A stretch of DNA of 64,000 bases, taken from NCBI GenBank assembly GCA_001796335.1, contig MGMF01000023.1, forward strand, positions 1 to 64,000, given 5' to 3'. Position numbers and translations under genes: made by a program. Positions 1 to 64,000 of the stretch are shown here, one piece after another. The number at the start of each line of letters is the position of its first letter. Within the stretch, counting starts at the first letter, position 1. The notes under the pieces are model-generated. The model saw only the letters and a program-made list of their open reading frames with translations. It did no database searches and was not told the DNA's origin. Source of the DNA: Chloroflexi bacterium GWB2_49_20 (GTDB taxonomy: Bacteria > Chloroflexota > Anaerolineae > Anaerolineales > Villigracilaceae).

Positions 1-182
1 AAGGATACTTCTGACTCACCTCTTTTGTTAAGGTTCAGTATTTTACAGAAAGAATGTTACACCAACTCTCCCCAATTTCAAGATTAAAAGGAAAAGATTA
101 CCCAATAATCAATACATTAAGTGATAAGGTTCGTGTATACTCTACAAAAGTTAATGCAACTTTGCTGAATAGGACACATCTA

Positions 183-788
183 ATGAGTGAAACAGAATCT
201 AATGGATATTCAATCCAGGAAATACAATCAGGCAACCAGTCTGAGTTTGCAAAACTTATTGACGCACATTCAAACCAGATATATCGTCTGGCATTAAAAA
301 TGTTAAATAATCCTCAGGATGCAGAAGATGTTTTACAAAACACTTTTTTAAAAGCCCTTCAAAATATAAATAAATTTGAAGGTCGTTCCCGCATATCAAC
401 CTGGTTATACCGCATTGCCACCAACGAAGCACTGATGATCATACGGAAACAACGACCAGAAGTAAATTTAAATGAGGTTGAAGATGACGATAATTATTCC
501 GTCAATCCACCGATCCAATTAATTGACTGGTGCTGTCTACCAGAAAACGAATTGTTATCCTCCGAGTCTAAACTCGAGTTGGAAAATGCCATACAAAATT
601 TATCGGAAACATTACGGATTGTATTTATCTTACGCGATATCGAAGGTTTGTCTATACAGGAAACCAGTCAAATTTTAAATCTCACCGAGACTGCAGTAAA
701 AACACGCTTATTACGAGCTCGTTTGAATCTTCGAGAACACCTATCCGCATTTTACGGAGATCGATTACTGGCCAGGAGTAAAGAATAA
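183..788 (+). CDS. ECF-type sigma-70 family RNA polymerase sigma factor
   Basis: Alternative sigma factor that would direct RNA polymerase to a small regulon. From the ATG at 183 it is 201 aa. Region 2 spans about residues 22-92 (LALKMLNNPQDAEDVLQNTF, then STWLYRIATN). Region 4 with its helix-turn-helix lies at about 140-190 (EGLSIQETSQILNLTETAVK). The frame stays open upstream to an ATG at 54, but those 43 extra residues match nothing typical of the family, so 183 is preferred. Its stop overlaps the next start by one base (TAATG), which implies translational coupling to the anti-sigma gene. The family call is firm. The stimulus is not visible from sequence. Confidence 0.9.
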   Translation: MSETESNGYSIQEIQSGNQSEFAKLIDAHSNQIYRLALKMLNNPQDAEDVLQNTFLKALQNINKFEGRSRISTWLYRIATNEALMIIRKQRPEVNLNEVEDDDNYSVNPPIQLIDWCCLPENELLSSESKLELENAIQNLSETLRIVFILRDIEGLSIQETSQILNLTETAVKTRLLRARLNLREHLSAFYGDRLLARSKE

Positions 789-1042
789 TGGTAGCACATG
801 AAAATTGCCAAAGCATGTTATTGTTTCTATCAGATTTTGTGGATGGGGAGTTAAACCAAGATTTTTGTATGGAAATTGAAAGCCATCTCGCGCAATGCCC
901 AGATTGTTCAATCGTTGTTGACACCTTGCGCAAGACAATTTCCTTGTATCGGAACAGTTCGCTTGAGACCGAACAGGTTCCAGAAGATGTTCGTGAACGT
1001 CTCTTTAAATGTTTAAATCTGGAAGAATTCACAAATAAATAA
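788..1042 (+). CDS. zf-HC2 anti-sigma factor, soluble
   Basis: 84-aa protein with the zinc-binding anti-sigma signature H-x3-C-x2-C (H33, C37, C40; ESHLAQCPDC). It is coupled by a one-base overlap to the ECF sigma gene upstream and by another TAATG overlap to the thioredoxin-like gene downstream. No transmembrane segment follows the zinc finger, so it is probably a cytosolic ZAS-type anti-sigma. Such proteins bind region 2/4 of the partner sigma and often release it on thiol oxidation or metal loss. A redox role would suit the adjacent TlpA-like protein, but that is inference. Confidence 0.85.
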   Translation: MVAHENCQSMLLFLSDFVDGELNQDFCMEIESHLAQCPDCSIVVDTLRKTISLYRNSSLETEQVPEDVRERLFKCLNLEEFTNK

Positions 1043-1632
1043 TGCCAAAATTAATTATTACCCCAATAAATAAGAAGAAGATAAGGCTTCAATTAATTTG
1101 GATGACTTTAATTGCATTCGGTTTTTTTCTGATTGGAATTGCCATATTATTTTCATTGCCTAAATCTGACAGAGGTAGTTCTCTAAATACCGAGTATTCA
1201 ACGATTCCAGTGCAGGTCAATTATCCAGCGCCTGATATTAACCTGAACGATTTATCATTACAAAATGTATCCTTAAAAGATCACCAAAATAACATAGTAC
1301 TTGTAAATAATTGGGCAACTTGGTGTCCCCCCTGTAAAGCAGAAATGCCAACTCTTCAGACTTATTATCAAACCCACGCCGATCAAGGATTTGTAATTAT
1401 TGCGATCGAATCAGGTGAATCAATTGATGAAGTTTCAGATTTCGTTCATCAATATTCCTTAACCTTCCCGGTATGGATTGATAAAACCGGTAAAGCATTG
1501 GAAGCATTTAACAATTGGGATCTTCCCAGTTCATATGTAATTGACCGAACTGGAACAGTACGCCTCGCCTGGGCCGGAACCATAAGTTTGGAAATGCTTA
1601 ATAAATATGTAAATCCGCTTTTAAAAGAATAA
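1042..1632 (+). CDS. Membrane-anchored TlpA/ResA-like thiol-disulfide oxidoreductase
   Basis: 196 aa. An uncleaved N-terminal membrane helix lies at about residues 17-39. An extracytoplasmic thioredoxin fold follows, with active site WCPPC (C95, C98) and the cis-Pro region near LPSSYVIDRTG. The ResA/TlpA/CcmG group reduces disulfides outside the membrane, for example in apocytochrome c or secreted proteins. It is the third gene of the sigma/anti-sigma operon, with a one-base overlap, so the sigma factor may respond to envelope thiol stress. No cytochrome c biogenesis partner is in the window, so the substrate is unknown. Confidence 0.88.
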   Translation: MPKLIITPINKKKIRLQLIWMTLIAFGFFLIGIAILFSLPKSDRGSSLNTEYSTIPVQVNYPAPDINLNDLSLQNVSLKDHQNNIVLVNNWATWCPPCKAEMPTLQTYYQTHADQGFVIIAIESGESIDEVSDFVHQYSLTFPVWIDKTGKALEAFNNWDLPSSYVIDRTGTVRLAWAGTISLEMLNKYVNPLLKE

Positions 1633-1702
1633 TTGTGTTTGAAATGGCATCATATTAACAACAATATTCAAACGGAATAATCCCCAGCAAAAGTTGAAAA
1701 TA

Positions 1703-3148
1703 CTATTGTCCTGCAGTCACTCTACTGGCGATGTTTGAGCAATCACATGCGGTAACTGTTTGACTGCCGCGTGTAAGCGTCCCCAAATATGGTTTTAATC
1801 CATCATGAGCGACCCAACCTTCTAAATTAAAAGCAAGGGTTCCATCTGCAGGGATCCATTCGCCGTTGTATTTTCGGGCAATGTGAATATGCGTTCCAGT
1901 TGCACGTCCCCCTTCACAGGATGGGTGACCAATGGGGGCTCCAGCTTTAACATGGGTTCCAACTCCAACTCGTCCATCTGTAGCAACATGCAGGTAAAAT
2001 ATATTCCATCCAGTTCTTTCATCACCGTCGCCATCTAAATCAAGAATAACGATACCAGTTTCTGAACGAGAAATAATGCCATCTGCTAATGCAGTCGCCC
2101 AAAGGTCAGTTGGGATACATCCACCAACATTGGCAGGAGGTGCTAAATCAATACCCGCATAAGGTTCTAGCGTCCCCCAACCCGAATGAGGGCCTCCTGT
2201 AAAAGTCCAGGATTCACCCGCCCGAAATGGGAAGAGAAGCACGGGCTGTTGTAAACTAACAGGAATATGTTGATCTTTCACTTCCCAAGGATTCCCAAAC
2301 AAATCGGTGAAAGTTTTTGCAAAACCATCCGGTCCAATTGCCTGTGTATATTCGCTTACTGGTTTATCCTTAAAATATGCCTGTATAGCAACGGTAGCGG
2401 CATTTTGCCAGGGGTCGGGGCGTTCCAGTTTACCATCTGGGTGTTCGAATGTTTTTATGTGCCCGCTTCTCCAGCCATAATACCCATTATTAAGTATATT
2501 TGCTGCCCAGACCAACTGCAAATATAAACCTACATGAGCAATATCTTCATACCCGAGAATATATTCCGTTGCAGGCGCTTGAGTGTCTGTCAAAGCCCCT
2601 GTCTGGAATTCAAGCAAGGCCAACAGCGTTTGTGGGCTGATGCTGAAATTTATAGCTACAAGATCAACGATTTCGGCTCCAGATCGACTCAAACTCCCTG
2701 CATAAGCGCGATAATCTTTTAACCAGCCTGGATAAAGGGCAACAAACTCACTTGTATTGAATTTTGTTGACAGTGGGCCATTAATAAATATATTATCTGG
2801 CAAGATCTGGTAAGAAGTACCCCATAATGGCAAATAATAGATCGGGATTTTCATGGGCATACCTGGAGGCATGGTTGTCGCGTCATCCGGAATATTTGGG
2901 TTGGCTGCCCTGATTTCTCCTTCAGTAGTATTGAAATGAACCGCAAGTGATGGCAGTGTATCGCCAGTTTGGGCTAAATAATCAACAAGTTCACCTGGAT
3001 TATAAGCTGGCCGAGTGGCCAGCGTTGTTGAAGTCACCTTTAACGGAATGGATGAACCTTCTTCAACAATAATAATCTCCTGATTCACAGGCATACATGA
3101 AGTTATTAATAGAGTACAAATTAAAAGCTGAAAATTTTTTTTCTTCAT
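1703..3148 (-). CDS. LysM + M23 peptidase lipoprotein, paralogue A
   Basis: 481-aa predicted lipoprotein with lipobox ITSC (lipidated C18). A LysM-like region lies at about residues 50-100 (QTGDTLPSLAVHF). Next comes a helical middle domain containing ISPQTLLALLEFQTG, and then a C-terminal M23 (LytM-type) domain. M23 ligands are visible: His in GGPHSGWG, Asp in AGIDLAPP, and HxH in GTHIHIARK. Inserted in the M23 domain is a DLDGDGDE loop resembling an EF-hand calcium site. The family cleaves peptidoglycan cross-links outside the membrane. It is the last of three tandem paralogues on the minus strand, 22 bp after paralogue B. Confidence 0.88.
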   Translation of the reverse strand: MKKKNFQLLICTLLITSCMPVNQEIIIVEEGSSIPLKVTSTTLATRPAYNPGELVDYLAQTGDTLPSLAVHFNTTEGEIRAANPNIPDDATTMPPGMPMKIPIYYLPLWGTSYQILPDNIFINGPLSTKFNTSEFVALYPGWLKDYRAYAGSLSRSGAEIVDLVAINFSISPQTLLALLEFQTGALTDTQAPATEYILGYEDIAHVGLYLQLVWAANILNNGYYGWRSGHIKTFEHPDGKLERPDPWQNAATVAIQAYFKDKPVSEYTQAIGPDGFAKTFTDLFGNPWEVKDQHIPVSLQQPVLLFPFRAGESWTFTGGPHSGWGTLEPYAGIDLAPPANVGGCIPTDLWATALADGIISRSETGIVILDLDGDGDERTGWNIFYLHVATDGRVGVGTHVKAGAPIGHPSCEGGRATGTHIHIARKYNGEWIPADGTLAFNLEGWVAHDGLKPYLGTLTRGSQTVTACDCSNIASRVTAGQ

Positions 3149-3170
3149 CGTAGGGTGATTTCAAGTGATG

Positions 3171-4772
3171 CTATTCATCTGGTTGGCGTACAATCTTGGT
3201 AACTGCTGAACCATTTGGAAGAGCTATCACAACCAGACCATCTTTGGTCATGGTTCCTTCGTAAGGCAATTCGCCAGCATGGGCAACCCACCCGCTCAAA
3301 TTAAAAGGCAATGGACCATCAGCAAGAGCCCATTCGCCATTGAATTTCCTGGCAAAATGAAAATGTGTTCCAGTAGACGGACCACCTTCACATGAAGGGT
3401 GGCCGATACGATCATCTATATTTAACAAAGTACCCTTTGGAACACGATCTACTTCAGCAATATGGAGATAAAGCAAATCCCAACCGGTTTGTTCATATCC
3501 ATCGTTATCCAGGTCGAGGATCACGATGCCATTTCCGGAGCGAACCACCTGACCGGAGGCTGCCGCCAGCACCCAGGATTCGGATTCATAGCAACCCCTC
3601 TGGTCAGCTCCAGGCGCAAAGTCGAGTGCTGCCAGAGCTCCTCGTTTTTCAAAGGCTGAGTGCGGTCCTCCGGAAAGGCTCCACGTTTCACCTGGTGAAA
3701 ATGGTAAATTGAGGGGTGGTTGGGTAAGACCGGGAGGAAACAAGGGTTCCACTTTTTGAGCACGCGCCCATGGGTCTCCGAACATGTTTTCATATAATTT
3801 CATAAAACCTGCGTTTGGATCAATAATCGCCAACCAATCCGAATAATTATTGTGTTTTGAGAAAAAATATAAGATTGCCACTGTGCCTGCATTCAAATCG
3901 GGCGCAATCCTAACTTTTTTACCATCCGTAAATGTTAATTCAGATAATTGTCCAATTCTCCATCCGTAATAACCTAAACTTAAATCTTCGGAAGCTAACA
4001 TGAATTGCCGAAATAATCCAACATAATAAAGATCAACATACCCCAGCGGATAATCGTTATCTTCCAGGTTCCTGGGTTGACCAGTTACCCAGCCACTCTC
4101 GTACTCTAACAAAGCTAAAAGTAAACGAGGATTAATTGAGTTTTCAATGGCTATGCGTTTTACACCTTCAATCCCGGAAGTCATACCAGTGCTCCCAAGA
4201 TATTCTTTAAATTGGTTCAAATAACCCTCTGCAGCAGCTACATAGCTAGAAACATCGAAATCGATTGCGGATGGAGAAAAAACAACTTCGCTATCCGGCA
4301 TGATTTGGATAGATGAGGTCATTTCTCCATTTAATACATTCGGAATTATCATTAATGTGTTTGGGTTTATTAAACCCGCTTCCGGTAATTCCACTTCTGC
4401 CAGGATATCAGTGACATCAACGCCGAAATGACGTGCGACAGCAGGTAGACTATCACCGGGTAGAGAATAATAGAGTACGTTAGGAATATCTGTACCCATT
4501 AATTCGGTGGAAGTACTTGTTGCTTCAGTAGCCACATGCGAAGGTGTAAACGTAGGAGTTAAAGTTGGTATCAAAGAGGCATCAACTGTAATCGTAGGTG
4601 TGTAAACAATTGCCGTTTTCGTCCTTTCAGTTGTTGGTATTGCGGTATATTGCTCGGTTGCCAATAACCTGGATGTTCCCCATAATGGACTACATGCTGG
4701 TAATAAAGAAATCTCAAGAAACAATGCGAATAGATAGAAATAATGCCTGGATGAATTCATTATGTACTTCAT
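3171..4772 (-). CDS. LysM + M23 peptidase lipoprotein, paralogue B
   Basis: 533-aa paralogue with lipobox LPAC (C27) and a Thr/Ser/Pro-rich linker at about residues 40-85. A LysM-like repeat contains LPGDSLPAVARHFGV. The middle helical domain contains INPRLLLALLEYESGW, reminiscent of lytic-transglycosylase helices with a Glu-Ser pair. The C-terminal M23 domain has GGPHSAFEKRG...ALDFAPG and GTHFHFARK, plus the acidic loop DLDNDGYEQTGW. The start may be ATG 4772 or ATG 4760. A TATAAT on the minus strand (4781-4786) ends only 8 nt before ATG 4772, so the mRNA may be leaderless. It probably acts on the cell wall from the outer face of the membrane. Confidence 0.88.
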   Translation of the reverse strand: MKYIMNSSRHYFYLFALFLEISLLPACSPLWGTSRLLATEQYTAIPTTERTKTAIVYTPTITVDASLIPTLTPTFTPSHVATEATSTSTELMGTDIPNVLYYSLPGDSLPAVARHFGVDVTDILAEVELPEAGLINPNTLMIIPNVLNGEMTSSIQIMPDSEVVFSPSAIDFDVSSYVAAAEGYLNQFKEYLGSTGMTSGIEGVKRIAIENSINPRLLLALLEYESGWVTGQPRNLEDNDYPLGYVDLYYVGLFRQFMLASEDLSLGYYGWRIGQLSELTFTDGKKVRIAPDLNAGTVAILYFFSKHNNYSDWLAIIDPNAGFMKLYENMFGDPWARAQKVEPLFPPGLTQPPLNLPFSPGETWSLSGGPHSAFEKRGALAALDFAPGADQRGCYESESWVLAAASGQVVRSGNGIVILDLDNDGYEQTGWDLLYLHIAEVDRVPKGTLLNIDDRIGHPSCEGGPSTGTHFHFARKFNGEWALADGPLPFNLSGWVAHAGELPYEGTMTKDGLVVIALPNGSAVTKIVRQPDE

Positions 4773-4801
4773 AAAATGCGATTATACCAGCTTGAGCGTG
4801 G

Positions 4802-6334
4802 TCATCTTTGAATTTGATTTATTGGATTATTTCCATCGTATGCTTCAACAATCTGATTATTTCGTGTAAGAAAGCCATCATACTCAACACCTGCGCCAGA
4901 TGAAATCCATCCATCTAAAATAAATGGTACCGATCCATCTGCAGCGATCCACTCTCCATTAAACCGCCTGGCCAGATGCACATGAGTCCCATTGGAAACA
5001 CCTCCCTCACACGATGGATGACCTATTCTTTCACCAGTCTCTAAATAAGTCCCCGCAGTAATTCTATCATTGCTGTCAATATGCATATACAACACACTCC
5101 AGCCTGTTTGCTCAAACCCATCTCCGTCCAGATCCTGGATCACTGCTCCATTTTCTGCCCTAACAATCATTCCATCGGCAACTGCGGTAACCCAAGCATT
5201 ACTTATTACACAACCTTGAGCTTCACCTGGAGGTGCAAAATCAATTGCTGCCCATGCTGAGCCAGAGTCCCAACCGCCGTGGGGTCCTCCGGTAAATGCC
5301 CAAACCTGCTCTTTTTCAAATGGTAAAGTCATTTCCGGCTGAATAAGATTTCCGGGGACTAGGGGCTCAATTGCTAAATCAAAAGGATACCCAAAAAGGT
5401 TGTTGTATAAAGGGAAAAAACCTTCCGGGGATACATCCGCTCTCCAGTTAGTATAATTATCAAGATTTGCAAATAGAAATTGAACTGCTGCTGTTCCTGG
5501 ATTAATAGTCGGGGCTAATGGAACTAAGAGGCCATCAGTCATCACTGCATTCGGTAATCCATCAATCTTCCAGAGATAATAACCACGATTCAGTGTATCA
5601 GCTGCCCAGGTTAATTGCCGGTACAAGCCATTATGCCAGTTATCCTGTAATCCAAGAGGGTAATCCAAGGTATTCTCAGCAGGTTGAGGATTTGTCAGCC
5701 AGCCTGAACGATATTCCAATACCGCCAATAAGAGACGTGGGTTTACTGAATAATTTTGTGAAACCAAGTTGATTATTTGTGCCCCGTTCAGGTTGTTTCC
5801 ATCAACATCCTCGCGATAATAGGATAAATAACCAGCATATTTTTGAATATATCCACCTAAATCAAAAGTTATGCTCATTGGTCCATAAACCAGTTCGGAA
5901 TCAGGGATAATTTTAAATGTTGTACCGGTTTCTTGAGGCGATGGTTGTGGTATCACAAGAATTTGGCCTGCGTACAAAGTATTTGAATCAATCAAACCAT
6001 TAGCCTGCATTAATGAATCCAGACTAATGAGGTACTGACGAGCAATATCACTAAGGGTATCGCCAGGTTGCACAGTATATTGCTCTGGTCCGGAACGTTG
6101 GGTTGGCATTGTACGCGGATTGTCAGGAGTTGGAGTCAAAATAGGCGAACCAGGTAACCTGGTTGGCGGAAATTGAAATGAAGGTATCGAAGTCATACCA
6201 CTTGAAATAATCGCTGTTGGATAGGTTACTGCTGAGCCTGGCATCCATTCAGGAGACTCTGGTGCAGAACGAACACATCCTGCTAGAATAAAGGCTATTC
6301 CACTAATCACATTTAGAAGATATGATTTACGCAT
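4802..6334 (-). CDS. LysM + M23 peptidase lipoprotein, paralogue C
   Basis: 510-aa paralogue, first of the three in transcription order. The lipobox is LAGC (C20). It has the best LysM of the set (QYTVQPGDTLSDIARQYLIS, about residues 85-130). A middle helical domain contains VNPRLLLAVLEYRSGW. The M23 domain carries GGPHGGWDSG, AAIDFAPP and GTHVHLARR, plus the acidic loop DLDGDGFEQTGW. All three genes keep the same domain order and the unusual acidic loop, so they arose by tandem duplication. This copy is 29 bp upstream of paralogue B. Divergent fdhD begins 106 bp away. Confidence 0.9.
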   Translation of the reverse strand: MRKSYLLNVISGIAFILAGCVRSAPESPEWMPGSAVTYPTAIISSGMTSIPSFQFPPTRLPGSPILTPTPDNPRTMPTQRSGPEQYTVQPGDTLSDIARQYLISLDSLMQANGLIDSNTLYAGQILVIPQPSPQETGTTFKIIPDSELVYGPMSITFDLGGYIQKYAGYLSYYREDVDGNNLNGAQIINLVSQNYSVNPRLLLAVLEYRSGWLTNPQPAENTLDYPLGLQDNWHNGLYRQLTWAADTLNRGYYLWKIDGLPNAVMTDGLLVPLAPTINPGTAAVQFLFANLDNYTNWRADVSPEGFFPLYNNLFGYPFDLAIEPLVPGNLIQPEMTLPFEKEQVWAFTGGPHGGWDSGSAWAAIDFAPPGEAQGCVISNAWVTAVADGMIVRAENGAVIQDLDGDGFEQTGWSVLYMHIDSNDRITAGTYLETGERIGHPSCEGGVSNGTHVHLARRFNGEWIAADGSVPFILDGWISSGAGVEYDGFLTRNNQIVEAYDGNNPINQIQR

Positions 6335-6440
6335 TTATGGATTCTAATTCAACTTTGTAATATCTGCATACCCTAAGGTCGATATATTATAATAATCAAA
6401 TAGCCTCAGTCTGAGCATAAAGTATTTACAAAGGTAACCG

Positions 6441-7214
6441 ATGAAAAGACTCCACAAAGGATTTGATATCACTTCATACCTCCCCGAAGGTTTTGAGAAA
6501 AGTATTAGCAATGTGATCATTGAGGCACCTGTTGATATTTCGATAAATGCAAAACACTGGCTTACCTTGATGTGCACACCATCTCATTTGGATGAGCTTG
6601 CAATCGGTTTCCTTTACAACGAAGGCATAATTAAAACCATTGATGAAATAAGACTGGCTGAGGTTTGCCATAACGGAAGAAATATTGATATCTGGCTAAA
6701 TCATAATGTCGATCTTCCTGATATGTGGCAGCGTACTTCAGGCTGCATGGGTGGGGCAACCTCGGTGAAAATTAAAGATGTTGCAAAATCCAAAATCATT
6801 GCAACCATCCTTCATCCGAAAAAAATTTTATGGCTTACAGATCTTCTTCTAAAATCCCAGAGCTTATACGCTATGTCGGGTGGTGTTCATTCCTCTGCCC
6901 TGAGTGATGGAGAAAATATCTTGGTTATCATGGAAGACATCGGTAGGCATAATACTCTGGATAAAATTGCAGGTCGCTGCCTGATGGAGATCGGTTTTCC
7001 AACACCGGGAATTTTGATTACAACCGGTCGCATTAGCTCCGAAATGCTTCAGAAGGCCGCACACATCGGCGCATCTATTATCATTTCGCGTACGGCTCCC
7101 AGCTCTCTGTCAATTGATTATGCCCGGTATATGGGCATCTGTCTAATCGGTTATGCCAGAAAAGACAGGTTTAAGATATATTCTCATGCAGAATATGTGG
7201 AACAATCTAAATAA
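6441..7214 (+). CDS. fdhD: FdhD formate dehydrogenase accessory sulfurtransferase
   Basis: 257 aa, full length for FdhD. FdhD transfers sulfur to the molybdenum bis-MGD cofactor before it is inserted into formate dehydrogenase. Conserved blocks are DELAIGFLYNEGII, TSGCMGGA, SGGVHSSALS, MEDIGRHNTLDKI and TTGRISSEMLQKA. The loop that holds a C-x-x-C pair in the E. coli protein has a single cysteine here (C102), so sulfur transfer would rest on that residue. The start is at ATG 6441 with AAAGG upstream. It is the first gene of the formate module and is followed by a 156-bp gap without a gene before the NuoE-NuoF fusion. Confidence 0.95.
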   Translation: MKRLHKGFDITSYLPEGFEKSISNVIIEAPVDISINAKHWLTLMCTPSHLDELAIGFLYNEGIIKTIDEIRLAEVCHNGRNIDIWLNHNVDLPDMWQRTSGCMGGATSVKIKDVAKSKIIATILHPKKILWLTDLLLKSQSLYAMSGGVHSSALSDGENILVIMEDIGRHNTLDKIAGRCLMEIGFPTPGILITTGRISSEMLQKAAHIGASIIISRTAPSSLSIDYARYMGICLIGYARKDRFKIYSHAEYVEQSK

Positions 7215-7370
7215 TGAGGACAAATATATGCTCAAAATATTCACAATGGAACTGCCAACGTATGGGTTTTTGGAAGATAATATACTCGGAATGATTTTCC
7301 CTATCTTTAATTAAGCACAATCTGCAATTGGCGTTTTCTCTTATACCAATATATTCACCTGGAGAAATAG

Positions 7371-9116
7371 ATGACCAACAAAACCACTCGCTTCAAGCCA
7401 ATACCACAAGAAATCCTTGAAAAGTCCGTCGAATTGAGCAATAGTCCAGAAGTCCTCCTTGAGCTATTGTCTAATTTACAAGCCCTTCCGGAAAGTTTAT
7501 CGAGAGATAATATCACCTATGCCGCCAGATTGCTAAACATACCTGCCCATCATGCATATGGTGTCACCACTTTTTATTCCATGCTTTCTACAGAAACTCG
7601 AAAAAATACTTTACGAATATGCGATGGACCAGTTTGTTGGATAAAACGGGCTTCAGCGGAAGAAAAGCACACTAAAAATGTAGTCGACTTAATCTCCGAT
7701 ACTGTACCCTCCGAATGGACAGTTGAACGATCCTCATGCCTGGGTCTTTGTGATCGAGCTCCAGCGATATTGGTTAACGACGACCAGGCTGGACCCATAT
7801 CAATTGGCGAAACTAAAAATGCTTGCCAGGGATGGAAGGGTGTTCCTACCGATTATTCCATTCCAAGACCTAACGAAAAACGCGTCATGCTTGCCAACAC
7901 CGATCAAATTGATCCGAATGATATTCACTCAGCCATCAAGTTTGGTGGTTACCTTGGTCTCCAGACTGCTCTTCAATTAACCCCTGAGGAGGTTATAGCA
8001 ATAATAGAAGCATCGGGTTTGCAGGGACGTGGTGGCGCTGGCTTTCCGGTGGGACGCAAATGGAAATTTGTTTCTCAGGCGCAAATTTTTCCCAAATATA
8101 TTATTGCAAACGCCGATGAAAGTGAGCCATTAATATTCAAAGATAGAGTACTAATTGATTCGAATCCACATCAATTGCTGGAAGGGATGGCAATCGGTGG
8201 TTATGCTTGTGGAGCTAGTGAGGCCTATATTTATATAAGGGGCGAATATGTCAGTCAAGCTCAGCGGCTCAAGCTCGCAATTAAACAAGCAGGAGAACTC
8301 GGCTGGTTGGGAGATAATATTCAAGGCAGCGGATTCTCATTTCATATCCATGTCCATCTAGGAGCCGGGGCTTATATTTGCGGTGAAGAAACTGCACTCA
8401 TTGAATCGCTGGAAGGTAAACGAGGCGAACCACGCCTTCGGCCGCCATATCCTCCGACTTTCGGTTTCCGAGGTCACCCTACTGCAGTAAATAATGTGGA
8501 ATCATTTGCAGCTGTACCTCACATCATGAAAAACGGCTCGGATTGGTGGAAATCCCTGTCCACTTATTCAGTTCCTGGAACCAAGTTATACATGATCCTC
8601 GGCCACGTAAGGAAACCAGGGATTTTTGAAGCACCTTTTGGGTTAACCCTGAGGCAAATAATTGATGACTATGGTGGAGGCTTGCAGGATGGATCATCCT
8701 TCCATTTTGCTTTGACCGGCGGCGCCGCCGGAACAATGGTGAACTCCAGTATGTTGGATATCCCTCTCGATTATTCGTCTTCTCAAAAAGGGATCGGATT
8801 GGGCGCAGGAGCTTTCTTGATCTGCGACAATCGAGTGTCATCGGTTGCGTTTTTGCGGGAATTATTACATTTCTTTGCAGCAGAATCCTGTGGGAAGTGT
8901 ACACCTTGCCGTGTTGGCACCTGGCGTGCATACAACCTCCTTTGCCAAATGGCTGATAACGAAATTACTGAACCGGATATTGATGAGCTTAAGGCACTAT
9001 CAGAAAATATGCTTCTGACATCATTCTGCGGATTGGGTCAATCCGTCCCCATTTCCATCAATTCAGCACTTGCCAATTTTGCTTCGGAATTTTCAGCCTC
9101 CAGAAAGCGAGACTAA
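7371..9116 (+). CDS. NuoE-NuoF fusion, NAD-binding diaphorase subunit of formate dehydrogenase
   Basis: 581 aa combining two normally separate proteins. Residues 1-150 are a NuoE-like thioredoxin-fold [2Fe-2S] domain with all four ligands (C84, C89, C123, C127). Residues of about 175-581 are NuoF-like. The FMN/NADH glycine loop is GRGGAGFPVGRKW (about 219-231), then comes GAYICGEETALIESLEGKRG. The [4Fe-4S] motif ESCGKCTPC (C507, C510, C513) has its fourth ligand at C553. It would pass formate electrons from FdhA to NAD+. It starts at ATG 7371 behind GGAG, and fdhA follows after 4 bp. A similar arrangement is used by soluble NAD-dependent FDHs. Confidence 0.92.
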   Translation: MTNKTTRFKPIPQEILEKSVELSNSPEVLLELLSNLQALPESLSRDNITYAARLLNIPAHHAYGVTTFYSMLSTETRKNTLRICDGPVCWIKRASAEEKHTKNVVDLISDTVPSEWTVERSSCLGLCDRAPAILVNDDQAGPISIGETKNACQGWKGVPTDYSIPRPNEKRVMLANTDQIDPNDIHSAIKFGGYLGLQTALQLTPEEVIAIIEASGLQGRGGAGFPVGRKWKFVSQAQIFPKYIIANADESEPLIFKDRVLIDSNPHQLLEGMAIGGYACGASEAYIYIRGEYVSQAQRLKLAIKQAGELGWLGDNIQGSGFSFHIHVHLGAGAYICGEETALIESLEGKRGEPRLRPPYPPTFGFRGHPTAVNNVESFAAVPHIMKNGSDWWKSLSTYSVPGTKLYMILGHVRKPGIFEAPFGLTLRQIIDDYGGGLQDGSSFHFALTGGAAGTMVNSSMLDIPLDYSSSQKGIGLGAGAFLICDNRVSSVAFLRELLHFFAAESCGKCTPCRVGTWRAYNLLCQMADNEITEPDIDELKALSENMLLTSFCGLGQSVPISINSALANFASEFSASRKRD

Positions 9117-9120
9117 TTTA

Positions 9121-11898
9121 ATGACTATCAATATTACTTTTAATGGAAAAGCCATTCAAGTTGAACCTGGTCAAACCATCTTACAGGTAGCACGGCAAAA
9201 TGAAGTAAATATCCCCACCCTCTGTTACCATAAAGACCTGTCCCCCACCGGAAATTGCCGCATGTGTGTGGTTGAGGTCAAGAATTGGCGGTTTCTCCAG
9301 GCTGCTTGCGTAACTCAAGTCACTGACGGGATGGAAATTGAGACTCACAACGAAAAAGTGACCAAGTCCCGAAAGTTGTCCCTGCAATTAATGCTTGCCA
9401 ATCATCCCCAGGATTGCCTAACATGCGAAGCCAGTGGCGAATGTGAATTACAGGATCTTGCTTATGAGTACAAAATTGAAGCGCCAGGTTGGGGGACAAA
9501 AGGAACTCGATATACCGTTGACAGTGACCCCAACCCTTTTATTCGAGTGGATATGAATCGGTGCATTTTATGCCGCCGTTGCGTTCAAGCATGCGCCGAG
9601 ATCCAGGTCCGCAACGTATGGGGTGTTGCCCGGCGTGGGATCGACGAACAGATTGTAGCCGGAGCTGATACTACCATGTTGGAAGCGCATTGTGAATCTT
9701 GCGGCCAGTGTGTGGCATATTGTCCAACTGGTGCTTTATCCAACAAAATGTCTTATGGGAAAGGCCGCCGCCACCAAATTAAAAAGGTTCCCACAATATG
9801 CACCTATTGCGGTGTCGGGTGTCAGTTTGATTTCAATGTAAAAAACGGCAGAATTATTGGTGTCTCCTCAAATCCAAACTCACCCGTCAACGGCATGGCA
9901 CTTTGTGTCAAAGGGCGTTACGGTTGGGATTTTATCTACCATCCTGATCGATTAAAAAAACCAATGGTTCGGCAATACTTATTGGATGGTAAGACCAAAC
10001 CCACCCACTATGATCCAAAATGCCCCGATTGGGGTTGGGTGGAGACGGATTGGGAAAAAGCCCTGGATATTACCGCTAAAAAACTCGGTCAAACTATTGA
10101 TTCACACGGTCCAAACAGCGTAGGAGTATTTACTTCAGCAAAATGTACGAATGAAGAAAACTACCTGATGAACAAGTTCTCTCGCCAGGTTATTGGAACG
10201 AATAATATTGATCACTGCGCCCGTCTTTGACACTCCAGCACGGTGGCCGGTCTGGCCGCCTCCTTCGGTTCTGGAGCCATGTCAAACTCAATGCAAGATG
10301 TTTTCCAAGGTGCGCAAGCGATGTTTATTATCGGTTCAAATACAACTGAACAACATCCAGTCTTTGGAACCATGCTTCGTAGAGCAGTAAAAAATCGCAA
10401 CGTAAAGTTGATTGTTGCCGACCCTCGCAAAATCGATATGGTGGATTTTGCCTGTTTACACTTGCAACAAAAACCCGGCACTGATATTGCTCTATTAAAT
10501 GGATTGATGTATCTGATTCTCGAAAATGGTTGGCATGATCAAGTCTTCATTGAATCCCGCACAGAAGATTTCGATGAATTTAAAATAGTTGTTAAACAAT
10601 ACCCACCTGAAAAAGTTTCCAAAATCACTGGCATTCCAGTCAAACAACTATATCAAGCTGCTGAGATCATGGGAACAATCAAACCCATGGCAATCATATG
10701 GGCAATGGGTATCACTCAGCACATCGTTGGGGTTCGCAATGTTATGACCCTTGCCAATCTCCAGATGCTAACAGGCAATATGGGTATTCCAGGAGGAGGT
10801 GTTAACCCGCTTAGAGGCCAAAATAATGTTCAAGGAGCCTGTGATATGGGCGGGTTGCCGAATGTTTATCCTGCTTACCAATCTGTAACCAACGAGGAAG
10901 CACGTAGAAAATTCGAGTCAGCCTGGGGTGCTTCTCTGGATAATAAGGTAGGGTTGACTGCTACAGAGATGATCCCGGGTATCCTGGAAGATAAGATCCA
11001 CGCCCTATACATCCTGGGAGAAGATCCGGCCATGTCTGATCCAGATTCAGCCCATGTTCGTCATTGTCTCGAGAAAGTTGATTTTCTAGTGTTGCAAGAG
11101 CTTTTCCCGTCTGAGACTTCACGTTACGCAGATGTTCTTCTTCCTGGTGTTTCTTTTGCAGAGAAGGATGGGACATTCACAAACACAGAACGCCGTGTAC
11201 AGAAACTCAACAAGGTAATTGAACCGCTTGGAGAAGCCAAACCTGACTGGGAAATCATCAAGGAATTGGCGATGCGTTTATTAAGCAGACAAATTCTAAC
11301 CCCAGATTCTCCTTATGCTGGTTGGGATTATGAAAATACAGAAGAGATCATGGTCGAGATCAATTCCCTCACGCCTTCCTATGCGGGCATCACTTATGCT
11401 CGCTTGCAAAATGGAGAAGGGCTCCAGTGGCCTTGTCCAAACACAGACCATCCTGGAACGCGAATTTTGCATATTGGAAAGTTTGCCCGTGGTGTGGGGA
11501 AATTTGCACCAATTGACCATATTCCACCTGCCGAATCCCCCGATGACGAGTATCCATGGGTGATGAGTACCGGGCGAGTCCTTTACCACTGGCATGGTGG
11601 ACAAATGACTCGGCGTTCAGAAGGCATAATGAAAGTATATGGGTCAGCATTGATAGAAGTAAATCCAGATGACGCCAATCGTTTGGGATTAAATGGGAAA
11701 CAATTTGTCCGTGTAACTTCCCGCAGAGGCAGTATTCAGGCAGAAGCGTTAATTACAGATCGCGTCCCACCAGGAATGGTTTATGCTAATTTCCATTTCC
11801 CTGAGGCATCTGCCAATGAATTAACTCAAGCTGTATTGGATCCAATAGCTAAAATCCCGGAATATAAAGTCACTGCTGTTAAAGTTGAGATCGTTTAA
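9121..11898 (+). CDS. fdhA: Selenocysteine-containing formate dehydrogenase catalytic subunit (UGA read through)
   Basis: Read as one 925-residue protein with the in-frame TGA at 10228-10230 decoded as selenocysteine (residue 370). The N-terminal third is NuoG-like: a [2Fe-2S] domain (LCYHKDLSPTGNCRMC), a His-Cys [4Fe-4S] site (HPQDCLTCEASGEC), and two ferredoxin clusters (CILCRRCVQAC, CESCGQCVAYC). A molybdopterin oxidoreductase follows with its own [4Fe-4S] motif (CTYCGVGC). The UGA falls in HCARL-U-HSSTVAG, exactly the FdhA active-site position, and both flanks stay in frame 1. A bacterial SECIS hairpin follows. It catalyses formate to CO2. The ATG at 9121 is preferred over an upstream one inside the previous gene. 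Confidence 0.95.
10228..10265 (+). promoter_or_regulatory. UGA selenocysteine codon with bacterial SECIS hairpin
   Basis: The TGA at 10228-10230 is followed 11 nt later by a compact hairpin. The left arm GGTGGCC is 10242-10248, the loop GGTCT is 10249-10253 and the right arm GGCCGCC is 10254-10260. It has seven pairs, one of them U-G. The GGUCU apical loop and the spacing match the E. coli fdhF SECIS, the binding site of SelB. The element is itself coding sequence. This explains why fdhA appears as two open frames on either side of the UGA. Confidence 0.9.
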
Positions 11899-11908
11899 TG
11901 AGGTTATT

Positions 11909-12400
11909 ATGGATATATTCAAAATATATGAGTATGCGCTTCAGCGTGAATACGAAGGGAAGCGCTTCTTTGAAGAGAATGCCAGTCGCCTTTCACATGC
12001 AACAGCAGTCGGTGTGTTCAAAAAGTTGGCTCAAGAAGAGCAAAAACATATTGATTTCATTCAAAGGCAAATAGAACTGGTTTCACAGGATAAACCTGCA
12101 GATTTGGAAATGGGTACCAACCTTGAACAAATGGGGTATTTCTCATTGCGCGCCTCCAGTGAATTTATTGAACAAACTGTCTCAGAAGCCATGGTTCCCG
12201 ACTTGCCCGTTTTACGCATGGCATATTTGATCGAACGTGATTTCGCAGAATTTTACGAAAAGGCAGCAAAAAATACATCAGGAGATGCCCGGGAAGTTTT
12301 GGAAACTCTGGCTTTTTGGGAAAGAAGACATGAAAGTCTATTTAAAGAACTACATGACAAGGCATTCGAGGAATATTCCGGAATGCCCTGGGGTGGATAA
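11909..12400 (+). CDS. Ferritin-like (rubrerythrin-type) diiron protein
   Basis: 163-aa four-helix-bundle protein of the ferritin-like/rubrerythrin superfamily without a rubredoxin domain. Metal-ligand patterns are visible: E in YEGKRFFEENA, E-x-x-H in AQEEQKHIDF, E in LIERDFAEFYEKAA, and E-x-x-H in WERRHESLF. The start is at ATG 11909, just behind GAGG, rather than the ATG at 11885 that overlaps fdhA. It begins 10 bp after fdhA, so it is probably co-transcribed. A role in protecting the oxygen-sensitive selenoenzyme from peroxide or oxygen is inferred from position only. Confidence 0.85.
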   Translation: MDIFKIYEYALQREYEGKRFFEENASRLSHATAVGVFKKLAQEEQKHIDFIQRQIELVSQDKPADLEMGTNLEQMGYFSLRASSEFIEQTVSEAMVPDLPVLRMAYLIERDFAEFYEKAAKNTSGDAREVLETLAFWERRHESLFKELHDKAFEEYSGMPWGG

Positions 12401-12437
12401 TAAAATATCATGAAACTAAACTTTTTAAGGAGTCTTC

Positions 12438-13964
12438 ATGTCGGGTCAATTAATTGAATGTATTCCAAATTTTTCTGAAGCGCGCAGACCAGAAGTAATC
12501 AAAGAAATTACACACGCAATTCAATCCATTCCCAATGTCCAAATATTGGATCTTCATTCTGATAAAGACCATAATCGTACTGTTGTTACATACATAGGGT
12601 CACCCAAGGATGTGGAAGAAGCTGCTTTCCAGGCAATCAAGAAAGCTTCAGAATTAATAAATATGGAACAACATACGGGTTCTCACCCGCGGCTGGGAGC
12701 CACAGATGTTGTTCCATTTGTGCCGATCTCCGGCGTTTCCATGGATGATTGTATAAATATTGCCCACCACCTTGCGAAAAGGGTCGGATCTGAATTACAG
12801 ATTCCGGTTTACCTATACGAAGAAGCTGCTTTAAAACCAGAACGAAAAAACCTGGAAAAAATTCGCAGGGGTGAATATGAGTTGCTAAAAAACGAGATAA
12901 TAACCAATGATGTGCGTACACCAGATTTTGGACCAAGGATTTTAACTTCCGCAGGTGCGACTGTCATCGGTGCACGAAACCCTCTGATCGCTTTCAATGT
13001 TTACCTGGATTCTGGTGATCTTCTTAAAGCCAGGTCCATCGCACAGGCCATTCGCGAATCTTCCGGTGGTTTACCTTCCGTAAAAGCATTGGGCATGATG
13101 GTGAATGGACTGGCACAAGTATCAATGAATCTGACAAATTTCCGCCGGACATCCATTTTTCAAGTTATTGAGGCAATCCGCATCCAGGCAACCAAATTAA
13201 ACACCACAATTCATCACAGCGAATTGGTTGGCCTTATTCCTCAAGACGCGTTGGTGGATACAGCCATCACTTATCTTCAATTGGATGGCTTTGAAGAGGA
13301 TCAGATTCTCGAACGACGATTATTTACCGCTGGCTCAGGGCAGAATACAGTCAATTTTTCAATCCTGGATGAATTTGCATCCAGTAGACCAACCCCAGGC
13401 GGCGGCTCTGCAGCTGCCTACACAGGAGCTATGGCAGCTGCTTTGGTCTCCATGGTTGCCCGGCTTACCATAGGAAAGAAGAAATATTCATCCGTTGAAG
13501 CTCAAATGCAAGAAATCTTGCTTCAATCTGAAAAAATTCGCTCCCAATTGAAAGATTACGTCCAGCAAGATGCACAAGCTTTCGAAAGAGTAATGGCTGC
13601 ATTTAAACTTCCCAACGAATCATCAGAGTTGGAAACTGCTCGAATGCATGCAATCGAAGATGCCACTCGTTATGCTGCTCAGATACCCATGCAGGTCGCC
13701 CAATGGAGTGTGATGATTCTTGCACTCTCTGAAAGAACAGCTGTCCTGGGAAATATTAATGCAATAAGTGATGCGGGTTCTGCCGGGGCTCTGGCAATGG
13801 CTTCTATCAAATCCGCTAGTTATAACGTAAGAATAAATCTCGCCAACCTGACAAACGAAGTCACAATCGAAAGCATGCAAACGCAAATTGAACAGCTTGA
13901 GAAACGGGCTGCAAATATCGAAAGACAATTGCTGAAATCCATTAAAGAGCGTGGTGGTATTTAA
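12438..13964 (+). CDS. ftcD: Bifunctional glutamate formimidoyltransferase / formimidoyl-THF cyclodeaminase
   Basis: 508 aa with both FTCD activities. The formiminotransferase occupies about residues 1-300 ([32 protein letters not shown]). The cyclodeaminase starts at about 308 ([20 protein letters not shown]). Together they move the formimino group of formiminoglutamate to tetrahydrofolate and release ammonia, giving 5,10-methenyl-THF. This links histidine or formimino-compound breakdown to the C1-folate pool, a sensible neighbour for a formate dehydrogenase. A clear AAGGAG precedes the ATG. No hut genes are in the window. Confidence 0.93.
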
Positions 13965-13993
13965 AAAAAATTTTAGAACCAAAGGAGCAAGCT

Positions 13994-14548
13994 ATGGGAT
14001 TAAAACCCGATCATTGGATCCGAAAAATGGCGATTGAGAGGCAAATGATTGAACCGTTTATTGAAAACCAAAAGCGGGATGGAGTGATATCCTATGGTGT
14101 TTCGTCTTATGGGTATGACATTCGGGTTGCAGACCAATTTAAGATTTTTACCAATGTTTATTCAGCCATTGTCGATCCCAAAAATTTTGATCCCAAGTCA
14201 ATGGTGGACTACAAAGGAGATGTTTGTATCATTCCGCCGAATTCTTTTGCACTGGCTCGCACAGTTGAATATTTCCATATCCCTCGCGGCGTATTAACTG
14301 TATGTTTGGGAAAGTCCACATATGCTCGTTGTGGAATTATAGTAAACGTCACTCCATTTGAACCTGAATGGGAAGGCTTTGTAACCCTAGAGATTTCAAA
14401 CACGACACCCCTACCGGCCAAAATCTATGCCAATGAAGGAATCGCTCAAGTGCTTTTCTTTGAGGCAGATGAAGAGTGCGAAATATCATACGCTGATAAA
14501 AAAGGAAAGTATCAAAAACAAGAGACGATTGTTCTTCCAAAACTTTGA
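13994..14548 (+). CDS. dcd: dCTP deaminase
   Basis: 184-aa member of the Dcd/dUTPase superfamily. Conserved blocks are [34 protein letters not shown] (substrate pocket and catalytic Glu), [20 protein letters not shown] and GIAQVLFF. It deaminates dCTP to dUTP for dTTP synthesis. A bifunctional dUMP-forming variant cannot be excluded by eye. AAAGGAG stands 8 bp before the ATG. It sits between ftcD and metY without an evident shared pathway. Confidence 0.93.
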
Positions 14549-14613
14549 TTGAGCATTCCACCATGTATTCTTACACATAATAATTAATCGATATCAACTT
14601 AATGGAGAATATA

Positions 14614-15912
14614 ATGAATTTACCTGAGAGAGAATTCGGTTTCGAAACACGCCAGATTCACGCCGGACAGCAACCAGACCCAACCACCGGAGCCAGCGTT
14701 GTGCCTTTACACCAATCTGTTGGATTCCAGTTTCGAGATACCGATCATGCAGCTCGTTTGTTTGCCCTTGAAGAAACCGGAAATATCTATACCCGGATCA
14801 TGAACCCCACCACTGCGGTTTTTGAACAGCGAATTGCCAATCTCGAAGGCGGATCTGGTGCCCTTGCCACCAGCTCAGGTCATGCAGCCCAGGTGGCAGC
14901 CATAATTACGCTTTGCCAGGCAGGCGACCATATTGTCTCATCCTCAAAATTATATGGCGGCACAGTCAGCCAATTCACCTACACCTTTCCAAGATTGGGG
15001 ATTCAAGTCAGTATGGTTGACCCCTCCAAACCGGACAATTTTCGTAAAGCCATTAAACCGAATACGAAAATTATATATGGTGAAACTCTTGGGAACCCCG
15101 ATCTAAGCGTTTTTCCTTTCGAACCAATTGCCAAAATTGCCCAGGAGTATTCAATTCCTTTGTTAATTGACAATACATTTGCCACCCCTTATCTGTGCAG
15201 GCCGTTTGAATGGGGGGCAAACATCATCACACACTCAACTACCAAATTCATATGTGGCCATGGCACATCCATCGGAGGTGTTGTGGTGGATGGTGGAAAT
15301 TTCGATTGGACGAGCAACGAACGTTTTCCTCAATTCACAACTCCAGATCCGGGATATCATGGTGTAGTTTATGCGGATCTTGGAAAGACTGCCTTTATCA
15401 CCAAAACCCGCGCACAACAACTGCGGGACCTGGGTGCCTGTCAATCCCCCTTTAATTCATGGTTAATGTTACAAGGTTTGGAAACATTGAGTTTAAGAAT
15501 GGATCGGCATGTTAAGAACGCTTTGATTGTTGCTGAGTTCTTACAGAAGAATCCCAAGGTACGCTGGGTGAAATATCCAGGGTTGGAAAATCATCCGGAC
15601 TATGAAACAGGCAAAAAATATTTATCCAAAGGATGTGGTGGAATCCTTGGTTTTGGAATCCAGGGAGGCCGTAGCGCTGGGGCTCGTTTTATTAACCAGC
15701 TCAAGCTGATCAGTCATCTGGCAAATGTTGGTGACACGCGCAGTCTGGCAATTCATCCTGCCAGCACAACCCACAGCCAATTGAACGAAGAAGAACAAAT
15801 ACGGGCAGGGGTAAGTCCGGATTTTATCAGGTTGAGTATTGGCCTTGAAGACATAGATGATATTATTTGGGATCTCGATCAGGCCATCAATCTGGCTGTG
15901 GAAATCAGTTGA
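14614..15912 (+). CDS. metY: O-acetylhomoserine (thiol)-lyase, MetY type
   Basis: 432-aa PLP enzyme of the Cys/Met-metabolism family. The N-terminal block is GFETRQIHAGQQPDPTTGA. The PLP lysine is in HSTTKFICGHGTSIGG. Long MetY-type insertions are present (RAQQLRDLGACQSPFNSW, LAIHPASTTHSQLNEEEQ). It makes homocysteine from O-acetylhomoserine and sulfide. The ATG at 14614 is chosen because GGAG lies 6 nt upstream. The ATG at 14602 precedes that Shine-Dalgarno. Convergent with the MFS gene downstream. Confidence 0.92.
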   Translation: MNLPEREFGFETRQIHAGQQPDPTTGASVVPLHQSVGFQFRDTDHAARLFALEETGNIYTRIMNPTTAVFEQRIANLEGGSGALATSSGHAAQVAAIITLCQAGDHIVSSSKLYGGTVSQFTYTFPRLGIQVSMVDPSKPDNFRKAIKPNTKIIYGETLGNPDLSVFPFEPIAKIAQEYSIPLLIDNTFATPYLCRPFEWGANIITHSTTKFICGHGTSIGGVVVDGGNFDWTSNERFPQFTTPDPGYHGVVYADLGKTAFITKTRAQQLRDLGACQSPFNSWLMLQGLETLSLRMDRHVKNALIVAEFLQKNPKVRWVKYPGLENHPDYETGKKYLSKGCGGILGFGIQGGRSAGARFINQLKLISHLANVGDTRSLAIHPASTTHSQLNEEEQIRAGVSPDFIRLSIGLEDIDDIIWDLDQAINLAVEIS

Positions 15913-15988
15913 TATATATAATTGGAAATTTAAATCATAAAAAGATGCAGCCTCTAAATTGGGACAGCCTCTTTAATTGTTACCAAAA

Positions 15989-17362
15989 TTAATTGACGAC
16001 AAGTTCGTTTGTCTTTACATCCTCAATCGCTTTTTTTACATTTACAAAAGGCAGCAAAATCAAACCCATTACAAAGAAAAATATCGGCGATAAAATTGCT
16101 GGGCGCAAGCTTCCAAATAACTGGTTGACGACACCAAACAGCATGGGTCCGATCCAGGAAGTGCCTCGCTCACTAATCTCATAGAACGAGAAGTACTCGG
16201 CCTCTTTTCCACTGGGTACCATCTGGGCGAACAAACTTCGGCTGATAGCCTGACTTCCACCCATAACCAACGCGATAAAGAATCCCATCACCCAAAATTG
16301 CATGATCCGGGAATCCCCCTTCAAACCAAAATAGGCAAAAATTGTAACACCAGCCCAAATTACCAGGCTAATAATGATGGACATTTTCGCGCCCACCCAT
16401 TTTGCCAGCTTCCCCCAGAATAACGCTCCTCCAAAGGCGACAAACTGGATCATCAAAATGACCATGGTTAAAGTACTTTGATCAACCTCAATTCCTCCGC
16501 GTAGAACAGGTGCAGCTGCGAATGTGGCTGATACGGCAATCACTGTCTGGATGCCATCGTTATATAAGAAATAAGCTACCAGATATTTTATTGTTTCAGG
16601 GAAATTTTTCAATTCTTTTAGAGTTTTTCTCAATTGCTTGAAACCTACCCTGGCATACGTCTCATTTGCAGGTAAAGATCGCGCTGCCCGGCGTTCACGC
16701 AAACGTGACCATGTAAAAAACGAAAAGCCCAGCCACCACACACCCGCTGAAGCCAGATTAATCCGGATGGCAAGCCCGGTGGGAACACCTAGCTTTTCAT
16801 GGGTGAGATAAAAAACTAAATTTAAGAGTAATAACAGTCCTCCGCCCAGATACCCCATTGCCCATCCGTAAGAAGAAACACGATCGCGTTGATCTTCGCT
16901 TGCAATGTCTGGTAAATAGGAATTATAGAAGACCATGGCAGCCCCAAAAGTGAGGTTGGCGAGCATAAAGAGCAATCCACCCAACCACCACAAGGGTTCA
17001 GTCACAAAGAATAATGCGATTGTCGAAACTGCTCCTATCACAGCAAATAAACGCATCATTTCTTTACGCATGTGTGAATAATCTGCAATTGCTCCTAATA
17101 TCGGCAGGAATATTACTTGAAGGAATACGGATAGGGATACACAATAGGGTAAGAAAGAATCGGGGGCGATCGGAATCCCAAGAAAACGCGCCATTCCATC
17201 CGTCGAAGTCAGGGCTGCCGTTGCTGCCAATGATGCCAGGTATGGACCAAGGAATACCGTACCTACCGTGGTACTGAATGCTGAATTTGCCCAATCATAC
17301 ATCGCCCAGCCACGAATTTCTTTCTTGTCATTTACCATTGAATTCTTCGATAATTCTGCCAT
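15989..17362 (-). CDS. MFS permease, UMF1/Atg22-like family
   Basis: 457 aa, about 12 predicted membrane helices. The UMF1/Atg22-like N-terminal signature EIRGWAMYDWANSAFSTTV is present, along with a large cytosolic loop (WSRLRERRAARSLP) between the halves. Eukaryotic Atg22 exports amino acids from vacuoles. The bacterial substrates are unknown, so no substrate is assigned. GGAGGAG sits 4 nt before the start. It is monocistronic and convergent with metY. Upstream is a 428-bp intergenic stretch. Confidence 0.85.
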   Translation of the reverse strand: MAELSKNSMVNDKKEIRGWAMYDWANSAFSTTVGTVFLGPYLASLAATAALTSTDGMARFLGIPIAPDSFLPYCVSLSVFLQVIFLPILGAIADYSHMRKEMMRLFAVIGAVSTIALFFVTEPLWWLGGLLFMLANLTFGAAMVFYNSYLPDIASEDQRDRVSSYGWAMGYLGGGLLLLLNLVFYLTHEKLGVPTGLAIRINLASAGVWWLGFSFFTWSRLRERRAARSLPANETYARVGFKQLRKTLKELKNFPETIKYLVAYFLYNDGIQTVIAVSATFAAAPVLRGGIEVDQSTLTMVILMIQFVAFGGALFWGKLAKWVGAKMSIIISLVIWAGVTIFAYFGLKGDSRIMQFWVMGFFIALVMGGSQAISRSLFAQMVPSGKEAEYFSFYEISERGTSWIGPMLFGVVNQLFGSLRPAILSPIFFFVMGLILLPFVNVKKAIEDVKTNELVVN

Positions 17363-17790
17363 ATCTCCTCCAATGAAAATTATTAGTAAGTATAACCCCC
17401 CTTGGATTTATTAGTTACATGAAGTAAATATTAGACTGCGACATAAACAAAATGGAAATTTTACGGCATTTCCCCGCACAATGTCTTGCCCTGGGGAATC
17501 CAAACGGAACGCATTGATTGGTTTGGAACTATCGCAAACCCTGCAGAATAAAGTTGAATATCTTGTTGCCAGGTGATCCTCGAATTAAACAAATGGGGTT
17601 TCTAAATCCACCCTAAAGTTTGATACAATAATAAAATCATATCAAATCGAGTAAAGTCATCGAAAAATGCAGAGTGCTGCCTAAATATCTGAACCATTTC
17701 CAAATCGAAAATTATTGGATCAAATATTCATATAAGAAGCAGTAAGATGCCTTTACCCGCATACCAACAACCACCTTACCGGTAAATCAA
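17363..17790. other. 428-bp intergenic region between divergent MFS gene and hypA
   Basis: No convincing coding or RNA feature is seen. A 31-codon ATG frame in the middle looks like chance. It holds the MFS ribosome binding site at its left end and should hold the divergent hyp promoter. An AT-rich segment around 17620-17640 (GATACAATAATAAAA) could be a -10 region, but I cannot pair it with a clear -35 box. Confidence 0.4.
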
Positions 17791-18132
17791 ATGCATGAGC
17801 TTGCGGTTACCGAAAGTATCCTGAAGATTGCCCTGGAAAATGCTCAGAAAGTAGATGCAAAACAAATAACAAGCATCAATCTCCTGATTGGGCAAATGGC
17901 AAGCATTGTGGACGATTCCATCCAATTCTATTGGGATATTCTCAGTGAAGGTACAATAGCCTTGGGTGCCACGTTGAATATAAAACGCATTCCCACAGAA
18001 ATGCACTGCTTTGATTGCGGTCATATTTTTTCTCCTGGACCAGATTCTTTTGACTGCCCAACTTGCAATAGTATTCGTGTCCAAATTATTCAGGGTGATG
18101 AGATGCGCGTGGAAAGTATAGATGTGGAGTAA
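17791..18132 (+). CDS. hypA: HypA, nickel chaperone for [NiFe]-hydrogenase maturation
   Basis: 113 aa, starting MHELAVTES with His2 as the nickel ligand. A structural zinc site is formed by two CxxC pairs (C73/C76 and C89/C92). HypA works with HypB to deliver Ni to the hydrogenase large subunit. First gene of a compact hypABCDE operon, 3 bp before hypB. Ribosome binding site is weak. Confidence 0.95.
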   Translation: MHELAVTESILKIALENAQKVDAKQITSINLLIGQMASIVDDSIQFYWDILSEGTIALGATLNIKRIPTEMHCFDCGHIFSPGPDSFDCPTCNSIRVQIIQGDEMRVESIDVE

Positions 18133-18135
18133 ATA

Positions 18136-18804
18136 ATGCCAACTCGTATTCAAGTTGTTGAAAAAATCCTCACAGCCAACGATCAATTAGCCGAAAATAT
18201 TCGAAAACAATTAAATTCAGCTGGTGTCTTTGCCATAAACATAATGGCATCCCCTGGTGCTGGAAAAACTACTTTCATAATAAAGACGTTGGAGGCTTTG
18301 CACGGTCGTTTGCGCATGGGAGTTATAGAAGGCGACCTGGCCACATCCATAGACGCAGACAAAGCCTCAGCAGCTGGTTTGCCCGCTGTTCAGATAAACA
18401 CTGGTGGTGAATGCCACCTCGATGCTGTCATGGTGGCGGGCGCGTTACCTTCTCTTCCACTAAACAACCTGGATCTTGTTATTATCGAAAATGTCGGCAA
18501 TCTTGTATGTCCAATAAATTTCCAAATCGGCAGTCATATGAATGTGCTGGTTGCTTCAATTCCCGAGGGCGATGATAAACCCTACAAATATCCGGGAGCC
18601 TACCGGGGTGTAAATGCTTTGGTGATCAGTAAAACCGACCTGTTGCCGTATGTACCATTCAATATGGATTACTTCCGTAAAGGTGTGGAAATTCTCAACC
18701 CCGGATTGATTACATTTCCGTTATCAGCTAAAACAGGTACGGGAATGGATGCCTGGGCTGATTGGCTGGTAAGTAAAGTAAAAAGCTGGAAAACAAATTT
18801 ATAA
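18136..18804 (+). CDS. hypB: HypB, GTPase for nickel insertion
   Basis: 222 aa. The P-loop is ASPGAGKTT (residues 38-46), followed by VIEGDLATSIDADK, the metal-site segment GGECHLDA and the guanine-specificity motif SKTDLLP. GTP hydrolysis drives nickel release to the hydrogenase precursor. It lacks the N-terminal His-rich nickel-storage tail found in some HypBs. It is tightly packed between hypA and hypC. Confidence 0.95.
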   Translation: MPTRIQVVEKILTANDQLAENIRKQLNSAGVFAINIMASPGAGKTTFIIKTLEALHGRLRMGVIEGDLATSIDADKASAAGLPAVQINTGGECHLDAVMVAGALPSLPLNNLDLVIIENVGNLVCPINFQIGSHMNVLVASIPEGDDKPYKYPGAYRGVNALVISKTDLLPYVPFNMDYFRKGVEILNPGLITFPLSAKTGTGMDAWADWLVSKVKSWKTNL

Positions 18805-18835
18805 TTTGCTTATCTAACAAACTTTGAGGTGTATC

Positions 18836-19066
18836 ATGTGTCTTGGAATTCCAGGAAAAGTAATTGAACTATTCGAAGTTAATGGTATGAAAATGGCTAA
18901 GATTGATTTTAGCGGTGTTGTTAAAGAGGCATGTATGGAATATCTGCCAGAGATTAAAGTTGGCGATTATACGCTCATTCACGTTGGGTTTGGCCTATCC
19001 ATTTTAGACGAAAAAGAGGCACTCGAAACCATGCAGTTGTTGAACCAGATCGCAGCTATGGAATAA
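18836..19066 (+). CDS. hypC: HypC/HybG-type hydrogenase maturation chaperone
   Basis: 76 aa starting MCLGIPGKV, with the Cys directly after Met that binds the Fe(CN)2CO precursor with HypD. The ATG at 18836 is chosen over one at 18824 because the family begins MCLG and GAGGT lies 5 nt upstream. It ends 10 bp before hypD. Confidence 0.95.
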
Positions 19067-19076
19067 GGTTGATACC

Positions 19077-20216
19077 TTGAAATACATTGAAGAATACCGC
19101 GATGCTTACCTCACACAAAAACTATTAAAAGATTTAAGAAGCATTCTAACTCGCGATTGGATTCTAATGGAAGTCTGTGGCGGGCAGACTCATTCGATCA
19201 TCAAATCCGGCCTCGATCAACTTCTTCCTAAAGAAATCAACCTGGTGCATGGACCAGGTTGTCCGGTATGCGTGACTCCGCTTGAGTTAATTGACAAAGC
19301 AATTGCATTGGCGTCCCGTCGCGATGTGATCTTCACATCCTTTGGGGATATGTTACGGGTACCTGGTTCAAGCAGCGATCTCTTCGCTGTAAAAGCGGCT
19401 GGTGGCGATGTGCGCATCCTTTATTCCCCGCTGGATTCCCTCAAAATTGCCCGTGAAAATCCAGATAAAACTGTTGTATTCTTTGGGATAGGATTTGAAA
19501 CCACAGCTCCCCCCAACGCCATGGCTGTTGTTCAAGCCCAGGTTCAGGGAATAAACAACTTCGCCATGCTGGTTTCACATGTGACAGTGCCGGCTGCCAT
19601 TATTGCACTCATGGAGTCTCCTGACGTTAAGGTGGATGGGTTTCTTGCTGCTGGTCATGTTTGTACGGTTATGGGCTACTGGGAATATGAACCTCTTGCC
19701 CAAAAATATAAAATTCCCATCGTCGTCACCGGGTTCGAACCAGTGGATATTGTCCACGGCATTCTGAAATGCGTTCGACAGTTGGAAGGTGACAGGTATT
19801 ATGTTGAGAATGCATATGCCCGTTCTGTGATTCGGGAAGGGAATCGCCCTGCCCAGGCAGTGATCCAACGGGTTTTTGAGTTATGTGACCGCCCATGGCG
19901 CGGCATAGGTGTAATTCCTCAATCTGGTTATCGCTTGCGCCCGGAATTCGCAGAATTTGATGCTGAGTTGCGATTTCCCGAAATACAGTCGATCGAAACA
20001 AAAGAATCCGATTTATGTATTAGTGGCCTGGTTCTGCAGGGCAGAAAGAAACCGCATGAATGCATGGCCTTTGGAAAGGAATGTACCCCTCAGACGCCTC
20101 TTGGAGCCACCATGGTTTCAACCGAGGGTGCATGTGCAGCATATTACAGGTATGGACGGTACGCGGATGCAAACCGGAGAATAGATGGAGACAAATGGCT
20201 GAAAAACCCAATCTAA
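19077..20216 (+). CDS. hypD: HypD, Fe(CN)2CO assembly scaffold
   Basis: 379-aa Fe-S protein. Conserved motifs include [40 protein letters not shown] and [13 protein letters not shown]. With HypC it holds iron while CN and CO ligands are attached. The start codon appears to be TTG at 19077 (TTG AAA TAC ATT), with a weak AAGG about 7 nt upstream. There is no in-frame ATG near the expected N terminus. It overlaps hypE by 22 bp. Confidence 0.93.
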
Positions 20217-21274
20217 TTGGATGGACTTGTCCGAGACCTCTTCAGAATTATCCCACCATCGTGCTTGGTCACGGTTCTGGCGGAAAAATGATGGCCGATT
20301 TGATCCAGCACCTTTTTTCTCCTGCCTTTGAAAACGATTTACTTGGACAAATGAACGACTCTACTACGCTTGATTTGACAGAAACATTTCAATCAATCCC
20401 ATCAAACCGCCTGGCTTTTACAACAGATTCTTTTGTAGTAAGTCCTTTGTTCTTCCCAGGAGGAAACATTGGTGAGCTGGCCATTTTTGGCACTATCAAC
20501 GACCTCGCCATGAGCGGGGCAAAACCACTCTTTCTTTCAGCTGGTTTTATTTTGGAAGAAGGTTTACCCATGGAGATGCTTGGGAAAATCGTTAATTCCA
20601 TGGCTGTCGCCTGCAAATTTGGTGGAGTAAAGATTGCTGCCGGCGATACCAAAGTGGTCAACCGGGGACATGGGGATGGCTTGTATATAAACACATCAGG
20701 AATTGGGGTCATCCCGGATGGTATCAATATCTCTGCAAAATATGCCCGACCAGGTGATGTTGTCCTGATCAATGGCAGTGTTGGCGACCATGGTATGGCA
20801 ATCATGTCTGTGCGCTCCGGACTGGAATTTGAGACAGCTATTAAGAGTGATACAGCCCCTCTCAATGGTTTGGTGGATTCAATGCTTGAGGTCACACACG
20901 AGATCCATTGCTTACGGGATGCCACCCGCGGTGGATTGGCTGCGGTTCTTAATGAATTGGCAACCGCATCCAATGTTGGCATTGAATTCGATGAAAAAGC
21001 CGTCCCGATCCTGCCAGAGGTTAATGCTGCCTGTGAAATGTTGGGGCTTGACCCATTCTATATCGCCAATGAAGGAAAATTTGTTGTTGTGATGCCAGAA
21101 GCAAAAGCTGAAGAAGTTTTATTTGTTATGCGCAAGCATCCGTACGGGAAAGACGCAGCCATCATCGGAAAGGTTGTTGAAAATCATCCCGGTTTGGTAA
21201 CAGCCCGCACCTCCATCGGAGGCATGCGCGTGGTGGATTTACCTGCCGGCGAGCTTTTGCCAAGGATTTGTTGA
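20195..21274 (+). CDS. hypE: HypE, carbamoyl-dehydrating cyanide-donor protein
   Basis: 359 aa, AIRS/PurM-like ATPase. Conserved segments are [46 protein letters not shown] and the C-terminal PRIC whose last Cys carries the thiocyanate group. The start is ATG 20195 behind ATGGAG. The open frame extends upstream inside hypD, but the family begins near here. HypE is normally charged by HypF, and no hypF is in the window. It is convergent with the next gene, 2 bp apart. Confidence 0.93.
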
Positions 21275-21276
21275 AT

Positions 21277-22188
21277 TCACAATACAACTTTGGCTAATGC
21301 AGTTAACCCATCCAGGTCATCAAGGTCCAACCACTGAAGCATGATACGTTGTAATCCTGCCTTTTCAAGCTCCAAAAGTTGATCCTTTATTTCATCACCC
21401 AAACCAACAATTATTCCTTTTCTGCGAAGTTCCTGAGCAGATTGATTTGTAATAGCCAATTTCGCGACCAACTCCTCTTGGGTGCGTCCAAAAAGCAAGC
21501 CTGTCATCATGGACCTCTTCATCGATCCAGGTTCCCGGCCCACCACCTGGAGTATGTTATCCATTTCCGAGTTTAACTCCAAATATTTTTTCGCATCAAG
21601 GAACATGGCATTCCATTCATCTGCATATTGTGCTGCCAACGGGAGGGAACGCTTTTTCCCAATTCCCCCGATTAATATTGGAGGACCTTCTTTGCGCTGA
21701 GGCCTCGGAAGCATGACTGATCCATATGCCTGATAATAAACCCCATTAAAATCAAATGGCTCATCTCTCACAAATAACATCTTGATAATCTTTAAACCCT
21801 CTTCCAAACGATCAAAGCGCGCTTTTGCTCCCATCAGATCAAACCCGTACATTTGATGCTCACGTTCTTGCCAACCAGCACCCAATCCAAGGGTCAACCT
21901 TCCGCCCGACAGATCATCCACTGCTGATGCCATGCGCGCAGTCATCACTGGATGTCGGAAGGAGAGGGGTGTCACCAGGGGTCCAAATTGAATTCGATGG
22001 GTATGACTTGCCAGCCAGGTCAACGAAACCCATAATTCAAGTGAATCTTTGTCCGGGGGAGACATATTTGTAAAATGGTCTGAACGAAAAAGACCAAAAA
22101 ATCCCAGGTCTTCCACAGCAGCAGCAATGTTCATCCAGCGTTGCCATGTCAAACCATTTTGACCTTCTACCATAATGGCGATTTCCAT
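21277..22188 (-). CDS. Luciferase-like (LLM class) flavin/F420-dependent oxidoreductase
   Basis: 303-aa TIM-barrel protein of the bacterial luciferase-like family. It begins MEIAIMVEGQNGLTW, with FRSDHF, LSFRHPVMTARMASAVDDLS and RLTLGLGAGWQEREHQMYGF. The last block is typical of the F420-binding LLM group, although FMN use is possible. The substrate is unknown. The ATG at 22188 has AGAGGAA just upstream and is preferred over 22236. It may be co-transcribed with the AlkZ-like gene upstream, 32 bp away. Confidence 0.82.
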   Translation of the reverse strand: MEIAIMVEGQNGLTWQRWMNIAAAVEDLGFFGLFRSDHFTNMSPPDKDSLELWVSLTWLASHTHRIQFGPLVTPLSFRHPVMTARMASAVDDLSGGRLTLGLGAGWQEREHQMYGFDLMGAKARFDRLEEGLKIIKMLFVRDEPFDFNGVYYQAYGSVMLPRPQRKEGPPILIGGIGKKRSLPLAAQYADEWNAMFLDAKKYLELNSEMDNILQVVGREPGSMKRSMMTGLLFGRTQEELVAKLAITNQSAQELRRKGIIVGLGDEIKDQLLELEKAGLQRIMLQWLDLDDLDGLTALAKVVL

Positions 22189-22220
22189 TTTTCCTCTTGA
22201 TTTTCTTAATATTGGGGAGG

Positions 22221-23081
22221 TCAATCGCCTAAACATGGCAAATAATAATAGTTCTTTTGTTGTTCGTATCGATCGAAATCCCCGGCAAGGAACCCCGCCT
22301 GTCTAAGCATTTCCAATACTTTAATAATAATTTCCGGGTTCCAGCGGAAAAGTTTTTGAACTTCCCTTTTATCGGATGCACCCATCGATAAAAAATAATA
22401 TTCCATCAATTTTCTGCGCGCTTCCCACTCCCCAATTAAACGCGCCTTATCCGGCAAGTAAGGATAATGGCGCGATGTCAAATCGTAAATAAATGCGTAT
22501 TTCCATGTCCCTGCTTCCGCCACGCCGACCGGTAAAATCCTGAATTCAGCCTGCAATTTTTCAAGCGCCCGGTTAAAACCGCTTTCACTGGCCTTTCCGG
22601 CCAGGCGGGCAGCCTGCCGCAACTCAATTGTGTGCATGGGACCATTGTTGAGAATCACTTCATAAATTAATTTTTCTGCAAAGGTCAGATGTCCTTCCTG
22701 GTAAGCTATCAGGTAATCTTCATCAGGTGAACCAAAATTTTCGGATAATGCATAAAATAGAGGGAGCACATCCAGAGAGATAAATGTTGCTTTATAACGC
22801 AGGACCTTGGCATAATACCATATATGTTTTCCAAGGGCGGAGTCTTTCCAACTCCAGGTCACATGACCGGGGTCATCATGCACACTCGGAACCGGTCGAT
22901 CGCCTGCAACTGCAGTCCACAAGCTTGGAAATGGTGCGCCTTTAACCGGCCAGAAAAATATAAATCCTCTTTGATTCACATAATCCAATGCCTGCTCTGG
23001 ATTTCTTATTCGAGCTTCATCATTCAGGCGAAATGTCTCCGCTCGGTAATTGTTAACCGACTTCATCTCAAGAGTTGACAA
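22221..23081 (-). CDS. AlkZ/YcaQ-like winged-helix protein (putative DNA glycosylase)
   Basis: 286 aa. The sequence resembles the HTH_42/AlkZ family: an N-terminal block ALDYVNQRGFIFFWP, a central segment around LPLFYALSE, and winged-helix segments near MHTIELRQAARLAG and SGFNRALEKLQAEF. AlkZ members unhook crosslinks or alkylated bases. I do not see the catalytic QxQ or QxD motif of characterised enzymes with confidence, so this may be a divergent or non-catalytic member. It overlaps the small upstream ORF by 19 bp. Confidence 0.55.
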   Translation of the reverse strand: MSTLEMKSVNNYRAETFRLNDEARIRNPEQALDYVNQRGFIFFWPVKGAPFPSLWTAVAGDRPVPSVHDDPGHVTWSWKDSALGKHIWYYAKVLRYKATFISLDVLPLFYALSENFGSPDEDYLIAYQEGHLTFAEKLIYEVILNNGPMHTIELRQAARLAGKASESGFNRALEKLQAEFRILPVGVAEAGTWKYAFIYDLTSRHYPYLPDKARLIGEWEARRKLMEYYFLSMGASDKREVQKLFRWNPEIIIKVLEMLRQAGFLAGDFDRYEQQKNYYYLPCLGD

Positions 23082-23311
23082 TTTTTTCCTTGAATTCGCC
23101 CATTTTTATACTGGGTTTTAATAGCTTGTTCCAATACAAAATAACCCTGATTCAATAAATCATCCAAATTTCTGTATGGTTTTTTTGAATATTCTGTATC
23201 AAATTCTTCAAGACACCGAAGCAAAGACCCGCGGATACCGCTGGCTCGATGTGCCCAAACCGAATCAACAGACAGACGCTCCAGCCTTGCGCTTAGAAGT
23301 TTGGCTTGCAT
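23063..23311 (-). CDS. Small conserved-looking protein of unknown function
   Basis: About 82 aa from ATG 23311, which follows GGAAGG. An upstream ATG at 23332 would give 89 aa. The sequence is hydrophilic and mostly helical (ARLERLSVDSVWAHRASGIR, then LEEFDTEY). No domain is recognised. It lies between the NRAMP gene (28 bp upstream) and the AlkZ-like gene, which it overlaps. That packing and its ordinary codon use support it being real. Confidence 0.6.
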   Translation of the reverse strand: MQAKLLSARLERLSVDSVWAHRASGIRGSLLRCLEEFDTEYSKKPYRNLDDLLNQGYFVLEQAIKTQYKNGRIQGKNCQLLR

Positions 23312-23338
23312 TATCCTTCCATCACAGCCCATTTTACT

Positions 23339-24625
23339 TTACCAGCGAAATACAAGTGCCAACACTGTAACAACAGACGCGATCAATATCATCATCGAAA
23401 AGATGGTGGAAAAATATTTTTGAAAAGCATTGTTTGCATGCTCTCCCATTATTTTTTTACTGTTGGTTAGTCTAATTAAATAATAAAATACCAAAGGTAG
23501 TACCATTGCATTAAGGCTTTGTGTCGCAATTGCCATCTGGAATAAGGTTATTCCTGGGATTGTGATCAATAATGCTGCCAGCAGAAGTTGCGCCATGAAT
23601 AGAATATAAAATGTCTTACTCTGACTGTAGTCAGTATCCAGGCTTCCAGAAAGACCAAAAAATTCTGAAAAAGCATAAGCAGTGGATAACGGAACGATAA
23701 TCAAACCCATAAATGCAGCCGCAAGGATGCCATACGCAAATAAGGTTCCCGCTAATTGCCCCGCAAATGGTTGGATTGCCAAGGCTGCCTGCTCTCCCGA
23801 CTCTAATTTGATTCCGTTAACAAAAAGAGTGGAAGCGGTAGCTGTGATCATAAAAAATGAAAAAAAGTCGGTTAAGAACGCACCCCAATAAGTTTCCAAT
23901 TGTGACAATTTTATGGTATCCGCCTCCATCTTCTTATCGAAGGCAAAACTACTGATAAAGAATTGACCCCATGGTGTTATGGTGGTTCCTAACACACCCA
24001 TCCCAATTATTAAATAATTTCGGATATATGCATGGGTCCATTCCACACCATGCGGATAAAAAAGATTGCTCACGGCCAATCCCCAGTCAGGGTGGGCTTT
24101 AACTGCTGATATTATATAAACGATATAAAACAGGGAGACCAGCAACATAATGTTCTGGGTCAGTTTATAGTTGCCTCTGGTAATAAATAAAAAAGCCAAT
24201 AGCAATATGCCAACCACAAACATCACCGGTGGTATTTTTAACATACTGCTTGTTGTTTTAATAGCCGACAGCTCTACTGTAATGGTTCCCAGGTTAGCGA
24301 TCAGGAGACCCAAAAATATAAAAACGGATACCTTTACGCCAAACTTTTCACGGATGAGATCAGCCAGACCTCGCCGGGTTACCAAGGTCAAGCGCATGCC
24401 CATTTCTTGAGTCACACCCAGTAAGATTGTTATAAACATAAGAGAAAACAGGATGGGGTATCCAAGGGTTGCACCAGCTATGGAGTAGGTTGCAACGCCG
24501 CCCGCGTCATTATCAGCCATGGCTGTAATTGTTGCTGGCCCAAATACAGACAGAAGCAATACAATACGACGCAACCGGGGATGATTAAGCCATTTCTCCC
24601 GATATATTTTCAAAAACTTGCTCAT
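23339..24625 (-). CDS. Divergent NRAMP-family divalent metal transporter (candidate Mg2+ type)
   Basis: 428 aa, about 11 predicted membrane helices with the NRAMP (SLC11) fold. The TM1 metal motif is DNDAGG (D38-G43) instead of DPGN. The TM6 motif is TTITPWGQFF instead of the Met-Pro-His of Mn/Fe transporters, so the soft Met ligand is missing. That departure suggests hard-ion selectivity such as Mg2+. The gene is coupled by an ATGA overlap to an MgtE-like regulatory protein, and both lie downstream of an M-box Mg2+ riboswitch. Mg2+ transport is therefore a strong inference. Mn2+ or another metal remains possible. Confidence 0.85.
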   Translation of the reverse strand: MSKFLKIYREKWLNHPRLRRIVLLLSVFGPATITAMADNDAGGVATYSIAGATLGYPILFSLMFITILLGVTQEMGMRLTLVTRRGLADLIREKFGVKVSVFIFLGLLIANLGTITVELSAIKTTSSMLKIPPVMFVVGILLLAFLFITRGNYKLTQNIMLLVSLFYIVYIISAVKAHPDWGLAVSNLFYPHGVEWTHAYIRNYLIIGMGVLGTTITPWGQFFISSFAFDKKMEADTIKLSQLETYWGAFLTDFFSFFMITATASTLFVNGIKLESGEQAALAIQPFAGQLAGTLFAYGILAAAFMGLIIVPLSTAYAFSEFFGLSGSLDTDYSQSKTFYILFMAQLLLAALLITIPGITLFQMAIATQSLNAMVLPLVFYYLIRLTNSKKIMGEHANNAFQKYFSTIFSMMILIASVVTVLALVFRW

Positions 24626-25887
24626 TTGAGAGTTCCAAAGAACCGCGGTAAGCGCTTCTTCCAGGCAGTCGGGATGATTTTATCCAAGGCATCATCCGCA
24701 GTGACAATCCCGTGCAAGCAATCTTGATCATCGACTACAGGAACAGCCAACAAGTTATATTTCGAGACAACTTGGGCAACTTCATCTTGATCATCTTTCA
24801 AATTTACACTGACGACTCTTTTATGCATGAATTCAGTTACATTTACATTTGGCTGAGCCATGATGAGATCGCTTAGTGAAAATACACCGATCAAGTGATT
24901 TTCTTCATCTGTGACATAGACATAATAGATCAACTCAGCCTCTTCGCCTATTTCACGCAAAGTACATATGACCTGTTCAGCTGTCAAACCTGGATGAATA
25001 GATACATAGTCCGTTGTCATCAGGCCACCTGCCGATTCCTCGTGAAAAAGCAGGAGCTTGCGCACATCCTTCGCATCTTCATCTTCCATCAACCCAAGCA
25101 GGTTTTCGCTTCGCTGTGCCGGTAATTCTGCCAGGAGATCTGCTGCTTCGTCCGGAGACATCTCTTCCAGCAAGTCTGCTACTTTTTCATCGGACATGCT
25201 CTTTACAAGACTGGCCTGGTAATCAGGTTCAATTTCTTCAAGCGTATCTGCCAACTGCTTTAGATCCAGATTATCAAGAAATTGATCGGTATCCGTCTGG
25301 CTTAACTCACTTATGATTTCCGCCAGGTCGGATGGGTGTAATTCCGCCAATTTATCTTTAGGAACTTTGAGGCGCATGGATTTATCATGCCGCAGGAGTT
25401 CAACAAAATCCCATGAGATAAATCCTCGGTTTAAGTCACGCTTGAACAGAGGCAAAATAAATCGGGAAAGTTTTGACAATCCAATTCGCCTCAAGATGCC
25501 CGATGTGCCTACATCGACATTACTGACAACAATGTGTGCATTTACTCTGACCAATTCGATATCGTTAACTCGCACAACTCGCGCACCATCTATGTCGATG
25601 ATTTGCTTGTCCAGAACATCTTCGCCAAGCAGAATATCATCTTCATTGGTTGTATAGTCATGAATTTTTCCTTTTTTTTGTCTAAGCGAAATGGCAGCAG
25701 CCAGTAGAACAACCACTTCAATAAAAGGAATTATTATTTGTTCTTCCTTAAATTTAACCACGATCGCATCTATTACGGGATGCTTAAAATCTTTATGAGT
25801 GCGGGCAATAAGATCTTTTAAAACCCCAATTTGTGTCCCGTCTATGTCGGTAACCGGTTTTCCGATAAGTTCACTAATAAAGGCCAT
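24622..25887 (-). CDS. Soluble PRC-barrel / MgtE N-domain / CBS-pair protein
   Basis: 421 aa. There are two PRC-barrel-like segments (about residues 1-75 starting LIGKPVTDIDGTQIGVLKD, and 85-150). An MgtE N-domain superhelix covers about 190-290 (LHPSDLAEIISEL, MSPDEAADLLAELP). A CBS pair covers about 300-415 (ESAGGLMTTDYVSI, NLLAVPVVDDQDCLHGIVT). In MgtE channels these parts sense cytosolic Mg2+ and gate the pore. Here the MgtE membrane domain is absent and the next gene encodes an NRAMP-type transporter. The start is ATG 25887 behind GGAGGTGAG, because an upstream start at 25917 falls in a terminator stem. Confidence 0.88.
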   Translation of the reverse strand: MAFISELIGKPVTDIDGTQIGVLKDLIARTHKDFKHPVIDAIVVKFKEEQIIIPFIEVVVLLAAAISLRQKKGKIHDYTTNEDDILLGEDVLDKQIIDIDGARVVRVNDIELVRVNAHIVVSNVDVGTSGILRRIGLSKLSRFILPLFKRDLNRGFISWDFVELLRHDKSMRLKVPKDKLAELHPSDLAEIISELSQTDTDQFLDNLDLKQLADTLEEIEPDYQASLVKSMSDEKVADLLEEMSPDEAADLLAELPAQRSENLLGLMEDEDAKDVRKLLLFHEESAGGLMTTDYVSIHPGLTAEQVICTLREIGEEAELIYYVYVTDEENHLIGVFSLSDLIMAQPNVNVTEFMHKRVVSVNLKDDQDEVAQVVSKYNLLAVPVVDDQDCLHGIVTADDALDKIIPTAWKKRLPRFFGTLK

Positions 25888-25906
25888 ACTCACCTCCAGG
25901 GTATAT

Positions 25907-25938
25907 AAAAAAAACACCTTCGTATTTTCCCGAAGGTG
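25907..25938 (-). terminator. Intrinsic terminator between leader ORF and MgtE-like gene
   Basis: On the minus strand an 8-bp perfect stem CACCTTCG/CGAAGGTG (25931-25938 with 25915-25922) closes an 8-nt loop. It is followed by eight U residues (25907-25914). It lies 20 bp upstream of the MgtE-like start and 38 bp after the leader ORF stop. It could be the attenuator through which the M-box or the leader peptide controls the operon. Confidence 0.8.
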
Positions 25939-25975
25939 ACGTATGTCAGTGACCTGATAAACTCATGCATTTTAC

Positions 25976-26110
25976 TTATGCAAATAAATTATGCATTAGT
26001 GTGCGTTCGCGCTTAATCGCATTATCTGCCGATAACTGAGCTGGTCGACCCTCAAGAATATTGGATAAATGGTACTCATCAACCTGTTTTGGACTATCAC
26101 TTGCGTCCAC
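25976..26110 (-). CDS. 44-codon leader ORF downstream of M-box
   Basis: Not previously listed as an ORF because of its length. On the minus strand a GTG at 26110 follows AAAGGAGGTGATC, a perfect match to the 16S anti-Shine-Dalgarno, with 6 nt spacing. The reading frame runs 44 codons to TAA at 25976. The product begins MDASDSPKQVDEYHLSNIL and ends TLMHNLFA: hydrophilic, no membrane helix, few prolines. Such a strong ribosome site is unusual in this window. It sits between the Mg2+ riboswitch and a terminator, so it may be a regulatory leader peptide or a small protein of the transporter. Confidence 0.6.
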   Translation of the reverse strand: MDASDSPKQVDEYHLSNILEGRPAQLSADNAIKRERTLMHNLFA

Positions 26111-26245
26111 GCGATCACCTCCTTTCGACTGCATTTTTATAACCTACTCATTTCAATTATAAATTTCTTTTATAAAAATCATTCAGCCACATTGACCAAG
26201 GAGACTACTACCGGCTATGCATCGAAAATTATATTGCATACCATC

Positions 26246-26405
26246 AACCTCACTGGTATAGTTTTGGCAATGTCCACCGTAGGGAGCTTCCCAGCCGCAT
26301 TGAGCAAGACCTTGATTCGGTCCCACCTTTTATACTACCTTGGCGTCTCTCGACGGTTCGGACCAGAGGCTTTTGCTCAAGCAAACGCCTCGCCTAACGA
26401 GGGTC
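26246..26405 (-). ncRNA. M-box (ykoK) magnesium riboswitch
   Basis: On the minus strand the leader opens with CCTCGTTAGGCGAGGC (from about 26402), the M-box 5' signature. GTCCGAACCGTCGAGAGACGCCAA follows in two adjoining blocks, then AATGCGGCTGG. All occur in the order known from the B. subtilis mgtE leader. The 3' GAGG (26248-26251) can close helix P1 with the 5' CCTC (26399-26402). The aptamer compacts when Mg2+ is abundant and lowers expression of Mg2+ transport genes. It lies about 360 nt upstream of the MgtE-like/NRAMP pair and directly after a good sigma70 promoter. Confidence 0.88.
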
Positions 26406-26418
26406 TATTATTGCGCGT

Positions 26419-26447
26419 AATATACACCAGCCCTGAGTATTCGTCAA
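26419..26447 (-). promoter_or_regulatory. Sigma70-type promoter for the M-box transcript
   Basis: Minus strand: -35 TTGACG (26442-26447), 17-bp spacer, -10 TATATT (26419-26424). The predicted start is near 26412, a few nucleotides before the first conserved M-box bases. Confidence 0.75.
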
Positions 26448-26510
26448 TGTTTTTCTTTTGCTTTGTAATTTTCCTATCAAATCCAAATATATTTAGAACT
26501 ATAATTTATA

Positions 26511-26552
26511 ACAAAAAATATCCCAGCCAGTTCCAGTTAGGATATTTTTTGT
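26511..26552 (-). terminator. Terminator downstream of tRNA-Pro
   Basis: Perfect 13-bp inverted repeat ACAAAAAATATCC (26511-26523) and GGATATTTTTTGT (26540-26552), loop 16 nt. On the minus strand it ends in a U-tract and would stop transcription from the tRNA before the riboswitch promoter. The symmetric A/U arms could also act in the other direction. Confidence 0.7.
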
Positions 26553-26606
26553 TCATTTCTGTTGTAAAAATAAGCTGCCGATCTTATTTGATCAACTGTT
26601 AGATAG

Positions 26607-26680
26607 TCGGGGCGGGCGGATTCGAACCGCCGACCTCACGGTCCCGAACCGTGCGCTCTACCGGGCTGAGCCACGCCCCG
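26607..26680 (-). tRNA. tRNA-Pro (anticodon CGG)
   Basis: The cloverleaf is readable on the minus strand. The acceptor stem is CGGGGCG/CGCCCCG with discriminator A. The D-arm has GGCTCAGCCCGGTAGAGC. The anticodon stem CACGG/CCGTG encloses the loop TTCGGGA (anticodon CGG at 26644-26646, reading CCG). The T-arm contains GGTTCGAATCC. The 3' CCA is not encoded. Terminator-like hairpins flank it on both sides. Confidence 0.95.
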
Positions 26681-26737
26681 ATGTGCGCAGGATTTTATCA
26701 TATTAATAGAAGACCAACAAGCTGCATTCATTTATTA

Positions 26738-26779
26738 ATATATTTGGAAAAATTTTGCTATCAATTTTTCCAAATATAT
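26738..26779 (-). terminator. Perfect 17-bp hairpin after tex
   Basis: ATATATTTGGAAAAATT (26738-26754) pairs fully with AATTTTTCCAAATATAT (26763-26779) around an 8-nt loop. It is 41 bp past the tex stop and 58 bp before the tRNA. It is AT-rich and lacks a clean U-tract beyond the stem, so terminator function is likely but not certain. Confidence 0.5.
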
Positions 26780-26819
26780 GATCTTCTCTGAAGAAAATAT
26801 TTCCTCTTTTCCGATATGT

Positions 26820-29006
26820 CTATACGCAAGAGTCTTTATTGATCAATTTTTCCTGCAAAGTGTTAGCTTTTTCTAATTTACTTACCCAGCCCAAGCCAAT
26901 TCGTCCACGCTCAGGTTCAATTTTTTGAATAGTTACTTCGATTATAGCGCCTACTCTTAAAACTGCTCCTGTCGGTATTTGCGATCGATGCAGTAGTCCA
27001 TCCTGCTTTACTCCAATATCTACAAACGCCCCAAAATCCACTACATTACGAACAGTACCTTTTAAAATCATTCCGCTCGATAGATCCTCAACAGAGAGAA
27101 CATCAATCCGCAGGATGGGAGTAGGTGTATCCGTACGCGGGTCACGCCCTGGGCGAACAAGCTGTTCCAAAATATCATTCAATGTTGGTAAACCACAATT
27201 TAACTCATTCGCCAAGTCTTTGTGTGTTTTGTTCGCGAGTATTTTATCCAGGGCATTTTTGCGCTCAGCTGGCGTGGATTTTGATGTTAAGCCTGCCATA
27301 TTTAAGATATTTTCAGCAATATTATAACTTTCCGGATGAATAGCGCTCGCATCCAAAGGATTTTTTCCCTCTCGTACCCGCAAAAAACCAGCCGCCTGTT
27401 CAAACGCTTTTGGCCCCAAGCCAGGTACTTTGCGTAATTCAATCCGGGTAAGAAAGGTACCAGCGCTATCTCTATAGGCAACAATTTTATTAGCCAACTT
27501 GGGACCCACACCCGAGACAAAGGTCAGAAGAGCCGGACTGGCAGTATTCAAATCCACACCTACTGAATTAACCACACTCTCAACAACACCATTCAGTGCA
27601 GATATTAATTGCATTTGATCGACATCGTGCTGGTAAAGACCTATACCGATCGATTTTGGATCGATTTTCACGAGTTCAGCCATCGGGTCTTGAGCACGCC
27701 GGGCAATAGATACTGCACCACGCAAACTCACATCCAGATCTGGCATTTCCCCCCTGGCCAATGGGCTGGCTGAATACACACTCGCTCCCGCCTCACTCAC
27801 AATCAGATACTTAACCATTTCGGTGTTTCGGGTTAATTCAGCAACCAGTTTTTCTGTTTCTCTCGAAGCTGTCCCATTCCCAATTGTGATCAAATTTACA
27901 TTATGCCGGTCGATTATTTCCTGCAAAGTTTTCAGAGATGCATCCCATTTGTTTTGAGGGGCGTGGGGATATATGGTGGCTGTATCCAGCAGTTTTCCGG
28001 TAGAATCTACAACGGCTAACTTACTACCTGTTCTAAAGCCAGGATCAATTCCCAACACAACTTTGCCCGCCAGGGGTGGTTGGCTTAACAATGCTTTTAA
28101 ATTGGTTGAAAAAACCTGAATGGCATGACCATTGGCATGTTCAGATAATTCCCGACGAACATCCCGCTCAATGGCAGGCAGCAGGAGGCGACTGGCAGAA
28201 TCCTCAATCGCCATGGCAAGTTGATCGACCATGGGGCTGAGTAGATTGGCAGGATATTCATCTTCGATAACGGTTCGCCAATCCCTCTCTGGAACAATCA
28301 CTTTAACGTTTAAGACATTTTCTTTTTCTCCCCGATTGATAGCCAGGATTTGATGAGCTTGTAAACGATCAACCCGGTTCTCAAAACCATAATATGATTG
28401 AAATACCGCTTTTTCATCGCTCACAGACTCATTTTTTTCAACAAGGAGTGTGGCCCACTTCAAGGCTTTTTCCCGAACCAGTTGGCGCACAGCTGCACTT
28501 TCACTGATAATCTCGGCCACAATGTCGCGCGCACCGCTTAATGCTTCTTCAACCGTATTCACTTGATCGTTCAAATATCCTACTGCGATTGTTTCTGCAA
28601 GGCGATCCCCACGCGGCTGTTTAAGAATGACATCCGCTAATCCCTCCAACCCTTTCTCACGGGCAATCATCGCCCGAGTGCGTCTTTTTGGCTTGTAAGG
28701 TGTATACAAATCTTCCAGAATTGTCATACTTTCGGCAGCCATTATCTTAAGACGTAGCTCGACTGATAATTTTCCCTGCTCCTCGATCGAGGTGAGGATT
28801 GTTACTCTCCGCTCTTCCAAGGTGCGTAATTTTTCCAACCAGGTGCTTATTTGTCGAATCTGCTCTTCATCCAATTCTCCCGTGGCTTCCTTTCGATATC
28901 TGGCAATAAATGGGAGCGTATTCCCTTCATCAAATAGTTCAATGGTCGCGATAACTTGTTTAAGTTGCAGGTTTAATTTTGAAGCTATAGTTTCAGCAAT
29001 TGACAT
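26820..29006 (-). CDS. tex: Tex-family RNA-binding protein (S1 domain)
   Basis: About 728 aa, the usual Tex length. An N-terminal helical region (TLPFIARYRKEATGELDEEQ) is followed by a YqgF/RuvX-like domain (VLGIDPGFRTGSKLAVVD). Next come helix-hairpin-helix repeats (NTASPALLTFVSGVGPKLAN, KVPGLGPKAFEQAAGFLRV) and a C-terminal S1 domain (SGMILKGTVRNVVDFGAFVD). Tex proteins bind nucleic acids and affect transcription or ribosome processes. The start could also be ATG 29027, since neither has a strong ribosome site. Divergent from the MFS gene. Confidence 0.95.
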   Translation of the reverse strand: MSIAETIASKLNLQLKQVIATIELFDEGNTLPFIARYRKEATGELDEEQIRQISTWLEKLRTLEERRVTILTSIEEQGKLSVELRLKIMAAESMTILEDLYTPYKPKRRTRAMIAREKGLEGLADVILKQPRGDRLAETIAVGYLNDQVNTVEEALSGARDIVAEIISESAAVRQLVREKALKWATLLVEKNESVSDEKAVFQSYYGFENRVDRLQAHQILAINRGEKENVLNVKVIVPERDWRTVIEDEYPANLLSPMVDQLAMAIEDSASRLLLPAIERDVRRELSEHANGHAIQVFSTNLKALLSQPPLAGKVVLGIDPGFRTGSKLAVVDSTGKLLDTATIYPHAPQNKWDASLKTLQEIIDRHNVNLITIGNGTASRETEKLVAELTRNTEMVKYLIVSEAGASVYSASPLARGEMPDLDVSLRGAVSIARRAQDPMAELVKIDPKSIGIGLYQHDVDQMQLISALNGVVESVVNSVGVDLNTASPALLTFVSGVGPKLANKIVAYRDSAGTFLTRIELRKVPGLGPKAFEQAAGFLRVREGKNPLDASAIHPESYNIAENILNMAGLTSKSTPAERKNALDKILANKTHKDLANELNCGLPTLNDILEQLVRPGRDPRTDTPTPILRIDVLSVEDLSSGMILKGTVRNVVDFGAFVDIGVKQDGLLHRSQIPTGAVLRVGAIIEVTIQKIEPERGRIGLGWVSKLEKANTLQEKLINKDSCV

Positions 29007-29089
29007 TTTCCGTTTTCCATTCTTCAAATCATGAATAAACCATCGTATTTAAAACCCCTAAGAAGCAAGTAGATTTTACCATGGCCTGA

Positions 29090-29118
29090 TTGACTTACCC
29101 GATTTTATATTGTAAACT
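29090..29118 (+). promoter_or_regulatory. Putative sigma70 promoter for the MFS gene
   Basis: TTGACT (29090-29095), 17-bp spacer, TAAACT (29113-29118). The predicted start is about 30 nt before the MFS ATG, leaving room for its AAAGGA ribosome site. Confidence 0.5.
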
Positions 29119-29154
29119 TTCCTTATTACTTATCCCACACCCAAAGGAATCAGA

Positions 29155-30483
29155 ATGAATAAAAAGCGAAATGCATATCCGGTGTTCGTGATTGTAATAT
29201 TCTTCCTTTTTATATTCCTTCACCAGACAGATAAATTGCTGATTGGCTCACTACAAATTCCCATAAGCAAAACTTTTAATTTAAATGATTTGCAATGGGG
29301 GTTGGTTAATTCTGGAGCATTGATCATCGGAACGATCCTTTACCCAATATGGGGATACTTGTATGATCGCTTTGCACGGGCCAAATTACTGGCACTTGCC
29401 TCCTTTATCTGGGGTGCAACCACATGGTTTAGCTCCATTGTTAGAACTTACCCCCAATTCCTCGGAACGCGCGCCACAACCGGTATCGATGATTCATCTT
29501 ATCCCGGTCTTTATAGCCTGGTGGCAGATTATTTCCCCCCAAAAGTGCGCGGAAAAGTTTATGGAATTCTGCAGGTACCTCAACCACTGGGTTATCTGGC
29601 AGGTATGATATTGGCCTTAATGATCGCTCCAATGTTGGATGGAAAAATATTTAACCTGGAAGGTTGGCGCACAATTTTTTTGATGACTGGCTTTTTGGGA
29701 ATAATAATGGCAATTGTTATTTATTTTGGAGTTAAAGATATGCCACGGGGAAAATCAGAGCCGGAATTTGAAGGCATGCAAGAAGTCGGCCAATTCAAGT
29801 TCTCGATGCGTGAAGCCAAATTGATTTTTAAGAAAAAGACGATGTGGTTTATTTTCTTGCAAGGTTTTGCAGGTGTCTTCCCATGGAATGTGATCACATA
29901 CTTTTTCGTGGGTTATTTATTGACCGAACGAGGTTACGATAATAACTCGGTTTTATTTGTAATGGGACCTGTCATACTTATCCTGTCTCTGGGATACTTT
30001 GTCGGTGGGTCTTTGGGTGATTGGCTATTTAGACGAACCAAAAAAGGTCGCATCATCATATCTTCTCTTGGTGTGATATTGGGTGCATTGTTTTTGTTCC
30101 TGGCATTGTTGACGCCTGTGGATCAAAAAACCACATTCTTTGTCTGGATGTCGCTGACCGCGCTCTTTATGCCTTTTTCCTCACCGAATGTTCTCTCAAC
30201 TATCTTTGATATAACTCCTCCGGAGGTCCGTTCAACTGCCCAGGCTGTGGAATATTTTATTGAGAATAGCGGGGCTGCCCTGGCTCCAATAATTGCCGGC
30301 TCAATTGCACTAGCCACGACTAAACAAACGGCCATACTTACTATTTGCGTTTCCGCCTGGGTTTTATGTTTCTTCCTTTACCTCGGTGCGTTATTCTTTA
30401 TTGATGGTGATATAAAAATATTGCGCACGCAAATGGCAGATCGTGCAGCCAGCCAGAAAAATAATCCCCAGACTGGCATTTAA
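29155..30483 (+). CDS. MFS transporter (spinster/OFA-like)
   Basis: 442 aa with 12 predicted helices. The N-terminal half has FLHQTDKLLIGSLQIPI and the loop-2 motif GYLYDRFARAKLL. The signature ATTGIDDSSYPGLYSLVADYF with KVRGKVYGI follows. The fold resembles spinster-type or organic-anion MFS carriers. The substrate is not deducible. AAAGGA precedes the start. It ends a few bases before the YghO-like gene, so the two are likely co-transcribed. Confidence 0.82.
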   Translation: MNKKRNAYPVFVIVIFFLFIFLHQTDKLLIGSLQIPISKTFNLNDLQWGLVNSGALIIGTILYPIWGYLYDRFARAKLLALASFIWGATTWFSSIVRTYPQFLGTRATTGIDDSSYPGLYSLVADYFPPKVRGKVYGILQVPQPLGYLAGMILALMIAPMLDGKIFNLEGWRTIFLMTGFLGIIMAIVIYFGVKDMPRGKSEPEFEGMQEVGQFKFSMREAKLIFKKKTMWFIFLQGFAGVFPWNVITYFFVGYLLTERGYDNNSVLFVMGPVILILSLGYFVGGSLGDWLFRRTKKGRIIISSLGVILGALFLFLALLTPVDQKTTFFVWMSLTALFMPFSSPNVLSTIFDITPPEVRSTAQAVEYFIENSGAALAPIIAGSIALATTKQTAILTICVSAWVLCFFLYLGALFFIDGDIKILRTQMADRAASQKNNPQTGI

Positions 30484-30521
30484 TCTTGAATGCGTTGGCT
30501 CAAACCAACGCATATTTTCAA

Positions 30522-31667
30522 ATGGATATTATTCGAGTCGATCTTGCGGATAAAAAATTGGTGCACAGATTTTTGCACCTGCCCTTCCGCATTTATAAGA
30601 ACACTCCTCAATGGGTTCCTCCAATGTTAATGGATGAGCGAGCCCGGTTTATAATTCGAAAATATCCATTTTACAAACACTCTCAAGCCGCGTTTTTCCT
30701 TGCCATTCAAGGTGACCAGTCCATCGGCCGTATTGCTGTTTTGGACAATCGCCTATTCAATGAATACAATCATGAAGCAACCGCATTCTTCTATTTATTT
30801 GAATGTGAAAATCAACCTGCGGTTGCTTCAAAACTATTCCAGGCTGCGTTCGTTTGGGCAAAATCACGAGGTTTAAACAAGATCCTTGGCCCCAAAGGGT
30901 TTACCGCCCTGGATGGATTCGGATTGCTGGTTAAAGGTTTCGAATTCCGACCAGCATTGGGAATTCCTTATAACCCCCCATATTATGTCGACCTTTTGGA
31001 AGGCTTGGGATTTGAGATAGCCAGCGAATCTGTCTCCGGTTATATGGATGCTACAATGAAATTCCCACAACGCATCCATGAATTATCCCTACGCATACAG
31101 CAAAGGCGCGGCCTGACCATCGCTCGATTTAAGAAACGTACTGACTTAAAAGCATTGATACCTCAATTAAAAAGTCTATATAATGGCGCATTACAAGGGA
31201 CATCAGGCGGCACACCTCTTACGGATGCGGATGTTAAAGCTCTGACAGCTCAAATCGTGTGGTTTGCAGATCCCTCATTGATAAAAATCGTTCTAAAAAC
31301 AAATAAGCAAGACCCGGATAATAAGCAAATGGTTGGATTCCTCCTGGCTTATCCAGATATCTCGAGTGCTCTGCAAAGGAATGGTGGTCGGATTTTCCCT
31401 TTTGGATGGATTTCAATCTTGTGCGAGCTGAAAAAGACCGATTGGATCAACATCAACGGTGCGGGTTTGATTGAGGAATATCGGGGTCTAGGAGGTACTG
31501 CCTTGCTTTTTAGCGAAATGCAGAAATCGGTTTTCGAATCCGGGCAATTTCATCATGCAGATATCGTCCAAATAGGAGTAGAAAACCAAAAAATGCAGCG
31601 TGAAATGGAAAATTTTGGCATCAGCTTCAACAAATTACACCGCGTTTATCAACTCAACCTGGTTTAA
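30522..31667 (+). CDS. YghO-like GNAT-superfamily protein
   Basis: About 381 aa. The N-terminal block (FLHLPFRIYKNTPQWVPPML, GRIAVLDN) and ILGPKGFTALDGFGLLV resemble the YghO/acyl-CoA N-acyltransferase group of unknown function. A second GNAT-like half follows, ending GLIEEYRGLGGTALLFSEM. The start is uncertain. ATG 30522 gives MDIIRVDLAD, while TTG 30486 would add 12 residues right after the MFS stop. Neither has a clear Shine-Dalgarno. No substrate can be proposed. Confidence 0.65.
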   Translation: MDIIRVDLADKKLVHRFLHLPFRIYKNTPQWVPPMLMDERARFIIRKYPFYKHSQAAFFLAIQGDQSIGRIAVLDNRLFNEYNHEATAFFYLFECENQPAVASKLFQAAFVWAKSRGLNKILGPKGFTALDGFGLLVKGFEFRPALGIPYNPPYYVDLLEGLGFEIASESVSGYMDATMKFPQRIHELSLRIQQRRGLTIARFKKRTDLKALIPQLKSLYNGALQGTSGGTPLTDADVKALTAQIVWFADPSLIKIVLKTNKQDPDNKQMVGFLLAYPDISSALQRNGGRIFPFGWISILCELKKTDWININGAGLIEEYRGLGGTALLFSEMQKSVFESGQFHHADIVQIGVENQKMQREMENFGISFNKLHRVYQLNLV

Positions 31668-31703
31668 TTCCTTTATTACAATAGGAAGTATTGAGGTCTT
31701 ATA

Positions 31704-32535
31704 ATAAGAATCATTACAGATAAAACTGCTGGTTTACCAGCTGAATTAACAACCCGATTAGGTATTCCTGTTCTACTTCAAATTATCATTTTTGGCGAAA
31801 AGTCATTTCGGGATGATACAGAATTGGATACAAGCACTTTCCTTGAAATGCTTCAATATTCTCCTCAATTGCCAAAAACATCTGCCCCACCCCCTCCACT
31901 TTATTATCCAATAATTGAGAAAGCCTTTCAAACTGGCGACACTCTGATCTGCATACATCCATCATCTAAAACAAGTGGCACCATGCGGTCAGCCCAGGTT
32001 GCCTCCCAGGATTTCCCTGCTGCGGATATTCGCATTGTGGATACCCAGACGGTTGCCTGCAACCTGGGGACTTTGGTATTGCTGGCCAACCAATAGGTTG
32101 AAGAAAATATGGATATAAAAGATCTATTAACTCGCATGGATGATTTGATCACCCGGCAGCGAATTTATTTTCTGGTCGACATCCTAGGATACCTGCACAA
32201 AAGTGGGCGGATCGGTGGAGCTAAAGCTCTGATTGGTGAAATGCTGCAAGTCAAACCAATCCTCGCTATTAAATAATGGACAAGTTGAACCTTATGAACA
32301 GCAGCGCACAAAACGCCGCGCATTAGCCAGATTGGTTGAAATTACCCGGAATCAATGTTCACCAGATCCAAAACCCATCTTTGCGTAATGCATACCGATT
32401 CCCCGCAATAGGCACAATCCCGGCTTATGAATTGAAGGGATTATTAAACTATAAGGATATTCCGATCTATGAAATTCCTCCCGCCATCGTTGTTCTTGCA
32501 CGGCCTAAAGTATTAGGTCTTGGTTTCTTTGCCTA
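31704..32535 (+). pseudogene. Decayed DegV-family fatty-acid-binding protein gene
   Basis: The translation tracks a DegV protein end to end: RIITDKTAGLPAEL, then HPSSKTSGTMRSAQVAS, RIYFLVDILGYLHKSGRIGG and finally EIPPAIVVLARPKVLGLGFF. It is broken several times: ATA in place of the start ATG (31704), an in-frame TAG at 32094, a one-base insertion giving TAA at 32274, and a second frame change between about 32330 and 32400. Intact DegV proteins bind fatty acids for phospholipid metabolism. Most of the length survives, so inactivation looks recent. Confidence 0.88.
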
Positions 32536-32570
32536 ACCTTCGCCTTGAATTCGCTCCATAAGAAATAAGG

Positions 32571-32576
32571 TATAAT
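32571..32576 (+). promoter_or_regulatory. Putative -10 box for the glmS transcript
   Basis: TATAAT at 32571-32576 just after the degV remnant. TTGAAT (32545-32550) is present upstream but at 20-bp spacing, so the -35 is uncertain. Transcription from here would place about 50 nt before the glmS ribozyme cleavage site. Confidence 0.45.
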
Positions 32577-32631
32577 CCGAAAACCATTATGGTTGGTCTT
32601 AACCGTAATGAGAACCATCCGAATGGGAAAG

Positions 32632-32855
32632 CCAGCGCATGGACTTTGGTTTTTACCACCAGAGTTGACGAGGATGAGGGTTCCCTGCCTCACAGCAGGG
32701 TTAATCCTGATAAAGATCAGGAGAAAATCGGAAGATCAGCGGAAGCCCTCTGGGATTGCCAGACCCAACACCTTTCCCTCCAAATTATATAATCCGCAAA
32801 CAATCCTATAAGGGCAACCTTGCAGGCAAAAATGTGGTAATGGCAAGTACACTGG
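32632..32855 (+). ncRNA. glmS ribozyme (glucosamine-6-phosphate-activated)
   Basis: Immediately upstream of glmS. Cleavage-site context is A|GCGC (cut expected between 32634 and 32635). The P2 arm runs ACTTTGGT to ACCACCAGAGT. It is followed by the hallmark GTTGACGAGGATGAGGGTT, then a GAGGG/GCCCTC P3 pairing with inserted hairpins (CCCTG...CAGGG; TCCTGA...TCAGGA). The segment ATCGGAAGATCAGCGGAAGC and a distal CTTGC...GCAAG stem follow. Glucosamine-6-phosphate acts as the cofactor for self-cleavage, which destabilises the mRNA when product is plentiful. The 3' limit is approximate. Confidence 0.87.
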
Positions 32856-32865
32856 AGGGCTCCCT

Positions 32866-34707
32866 ATGTGTGGTATTGTTGGCTATATTGGGCCGCGTGA
32901 TGCTGTGCCCATTATCCTTAATGGATTAAAGCGGCTTGAATACCGCGGCTATGATTCCGCAGGTATTGCCATCATCAAAGGTGGTGAGATCAAGATCCGC
33001 CGCGATGCAGGCAAATTAAACCGTCTGGCAGAATTGGTACATAATTCTCCAATTAGCGGAACACCAGGGATCGGGCACACTCGCTGGGCTACGCATGGAG
33101 TTCCGAGTGCACGCAACGCACACCCCCATCTTGGAAATTCTGGTAAAGTGGTTGTTGTCCACAATGGAATAGTTGAAAATTTTCTAGAATTACGCGACGA
33201 ATTAATGAGTGAAGGTACAGATTTTAAATCTGATACGGACACGGAAACCATAGTTCAACTGGTGGAACACCACCAGGCTACCGGCCTTCTTTTGGCTGAT
33301 GCTGCCAGAAATACATTCAAACAGATCCAGGGAGCGCATGGCATCGTCTTACTCTCCGCGGATGAGCCTGACCGTATCGTTTGTGCCCGAATAGGAAATG
33401 CCGGTGGGGTTGTAATTGGTCTGGGTGAGGGTGAGAATTTCATCGCTTCTGATATCCCGGCCATCCTGGATCACACTCGAAAAGTCATTTTTCTTGAATC
33501 TCACCAGATGGCTATTGTCACTAGCGATTCAGTTCGTGTGGAAACGCTGGATGGTACGCCGGTCAACCCTCAAGTCCACACAATCGCATGGAATTCAGTT
33601 TCTGCAGAAAAAGGTGAATATAGACACTTCATGCAGAAGGAAATTCATGAACAGGTACGTTCTCTGACAGACACACTTGCCGGGAGAGTGGATTTTAAAG
33701 CGGGAAAAATCCGTCTGCCTGAGCTAAATCTTACACCAGAGCTTGCCAGAAATATCAATAAGATTTACATTGTCGCCTGTGGTACTGCTGCTTATGCGGG
33801 TATGGTAGGGAAATACCTGGTTGAAAAAATAGCGCGAATTCCCTGTGAATTGGAAATTGGCTCCGAATTTCGATATCGCGATCCGATCATCGACTCACAT
33901 ACCGTGGTTCTCGCCATCAGCCAATCTGGAGAGACAGCCGATACCTTGGCCGCCATGGAAGAAGGTCGTCGAAAAGGAGCCACTTTATGGTCAATTGTTA
34001 ATGCAATTGGCTCCCAGGCTATGCGCATTTCGGATGGTTTTATCGCCATGCAAACGGGTCCAGAGATCGGTGTAGCCTCCACCAAGGCATTCACAGCCCC
34101 TCTGATTGACCAATACATGCTTGCCATTTTATTGGCAGACTTACGAGGGGTCATTGATACTAAAACCCGCTTCCAGCTTGTTTCCGACCTGCGCCTGATA
34201 CCAGACCTGGTGAGCAGGGTTCTGAACTCCGAACCCGAGGTCGAAAAAATCGCCTATGCTCTCAAGGATATTCGTGATTGCTTGTATCTTGGGCGGGGAA
34301 TTAACATGCCCATTGCTTATGAAGGTGCGCTAAAACTCAAAGAAATATCCTACATTCACGCCGAAGGTTACCCTGCCGGTGAAATGAAGCATGGTCCCAT
34401 TGCATTAATAGATGAGAACATGCCTGTCATCTGCCTGGCTCCCAAGGATCCGTGGCACGATAAAATGATCAGCCAGATACAACAAGCCAAAGCTCGCGGC
34501 GGTATCGTGATAGCCATTGCCACCGAAGGAGATGAACTCATTCCCCCGTTGGCTGACCATGTGCTTTGGATCCCCGAAACACCCTGGATGTTATCACCGG
34601 CAGTCATCGTAATTCCTCTCCAAATGCTGGCCTATCATATTGCAGCTTTGCGTGGACTGGATGTAGATCAACCCCGCAACCTTGCCAAGAGTGTTACTGT
34701 AGAATAG
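32866..34707 (+). CDS. glmS: Glutamine--fructose-6-phosphate aminotransferase (isomerizing)
   Basis: 613 aa, full length. The N-terminal class II glutamine amidotransferase has the nucleophile Cys right after Met (MCGIVGYIGPRDAVPI; RLEYRGYDSAGIA). Two SIS domains bind the sugar phosphate (ACGTAAYAGMVGKYLVEK, SQSGETADTLAAMEEGR, EGYPAGEMKHGPIALI), and the C-terminal end is QPRNLAKSVTVE. It makes glucosamine-6-phosphate for peptidoglycan and other amino sugars in the cytosol. Feedback control by the glmS ribozyme in its 5' leader is strongly implied. Confidence 0.97.
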   Translation: MCGIVGYIGPRDAVPIILNGLKRLEYRGYDSAGIAIIKGGEIKIRRDAGKLNRLAELVHNSPISGTPGIGHTRWATHGVPSARNAHPHLGNSGKVVVVHNGIVENFLELRDELMSEGTDFKSDTDTETIVQLVEHHQATGLLLADAARNTFKQIQGAHGIVLLSADEPDRIVCARIGNAGGVVIGLGEGENFIASDIPAILDHTRKVIFLESHQMAIVTSDSVRVETLDGTPVNPQVHTIAWNSVSAEKGEYRHFMQKEIHEQVRSLTDTLAGRVDFKAGKIRLPELNLTPELARNINKIYIVACGTAAYAGMVGKYLVEKIARIPCELEIGSEFRYRDPIIDSHTVVLAISQSGETADTLAAMEEGRRKGATLWSIVNAIGSQAMRISDGFIAMQTGPEIGVASTKAFTAPLIDQYMLAILLADLRGVIDTKTRFQLVSDLRLIPDLVSRVLNSEPEVEKIAYALKDIRDCLYLGRGINMPIAYEGALKLKEISYIHAEGYPAGEMKHGPIALIDENMPVICLAPKDPWHDKMISQIQQAKARGGIVIAIATEGDELIPPLADHVLWIPETPWMLSPAVIVIPLQMLAYHIAALRGLDVDQPRNLAKSVTVE

Positions 34708-34777
34708 CCATATCACCTGCATGGTAAAATGAACAGGTCATAACGTACTCACAATTTAGAAGGTATAGAGGACCTGT

Positions 34778-35077
34778 ATGCGTGAATTCATTGACGGAGC
34801 AGAGGTAGTTGCCCGGGCAGCAATTAGTGCTGGGTGCAATTTCTTTTCTGGCTATCCCATCACACCTGCGACAACCATATTATTACACATGCTGAAAGAG
34901 CTTCCAAAAGTCGGAGGAACAGCAATCCAGGCTGAGGACGAGATCTCAGCCATGGGATTCTGTATCGGTGCAGCGCTGAGCGGAGCGCGTGTTATGACTG
35001 CCACCAGCGGCCCCGGTATCAGCCTCTACAGCGAAAGCATCGGAGCAGCAATCATGTGTGAGGTCCCCATGGTATAA
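34778..35077 (+). pseudogene. Truncated 2-oxoacid:ferredoxin oxidoreductase alpha subunit
   Basis: 99-aa fragment, the N-terminal third of an OFOR alpha (KorA/PorA) subunit: GCNFFSGYPITPAT, IQAEDEISAMGFCIGAA, MTATSGPGISLYSESIGAA. It stops at EVPMV, in the middle of the TPP-binding core. Full subunits continue with a VDVQR-TGPSTGLP block. No gamma, beta or remaining alpha sequence follows, since ygiQ starts 4 bp later. It has an AGAGGA ribosome site and may still be translated but could not be catalytic. It is not a copy of korA at 46.9 kb. Confidence 0.85.
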
Positions 35078-35081
35078 AAAT

Positions 35082-36791
35082 ATGTTTCTTCCAACAACTC
35101 GTAAAGAAATGGATGCAATAGGTTTGGATTCGCTTGATGTTATCCTTGTAACTGGCGATAGCTATATTGACAGTCCGTATATTGGGATCGCGGTCATCGG
35201 AAAATTGCTGGTTAAGCACGGTTACCGTGTTGGTATTATCGCCCAGCCAAATCCGGATGATCTCGAAGATATTGGGCGTCTTGGAGAGCCGGCACTATTT
35301 TGGGGCGTAACCGCCGGTTGTGTTGACTCCATGGTTGCAAACTATACTGCGTTGAAAAAGAAACGCCGCTCGGATGACTATACTCCGGGCGGGGTCAATG
35401 ATCGCCGACCCGACCGGGCAAGTATCGTTTATTCCAATCTTATCCGCCGCTGGTCCAACCAGGATCATCCTCAAACTTCCGCCCAGCCGATTGTTCTTGG
35501 AGGCATAGAAGCCAGCTTACGACGCGTCGCTCATTATGATTTCTGGAGCGATCGGCTTCGACGTTCACTTCTATTCGATGCAAAAGCAGATTACCTTCTA
35601 TACGGCATGGCAGAACAATCTATCCTGGATTTATCTACTTGCCTTAAAAATGGTGATGACTCTAAGAATGTGCGCGGGTTATGTTACATATCCTATGAAA
35701 AACCTGTGGGCTTTTTGGATCTGCCTTCTTTTGAAGAAGTTGTTCAAGATAAAGCTGCCTTCACCCACATGTTTCATTCCTTTTACCGGAATAATGATCC
35801 TCTCAATGCAAAAGGTCTTACACAAAAACACGCGGACCGTTACCTGATTCAGAATCCACCATCCCCATACCCAACCCAGACTGAACTTGATGAAGTTTAC
35901 TCCCTTGATTATGAATATAAACAACATCCATTTTATGAAAAAAATGGGCCGGTTAAAGCACTGGAAACCATCCGCTTTTCCATTTCCACCCACCGCGGTT
36001 GTTACGGGGAATGCAATTTTTGTGCCATTGCAGTTCACGAAGGGCGTACTATTCGCTGGCGTAGCAAGGAATCAATTTTGGCAGAAGCCGAATTATTGAC
36101 ACAACAGGAAAGATTTAAGGGCTATATCCAGGATCTCGGTGGCCCTACAGCTAATATGTATGGATATGAATGCGCTAAAAAGCTCAAATCAGGTAGCTGC
36201 CAGAATCGCCGCTGTCTGTCACCAGTTGTCTGCCCTGTTTTAAAAGTTAACCATTTACCAAATATCAATCTGCTAAAACAAGTTCGAAAAATTAAAGGTA
36301 TTAAGAAGGTATTTATTTCTTCTGGCATTCGTTATGATTTGCTTTTTTCCGATGGTGATTATTGCGATGATTATATGCATGAACTGGTAAATCATCATGT
36401 CTCAGGTCAACTGAAAGTTGCCCCGGAACATTCCCAGGCGAATGTCTTGGACAAAATGGGAAAACCAGGTAATAAAAATCTATTGCGCTTTAAAGAAAAG
36501 TTTGATGAATATTCAAAATCTGCGGGTAAGAATCAGTATCTTACATACTATATGATTGCAGCCCATCCCGGATGTGATGAAATTGATATGCAAAATTTGA
36601 AAGCTTTTTCCAGTAAGAAACTAAATATCAATCCTGAACAGGTTCAAATATTCACCCCAACTCCCTCCACCTATTCCACGCTGATGTATTATACAGAACA
36701 AGATCCATTTACTGGTGAGCCTATTTTTGTGGAAAAAAACCCGGAACGCAAGCAAAAACAAAAAAAAATTGTTGTTCATAAAAATGGATGA
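35082..36791 (+). CDS. YgiQ-family radical SAM protein
   Basis: 569 aa. The family N terminus MFLPTTRKEMDAIGLDSLDV is used to choose ATG 35082. A cobalamin-like/UPF0313 N-terminal domain contains GGIEASLRRVAHYDFWSD. The radical SAM core has RGCYGECNFCAI, and the C-terminal region contains QVQIFTPTPSTYSTLMYYTE. The reaction of YgiQ proteins is not established. It abuts the truncated OFOR gene and overlaps the RNA methyltransferase start by 8 bp. Confidence 0.92.
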   Translation: MFLPTTRKEMDAIGLDSLDVILVTGDSYIDSPYIGIAVIGKLLVKHGYRVGIIAQPNPDDLEDIGRLGEPALFWGVTAGCVDSMVANYTALKKKRRSDDYTPGGVNDRRPDRASIVYSNLIRRWSNQDHPQTSAQPIVLGGIEASLRRVAHYDFWSDRLRRSLLFDAKADYLLYGMAEQSILDLSTCLKNGDDSKNVRGLCYISYEKPVGFLDLPSFEEVVQDKAAFTHMFHSFYRNNDPLNAKGLTQKHADRYLIQNPPSPYPTQTELDEVYSLDYEYKQHPFYEKNGPVKALETIRFSISTHRGCYGECNFCAIAVHEGRTIRWRSKESILAEAELLTQQERFKGYIQDLGGPTANMYGYECAKKLKSGSCQNRRCLSPVVCPVLKVNHLPNINLLKQVRKIKGIKKVFISSGIRYDLLFSDGDYCDDYMHELVNHHVSGQLKVAPEHSQANVLDKMGKPGNKNLLRFKEKFDEYSKSAGKNQYLTYYMIAAHPGCDEIDMQNLKAFSSKKLNINPEQVQIFTPTPSTYSTLMYYTEQDPFTGEPIFVEKNPERKQKQKKIVVHKNG

Positions 36792-37908
36792 ATTATTTGC
36801 TGTCGTCACTCCCGGACTCGAATCCGTTGCCTGGAATGAAATGCAGGAATTGGGATTAAATCCTCTCACCAAAGAGAGCGGTGGTGTTCTATTCCAGGGT
36901 GATCTAAAAACTATTTATTGGGCCAATCTTAATTTGAGGACAGTCAGTCGGATTTTAATTCGTCTCGGTCATTTTCACGCGTCAGCATTTTCCGAGTTGC
37001 GAAAAAAAGCCGGCCGATTGCCATGGGAAAATTTCATAAATCCTGGCCAGCCAATTTCACTACGAGCTACCTGCCATAAATCACGCCTTTATCATTCTGA
37101 TGGTGTGATTGAAAGGGTTGTTGGAGCGATCAGCGACCGGCTGGGATCTTTTTCAAATCATCAAAAACCTAAGGATATTGAGGATGCCAATCTTCACCAG
37201 TTAATTGTTGTACGGTTGTCTAATGATGAATGCACAATCAGTATCGACACATCCGGCGATTTACTTCACCGAAGAGGTTACCGGCTGGCTACAGCCAAGG
37301 CCCCCCTAAGGGAAACGCTGGCAGCATCAATCATTCTTGCATCCGGATGGAATAAAAACCAACCACTGCTGGATCCGTTTTGCGGCTCTGGTACGATTCC
37401 AATCGAAGCTTCCCTGCTAGCACTGGGCCTTTCACCTGGACAGAAACGACAATTTGCCTTTATGTTGTGGCCTAATTATGATAAGTCGCTTTGGGATAAT
37501 CTGCTGAACGTCATTCAATCCACACATCCACATGAATTGCCACTCATCCAAGCTTCCGACCGGGATGCAGGGGCAATTGAGATGGCTCGGGCAAACGCCA
37601 AGCGTGCAGGAGTATCAGATTTTATCGAATTTGAATGCCGCGCCATCTCTGCCATTTCACCCCCACCCGATCCTGGCTTTTTAATCACCAACCCTCCCTA
37701 TGGTCTACGGGTTAATTCCAATAAAGATCTGCGTAATTTATACGCCCAATTTGGAAATGTTATGCGTTCACATTGTAAGAACTGGAATACTGCGATTCTT
37801 TGTTCTGATCCAAAATTATTGGCACAAATAGGCCTCAAACTGGATACAACGCTGAGATTTACCAATGGAGGTATATCCGTAATCTTGGGTAAAGGCATCG
37901 TGCCTTAA
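36784..37908 (+). CDS. THUMP-domain RNA N2-guanine methyltransferase (RlmL/TrmN-like)
   Basis: 374 aa. The N-terminal ferredoxin-like/THUMP region (about 1-155) starts MDELFAVVTPGLESVAWNEM. The SAM-dependent methyltransferase has DPFCGSGTIPIEASLLALG and the catalytic NPPYGLRV motif. It matches the N-terminal half of E. coli RlmL (23S rRNA m2G) and also TrmN-type tRNA enzymes, so the target base is open. The start is ATG 36784, overlapping ygiQ. Its 3' end overlaps the convergent regulator by 4 bp. Confidence 0.88.
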   Translation: MDELFAVVTPGLESVAWNEMQELGLNPLTKESGGVLFQGDLKTIYWANLNLRTVSRILIRLGHFHASAFSELRKKAGRLPWENFINPGQPISLRATCHKSRLYHSDGVIERVVGAISDRLGSFSNHQKPKDIEDANLHQLIVVRLSNDECTISIDTSGDLLHRRGYRLATAKAPLRETLAASIILASGWNKNQPLLDPFCGSGTIPIEASLLALGLSPGQKRQFAFMLWPNYDKSLWDNLLNVIQSTHPHELPLIQASDRDAGAIEMARANAKRAGVSDFIEFECRAISAISPPPDPGFLITNPPYGLRVNSNKDLRNLYAQFGNVMRSHCKNWNTAILCSDPKLLAQIGLKLDTTLRFTNGGISVILGKGIVP

Positions 37909-38516
37909 TGACCAATAAAACTACAGTACAACGAGCCTCTCTCATCCCGTTCGAGTTTTGAGACTTGAGATATTTTAAAGCCGACCAACTCTTCAATCAA
38001 GAAATTGTCCATCCTGCATAATTCAGGATGATGGCCAATAATCTTCCGGTATGGACAATTTCCTAATTTTATGCGTGGACCTGAATGACTGGCCTCCCAT
38101 TGAGCCTGGTAATGAAGCTTGTTCAGGTAACCCATACACACTGCCAACCGTTTATTGATGGTGATATTTCCACCTTCAACTACATTCCCGACAAGGTGTC
38201 TGGCTATTGCCTGCATATTCTGATTCAAATCTTCTGGCGATAAACATGAACCCCACACGCCTAAAATTCCTTCAATAAGATTTCCAAGACCATCTTCCTT
38301 GAATACTCTGCTGACGGCGTAAACTGTCTCTGGCCTTCCCCTTCCCATGCGTTTCCGCGAGTCAATTTCCTCAACCAATCCATCAGATCTGAGAACTGAC
38401 AAATGATGCCGAATATTAGCTGGCGTCATATCCAGAAAAAGATTGAGTTCTGATACTGTTATCAACTGGTGTTTTCGGATAGCCTCAAACACTCTTTGCC
38501 GGGAAGTGATTTCCAT
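37905..38516 (-). CDS. SufR/ArsR-like winged-helix regulator with Fe-S-type cysteines
   Basis: About 203 aa from ATG 38516. The N-terminal winged helix is VFEAIRKHQLITVSELNLFL then TPANIRHHLSVLRSDGLVE. The C-terminal half has a cysteine set (NCPYRKIIGHHPELC and later YCSF) typical of SufR-like regulators that sense Fe-S or redox status. The open frame reaches 38573, but that extension covers a -10 box and operator sequence, so the shorter form is favoured and may be nearly leaderless. It diverges from nuoB, and a 10-bp inverted repeat spans the shared promoter region. Confidence 0.8.
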   Translation of the reverse strand: MEITSRQRVFEAIRKHQLITVSELNLFLDMTPANIRHHLSVLRSDGLVEEIDSRKRMGRGRPETVYAVSRVFKEDGLGNLIEGILGVWGSCLSPEDLNQNMQAIARHLVGNVVEGGNITINKRLAVCMGYLNKLHYQAQWEASHSGPRIKLGNCPYRKIIGHHPELCRMDNFLIEELVGFKISQVSKLERDERGSLYCSFIGH

Positions 38517-38517
38517 A

Positions 38518-38587
38518 GTGTCAACTGTCATATTATAGTCATATTTTACAATTATACAAATATATTTTTGCATAATTCAGTTGACAC
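38518..38587. promoter_or_regulatory. Long-spaced inverted repeat flanking the divergent promoters
   Basis: GTGTCAACTG (38518-38527) and CAGTTGACAC (38578-38587) are exact reverse complements, 50 bp apart. One half-site touches the regulator start codon and the other contains the nuoB -35 box. The CAAC/GTTG cores resemble published SufR half-sites. Between them lies a direct repeat GTCATATT (38527-38534 and 38538-38545). This arrangement suits a looping repressor that controls both genes. Confidence 0.7.
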
Positions 38588-38609
38588 CCATTGACCTATA
38601 AACTATAAT
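38581..38609 (+). promoter_or_regulatory. Consensus sigma70 promoter of the nuoB operon
   Basis: TTGACA (38581-38586), exactly 17 bp, TATAAT (38604-38609): both boxes are perfect consensus. The expected start is near 38616, about 40 nt before the nuoB ATG. The -35 box lies inside the right half of the inverted repeat, so binding there should block polymerase. Confidence 0.85.
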
Positions 38610-38655
38610 CCGCCCAGTTTGTTTTCAATCCAGATGCTTTTTAGGAGATTTCAGG

Positions 38656-39270
38656 ATGGATGTAAAAGACATCAATACCCCCGGCTACGAAATCCCAGAA
38701 GAAATCGAAGGACAAGTAGCAATTACCACACTCGATAAGATCTACAACTGGGGACGCAGTGCCTCGGTATGGCCCCTGATGTTTGCTCTTGCTTGTTGTG
38801 GTATCGAGTACATTTGCGCCCAGGCCAGCCGCTTTGACCTTTCACGCTTTGGGATGGAAGTTACACGCCCCAGCCCGCGGCAAAGTGATCTGATGCTCGT
38901 CTCTGGCACAGTTACCAAGAAGATGATGCCAACCATTGTGCGTTTATACAATCAGATGCCCGAACCTAAATACGTAATTGCGATGGGATCTTGCGCTTCT
39001 GGCGGAGGACCTTTCAAAGAAGGCTACAACGTCGTTTCAGGTATTGATCGATACATCCCCGTTGATGTTTACATCCCTGGCTGCCCACCCACTCCCCAGG
39101 CTCTGATCAATGGCTTGATCAAACTACAGGAAAAAATTAGCAAACAATCCATAAAAACGGTACGTTGGTATCAAAAAGGCGAAGATCAAGCTTCCATTCC
39201 GGTTCCTATTCTTGGCCCAGATCTTATCGATCCGCGTAAAATCCCACTTATTAAGAATCACGAGGCGTAG
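38656..39270 (+). CDS. nuoB: NuoB, complex I N2-cluster subunit
   Basis: 204 aa. Tandem cysteines C47-C48 (LACCGIEY), C113 ([10 protein letters not shown]) and C143 ([11 protein letters not shown]) are the four ligands of cluster N2, which reduces quinone at the membrane interface. AGGAG precedes the ATG. It is the first gene of a three-gene unit with nuoCD and nuoI. No nuoA lies upstream, where it usually is. Confidence 0.95.
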
Positions 39271-39281
39271 GAGAAACCATC

Positions 39282-41024
39282 ATGACTACACCCGCACCTG
39301 TTGAAACACTTGATCTTTCTACCCTCTTGCCTGGTTTTGTCACCACTGATACCCGACCTGGTTATTCAGGTTGGGTAGTCGATAAGAATCACCTGGTTGA
39401 ATTTGCATCAAAATTACGCGATGAATTTGGGTACGACTTACTCACATCTGTCACCGGCGTCGATTACCTTCCGGATGACAAGATGGAAGTCGTTTATCAT
39501 GCTTTTAAAACAACTGGTGGTCCAGTACTGAACTATAAGGTTCAAGTTCCACGCCAGGATCCTATCGAAGTCCCTTCTCTTGTTTCCGTCTACCCCGGTG
39601 TTGAACTCCAGGAGCGCGAAATATGGGACTTGTTTGGCATCATCTTTACCGGGCACCCTGATCTGCGTCGAATTCTAATGTGGGAAGGTTTTGAAGGTCA
39701 TCCACTGAGAAAAGATTGGAAAGAAGCCTACTTCGAAGAAGAAAGCAAACCTTTCAAGTCAAGGTGGCCTGATGGAAAAATTGTCCAGGCTGAAAATAAC
39801 AATAAATTCAGTGACAATATTGCCTACCCGGCTGGTTTTGACCCTGAGAAATGGATCCCCGAAGGTGAGGATGCGCTATATGGGTCGCTGGCCAAATATG
39901 AATATACCAGCCAGGATGGGATCAAGAACGATCATATTGTTGTCAATCTGGGTCCACAACACCCTTCAACTCATGGCGTTTTTCGAGTCTCCGCCGTTTT
40001 GGATGGAGAGATCATTGCCAATCTCAAACCAGTCATGGGTTATTTGCACCGGAATCATGAGAAAATTGGCGAACGGAATACTTTCCTTCAAAACATGCCT
40101 TATACTGATCGCCTGGATTACCTATCTTCTTTAAGCAACAATTTTGGGTATGCCCTGACGGTCGAAAAATTGATGAATATCGAAGTTCCCGAGCGGGCAG
40201 AGTATATTCGCGTGATCATGGCAGAACTCACCCGTATAACCAATCACTGTATGGCCTTGGGAGCGCTTTTTAACGATCTGGGTACTTTTTTCACCCCATT
40301 AATCTATTTACTTGAAGAACGTGAACTGATCCTGGATATTTTTGAAGCTGTTACCGGTTCCCGTATGATGTGCAATTACTTCCGATTTGGTGGAGTTGCA
40401 CGCGATTTTCCTGAAGGCATACTCGAAAAGATCAAAGGCCTGGTTTTTGAGAGGTTGCCCAAAAAGATCGACGAGATTGACAGATTCATGAGCGATAATG
40501 AGATCATTCGCTCACGCGGGATCGGTCAGGGTATTTTGACGGCTGAGGATGCAATCAGATTCTCAGCCACCGGACCTCTATTGCGCGCCTCTGGTGTACC
40601 ATATGATGTCCGCAGAGCTGACCCCTACAGCATTTATGATCGCTTTGATTTTGACATCGTCGTTCGCCAAAATGGGGACATTTATGATCGCTACATGGTT
40701 CGACTTGAAGAAATGCGCCAGAGCGTTCGTATTATCCAACAAGCGATCAAGGGATTGCCTGTTGGTGAATTCCAAACTGGAAAACCTCAATACCAGGTTC
40801 GCGTTCCTGCAGGCGAATCTTACGGACGGGTTGAAAGCCCCAAAGGCGAACTTGCCTTTTATGTCATTTCAACCGGAAAACCCAGCCCTTGGCGTTATCA
40901 CGTCCGGGCACCCTCATTCATCAATCTGACACCTTACGGTCACATGTGTGTTGGACAAAAAATTGCAGATATCGTGGCAATTCTCGGTTCTATTGATATT
41001 GTTCTTGGCGAAGTTGACCGGTAG
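39282..41024 (+). CDS. nuoCD: NuoC-NuoD fusion, complex I 30 kDa + 49 kDa subunits
   Basis: 580 aa. The NuoC domain covers about 1-175 ([40 protein letters not shown]). The NuoD domain covers about 205-580 ([48 protein letters not shown], and the C-terminal DIVLGEVDR). The CxxC pairs that bind Ni in group 4 hydrogenases are absent, so it belongs to a quinone-type complex I. Fused NuoCD occurs in enterobacteria and several other lineages. It begins 11 bp after nuoB. Confidence 0.94.
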
Positions 41025-41033
41025 GAGAAGAAC

Positions 41034-41636
41034 ATGTACGGAAAAGGAATTCTCAAAGGTTTAGGCGTCACCTTAAAACGATATATTGATACATATATTG
41101 ATGATATTCGCTGGATGGGCAAACGTTATTACAAATCTGAGGGTATTGCCCACCGTTCAAGCAAAGATGCGCGTGGTATATTCACTATTCAGTATCCTGA
41201 AGAAAAAGTTCCTGTTCCAGAGGAGTTCCGCTTTATTCCATTCCTAGTTTATGATGATGGTGAAAACGGAGAACATATCCTTCGTTGTACAAGTTGTGGA
41301 ATTTGCCCCAAAGTTTGTCCCCCTCAGTGTATCTGGATCACACGTACCACAAACCCGGCTACGGGTCGCCCAATACCAGATCCTGCTGAATTTTATATTG
41401 ATGCAGATATTTGTATGAATTGTGGTTTATGTGCGGAATATTGTCCATTTGATGCCATAAAAATGGATCACGATTATGAATTAGCCTCTTTTGCCCGCAA
41501 CATATTGAACCTGCAATCGCTCTCGAAATCAGCCTCCTATTATGAGGGTATCCGCCCCATCAATGCCACTAAAGAGAATAGGGCGCGTGATGCAAAACTT
41601 GCTGCCAGAGCTGCTGCCGGGGTAAAAGCTGAATAA
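41034..41636 (+). CDS. nuoI: NuoI, complex I ferredoxin-type subunit
   Basis: 200 aa with two [4Fe-4S] motifs: CTSCGICPKVC (C85, C88, C91, C95) and CMNCGLCAEYC (C127, C130, C133, C137). It wires electrons to NuoB. The C-terminal tail is Ala/Arg-rich. It is third in the operon, 9 bp after nuoCD. The membrane subunit NuoH that normally sits beside it is missing here. Confidence 0.93.
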   Translation: MYGKGILKGLGVTLKRYIDTYIDDIRWMGKRYYKSEGIAHRSSKDARGIFTIQYPEEKVPVPEEFRFIPFLVYDDGENGEHILRCTSCGICPKVCPPQCIWITRTTNPATGRPIPDPAEFYIDADICMNCGLCAEYCPFDAIKMDHDYELASFARNILNLQSLSKSASYYEGIRPINATKENRARDAKLAARAAAGVKAE

Positions 41637-41662
41637 AAGGAAAATTGAACATATGCTGATAA

Positions 41663-41691
41663 AAGGTTGCATTTATTTTAATTGCAACCTT
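41663..41691 (+). other. Hairpin after nuoI
   Basis: AAGGTTGCA (41663-41671) pairs with TGCAACCTT (41683-41691), an 11-nt loop between. No U-tract follows, so it may stabilise the 3' end of the nuo mRNA rather than terminate it. Confidence 0.4.
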
Positions 41692-41704
41692 ACCCATTAA
41701 CTAT

Positions 41705-42037
41705 ATGCATAAATGTAAAACTGAACTGCTCTTCCCAACTCACGTTTTGGCTTCGATAACAGATACACGTGGAGAGAGTTGGCAATTATTGGTAAAAGAA
41801 ATCGCGTCTTTTAAACCCGATTCTCTGGAATTAATGGCTTTCACTTTATTGATGGTTCGGATTGGAAATTGCGTCTTTTGCAATTCCGACTCATACCGTG
41901 CAATGCATGGTTGTCAACAATGCGCCAGGCAAGCCCTGCAACGGTATCGGGGGTCAGATGATGATTTGATAAATTTGTACAACGCAGCTATATCTGAAGT
42001 GGAAGAATACCTGGAAAAGAAGAAAAACAATGAATAA
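41705..42037 (+). CDS. Small CxxC/CxxC protein of unknown function
   Basis: 110 aa. Two cysteine pairs (C56/C59 and C70/C73, in GNCVFCN and GCQQC) sit on a helical background (SLELMAFTLLMVRIG). This looks like a zinc or Fe-S binding site, or possibly an AhpD-like redox pair. I do not recognise the family. It is 68 bp after nuoI and overlaps the Mrp ATPase start by 8 bp. A role in Fe-S assembly for the complex is an inference from position. Confidence 0.6.
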   Translation: MHKCKTELLFPTHVLASITDTRGESWQLLVKEIASFKPDSLELMAFTLLMVRIGNCVFCNSDSYRAMHGCQQCARQALQRYRGSDDDLINLYNAAISEVEEYLEKKKNNE

Positions 42038-43079
42038 CTTAATGAGCAAGGAAATTGTTTTAGCCGCCCTGTCAAAAGTTCAAGAACCGGAACTTCATAA
42101 AGACCTTGTAACTTTAAATATGATCCAAAATTTGGAGATATTGGATGATTCTGTATCTTTCTCCATTGTTCTTACAACGCCCGCCTGTCCATTAAAAGGC
42201 TTGATCGAAAAACAAGCCCGCACAGCCGTTCAAGCAATTCCAGGGGTAAAGAATATCAATATTAAGATGGATTCCAATGTTCCCAGCGATGGACGCGAGC
42301 GAGGTCTTCTTAATGTACCCATACGCAATGTAATTGCAGTTGCATCTGGTAAAGGCGGTGTTGGGAAAAGTACAGTATCGGCAAATTTGGCGATCTCTCT
42401 CGCAAAAAGCGGTGCTAGTGTGGGACTAATGGATGCCGATATATATGGCCCAAATTTACCCACCATGATGGGTATTGACCATATGCCTGCTCCAAAAGAT
42501 AACAAGTTGATACCAGCTGAATCTTTTGGCGTTAAAATTATGTCCATGGGCTTTCTGGTAAAGCCTGGGCAGCCATTAATTTGGCGTGGACCAATGCTTG
42601 TATCTGCTTTACGTCAATTTATTAGTGATGTCGAGTGGGGTGAGCTGGATTATCTTATCGTAGATCTACCTCCAGGCACCGGTGACGTGCCTCTCAGCCT
42701 GGCACAGGCTTTACCGTTAAGCGGTGTCGTTATTGTCACCATGCCACAAAGTGTATCCCTGGAAGATGCCAGTCGTGGTCTGGAAATGTTTAGAACCCTC
42801 GAAGTCCCCATTCTGGGTGTCGTTGAAAATATGCGTGGAGATGTCTTTGGCGCTGGCGGCGGGGAAAATATGGCGAAAATTGCACAGGTTCCTTTCCTTG
42901 GTGCAGTTCCCATGGAATCGGGTGTACGGGTTGGGGGTGACACAGGGAAACCAGTGGTAATATCAAATCCAAATTCGGATGCAGCGAAATCGCTTCAAGC
43001 AATTGCCGAACAAGTAGCTGCACAAATAAGCATCGCTGCCCACCATAACAAGAATACACCATTAATCAATATCATTTAA
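42030..43079 (+). CDS. Mrp/NBP35-type Fe-S carrier ATPase with MIP18 domain
   Basis: 349 aa. An N-terminal MIP18/DUF59 domain covers about 5-85. The ParA-like ATPase has a deviant Walker A (ASGKGGVGKSTVS), DADIYGPNLPTMMG and LIVDLPPGTGDVPL. Such proteins carry [4Fe-4S] clusters to apoproteins. The CPxCG cluster-bridging motif usually found after VENM is absent (VENMRGDVFGAGGG), so it is a variant form. The position behind nuo and the CxxC gene suggests it serves complex I assembly. The start may also be ATG 42042. Confidence 0.88.
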   Translation: MNNLMSKEIVLAALSKVQEPELHKDLVTLNMIQNLEILDDSVSFSIVLTTPACPLKGLIEKQARTAVQAIPGVKNINIKMDSNVPSDGRERGLLNVPIRNVIAVASGKGGVGKSTVSANLAISLAKSGASVGLMDADIYGPNLPTMMGIDHMPAPKDNKLIPAESFGVKIMSMGFLVKPGQPLIWRGPMLVSALRQFISDVEWGELDYLIVDLPPGTGDVPLSLAQALPLSGVVIVTMPQSVSLEDASRGLEMFRTLEVPILGVVENMRGDVFGAGGGENMAKIAQVPFLGAVPMESGVRVGGDTGKPVVISNPNSDAAKSLQAIAEQVAAQISIAAHHNKNTPLINII

Positions 43080-43094
43080 TGTCTCCAGCAAAGG

Positions 43095-43100
43095 TATAAT
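43095..43100 (+). promoter_or_regulatory. -10 box ending 7 nt before the ricT start codon
   Basis: TATAAT at 43095-43100 with ATG at 43108. If used, the transcript would begin at or within a base or two of the start codon. A matching -35 is not evident. Confidence 0.4.
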
Positions 43101-43107
43101 CAATTTT

Positions 43108-44016
43108 ATGCAACCTATTATTGTTGGAGTTCGTTTCCAAGAAATTGGCAAAGTTTATCATTTTGATGCTTCCACCGTTGAAGGAATTCAGGTGGGTGAT
43201 CGGGTAATTGTAGATACCGCCCGCGGACATCAGTTGGGTGAAGTTACTCAATTGGTTAAGAATCCCGAACATCCCCATGATGGGACCTGGAAGCAAGTTG
43301 AACGGCGTGCCACACCGCGCGATCTGGTTTTACGACAGACTTGGCAGAATAAGGAAATTGAAGCCTTGATAGATTGTCGTGAAAGAACAGCTCAACTTCG
43401 TCTCCATAATGTAAAAATTATTGCTGCCGAATTCAATTTTGATGGCTCAAGACTTAGTCTTATGTACAATAGCGAAACCGAGGAGAAGGTCGAACTAAAA
43501 TCCTTGCGGCAGGACATGGGTAAACGATATCCAGTTTCGCAAATAGAGATGCGCCAGATTGGTCCCCGGGACGTAGCAAAGGTTCTTGGGGGAATGGGGG
43601 CCTGTGGTTTGGAGAAACGCTGCTGTTCCAAATTCTTAACAGAATTCAGCCCTATTTCGATCAAAATGGCCAAGGAACAGGGGATTTCTTTAACCCCCAC
43701 AGAGATCACGGGAATGTGTGGTCGCCTGCGTTGTTGCCTATATTATGAATATGAAAATTACCTGTCAGCACGTAAGGAATTACCCAAACGCGGTAAACGC
43801 GTTAAAACCCCACAGGGTGAAGGCAAAGTTTCTTATGTAAATCCTATCACCATGGCAATAGTGGTCGACCTACCTGAAGCAGGTAAGATCGAATATACGC
43901 GCGACGAAATTGAACCGTGGGATGAATTGGAAGCCCTTCGCAGAAAATCCCAGGAATCATGCCAAAACAAAAATGGTGAGTGTGACTGTGACAAAACAAA
44001 ACCTGACAAAAACTGA
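43108..44016 (+). CDS. PSP1-domain protein, RicT/YaaT-like
   Basis: 302 aa. The PSP1 domain contains DRVIVDTARGHQLGEV. It has the RicT cysteine blocks ACGLEKRCCSKF and MCGRLRCCLYYE, which in B. subtilis RicT help hold Fe-S clusters in the RicA-RicF-RicT complex involved in RNase Y activity and phosphorelay. RicA and RicF are not nearby. The acidic Cys-containing C terminus overlaps the PIG-L gene by 44 bp. Confidence 0.9.
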   Translation: MQPIIVGVRFQEIGKVYHFDASTVEGIQVGDRVIVDTARGHQLGEVTQLVKNPEHPHDGTWKQVERRATPRDLVLRQTWQNKEIEALIDCRERTAQLRLHNVKIIAAEFNFDGSRLSLMYNSETEEKVELKSLRQDMGKRYPVSQIEMRQIGPRDVAKVLGGMGACGLEKRCCSKFLTEFSPISIKMAKEQGISLTPTEITGMCGRLRCCLYYEYENYLSARKELPKRGKRVKTPQGEGKVSYVNPITMAIVVDLPEAGKIEYTRDEIEPWDELEALRRKSQESCQNKNGECDCDKTKPDKN

Positions 44017-44752
44017 AAAACCGGATCCGGAAGAATGGGGAAACTGGGCAATTCATAAAAAAATTTTGGTCATCCTGGCTCACCCGGATGATCCTGAGTT
44101 TTTTTGTGGAGCAACATTGGCAAAATGGGTAAAACAAGGGCATGAGGTTCATTATTGCCTGCTAACTTGCGGAGATAAAGGCTCAAACGATCGGGAAGAA
44201 TCATCAGACCAGATCTGTCAGATCCGGCACAAAGAGCAGCATGCTGCAGCCTCTGTAATCGGTGCAACATCAGTTCAATTTCTCGACATGCCAGATGGTT
44301 ACATCCTTCCCACTATTGAATTACGACGTAACGTTGTCCGAGTCATCCGGCAACAAAAACCCGACATTCTTGTCACCTGCGATCCTACAAATTTATTTCC
44401 AAGTGGTTCATACCGTTTGAATCATGCCGACCACCGCTATGCCGGACAGGTTGTATTGGATGCTGTATTTCCTGCGGCTGGCAATATCCATTTCTTTCCA
44501 GAACTTTTTATAGAAGAAGGACTTGAACCCCATTCCCCGAGTGAAGTATGGATCTCTCTGACAAGTAACCCTGATATTACCCTCGACGTAACCGATACAT
44601 GGGAAATAAAAATGCGGGCGTTGCAGGAGCACAAAAGTCAAATCGGCGATCCTGAAAAATTCGCTGAAAGAATACGGAATTGGAGATCTGCGGATAGTAC
44701 CGAAAATGAACCAAGATACGAGGAAAGATTCCGATTGATCAAATGGGATTAA
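43973..44752 (+). CDS. PIG-L/LmbE-family deacetylase
   Basis: About 259 aa. The zinc-binding AHPDD motif is in ILVILAHPDDPEFFCGA, with DMPDG and the second zinc ligand region NHADHRYAGQVVLDAV. Family members remove N-acetyl groups from GlcNAc-type sugars (mycothiol, bacillithiol, glycolipids). The exact substrate is unknown. ATG 43973 inside ricT is chosen because the family domain starts about 30 residues later. A nearby GTG is possible. Confidence 0.85.
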   Translation: MVSVTVTKQNLTKTEKPDPEEWGNWAIHKKILVILAHPDDPEFFCGATLAKWVKQGHEVHYCLLTCGDKGSNDREESSDQICQIRHKEQHAAASVIGATSVQFLDMPDGYILPTIELRRNVVRVIRQQKPDILVTCDPTNLFPSGSYRLNHADHRYAGQVVLDAVFPAAGNIHFFPELFIEEGLEPHSPSEVWISLTSNPDITLDVTDTWEIKMRALQEHKSQIGDPEKFAERIRNWRSADSTENEPRYEERFRLIKWD

Positions 44753-44775
44753 TTTTTTTCTAACGGGAGATGGAT

Positions 44776-45963
44776 ATGATTGATTACATCAATGAAGCTC
44801 AACAATTGTTTCCTTACACACAATCCATACGCAGGGATTTTCATAAGCACCCTGAATTGGGTTTTCGTGAACTTCGCACCTCCGAAATAATCTCCCGAGA
44901 ATTGAATGAACTGGGTTTGGAAGTGCGTAATGGAGTCGCAGAAACAGGGGTTGTGGCTCTACTGAAAGGAATAAAGCCAGGTCCGGTTGTGCTTATCCGC
45001 GCAGATATGGATGCATTACCTATAGTCGAAGAAACCAATGCTGAATATGCATCCACTGTTCCCGGCGTAATGCATGCCTGTGGACATGATGGGCATTCTG
45101 CCATTTTGCTCACTGTGGCAAAAATATTAAATGCCCACAAGGATGACATGGCTGGTACAGTAAAACTTGTGTTTCAACCTGCCGAAGAAGGTCTTGGTGG
45201 AGCTGAGCGCATGATCATCGAAGGCGTTTTAAAAGAACCTAAACCCGATGTCACCTTGGCATTGCATCTCTGGAACGAGAAACCCGTAGGTTGGATTGGC
45301 ATCTCCCAGGGTTCTTCCATGGCTGGTGCTGAAATATTCAAGATCAAGATTCGTGGAAAAGGTGGCCATGGAGCAGCTCCCCACCTGGCTAACGATCCTA
45401 TCCTGGCTTCAGCCCAGATCATAACTGCGCTTCAAAGCATTACTTCCCGAAACATTCCCCCATTAAAATCCGCAGTAGTGAGCGTATGTACCATTCATGG
45501 TGGCGAAGCTTTTAATGTCATTCCTCAGGAAGTGCAGCTTGCCGGCACCATACGAACCTTCGATCTTGAAGTACGCGATAAAGTTCTTGAGCGATTTGAA
45601 GTAATTGTTTTCGGTATGGCAGAGACAATGGGTTGCCAGGCAGAAATTGAACTAAACCGGCTTACTCCAGCAGTAATAAATCACTTTGAAACTGCTGCCC
45701 GAGTACAAAAAGTAGCTCAAACCTTATACCCATCGGCATATATTGATAACAATAACTATACCACCATGGGATCAGAAGATATGGCATTTATGATGGAACT
45801 CGTCCCGGGATGCTTTTTCTTTATTGGATCAGCCAATAGTGAAAAGAAACTTGATGCAAGCCATCATCACCCGCTCTTCGACTTTGACGAGCAAGCCTTG
45901 TCGCAAGCTGTTGCTATCCTGGCAGCATCTGCAATGGACATTCTCAATAATCCGTTAAGTTAA
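44776..45963 (+). CDS. M20-family amidohydrolase (N-acyl amino acid / hippurate hydrolase type)
   Basis: 395-aa metal-dependent amidohydrolase. Motifs include RRDFHKHPELGF, IRADMDALPI, HACGHDGHSAIL, FQPAEEGLGGAERMI and GGEAFNVIPQEVQLAGT. It removes acyl groups from amino acids or related amides. The ATG at 44776 is favoured over 44770 because GGGAG lies 6 nt upstream of it. A hairpin with a U-rich tail follows the stop. Confidence 0.93.
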   Translation: MIDYINEAQQLFPYTQSIRRDFHKHPELGFRELRTSEIISRELNELGLEVRNGVAETGVVALLKGIKPGPVVLIRADMDALPIVEETNAEYASTVPGVMHACGHDGHSAILLTVAKILNAHKDDMAGTVKLVFQPAEEGLGGAERMIIEGVLKEPKPDVTLALHLWNEKPVGWIGISQGSSMAGAEIFKIKIRGKGGHGAAPHLANDPILASAQIITALQSITSRNIPPLKSAVVSVCTIHGGEAFNVIPQEVQLAGTIRTFDLEVRDKVLERFEVIVFGMAETMGCQAEIELNRLTPAVINHFETAARVQKVAQTLYPSAYIDNNNYTTMGSEDMAFMMELVPGCFFFIGSANSEKKLDASHHHPLFDFDEQALSQAVAILAASAMDILNNPLS

Positions 45964-45980
45964 TTATCCAAAAACAACAT

Positions 45981-46028
45981 CCCGCAGGTTGCCGTTATTC
46001 GATTCTATTCCCAGTGAAAATCTGCGGG
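45981..46028 (+). terminator. Putative terminator after the amidohydrolase
   Basis: CCCGCAG (45981-45987) pairs with CTGCGGG (46022-46028) and is followed by GTTTTCT. The loop is long (34 nt), so efficiency is uncertain. Confidence 0.5.
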
Positions 46029-46082
46029 GTTTTCTAAGCAACAATCCAAGATTCTAACGAAAATCCCAAAGGGAAAATATCC

Positions 46083-46128
46083 TTGACTGAAATTCTTAAT
46101 ATGGTACAATAGATTAATCTGATTAATC
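46083..46128 (+). promoter_or_regulatory. Promoter and tandem palindromic operator of the FCD regulator
   Basis: TTGACT (46083-46088), 16 bp, TACAAT (46105-46110). Directly downstream is the perfect palindrome AGATTAATCT (46111-46120), followed by a second palindrome GATTAATC (46121-46128). Both overlap the expected start site and precede the regulator ATG by 10 bp. This suggests autorepression, possibly with control of korAB. Confidence 0.7.
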
Positions 46129-46137
46129 GAGATCAAT

Positions 46138-46827
46138 ATGACATTAGACCTTAATCCATCTGACCCTTTATCCAAATTCACAAAATTTCTGGCAAACCAT
46201 AAACAAGGCGAGACCCAGAGCCTTCCCCCTCTTTCTGACCTGAGCAAGACATTAAACATTAGCGTCGCCAGTCTCCGCGAGCAATTGGAAGTTGCCAGGG
46301 CGCTTGGATTGGTAGATGTCCGACCGAGGAAAGGGATTCGCAAATTAACCTATAAATTTTCTCCTGCCGTTCGTTTAAGTCTTGCTTACGCGCTGACAAC
46401 CGATATTTCCCATTTTGAAAAATTCGCGGATTTGCGCAACCATATCGAAGAAGCATACTGGTACGAAGCTGTTAACAAGCTTTCTGGCGAGGATCTTGCC
46501 TTCCTGGGCTCATTAATCGAACAGGCTACAAAAAAGTTGAACGGCAACCCCATTCAAATTCCACATATTGAACACCGTGAACTGCATCTCACTATTTACA
46601 AGCGCCTGAACAATGAGTTTGTGAATGGATTACTGGATGCTTATTGGGATGCTTATGAAACCATTGGGTTAAATGTTTATACAGGCTTGTCTTATTTACA
46701 GGAAGTCTGGCAATATCACCGACAAATGGTGGATGCAATTTGCAGCAAAGACTACGACTTGGGATATCGTCTGCTTCGTGCACACACAGATTTGATATAT
46801 CATCGCGCAAATAGCTCAAACGATTAA
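46138..46827 (+). CDS. FCD-domain (FadR/GntR-type) transcriptional regulator
   Basis: 229 aa. The N-terminal winged helix contains LPPLSDLSKTLNISVASLRE and LGLVDVRPRKGIRK. The C-terminal FCD ligand-binding domain has His/Asp residues typical of metal-assisted acid binding (EHRELHLTIYKRL, YHRQMVDAI, RLLRAHTDLIYHR). FCD regulators sense small organic acids. It lies 41 bp upstream of korAB, so it probably controls that operon in response to an oxoacid or related metabolite. Confidence 0.88.
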   Translation: MTLDLNPSDPLSKFTKFLANHKQGETQSLPPLSDLSKTLNISVASLREQLEVARALGLVDVRPRKGIRKLTYKFSPAVRLSLAYALTTDISHFEKFADLRNHIEEAYWYEAVNKLSGEDLAFLGSLIEQATKKLNGNPIQIPHIEHRELHLTIYKRLNNEFVNGLLDAYWDAYETIGLNVYTGLSYLQEVWQYHRQMVDAICSKDYDLGYRLLRAHTDLIYHRANSSND

Positions 46828-46868
46828 TGATTTACGAGCTTCCTAACCAAAGGAAGAAGGAGTAATTA

Positions 46869-48665
46869 ATGGCAGCACAAAATAAAATAATAAATAATTT
46901 TTCAATCACAATTGCTACGGTTAATGGATCAGGCAGTCAGACTGCCAACACAACCTTGTTGCGCGCCTTATTTAAAATGGGAATTCCTGTTTCTGGCAAA
47001 AACCTCTTTCCCTCAAATATTCAGGGCTTACCCACATGGTATACCATCCGGGTTAGCAAGGATGGATTTACTGCGCGCCGGGATGAGCAGGAAGTTTTTG
47101 TATGTATGAATCCAGCGTCCTTTGAGAAAGATCTAGCTGAAGTTCTTCCTGGCGGAGCATTTTTTTATGCCGATCACATCAAAAACCCTATAACCCGCAC
47201 AGACATCTCTGTTTACCCAATGCCAATAAGGAAATTGGTAAAAACAGCGGATGTATCACCTGGTTTACGCGATTATATAGCCAACATGATCTATGTTGGA
47301 ATTCTGGCACATACTTTAGGAATTGATTTAGAAAAAATTCACTCGGCGCTTGACTTCCACTTTAAAGGTAAACCCAAACCCATAGAGTCAAATATCAACA
47401 TGGTTAAGGCTGGCGCAGAATGGGCTTCTAAAAACCTCTCTAAATCAGATCCGTATTGGGTGGAACCAATGGACAAGACAAAAGGGTTGATAATGGCCGA
47501 TGGAAATACTGCGGGAGCCTTGGGTGCAATTTATGGTGGTGTGCAATTTGCAGCCTGGTACCCTATTACGCCAGCTTCCAGTTTGGCTGAATCCTTAAAT
47601 GAATATCTCCCCAAGCTTAGAAAAAACGCTGAGGGCAAGCATACATATGCGGTTGTTCAGGCTGAAGATGAGCTTTCAGCTATCGGTATGACCGTAGGTG
47701 CAGGTTGGTCAGGATTACGTTCCATGACATCCACCTCCGGACCTGGTTTAAGTCTGATGACAGAATATGCCGGCATGGCTTATTTTGCAGAAGTTCCAAT
47801 TGTAGTTTGGGATGTGCAACGCATCGGACCCAGCACAGGTTTACCCACACGTACTTCACAGGGTGATCTAACATTCACCAACTTCATGGGACATGGTGAT
47901 ACTCAGCATGTAATTTTATTGCCCGGTTCCGTCAATGAATGCTTTGAATTTGGTAGTTTGGCACTCGACTTGGCTGAACATCTGCAAACTCCCATATTTG
48001 TCCTGAGCGACCTCGACCTGGGTATGAATCAGTGGATGACTGATGCTTTCAGATATCCGGATAAACCTCTTGATCGCGGCAAGGTATTATGGGAAGAGGA
48101 TCTTGAAAAAATCAAGGGTGATTGGGGGCGTTACAAGGATATCGATGGAGATGGTATTCCATACAGGACCTTGGTTGGCAACCGTCATCCAAAATCCGGT
48201 TATTTCGCTCGTGGTACCGGGCATGACGAGTACGCTCGCTATAGCGAGAATCCGCAGGTGTGGGAAGCGAATATGAATCGACTAAGGATAAAATACAAAA
48301 CCGCCCGCACCATCGTCCCAAAACCGATCATCGATTCTTCAGAGAAATCTGATATAGGTATAATCACTTTTGGCTCAAATGAACCTGCAGTCTACGAAGC
48401 CCGCACAATTCTTAAACTGGAAGGGATTACGACTGATTACTTGCGCCTAAGAGCAATACCCTTCACAAATGAAGTTGCCGAGTTTGTTAAATCTCATAAA
48501 AGAGTATACATCGTGGAAACCAATCATGATGGGCAATTAAACCAATTGATCACCATTGAATTGCCAGGTCAAGCAAAAAAATTCAAGTCGATCTGCCTGG
48601 ACAATGGTTTGTCTTTATCTGCAAGCTGGATAAAAGAAAAAATTCAGGGAATGGAGGCTAAATAA
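46869..48665 (+). CDS. korA: 2-oxoacid:ferredoxin oxidoreductase, fused gamma-alpha subunit
   Basis: 598 aa. The gamma domain covers about 1-190 (VNGSGSQTANTTLLRALFKM). The alpha domain follows from about 200 (AWYPITPASSLAE, VQAEDELSAIGMTVGAG, TSGPGLSLMTEYAG, DVQRIGPSTGLPTRTSQGDL). With KorB it decarboxylates a 2-oxoacid, probably 2-oxoglutarate, to the acyl-CoA while reducing ferredoxin. Reversal would fix CO2. GAAGGAG precedes the start. Substrate identity is by family resemblance only. Confidence 0.9.
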   Translation: MAAQNKIINNFSITIATVNGSGSQTANTTLLRALFKMGIPVSGKNLFPSNIQGLPTWYTIRVSKDGFTARRDEQEVFVCMNPASFEKDLAEVLPGGAFFYADHIKNPITRTDISVYPMPIRKLVKTADVSPGLRDYIANMIYVGILAHTLGIDLEKIHSALDFHFKGKPKPIESNINMVKAGAEWASKNLSKSDPYWVEPMDKTKGLIMADGNTAGALGAIYGGVQFAAWYPITPASSLAESLNEYLPKLRKNAEGKHTYAVVQAEDELSAIGMTVGAGWSGLRSMTSTSGPGLSLMTEYAGMAYFAEVPIVVWDVQRIGPSTGLPTRTSQGDLTFTNFMGHGDTQHVILLPGSVNECFEFGSLALDLAEHLQTPIFVLSDLDLGMNQWMTDAFRYPDKPLDRGKVLWEEDLEKIKGDWGRYKDIDGDGIPYRTLVGNRHPKSGYFARGTGHDEYARYSENPQVWEANMNRLRIKYKTARTIVPKPIIDSSEKSDIGIITFGSNEPAVYEARTILKLEGITTDYLRLRAIPFTNEVAEFVKSHKRVYIVETNHDGQLNQLITIELPGQAKKFKSICLDNGLSLSASWIKEKIQGMEAK

Positions 48666-48666
48666 C

Positions 48667-49704
48667 ATGGCCATACCAGTAACAAATACAAACCAGATTG
48701 GATTACAAAAAAATGATTATAAAGGTCTCCCCTCTACTTTATGCCAGGGGTGCGGACACAACTCGATTTCCAACCAGATCATAACTGCTTGTTATGAATT
48801 GGGTCTTGTACCAGAAGAAATTTTGAAATTCAGTGGTATTGGTTGCTCAAGTAAAAGTCCGGCATATTTTCTGGAACGGTCTTTTGGGTTCAACAGTCTG
48901 CACGGGAGGATGGCGCCTCTTGCAACAGGAGCCGTATTTGCAGATACCAGCTTAAAAGCATTGGGGGTATCCGGAGATGGTGATACAGCATCCATCGGCA
49001 TGAGTGGTTTCAAGCACATGTTGCGAAGGAACACGCCAATGGTTTATATTGTTGAGAATAATGGAGTTTACGGGCTAACCAAGGGTCAATTCTCTGCTAC
49101 TGCTGAAGTCGGATTAAGCCTTAAACATCAGGGAACAAACCCTTATATGCCCGTCGATATTTGCATGGAGGCCATCATCTCAAATGCCACCTTTGTCGGA
49201 CGTTCTTTTGCAGGTGACCCAAAACAAGTGAAAGAATTGATCAAAGCTGCATTAAACCACCGTGGCGTGGCTGTTTTGGATATCATCAGCCCATGCGTTA
49301 CTTTTAATAATCAGGTGAACGCTTTTCACTCTTACACCTGGGGCAAAGATCACGAGGCTCCACTTCATGAAATATCCTTCGTGCCTAAATTAGACGAGAT
49401 AATTCTCGCAGATGATTTCATGCCTGGAACAGTAACTGAAGTATGCTTGCACGATGGATCGATGATTGTGCTCAAAAAATTGGAAAAAGATTACGATCCA
49501 ACTGACCGGTGGCAGGCTCTTCACATGCTTGAAGAATCACAACGAAACAATTGGCTTGTCACTGGGTTGATATACATTGAGTGTGATACTCCCACTTTAA
49601 CTGATCGACATAATCTTCCCGATACTCCCCTCAACAGGTTAACTGACAAGGATTTGCGCCCTGCTCCCGAGACGCTTGATCAAATAAACTCATCCATGCT
49701 GTAA
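48667..49704 (+). CDS. korB: 2-oxoacid:ferredoxin oxidoreductase, beta subunit (TPP-binding)
   Basis: 345 aa. The N-terminal LCQGCGHNSISNQI has two of the cluster cysteines, with a further Cys in GIGCSSKSP. The TPP/Mg2+ site is GVSGDGDTASIGMSG then VENNGVYGLTKGQFS. It starts 1 bp after korA ends. No separate delta (ferredoxin-like) gene is present, as expected for the two-subunit KorAB type. A strong terminator follows. Confidence 0.92.
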   Translation: MAIPVTNTNQIGLQKNDYKGLPSTLCQGCGHNSISNQIITACYELGLVPEEILKFSGIGCSSKSPAYFLERSFGFNSLHGRMAPLATGAVFADTSLKALGVSGDGDTASIGMSGFKHMLRRNTPMVYIVENNGVYGLTKGQFSATAEVGLSLKHQGTNPYMPVDICMEAIISNATFVGRSFAGDPKQVKELIKAALNHRGVAVLDIISPCVTFNNQVNAFHSYTWGKDHEAPLHEISFVPKLDEIILADDFMPGTVTEVCLHDGSMIVLKKLEKDYDPTDRWQALHMLEESQRNNWLVTGLIYIECDTPTLTDRHNLPDTPLNRLTDKDLRPAPETLDQINSSML

Positions 49705-49721
49705 TACAATGCTCAAACGCA

Positions 49722-49758
49722 AAAAGAAGCAAAGAAAATATTTCTCTTTGCTTCTTTT
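49722..49758. terminator. Bidirectional intrinsic terminator between korB and pyk
   Basis: AAAAGAAGCAAAG (49722-49734) pairs with CTTTGCTTCTTTT (49746-49758), a 13-bp stem that extends by one more A-T pair at the loop. The A-rich left and U-rich right arms let it serve convergent korB and pyk. Confidence 0.85.
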
Positions 49759-49792
49759 ATTTTCCCATAAAATATATTCAGGACTTACACGC

Positions 49793-49846
49793 TTCAGGGA
49801 AATTGGGGGGTAGTCGGCGGGTTTCACCCGCCCACCATACCCTGAA
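49793..49846. repeat. Nested imperfect hairpin, REP-like
   Basis: Outer arms TTCAGGG (49793-49799) and CCCTGAA (49840-49846) enclose a GGGTA/TACCC pairing. An inner perfect stem GGCGGGT/ACCCGCC (49816-49822 with 49826-49832) closes a 3-nt loop. It is GC-rich in AT-rich surroundings, just past the pyk stop. The layout resembles a REP or small MITE remnant. No second copy was noticed in this window. Confidence 0.5.
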
Positions 49847-49877
49847 TCCTATCCAACTGTATAAATTCTAATATTTA

Positions 49878-51308
49878 TTACTTTTCACCGATTTGGTGCA
49901 ATAAAGTCATATTAGGTGGAACCATTGTTCCAATTGGATATCCAAATATTAAGACAACCTGCTGTCCTTGTGAAACCAATCCGGATGAAAGCATTTCAAT
50001 CTCGACACATTTGATCATTTCTTCCACAGTACTCACCAAGGGGACTCGCTGGGGGTAAACTCCCCAAAACAGGGAAAGCCTTTGATATATTCCTTCCTCA
50101 GGTGTGAAGGCCACGATTGGCACCTGTGGTCGCATTTTCGCCATAAGATTGGCTGTTTGACCTGAACGAGTAAACACAGCAATTGCAGCGACATTTCTGG
50201 CGTGCGCCAATTCCCGAGCTGCTTTAACAATGGCAACTCCCTCTTGATATTTAAAATTGTTTTCTTCCGGGAAATCACCCCATTCCATGTAAGCCGCTTC
50301 TGATTGACATATAATCCTGTCCATTATAGCAACACTTTCTAAAGGGTAATAACCGATAGCTGTTTCCCCTGAAAGCATAACCATATCAGTGCCGTCAAAT
50401 ATTGCATTCGCTACATCAGATGCTTCAGCGCGCGTCGGACTAGGAGCCTGGATCATCGACTCTAACATCTGTGTAGCTGTGATTACCAATTTGTTCATCT
50501 CATTGGCAGTTCGAATGATCCTTTTTTGGGCAACCGGGACTTCTTCAAGCTTCATCTCCACTCCGAGATCACCGCGAGCCACCATAACACCATCGGCAGC
50601 TTCAATGATTTCAACCAGGTGATCCATGGCTTCCGGCTTTTCCAACTTGGCGATAAGCAATGGATGTTTTTCTCTCGAATGATTCTTGATGATTTGACTC
50701 ACTCGCAGGACATCCTCCGCAGTACGTACAAACGATATTGCAACAGCATCTATGCCCAAAGACAAGCCAAAAGCCAGATCAATCTCATCCTTTTTTGTAA
50801 ACGCAGGAATATCAAGTTTAATACCCGGCAAATTAATCCCCTGTTGTGAGGACATGTTGCCCCCTCGGATTACTTTTGCTTCTATCCATTCACTCAAGAC
50901 ACCAAGTACTTCGAGATGAATGGCTCCGTCATTAATCAGAATCATATTCCCTTGATTAACGCTTGAGAATAATTCTATGAAATCGATTGGTATTTCCTTG
51001 ATACTTGAATTTTCGTAATTGTCTTGTGGCACCAGGCGCACAAGCTCATCTTTTGCGAGAGGTAAGGGTGCACTAAGTATGCCTATGCGAAGCTTAGGAC
51101 CCTGCAAATCTTGTAAGATGCCTATTGGAATATTCAGTTTCTTTGAAATTTCCCGTGTTCTCAAAATTACAGTTTGATGGTTTTCATGTGTGCCATGAGA
51201 AAAATTCAGTCGAACAACATTCACCCCCGCCCTTATTAATTGTTCAAGAGAATCATAATCCTGACTGGCAGGGCCAATCGTGGCAACTATTTTACATTTT
51301 CGCATCAT
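49878..51308 (-). CDS. pyk: Pyruvate kinase
   Basis: About 476 aa. Motifs include KIVATIGPASQDYDSLEQLI, VVRLNFSHGTHENH, ILQDLQGPKLRIG, MVARGDLGVEM and TATQMLESMIQAPSPTRAEA. It converts PEP and ADP to pyruvate and ATP. The C-terminal allosteric domain is present, and no extra PEP-utiliser domain follows. The start may be ATG 51308 or ATG 51305. A TTG at 51320 is less likely. It lies 17 bp downstream of the CoA-transferase gene. Confidence 0.95.
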   Translation of the reverse strand: MMRKCKIVATIGPASQDYDSLEQLIRAGVNVVRLNFSHGTHENHQTVILRTREISKKLNIPIGILQDLQGPKLRIGILSAPLPLAKDELVRLVPQDNYENSSIKEIPIDFIELFSSVNQGNMILINDGAIHLEVLGVLSEWIEAKVIRGGNMSSQQGINLPGIKLDIPAFTKKDEIDLAFGLSLGIDAVAISFVRTAEDVLRVSQIIKNHSREKHPLLIAKLEKPEAMDHLVEIIEAADGVMVARGDLGVEMKLEEVPVAQKRIIRTANEMNKLVITATQMLESMIQAPSPTRAEASDVANAIFDGTDMVMLSGETAIGYYPLESVAIMDRIICQSEAAYMEWGDFPEENNFKYQEGVAIVKAARELAHARNVAAIAVFTRSGQTANLMAKMRPQVPIVAFTPEEGIYQRLSLFWGVYPQRVPLVSTVEEMIKCVEIEMLSSGLVSQGQQVVLIFGYPIGTMVPPNMTLLHQIGEK

Positions 51309-51325
51309 CAAACCAGACAATCAAG

Positions 51326-52636
51326 CTAAATATAATTCAATACCCTGGCATCTTTTTCAAGGTCGGACCTGAAATCTGGGTGCGCAATGCTGATCAATGC
51401 TAATGCGCGCTGTCGTATGGACCTTCCATATAGATCAGCCACACCATATTCAGTAACAATGTAGCGCACATGATTACGGGATGTAACAACCCCGGCACCC
51501 GGTTTCAACATTGTCGCGATCCGGCTGATCCGGGTTCCATCACACAACGTTGTATCGCTTGGCAGTGCAATTATTGGCACACCATCCTTGGATCTTGATG
51601 CTCCATACACAAAGTCCATCTGGCCACCTACACCGCTGTATAACTTTGGGCCGATACTATCCGCGCACACTTGTCCGGTGAGGTCTATTTCTATGGCTGA
51701 GTTAATAGCCACCATTCGCTCGTTTTGCGCTATTACAAACGGATCATTAACATATTCAGTTCGGTGAAGTTCTATGAGAGGGTTATCATCCACCCAATTA
51801 TATAACTTTGTTGTTCCCAAAATAAAGCCTGCCACAATTTTCCCAGGGTGAAGGGTCTTGCGTGCATTTGTAATGACACCCGCGTCCACCAAACCCATTA
51901 CACCGTCAGAGAATAATTCTGAATGAACACCAAGATCTTTTTTATGGTACAGATATTTTAACACGGCATCAGGAATGGCTCCGATCCCCATTTGCATGGT
52001 TGCTCCATCCGGGATCATTTCGGCAATATAACTTGCGATTCTTTCTATTACATCAGATGGTCCTTCATCACTCATTGGCATTTCCGGGATGGGATAATCC
52101 ACTGGAACGATATAGTTTATGCGGCTTACATGGATAAATGAATCTCCCAGAGTGCGTGGCATTTTCTCATTAACTTCAGCAATGATAATTCTGGCAGATT
52201 CTGCTGGAGATTTCGTGAGTCCAACTTCGACACCCAAGCTGCAAAATCCATGCTCGTCGGGTGGAGAAACATGGATCAAGGCTACATCAATCGGCAAAAT
52301 ACCGCGTTTAAACAAAAGAGGAAATTCGGACAAAAGCACTGGAGTAAAATCTGCTCGTCCCTCTTGGACAGCTTTTCGTATATTTGCGCTGATAAAGAAC
52401 GTGTTTACTCTCAGGTGCCCTTCCATATTCGATGAAACATAATCGGCTGGTCCTATGGTCAATGCCTGACATATTTCCACATTATTTAATTCGGGTCCAT
52501 GCTTAACCAGCGCAGCCAGTGTTTTTAGGGGTACGGAAACATTACCGGTCATGAAAATTCGGTTTCCAGACGTAATCGCTTTTACTGCTTCTTCTGGTGT
52601 TGAAATGCGCGATTGGTATTGACTATTCCAATCCAT
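51326..52636 (-). CDS. Acetyl-CoA hydrolase/transferase family CoA-transferase
   Basis: 436 aa. The CoA-transferase signature GVGGQMDFVYGASRSKDG is present, with MQMGIGAIPDAVLKYLYH and EYGVADLYGRSIRQRALALI. It is closest in look to 4-hydroxybutyrate or butyryl-CoA:acetate CoA-transferases, which exchange CoA between acetate and short-chain acids. The start is ATG 52636 with GGAGG 5 nt upstream. It overlaps the ald gene by 14 bp. Together with ald and korAB it points to amino-acid or oxoacid fermentation. Confidence 0.87.
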   Translation of the reverse strand: MDWNSQYQSRISTPEEAVKAITSGNRIFMTGNVSVPLKTLAALVKHGPELNNVEICQALTIGPADYVSSNMEGHLRVNTFFISANIRKAVQEGRADFTPVLLSEFPLLFKRGILPIDVALIHVSPPDEHGFCSLGVEVGLTKSPAESARIIIAEVNEKMPRTLGDSFIHVSRINYIVPVDYPIPEMPMSDEGPSDVIERIASYIAEMIPDGATMQMGIGAIPDAVLKYLYHKKDLGVHSELFSDGVMGLVDAGVITNARKTLHPGKIVAGFILGTTKLYNWVDDNPLIELHRTEYVNDPFVIAQNERMVAINSAIEIDLTGQVCADSIGPKLYSGVGGQMDFVYGASRSKDGVPIIALPSDTTLCDGTRISRIATMLKPGAGVVTSRNHVRYIVTEYGVADLYGRSIRQRALALISIAHPDFRSDLEKDARVLNYI

Positions 52637-53723
52637 GGAGGCCTCCTCCACCTGTTAAGCGTTTCAAATGCCTAATTTCTCCGTTATGGGTATTTACAGC
52701 AGCAGCTATGGCATTGTTGTTGGTTATTGCACTCTCGATCCCTGAAGTTGTTAGTTCTTCAAGGTAAGGCATAACAGCGTTGACATAAGCATGAGTAGCC
52801 GTTCTTGCAATCACTCCAGGAATATTCGGTACACAATAATGCGTAACACCTTCTTCAACAAATGTAGGGTTCTCGTGGTTGGTAGGTCGTGATGTTTCAA
52901 AACAGCCACCCATATCAATGCTGACATCAATAATAACTGACCTGGGTTTCATTTTTTGGACAATGCTGCGAGGTACGACAATTGGAGACCTCTCCCCGGG
53001 TATTAATACAGCACCGATAACAACATCAGCATAACTACAAACTCGCTCAATATTCCTTTCTGTAGAATTCATGGTTACAACAGACGGAAAGCGATCGTAC
53101 AACTTCTGGAGAGCTTCAATATTGTTATCCAAAACAGTCACATGCGCACCTAAACCCAAGAACGATCGGACAGAATTAGTTCCAACAACCCCCGCTCCAA
53201 TAACTGCAACTTCAGCAGGAGGTACCCCTGGCACCCCGCTCAATAGAATACCCTTACCCCCTAAATTACTTTGTAAAAGGCGAGCTGCAATTTGCCCTGT
53301 CATCAAACCACATACTTCGCTGAAAGGTCTTAGAACAGGCAAAGATCCATCAGCCAGCTGAATTTGCTCAAAGGCAATGGATGTGATCTTTTTATTCAAT
53401 AAAACATCAATCTTATCCTGCCTGGCAGAAGCCAATAAGAGATAACCTGCTATTGTAGAATCGGGTCGTAAATATTCCAACTCTTCCTGAATGGGTCTTT
53501 GAACTTTTACGAGCAAATCCGATCGCCCAAAAACTTCATCCATCAAATAAACAGTACGAGCGCCGGCTTTCTCATAATCCAAATCGCTGAAACCGGCTCC
53601 CAGACCTGCGCCATGCTCAACAAAACAGGAATGCCCTGCGCGGCACAGCATTTCAACTCCAGCCGGGGATAGACCAACGCGATACTCAAATGGTCGTCGT
53701 TCCTTCGGTATTCCAATGTTCAT
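52623..53723 (-). CDS. ald: Alanine dehydrogenase
   Basis: 366 aa. The N terminus is MNIGIPKERRPFEYRVGLSP. The substrate Lys/His region has FVEHGAGLGAGFSDLDYEKA. The Rossmann motif is VAVIGAGVVGTNSVRSFLGLGA. DVSIDMGGCFETSRPTNHENP follows. It interconverts alanine and pyruvate with NAD. ATG 53723 with GGAGAG upstream is chosen over 53747. It sits in a minus-strand cluster with ornithine enzymes and the CoA-transferase. Confidence 0.92.
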   Translation of the reverse strand: MNIGIPKERRPFEYRVGLSPAGVEMLCRAGHSCFVEHGAGLGAGFSDLDYEKAGARTVYLMDEVFGRSDLLVKVQRPIQEELEYLRPDSTIAGYLLLASARQDKIDVLLNKKITSIAFEQIQLADGSLPVLRPFSEVCGLMTGQIAARLLQSNLGGKGILLSGVPGVPPAEVAVIGAGVVGTNSVRSFLGLGAHVTVLDNNIEALQKLYDRFPSVVTMNSTERNIERVCSYADVVIGAVLIPGERSPIVVPRSIVQKMKPRSVIIDVSIDMGGCFETSRPTNHENPTFVEEGVTHYCVPNIPGVIARTATHAYVNAVMPYLEELTTSGIESAITNNNAIAAAVNTHNGEIRHLKRLTGGGGLHGLE

Positions 53724-53781
53724 GACATCTCTCCAATCACCAACCAATGCAATTATTACTGCCTTTTACACTACCTGATAA

Positions 53782-54984
53782 TTAGGGGCGCGTTAAGACC
53801 TCTCGGATACGAGGCAAAGCCCAATCGATTGTTTCTTTATCAATGACCAAAGGAGGGGCAAACCGAATAACATGTTCATGAGTTTCCTTGGCGAGGATTC
53901 CTTGCTGTTGTAATGCTTCGCAAAAACGTCGGGCTCCTCCAGCACTTGGTCTTAAAACAACACCGATGAACAATCCTTTTCCTCGAATTTCCTTTATATG
54001 TGGGCTGGAAATATCAGACAACTGATCTATAAAATATTCACCCAGCAGGGCGGAATTTTGAACCATGTTTTCTTCCACCAGCACCTTTATAGCTGCACGG
54101 GCAACCGCAGCAGCCAAAGGATTTCCGCCAAAAGTGGACCCATGTTCCCCTGGTGTAAATAAGCCCAATAGCGCTTTGTCAGCTACTATAGCTGAAATGG
54201 GATAAAATCCTCCCGAAAGTGCTTTCCCCAATATTGTGATATCAGGGTGAACATCTTCATGTTGGCAGGCAAAGAGTTTTCCTGTCCGTCCAAGACCTGT
54301 TTGGATTTCATCCGCGATCAACAATACATTATTTTTTTTGCATATCTCAGAAACCTTGCTCAAAAAACCCTTGGGTGGAACAACAACGCCAGCCTCACCC
54401 TGAATTGGTTCCAATAAAACCGCAGCAGTATTCGAGTTGATCAAATCTGCAATCGCATCTGCATTTCCAAACGGAGCAGAAATGAAACCGGGTGTAAATG
54501 GACCAAAATCATCCCGGTATAACGGTTCACTTGAGAAGGAAATTGTTGAGATTGTACGACCATGGAAATTTCCTTCGCAGGTAATAATTTCCGCTTTGTG
54601 ACGCGGAACGCCCTTAACCTGGTAGGCCCATTTCCTGGCCAACTTTAATGCAGTTTCAACTGCTTCCGCCCCGCTATTCATAGGCAGAGACATGTCATAT
54701 CCCGTCAGATCGGCCAGTTCTTTATACAACAATGGCAATTGGTCATTTCGGAATGCCCGTGAGGTTAATGTAATTTTCTTGGCTTGCTCCTGCAAGGCTG
54801 ACAATATTTTTGGGTGCACGTGGCCCTGATTGACAGCTGAATATGCGCTCAAACAATCCAGATATTTATTTCCATCTATATCATAAACCCATACCCCATC
54901 GCCTCGAGCTAATACAACGTCCAAAGGGTGATAGTTATTTGCCCCATACTGTTCTTCCAACCGGATATATTCGTTAGCATTCAT
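53782..54984 (-). CDS. rocD: Ornithine--oxo-acid aminotransferase
   Basis: 400-aa class III PLP aminotransferase. Motifs include [67 protein letters not shown] and the PLP lysine in [16 protein letters not shown]. It converts ornithine to glutamate semialdehyde. It is 17 bp downstream of argF, so ornithine made or used by ArgF is at hand. The preserved YGANNYHPL block distinguishes it from acetylornithine aminotransferase. Confidence 0.92.
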
Positions 54985-55001
54985 AAAATGTCCCTATGCC
55001 T

Positions 55002-55925
55002 TTAAGCCACACCTAACAACCTTGCCAGGATTGCTTTTTGTGCATGCAGGCGATTATGTGCTTGGGGGAATATCACCGAATGAGGCCCATCCGCTACATC
55101 ATCAGTCAATTCATGGTTTCGGTGTGCAGGTAAACAATGCATAACGATAACATCTTTGTCTGCTTTTGCAACCAGATTCGAGTTCACCTGGTAAGGCGGA
55201 AACAGTTTTTCCCGTTTGGCCTGCTCGTCTTCCTGCCCCATACTAGTCCAGGTATCTGTATAAATTACCTGAGCACCTTTTACCGCTTCTTCCGGGTCGA
55301 CAAGGAATTTAAGCCCCCCACCGGTTTCCCGGGTAATTTGGCGGGCAATTTCAATAGGTTTTGCAGGTATACCATATCCCTCAGGATTTGCTATTGTAAA
55401 ATTTGCACCTAACTTTGCACAAACATGCATCAACGAAACCGCTACATTGTTTCCGTCTCCAATGTAAGCAACATTAATACCTTTTAAGTTTCCAAATTTC
55501 TCCTGGATCGTAAGCGCATCTGCCATACCCTGACAGGGGTGATTGTAATCACTCAAACCGTTAATAACCGGGATATTTGACCATTTGGCTAACTCAAGGA
55601 CATGCTCATGCTCAAAAACCCTTGCCATTAATATAGAAACGTAACCGGACAACACTCTGGCTACATCTGCAATGGATTCACGTTTACCTAATCCAATTTC
55701 ATTTGGAGATAAATAGAGCGCATCCCCGCCCATGTGGCGCATTGCCATATCGAATGATACTCGTGTCCTCAAACTGGGTTTTTGAAAGATCATCCCCAGT
55801 ACTTTTCCCTTGAACAAAGGTGGGTTTCCACTTGCAAAAAACTCTTTTTTAAGCTGTATTGCCAGATCCAATAATGCCTGGATCTCTTGTGATGAAAAAT
55901 CAGATATTGCCAAAAAATTCTTCAT
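55002..55925 (-). CDS. argF: Ornithine carbamoyltransferase
   Basis: 307 aa. The carbamoyl-phosphate loop is FQKPSLRTRVSFDMA. NGLSDYNHPCQGMADALTI and the ornithine-binding MHCLPAHRNHE are present. It links ornithine and carbamoyl phosphate to citrulline, or runs backwards in the arginine deiminase route. No arcA or arcC is nearby. With rocD downstream, the unit balances ornithine between citrulline and glutamate semialdehyde. AGGAGG precedes the start. Confidence 0.95.
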   Translation of the reverse strand: MKNFLAISDFSSQEIQALLDLAIQLKKEFFASGNPPLFKGKVLGMIFQKPSLRTRVSFDMAMRHMGGDALYLSPNEIGLGKRESIADVARVLSGYVSILMARVFEHEHVLELAKWSNIPVINGLSDYNHPCQGMADALTIQEKFGNLKGINVAYIGDGNNVAVSLMHVCAKLGANFTIANPEGYGIPAKPIEIARQITRETGGGLKFLVDPEEAVKGAQVIYTDTWTSMGQEDEQAKREKLFPPYQVNSNLVAKADKDVIVMHCLPAHRNHELTDDVADGPHSVIFPQAHNRLHAQKAILARLLGVA

Positions 55926-56027
55926 ATAATAACCTCCTAATTATTTCTATATTTAAGTATCAATCTCGTTGCATTAATCGTCCAGTGTAAACTGACGTAT
56001 AGAAATGTGAATTTAATCACATTGTTT

Positions 56028-56921
56028 TTAACGACGGTGTTTATTCCAGTAGCGAAGAAGTCCGTCAGCGCCCATCCAGGATGGATTTGCTACTTCAGAT
56101 GTTTTTAATGTCTCTTCCCCCACTCCAAGTTTGGTGCCCTGCTCATTAAGAAAAGCCATGTATAGTTCCCGAAGCAATTCTATTGGTTTTTCATTTGTAA
56201 AGGTACTCTCCATCCAGAGTTCATTCTCATCAAGGATTTGCTTGGCGAGTCTTAAGTGAGCCTGGGCATCCTCATAGATACCAAAATGTGTTGGAGCAAT
56301 ATTTTGAAAACCGATTTCACTTAAACGTGTCAAGCTTTGCCTCCACTTGTCAAAATCCAATTCAGGAGGTACCAATGGCAAACGGAGGTAGAGAACACCG
56401 GGCATTCGAACTCCACCAACATCTCCTGTAAAACATGTATCTTCGAATAACCAGGATATATGATGCTCGGCGTGTCCAGGAGTGTGTATGGCTGTAAAAA
56501 CAAGATCTCCAGCCACGATTTGTTCCTGATCAAGTACCGAAGATAACTTATCAACTGGAACTGGTAGAAATTCCCCCCAGAGAAAATCCATTTTATCTCC
56601 ATATATTCTTTTGGCACTCGACAAGAGCTTTTCGGGGTCTTTCATATGTTGTTCGCCGACAGGGTGTACATATATATGGGCACCTTGCATTGCCAGCCAC
56701 CCTGCGGCTCCTGCATGATCCAGGTGTAAATGGGTTAATAAAACATGGGTCACATCTTGAGGTTTTAATCCATACTTCCAAAGGTTTTGAGACAGCTCTT
56801 TCACGGTTGATCCGGATCCTGTCTCGACCAATACTGCACCACCCTTATAAGGGATCAGATAAGCTGCAATTGCCTCTTTTCTATTTAAAAAATTTAGATC
56901 CAGAGGGTAAATAGGATGCAT
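56028..56921 (-). CDS. Metallo-beta-lactamase-fold hydrolase
   Basis: 297 aa. The zinc site is LLTHLHLDHAGAAGWLA (HxHxDH), with TPGHAEHHISWLF, TGDVGGVRMPG and a later APTHFG histidine. The broad MBL superfamily includes glyoxalase II-like and lactonase-like enzymes. The spacing does not identify the substrate. It is monocistronic on the minus strand, with 74 bp to the DUF58 gene upstream. Confidence 0.85.
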   Translation of the reverse strand: MHPIYPLDLNFLNRKEAIAAYLIPYKGGAVLVETGSGSTVKELSQNLWKYGLKPQDVTHVLLTHLHLDHAGAAGWLAMQGAHIYVHPVGEQHMKDPEKLLSSAKRIYGDKMDFLWGEFLPVPVDKLSSVLDQEQIVAGDLVFTAIHTPGHAEHHISWLFEDTCFTGDVGGVRMPGVLYLRLPLVPPELDFDKWRQSLTRLSEIGFQNIAPTHFGIYEDAQAHLRLAKQILDENELWMESTFTNEKPIELLRELYMAFLNEQGTKLGVGEETLKTSEVANPSWMGADGLLRYWNKHRR

Positions 56922-56995
56922 TCAACTTCTCCTGTTGTAAGCAAGGATTCTAAGTAATTCAGGTTAGTATACTTTAAAACGATGGGTTTTTTTGA

Positions 56996-58294
56996 TCAGA
57001 TAGACGACCAGGTTCTCTTATAAATAACAGGTAGCTGTCCCAATTGTTTTTCAAGGTTCTCCCCGCATACGATTTTAAAAACCGGAACATTCCGCCTTTC
57101 AAGTCCTTCTATTAATTCTTCACCACCGGATGGACCCCCAAAAGTACTTGACATGATCAATACAACCATCGGATGGAGATTCCTTCTAGTCAGATCCTCA
57201 ACTGCAATTAGCAAGTTTTTATTGACTGACGATGTGACCAGAATCCCCCCGCTTCCCATTGGTAAATATCTTGCCTGCATACTGATACAACCCAATAGTG
57301 GTAGATCTCCGTCAGCCTTAAGAAAAGCCAGGGTCTCGAGGATTTTTCCAATTTGTCGTTCACCGCGTTCTGCTGGAATTACTGTAAATTTACTTCCCGA
57401 ACTTACCAAGCCCACTGCCCTTTTTTGTTGCAAGAAATATTTCACCAGGGAAGCAGTTGCGCTGATGGCATATTCATATGTATCTTCAGGGAGTTTTATT
57501 TGAGCACGGCGGCTGATTATAAAATCATCTTCTTTAATCTCACTACTACTTCCCAATCGGGAAAACTGTATATTCATTTGAGAATCAAGGAAGAACCAGA
57601 CCTCCGCTTGAGGATCCTGCTCGTGTACTTTCACCATAAAATGGTCACGCTTGGCAGTTGATGGCCAATGAACACGTTTTATTGGATCTCCAGGAATGTA
57701 CTCCCGGATTCCAGTAGCGTTTGGGGTAACATCCATCGTTTTCTGGTGGATTTCTTTCCCGCCTGGCAATATACCTTCTGGAGCTGGGAAGTAAGGAATA
57801 TCAACTGTCATTGGTAAAACAATCAACGTATTCTTCGATGGTTCATATCGGGTTCGAACAAAAATTCCAAATGGATCACCTGTTGTAAGCAAAGTAGGTC
57901 CCAAAGGATAAGCACCTCGTTTGGTTACCCATGTACGTGCGGTATAGGATCGTTGCTGCATACCGCCTAAACCGGTGAGCAGACGGGATCCACTTTTTTG
58001 TGGCATTGTCGACAAATTTTCTATTTCCAACCACATGCATGCCCACCTGGATGTATTGAGAATATTAAAGCGTTCATCAAAAACTTTCCCCACACTTGTT
58101 CGCAAACTACGCGATCGCCGATCAATTCGAATGCCGTTAAGTGCAATAAGATTCCAAAGATATGAACCAAACAGCAGCAGGGAGATCAAAAATAATAGAC
58201 GGATATAGATCATTACGCCAGTTGTTGCCCACCCGAAAAACAGGATGATCATTAATGCCGGCAATAACCAGCTTGATCCGGTGAATTTTCTCAT
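56996..58294 (-). CDS. DUF58-domain membrane protein
   Basis: 432 aa. Two N-terminal membrane helices (about 8-50) are followed by a cytosolic or periplasmic domain. The DUF58 signature [20 protein letters not shown] and a vWA-like C-terminal segment ([13 protein letters not shown]) follow. DUF58 proteins are usual partners of MoxR AAA+ ATPases, thought to assist maturation of other proteins. Here the start overlaps moxR by 4 bp (ATGA). The transglutaminase-like third partner often found next is missing. Confidence 0.88.
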
Positions 58295-59253
58295 TCCTTT
58301 ACAGAATCCCTGTAAACTCCACCTGGTACTGGGACATTTTCCAAAATTTCCTCTATGATCTTCGTAGAACTTAATTCCCGTAAACGAGCAGACGGACCAA
58401 CGATCACCCGATGGGAAAGAACATAAGGAGCCATGTTTTTTATATCATCCGGCAACACATAATTTCGTCCCCTCAAAAATGCCAGAGCCTGCCCGGTTCT
58501 AAATAAAGCCAGGCTTCCCCTGGGACTCGCCCCAAGATAAAGATCATCATTTTGTCTGGTTTGTGAAACCAGGTTGACAATATATTTTTTTACAGGCGCT
58601 GACACATAAATCTTCTTAATAACTTCCATCTCGTTTAACAGTTGCGCTTCGCTTACAACTGAACCAATCAGTTCGTATGGATGTTGAATTTGCTGCATTT
58701 CTAGAATATTTACTTCATCTGACTGACTTGGATAGCCCAATTTTATTCGCAAAAGAAAACGATCCAATTGGGCTTCTGGCAATGGAAATGTACCCTCATA
58801 TTCGATTGGATTCTGAGTAGCAGCCACCATGAAAGGTCTTGGCAACAAATGTGTTATTCCATCAACAGTAACTTGTCTTTCTTCCATGGCTTCCAGCAGA
58901 GCTGCCTGAGTTTTAGGAGTTGCCCGGTTAATTTCATCAACCAGCACAATCTGTGCAAATATAGGACCAGGACGAAATTCAAACTCTCGTGTAGCCTGAT
59001 TGTAGACAGAAACTCCTGTCACATCGCTTGGGAGCATATCGGGGGTAAATTGTAGTCTGCTGAAAGTACAACCCAATGAGCGAGCCAGGCTGCGAGCCAG
59101 CACGGTTTTACCAACACCCGGTACATCTTCAATTAAGATATGCCCCTGGCATAAAAGGCCTACTATTACCATTTCAATAACATTTCTTTTTCCAACAATG
59201 ACCTTTTCCAGGTTCTCTATAAGGTGTGTACTAACAATTTGGATTTCTTCCAT
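58291..59253 (-). CDS. MoxR-type AAA+ ATPase
   Basis: 320 aa. Walker A is [17 protein letters not shown] and Walker B is [20 protein letters not shown]. The sensor segment [20 protein letters not shown] and the arginine segment [15 protein letters not shown] follow. MoxR ATPases act as chaperones or metal-insertase-like factors with DUF58/vWA partners. It is 31 bp downstream of thrC and translationally coupled to the DUF58 gene. Confidence 0.93.
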
Positions 59254-59284
59254 AATATTTCCGTCCTTATCAAAATTTTATCTA

Positions 59285-60394
59285 TCACAACATTATTCGA
59301 TGTTTAAGTCCTGAACCAGTTAAAATCAAAACGATAGGATCCGCGCACTCATTCAAACACTGCCCCAAAGCACTCCACACCAAAGCAGAAGTAGGTTCAA
59401 CGTGGAAACCACGCCGGGCAAACTCATCAACACCAACAACAATATCTTCCTCATCTATAGCAATTAACCAGCCGCGGGATGATCCAATAGCTTTCAGAAC
59501 AGCATCGCCACGAATAGGTTGCCATACTTTCACTCCTTCAGCCAATGTTGGGCCTTCGGTAGCAAATCTCAATCCATCCACTCCACCATTGTATAGAGAC
59601 CAGAGTGGAGCGCATGCGCGCGCTTGGACGCCCACCAGCAGAGGCATCTTTTCGATCAACCCTGCCTTCCGGATCGCATCAAAGCCACGCGACACACCCA
59701 ACAATAAGCCACCCTGCCCAACCGGTAAGATCACGGTTCCAGGGGCTTTATTTCCCAATTGCTCATATATTTCATAGGCAATCGTAGCATAGCCTGGAAT
59801 ATTGAAGGGCAAATATGCATGACTGGCATATGTCATTCCGCTGTCTGCGATCTGTTTTGCAACAGCACTGACATCACTTCGAGTTCCCTTCACCGAAAAC
59901 AAACTGGCGCCATAAGCTTCAATTTGCTTTCTTTTGATTCCTGATGCAGTTTCAGGAATATATATTCCTAACTTTATTCCAGCCCTGGCTGCATACGCCG
60001 CAATTGATGCACCCGCATTCCCCGAAGAATCCTCAATACATTCGCCTACTTTTCGCGAATGAATAAACGATGCAATTAAACTGGATCCACGATCCTTATA
60101 TGACCCGGTTGGGTTAAGGTATTCGCACTTTAATGCCACCTCATGGTTGAATGCAACAGACCAAAGCAGAGGAGAGTCTCCTTCCCCAAGTGAAATGGGC
60201 TCAATCTCTTCGGGCAAATTAAAAGTCTGCCGATATTTCCAAATACCACCTTGATATCGGTTAATTTTTTGAGGATCAAAATTTATTGGACCCTCAAAAT
60301 CATATACACCCCCACATTTCAAACAACGATAAGGGCTGCCATTTTCCGGGTATTCCCTGCCACAATTCGTGCATACTACACCTAAAGATCGCAT
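59285..60394 (-). CDS. thrC: Threonine synthase-like PLP lyase with zinc ribbon
   Basis: 369 aa. The N-terminal zinc ribbon has CTNCGREYP and YRCLKCGGVYDF. The PLP lysine is in NPTGSYKDRGSSLI, with the SSGNAGASIAAYAARAG loop and the phosphate cup VGQGGLLLG. It is most like threonine synthase, which converts O-phosphohomoserine to threonine. Cysteate or diaminopropionate-type relatives cannot be excluded. It starts directly after the moaE stop, so it is in the moa operon. Confidence 0.85.
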   Translation of the reverse strand: MRSLGVVCTNCGREYPENGSPYRCLKCGGVYDFEGPINFDPQKINRYQGGIWKYRQTFNLPEEIEPISLGEGDSPLLWSVAFNHEVALKCEYLNPTGSYKDRGSSLIASFIHSRKVGECIEDSSGNAGASIAAYAARAGIKLGIYIPETASGIKRKQIEAYGASLFSVKGTRSDVSAVAKQIADSGMTYASHAYLPFNIPGYATIAYEIYEQLGNKAPGTVILPVGQGGLLLGVSRGFDAIRKAGLIEKMPLLVGVQARACAPLWSLYNGGVDGLRFATEGPTLAEGVKVWQPIRGDAVLKAIGSSRGWLIAIDEEDIVVGVDEFARRGFHVEPTSALVWSALGQCLNECADPIVLILTGSGLKHRIML

Positions 60395-60853
60395 TTAATC
60401 GTTCGATTTGGGAATATAATCCCCCTCAATCCAAGCATCACCTTCAGGGCCAATTTCCATCTTCCAGACAGGTACAATCTCTTTTAAACGATCAATCCCA
60501 TATCTGGCAGCATCAAAAACGCCTGTGTCCCTATGTGCTGCAGAACAAGCAATTATCACGGTAGGTTTTCCAGGATTTAATCTTCCGATTCGTTGGATAA
60601 TTGCAATCGTCTCTATGTTTGACCATTTCAGTCGAATTTCATCAGCAACACGCTGCATCATTTTTTCTGCCATCGGTTGATAAGCCTCATACTCAAGCTG
60701 GATCGTTTCGTGCGGGTTTTTCCGCTCAGTTATCCCACGAACCAATCCAGTGAACATTACCACAGCTCCCGTTGTGTTTTGGGTCAGTTCTTCAAGTAAT
60801 TTATCCAGGTCTATTTCGGATTCAACGATTTTACAGATCGTTTGGTTTTGCAT
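60395..60853 (-). CDS. moaE: MoaE, molybdopterin synthase catalytic subunit
   Basis: 152 aa. The typical MoaE order is GAVVMFTGLVRGITERKNPH, YEAYQPMAEKMMQRVADEI, ACSAAHRDTGVFDAARYGID and the catalytic PVWKMEIG near the C terminus. With thiocarboxylated MoaD it inserts two sulfurs into cyclic pyranopterin monophosphate. It is needed for the bis-MGD of the window's formate dehydrogenase. Confidence 0.94.
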   Translation of the reverse strand: MQNQTICKIVESEIDLDKLLEELTQNTTGAVVMFTGLVRGITERKNPHETIQLEYEAYQPMAEKMMQRVADEIRLKWSNIETIAIIQRIGRLNPGKPTVIIACSAAHRDTGVFDAARYGIDRLKEIVPVWKMEIGPEGDAWIEGDYIPKSND

Positions 60854-60856
60854 AAA

Positions 60857-61105
60857 TTAACCTCCAGATACGGGTGGAAATAAAGCAATTTCTGCGTCCG
60901 AAGGAATGGGAGCATCATTAAAGGCAAATTCGTGATTCATTGATACGATCACTGAATTAATAATATCTTTCAATCTTGGGAATTCCTCTATGAGAACGTC
61001 TTTCAAACCTGCTATTAGCATGTCATCTGGAATCATTTTCATAATTCTTCGCTCACCCGTCATATCTCGCAATGTGGCAAAGAACAAAATCGTCACTTGT
61101 TTCAT
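60857..61105 (-). CDS. moaD: MoaD, molybdopterin synthase sulfur carrier
   Basis: 82-aa ubiquitin-like protein ending in the functional Gly-Gly (FPPVSGG) that is thiocarboxylated. It is 3 bp upstream of moaE and forms the heterotetramer with it. Confidence 0.93.
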   Translation of the reverse strand: MKQVTILFFATLRDMTGERRIMKMIPDDMLIAGLKDVLIEEFPRLKDIINSVIVSMNHEFAFNDAPIPSDAEIALFPPVSGG

Positions 61106-61128
61106 TCAAACTCCCGTCAATTATTTAT

Positions 61129-61611
61129 CTATTCATTCGCAATATCGCCGGAAACGCCACCGTGCTTTTCAACCAGGCGTATGTTTTGAATTCTCATCGT
61201 CTTTTCAACAGCTTTGGCCATATCGTAAATCGTTAACGCTGCTACCGAAACCGCTGTTAATGCCTCCATTTCAACGCCGGTCTTTCCAATAGTCCGCGCA
61301 GAAGCCGTGATCATGACACCTGGAATACTTTCAGAAAGCTCCAAATCCACATCCACCTTGGTTAAAAAGATGGGGTGACATAAAGGGATAAGTTCAGATG
61401 TTTTTTTGGCCGCGCATATACCGGCAATTTTCGCTATGGTTAGGACATCTCCCTTTTTTATTGCACCTTTTCTTATTAAATCCAGGGTTTCCGGTAACAT
61501 TTTTACTTCACCCCTAGCGATTGCAATGCGCTCATTATCAGGCTTTGAGCCAACATCCACCATCTGGGCTTTTCCAAATTCGTCAACATGAGTCAGTTTT
61601 GTTTTAGGCAT
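61129..61611 (-). CDS. moaC: MoaC, cyclic pyranopterin monophosphate synthase
   Basis: 160 aa from ATG 61611. Conserved blocks are [53 protein letters not shown] and [12 protein letters not shown]. It catalyses the last step of cPMP formation after MoaA. No moaA is in the window. The frame opens 10 codons upstream, but the family starts near here. It is the first gene of the moaC-D-E-thrC run, divergent from scpA. Confidence 0.94.
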
Positions 61612-61737
61612 ACCCAAATTATACCCTTCCCCAGCCGACATGTTCCCATCTCAAAAAATGGAATTTTCCAATTCTTCCGGGTGGAAATATTTTTTCCAAT
61701 ATAATTGACCATTGATTTAAGCCTCGAGAATGGATGA

Positions 61738-61743
61738 TATAAT
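61738..61743 (+). promoter_or_regulatory. -10 box 9 nt before the scpA start codon
   Basis: TATAAT (61738-61743) in an extended TGA-TATAAT context, followed by CCG as at the nuoB and glmS -10 boxes. The start codon is 9 nt later, implying a leaderless or nearly leaderless mRNA. There is no ribosome site between. Confidence 0.5.
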
Positions 61744-61752
61744 CCGCCTGCC

Positions 61753-62529
61753 ATGGATCTAAAAATCGCTCATCATCAAACTGGTAAGTATACAGTTACC
61801 GTTCCTGTTTTTGAAGGACCGCTCGATCTACTCCTCCAATTGATCGAACATGCCGAATTGGACATCACGTCGGTATCTTTGGCAATGGTTACCGATCAAT
61901 ATTTGGATTATATCCATCAAATGAAGAATATTGCAGCCGAAGAAATTTCCGCGTTCCTTGTAATTGCTGCCAAACTGATCCAGATCAAATCGGAAGCCCT
62001 TCTTCCCAGATCTGCCGCAATCGAACCTAGCGAAGATCCCGGACTCTCCCTGATCCAGCAACTGCAAATATACAAACAATTCAAAGAAATTTCAAATTGG
62101 CTGCAAGAAAGAGAAATCAAGGGTTTACGCAATTATTTACGCATTGCACCACTCCCAAAAATTGAAGGACGCTTCGATTTAAGCGATATCACATTGGATG
62201 ACTTAATTTTAGCAGCTGAAGAGATCCTGCAAAAAGAACAAGAAAAACAAAGCCTGGATACTGTTATTAAAGCCCCCAAAATAACGATACGGGAAAAAAT
62301 TGCTCTTATCACCAGCCGCCTCACCAAAGGGCAGCTCTCCTCTTTCAATGAAGTAATTAAGCGATCATCTTCACGGCTTGAAGTTGTCGTTACTTTTCTC
62401 GCGTTGCTGGAATTAATTAAGAGATATCACGTGAATGCTTATCAGGAATCACTATTCAGTGATATTCAGATTGAACCAGTAAGCGAATTCAGTGAAGATG
62501 AAGAGTTTGAGATCGAATTCGGGGAATAA
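61753..62529 (+). CDS. scpA: ScpA, segregation and condensation protein A (kleisin)
   Basis: 258 aa. The N-terminal kleisin helix is VPVFEGPLDLLLQLIEHAEL. FLVIAAKLIQIKSEALLP follows, and the C-terminal winged helix contains VVVTFLALLELIKRYHV. It bridges the SMC heads with ScpB to condense chromosomes. scpB is not directly downstream. The next gene is convergent. Confidence 0.94.
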   Translation: MDLKIAHHQTGKYTVTVPVFEGPLDLLLQLIEHAELDITSVSLAMVTDQYLDYIHQMKNIAAEEISAFLVIAAKLIQIKSEALLPRSAAIEPSEDPGLSLIQQLQIYKQFKEISNWLQEREIKGLRNYLRIAPLPKIEGRFDLSDITLDDLILAAEEILQKEQEKQSLDTVIKAPKITIREKIALITSRLTKGQLSSFNEVIKRSSSRLEVVVTFLALLELIKRYHVNAYQESLFSDIQIEPVSEFSEDEEFEIEFGE

Positions 62530-62549
62530 GACAATCTATCAAAATTATA

Positions 62550-63320
62550 TTACTTAAGCAAAAATTCCAACAATATGCTGTTAAACTCATTTGGAAATTC
62601 CACGCTGGCGGCATGGCCCGCATCAGGCATGATTACCTGGCGTGCTCCGGGAATCCAGCCTGCCATTTGAGCCTGGTGAGTCGGTTGTACAGTCGTGTCT
62701 TCCTCTCCAGTTATGACAAGCGTAGGAACTTTAATCTCGCATAATCTCCTTCTCGAATTATACGTACCCAAAGAACGCATGGCGGCACGATATGCCCGCG
62801 GATCTGCCTTGGTGATCTGCTGGATCATTTCATTCCGTAGCGTTTCTTGTTCAGGGCGTGCAAAAATTCGGTTTGCAACAAACTCTGCCTGAACCGGGAG
62901 CCCTAATGAATGAACAAGTATAAAGCGTTGAATAAAATACCACCAGCCTCCCAATGTCGCAGGCCTAAGTACTGCAAATGTATTTGCAAGTACTAATTTG
63001 GAAACAAGATGAGGAAAATCAAAAGTGAGTTGTTGAGCGATTGTTCCCCCCATGGACAATCCAATTACATGAGTTGAATCTATATTCAATTCATTCATTA
63101 GCCCAGCTATATCCCGGGTGACGCGCTTGATGCTCCACTTCTCATTACCATAAGGTGAGCTTCCAAACCCGGGCACATCGACAGCGATCGGACGAAATCC
63201 GGCAGAGATCAAGGCAGGGAATTGCAATACCCATGAAGAGCCATCCACGCCCAGGCCATGTAACAGCAGAACTGGGGTTCCACTTTTTCCGCCTGGTTCT
63301 AAAAAATGGATATTTGTCAT
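62550..63320 (-). CDS. Alpha/beta-hydrolase fold protein
   Basis: 256 aa. The oxyanion region is LLLHGLGVDGSSW. The nucleophile elbow GLSMGGTIAQQL carries the catalytic Ser. The acid is in VITGEEDTTV and the His in MPDAGHAASVEFP. It is similar to BioH- and 3-oxoadipate enol-lactonase-like esterases. The substrate cannot be inferred. AAGGAG stands ahead of the start. Confidence 0.87.
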   Translation of the reverse strand: MTNIHFLEPGGKSGTPVLLLHGLGVDGSSWVLQFPALISAGFRPIAVDVPGFGSSPYGNEKWSIKRVTRDIAGLMNELNIDSTHVIGLSMGGTIAQQLTFDFPHLVSKLVLANTFAVLRPATLGGWWYFIQRFILVHSLGLPVQAEFVANRIFARPEQETLRNEMIQQITKADPRAYRAAMRSLGTYNSRRRLCEIKVPTLVITGEEDTTVQPTHQAQMAGWIPGARQVIMPDAGHAASVEFPNEFNSILLEFLLK

Positions 63321-63334
63321 ATATTCTCCTTAAT

Positions 63335-63369
63335 AAAAACTCCCAACCGTTTTTTGGCAGGGAGTTTTT
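63335..63369 (-). terminator. Terminator downstream of fabH
   Basis: AAAAACTCCC (63335-63344) pairs with GGGAGTTTTT (63360-63369) around a 15-nt loop. On the minus strand it ends in U-rich sequence and separates fabH from the hydrolase gene. Confidence 0.75.
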
Positions 63370-63477
63370 CTTCCAAGTCAGTCACAATGCAAAGCATAAA
63401 TTAATAATTTTCTAAACATTACGTCAGCATTGATTATTCCCTGTTACAAAGAAATTTGCTAACATTCTGAACAATTA

Positions 63478-64000
63478 TCATGCCTTGTTTCGACCCCAAA
63501 TTATTCCTTCGATCCGCAGCCACAACCGGCGCAATAATGATCGAGTTCGAGCAAATAAACGATAGTAATTAGGTCGAATAATATGCTCTGGCTCCATTAC
63601 GCCTGTCCACTGAGCCGTCATAGCTCCCCATGTTAAACCTGCACCGAATCCTACCAATACAAATTTATCTCCTTTTTGCAATCGCCCGTCCTGAGCTGCT
63701 TCACAAATTGCAATCGGAATAGATGCCGTTGATGTATTCCCATATCGTTCCAGATTTACAACAAATCGCTCGATGGGAAGTTTTAATCCTCGTGCTGCTG
63801 CATCAATTATCCTTAAATTTGCCTGGTGTGGAATAATCCATTTCACATCATCCATAAGAATCCCGGAAGCAGCAATTACTTCACGAGTTGCATGTGCCAT
63901 AACACGCGTGGCAAACCGGAAAACTTCCCGACCATCCATGTGGATATAATGCAATCCAGATCGGATCGTTGCCTCGGTGGCAGGGTTTTTACTTCCTCCA
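63478..64000 (-). CDS. fabH: 3-oxoacyl-ACP synthase III (FabH), C-terminal part
   Basis: Open to the window edge, so the N-terminal half with the catalytic Cys is missing. The visible part reads NPATEATIRSGLHYIHMDGR and continues to the catalytic His in IPHQANLRIIDAAARGL and Asn in ERYGNTSTASIPIAICEAA, then GFGAGLTWGAMTAQW. It condenses acetyl-CoA with malonyl-ACP to start fatty-acid synthesis. The tail extends about 30 residues past the usual FabH end and is Arg-rich. Confidence 0.92.
   Translation of the reverse strand, partial: GGSKNPATEATIRSGLHYIHMDGREVFRFATRVMAHATREVIAASGILMDDVKWIIPHQANLRIIDAAARGLKLPIERFVVNLERYGNTSTASIPIAICEAAQDGRLQKGDKFVLVGFGAGLTWGAMTAQWTGVMEPEHIIRPNYYRLFARTRSLLRRLWLRIEGIIWGRNKA

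Follow-up and report, generated by a model that had tools for sequence, protein, structure and literature searches.

The closest described counterparts of this locus are M-box-controlled 'mgtE-nramp' operons, whose carrier was named NrmT and was shown to transport Mg2+ (Shin et al. 2014, PMC4072509). According to the accessible part of that report, these operons combine an M-box, a separate gene for the MgtE N-terminal domain and an NRAMP-related Mg2+ carrier, and the hosts named are mostly Clostridia and Deltaproteobacteria; most NrmT genes have an MgtE-like gene beside them, and a feedback role is proposed for this sensor. Two further systems bear on control at the RNA level. MgtL of E. coli and Salmonella is encoded by a short ORF ahead of the Mg2+-importer gene mgtA and is followed by transcription termination (PMC11282234). 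The pe20 M-box of M. tuberculosis is followed by a conserved small ORF, and homologues of this ORF also occur without an M-box (PMC12810186).

We analysed a 64,000-nt stretch of Chloroflexota DNA (the window), in which an M-box, an MgtE-like gene and an NrmT gene adjoin on one strand, the arrangement that identifies the operons of Shin et al. The order on the minus strand is promoter-like element, M-box, leader ORF, intrinsic terminator (T2), sensor gene and carrier gene. We conclude that the locus almost certainly represents the M-box/NrmT operon class in Chloroflexota, combining an NRMT carrier with a detached MgtE-type cytosolic sensor for Mg2+ uptake; it would be switched on at low Mg2+. 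The arrangement itself is thus already known. The window operon differs from the published class in host phylum, in lacking the M-box's own terminator (T1), and in having a leader ORF and a second terminator, of which the accessible part of Shin et al. makes no mention. The leader ORF (26110-25976, minus strand), which an earlier note on this DNA had named and not followed up, is kept in relatives; it is the most unusual part of the locus and apparently the new one.

The sensor gene (24622..25887, minus strand; ATG at 25887, stop at 24622) encodes a soluble protein of 421 aa with two PRC barrels, MgtE_N, a CBS pair and a conserved C-terminal tail, and no membrane domain. Pfam matches are to PRC (1.8e-06), MgtE_N (4.2e-25) and two CBS domains (2.1e-19). 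Neither the protein nor any other part of the genome contains the MgtE channel domain, PF01769; hence, this is a sensor fragment rather than an MgtE, in agreement with the earlier note. The cytosolic domain of MgtE (2yvy, 2zy9) shares MgtE_N and the CBS pair at 38% identity, with an rmsd of 1.6 A over 230 columns against the Mg2+-bound form (2yvy), but lacks the two PRC barrels in front and is joined to a membrane domain that the window protein does not have.

The adjacent gene (23339..24625, minus strand) encodes a 428-aa carrier of the SLC11/NRAMP fold (Pfam Nramp, 6.5e-67). Its ATG overlaps the sensor stop codon as ATGA, which makes translational coupling of the two genes plausible, in agreement with the separate, coupled NRAMP carrier proposed previously. 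The metal motifs, by contrast, had been described as non-canonical, and are in fact the standard NRMT signature (D, G, T, T). The best solved relative is EleNRMT (7qia), with an E-value of 3.5e-63 against 2e-20 for the next. At the aligned binding-site positions the carrier has D G T T W E Q, with DxxG in helix 1 and TxxT in helix 6, matching the NRMT motif DxxG-TxxA/T (PMC8806188). It shares with EleNRMT this DxxG/Txx(A/T) site, a Trp for His after the site, and the equivalents of Glu133 and Gln379; it differs in having TxxT rather than TxxA, in its distant sequence, and in being coupled to a sensor gene. By its best solved relative and its binding-site signature, the carrier is an NRMT, for which Mg2+ transport is predicted.

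Transport mainly of Mn2+ would be expected if the carrier behaved like its A. capsulatum homologue, a member without an M-box that rescued Mn2+ uptake according to the accessible part of PMC4072509. The TxxT variant of the site and the long branch of the window's carrier clade could be read in this way; however, the M-box in front, the NRMT site signature and the match to EleNRMT favour Mg2+, and the genome encodes a separate, classical NRAMP (L001, site residues D N A M H). We regard a Mn2+ carrier as decidedly unlikely. In the sensor tree, the window's clade is nested in the main Anaerolineae group, while in the carrier tree it stands apart on a branch of 1.83. We do not claim that the carrier was swapped, since the AU test gives p = 0.03 or 0.12 depending on one row, and the branch is long.

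Gating of the carrier by its neighbouring sensor is plausible, with direct contact between the two proteins being conjectural. The earlier note had offered this idea as its own; Shin et al. had put it forward before (PMC4072509, accessible part), and so it is not a new inference. Consistent with a partnership, the NRMT gene lies directly beside the sensor gene in 38 of the 43 Chloroflexota sensor loci fetched for comparison, and the two genes are also found together on plasmids of Bacillota, Actinomycetota and Pseudomonadota. On the other hand, in the genomes G099, G238 and G275, which belong to a single genus, the sensor is retained and no NRMT is matched at 1e-20; the leader is present in all three, and an M-box in two. 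Thus, an adjacent NRMT cannot be the only target of the sensor. It might instead have another target, or report ATP/Mg2+ to another transporter, and the accessible part of PMC4072509 reports that co-expression of the A. capsulatum sensor did not change rescue, and that C. acetobutylicum NrmT carriers complement a Mg2+-transport mutant without a sensor. Given how regularly the two genes adjoin, we consider it unlikely that the neighbouring carrier is not the target.

An Infernal search (cmscan) with RF00380, as the earlier note had proposed, detected an M-box match at 26242..26408 (minus strand; 90.9 bits, gathering score 44; E 1.2e-18) that spans the full model (1-169) and covers the predicted 26246-26405. 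It is the only M-box in the genome. The promoter proposed in front of it was upheld in position only: TTGACG-N17-TATATT (26419..26447, minus strand) lies ~10 nt before the aptamer, compatible with a transcript start just ahead of it, but promoter-like matches of this kind are no more frequent in the region than chance predicts (11 against 10.8 expected). In the region directly behind the aptamer that corresponds to T1 of relatives (26130..26241, minus strand) we found no recognisable intrinsic terminator, whereas T1 is present in all 11 other M-box loci examined. An expression platform, usually an intrinsic terminator behind the aptamer, is not required for M-box membership. On the best reading, the window's M-box is partly decayed and T1 is lost; control at the RNA level, as claimed previously, may therefore rest more on the leader and T2 than on the M-box. 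The window's nearest relatives (G089, G233 and G516) have lost the M-box at the sensor operon, while leader and T2 stayed.

The leader ORF (25976..26110, minus strand) has a GTG start and encodes 44 aa, (M)DASDSPKQVDEYHLSNILEGRPAQLSADNAIKRERTLMHNLFA; its place, Shine-Dalgarno (SD) sequence and acidic N-terminus are the same in relatives. The extended SD, GAAAGGAGGTGATC (26113..26126, minus strand), is complementary over 14 nt to the 3' end of the genome's own 16S rRNA, whose tail, GGATCACCTCCTTTCT, was located in the 16S gene. Ahead of many Chloroflexota sensor genes we identified a short ORF that starts M-D-x-D-x-S, often ends in Pro-Pro-stop, and is followed by an intrinsic terminator; in many loci its start lies ~195 to 276 nt upstream of the sensor gene (-195 to -276). 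M-box-controlled mgtA genes of Chloroflexota are also preceded by M-D-x-D-x-S leaders, while mgtA genes without an M-box yielded no convincing one. In M-box loci of mgtA, nrmT-like and ABC genes, the order is aptamer, T1, leader and, in several, T2.

We defined a strict leader motif as an acid at residues 2 and 4 and a Ser within residues 5-9. This motif occurs in 16 of 84 sensor upstream regions and in 4 of 359 upstream regions of other genes from the same loci (Fisher 2e-9); three of those four control matches are themselves M-box leaders (L135/L212 and L145). Shuffles under a dinucleotide model predict 0.5 matches where 10 of 59 were observed. Pro-Pro near the leader end was likewise found in 10 of 84 sensor upstreams and 1 of 359 controls. 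An acid at residue 4 is present in 20 of 28 collected leaders, a consensus set chosen partly by acidity, so that only the shuffle and 84-versus-359 tests are free of that choice; the window leader has D2 and D5 instead. Leaders are present at a minority of sensor loci, the others having neither leader nor terminator, and hence the operon type does not need one. Codon-position counts mildly favour coding, but were taken from protein alignments, which biases them, and we do not rely on them. A DNA pattern of SD plus MDAD start, searched over 298 genomes, gave few sites, because the leader peptide varies, and many of these were chance-like at three mismatches.

The terminator T2 (25907..25938, minus strand; hairpin at 25938-25915) lies between leader and sensor gene and has an 8-bp stem, CACCTTCG/CGAAGGTG, with a T8 tail. 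Its position is kept in relatives, and 14 of the 18 loci with a leader have a terminator following it. In most relatives, a strand able to pair with the T2 5' arm lies directly behind the leader stop (Stouffer z -4.7 over 13 loci outside the window's clade), whereas the comparison segment before the stop, across all loci, gives z -0.5. The segment behind the stop shows no such pairing in the clade to which the window belongs (z 0.2 to 1.4), indicating that the antiterminator differs between clades. The best T2 partner in the window lies inside the leader, at about codons 18-22 (z -3.6, 0/200 shuffles), and was the top choice among many candidates. Thus, leader ORF and intrinsic terminator are both present in the window, and the antiterminator candidate is less certain in its clade. 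The leader SD was rejected as a general antiterminator, being the best T2 partner only in L096 and L235.

We somewhat favour the reading that leader and T2 form a nascent-chain Mg2+ attenuator, either on their own or as a tandem with the M-box. A ribosome would start the leader at the very strong SD. When Mg2+ is sufficient, it would pass the acidic N-terminus (M-D-x-D) and finish the leader, so that T2 forms and the operon is off. With little Mg2+, it would be destabilised at the acidic start, as at E2 and D4 of E. coli MgtL, and drop off; the freed leader RNA could then pair with the T2 5' arm, and polymerase would read through. In relatives, a ribosome slowed at Pro-Pro-stop would cover the pairing strand behind the stop. 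The M-box would supply a second, independent Mg2+ input. The precedent is destabilisation on MgtL, including mutations of E2 and D4 (PMC11282234); counting against this reading, the same study reports that acidic pairs by themselves have a weak effect in E. coli YFP constructs (PMC11282234). Early acids are at positions 2 and 4 in MgtL and most Chloroflexota relatives, and at 2 and 5 in the window leader, whose Mg2+ response is putative. Unlike MgtL, which depends on Rho and comes from a different phylum, the Chloroflexota leaders have an intrinsic terminator behind them and are Ser-rich, often with Pro-Pro-stop, without the EPDP prolines at the start; we claim no sequence homology. That the family as a whole is a convergent counterpart of MgtL, sensing Mg2+ through the ribosome ahead of Mg2+ importers, by itself or behind an M-box, and read out by an intrinsic terminator, is a tentative proposal, to which we give slightly less than an even chance.

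In a simpler scheme, the M-box would provide all Mg2+ control and the sensor would feed back on the carrier, with the leader incidental or a generic attenuator of ribosome traffic. This operon type is published (PMC4072509, accessible part), the M-box is clearly present, and an extended SD could serve translation-coupled control of termination. However, T1, the usual M-box output, is missing in the window; near relatives without an M-box still keep leader and T2; and the acidic N-terminus is conserved far beyond chance, although a generic attenuator would not need acids. We give this scheme an appreciable but minor chance. The parallel with pe20, where the parts come in the same order, raises another scheme, in which the M-box controls the leader through a translational, anti-SD platform. 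The pe20 M-box uses such a platform together with Rho (PMC12810186), whereas the Chloroflexota leader loci have intrinsic T1/T2. A TCTCCTT at ~26200-26206 could base-pair with the SD of the leader, but neither this pairing nor the P1-strand alternative is better than shuffles (p 0.47, 0.41), and the same features occur in leaders without any M-box, leaving anti-SD control very unlikely. Lastly, the leader could encode a small protein that acts in trans, with the carrier as one conceivable target, a role also considered by the authors of the M. tuberculosis study for Rv1805A, the conserved upstream ORF controlled by the pe20 M-box, whose peptide is reported to be mycobacteria-specific with a conserved Pro7 (PMC12810186). 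Conservation of the leader start and size would fit; conservation limited to about the first eight residues, the rest diverging in length and make-up, and a terminator directly behind the ORF would not, and we consider this highly improbable.

If the attenuator reading is true, a single transcript would bring together three sensors of one ion, in the form of RNA, of a nascent chain and of an encoded protein. It would also be the first case, judging from the open-access literature, in which an M-box attenuator and a peptide attenuator stand in tandem. The leader offers a directly testable case for ribosome destabilisation by acidic nascent chains as a recurrent mode of Mg2+ sensing outside Enterobacteria, with an intrinsic terminator as readout. 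The loci form a natural series for sensor replacement, from M-box with leader, through decayed M-box with leader, to leader alone, and in one genome (G089) the sensor operon and the M-box mgtA gene each have a leader of this kind (L096, L154).

The operon lies on the minus strand and opens with promoter-like hexamers (26447-26419), followed by the aptamer of an M-box Mg2+ riboswitch (RF00380; 26408-26242, 90.9 bits), a 44-codon leader ORF with a GTG start (26110-25976), an intrinsic terminator with T8 (T2; 25938-25915), the gene for a soluble MgtE-like sensor (25887-24622) and the gene for an NRAMP-fold carrier (24625-23339), the two genes being joined by an ATGA overlap. The whole genome (3.37 Mb, 99% complete) holds one M-box, one MgtE_N domain and one CorA; we found no MgtE channel in it, and the mgtA from a related M-box locus had no match at 1e-150. 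This gene inventory suggests that the operon is probably the regulated Mg2+ importer of GWB2_49_20, CorA being the other route. One classical NRAMP is encoded elsewhere. A tRNA-Pro(CGG) gene (26606-26680), also on the minus strand, closely precedes the M-box; the M-boxes of two relatives' loci (L032, L034) are likewise preceded by a tRNA, and hence this synteny is common to the three. Downstream of the carrier is an AlkZ-related protein (PF24741; 22221-23081). ORFs at 19077-21274, from translation alone, look like HypD and HypE, for hydrogenase maturation.

The closest solved structure to the carrier is EleNRMT (7qia; 3.5e-63), the next chain reaching only 2e-20. At EleNRMT positions D55, G58, T224, A227, W229, E133 and Q379 the carrier has D, G, T, T, W, E and Q, which by alignment is the NRMT binding-site signature (PMC8806188). 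Thus, motifs that the earlier note called non-canonical are instead diagnostic of a known Mg2+ branch. Pfam assigns PRC, MgtE_N and two CBS domains to the sensor. Its AlphaFold model (mean pLDDT 83) predicts two beta-barrels, an MgtE_N helical solenoid, a CBS pair and a weakly ordered C-terminal tail, with domain packing unsure since pTM is 0.50; the Mg2+-bound MgtE cytosolic domain (2yvy) matches at 1.6 A over 230 columns (Foldseek). The tail motif IIPTAWKKRLP (P406 invariant, K410 and P414 nearly invariant in 26 relatives) is a likely contact site for the carrier, since it is placed where the MgtE connecting helix would run toward the channel.

Shin et al. 2014 (PMC4072509) describe M-boxes upstream of NRAMP-related genes, most with an adjoining MgtE-like gene, demonstrate Mg2+ transport and offer cytoplasmic feedback as speculation. 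The split unit was correctly observed in the earlier note; its interpretation there is supported in part and mostly known since 2014. Carrier and sensor adjoin in 38 of the 43 Chloroflexota sensor loci examined, and the pair also occurs on plasmids of Alicyclobacillus, Citrobacter and Leifsonia; NRMT was not detected in three sensor-bearing genomes of one genus. At L134, two equal-scoring M-boxes in tandem, 616 nt apart (4227-4451 and 4843-5067), precede an NRMT-sensor operon with inverted gene order; the doubling may reflect duplication or an artefact of assembly. L142 and L150 have two tandem MgtE-like genes behind the M-box.

What deserves experiment is the leader, acidic and conserved, together with its terminator. 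Comparing the stretch upstream of the sensor across relatives, we found that a small ORF recurs ~195-276 nt ahead of it, beginning MDADGSKSS (L096), LDADDHLL (L095, L235), VDADGIPL (L032, L034), MDEDNSNS, MDEDNSSS, METDSSNS, MDTDSSSS, MDSDGSNG, MDTDGSCS, MDSDGSSK, MEAESSSP and others. Of the 28 leaders in this set, gathered partly by acidity, 26 carry an acidic residue 2 and 20 an acidic residue 4; 16 have Ser at position 6. A count free of acidity-based choice found the strict leader motif in 16 of 84 stretches ahead of a sensor gene vs 4 of 359 ahead of the other long ORFs in those loci (Fisher 2e-9); M-box leaders account for three of the latter four. Pro-Pro within 5 residues of the stop occurs in 10/84 vs 1/359, and the leader-to-sensor gap holds an intrinsic terminator in 14 of 18 loci. 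In three genomes (L114, L115, L116), the leader IDADHKS starts with ATA after AGGAGGTGATCGC, possibly an AUA start codon; NRMT was not found there at 1e-20, although the sensor is present.

Leaders also follow M-boxes at other genes: mgtA (L135, L136, L154), an NRMT-like carrier (L137), an ABC permease (L153) and an FtsX-type gene (L145). In these six loci the aptamer is followed by a terminator, T1, ~16-80 nt behind it and by the leader at 110-193 nt; T2 is present in L034, L135, L136, L153 and L154. T1 was not recognisable behind the window's M-box. Near relatives G089, G233 and G516 have no detected M-box at the operon, yet retain leader and T2, and in L095 and L096 promoter-like TTGACG...TATAGT or TTGACT...TATAAA immediately precedes the leader. 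G089 has an acidic leader both at its sensor operon (L096) and at mgtA behind its M-box (L154).

E. coli MgtL (MEPDP...) causes ribosome drop-off when Mg2+ is low, an effect lost on changing E2 and D4 (PMC11282234); most of the leaders described here likewise carry acidic residues at positions 2 and 4. In 13 loci from clades other than the window's, the stretch following the leader stop (up to 32 nt) is complementary to the T2 5' arm (Stouffer z -4.7); the pre-stop segment reaches z -0.5 when all loci are taken. A ribosome paused at Pro-Pro-stop would cover the post-stop strand and let T2 form, whereas one falling off early would leave it uncovered, a contrast that fits an operon that is off at plentiful Mg2+. 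For the window, the complementarity test gave no post-stop pairing with T2; T2's strongest competitor there pairs ATTCTTGAGGGTCGACC, which lies within the leader, with GTCACCTTCGGGAAA (z -3.6, 0/200 shuffles); hence, details vary by clade. The window's leader has an unusually long Shine-Dalgarno sequence, a 14-nt match to the 16S tail of the same genome, and with it initiation would not be the limiting step.

Novelty of the leader holds within the open-access literature searched for M-box or Mg2+ combined with leader peptide and terminator. The sole match, the Mtb pe20 M-box, carries a conserved uORF (PMC12810186), but peptide and platform both differ.

In many Anaerolineae (L138, L139, L141, L143, L144, L146, L147, L148, L153), M-boxes precede a two-part ABC permease (PF00528 twice, ~580 aa) and then an ATPase, with MgtC (PF02308) first in some loci; this set is a candidate M-box-controlled ABC importer, of no known Mg2+ transporter class. 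In L138, L146, L147 and L149, an SD-like GAGGTGAT and then ATGTGA or ATGTAA, a start codon with an immediate stop, lie ~60-130 nt behind the M-box, in the place of the acidic leader of other M-box loci. In L210, the 1 kb ahead of an mgtA-type gene contains a c-di-GMP-I riboswitch (RF03167; 502-581), which runs on the opposite strand.
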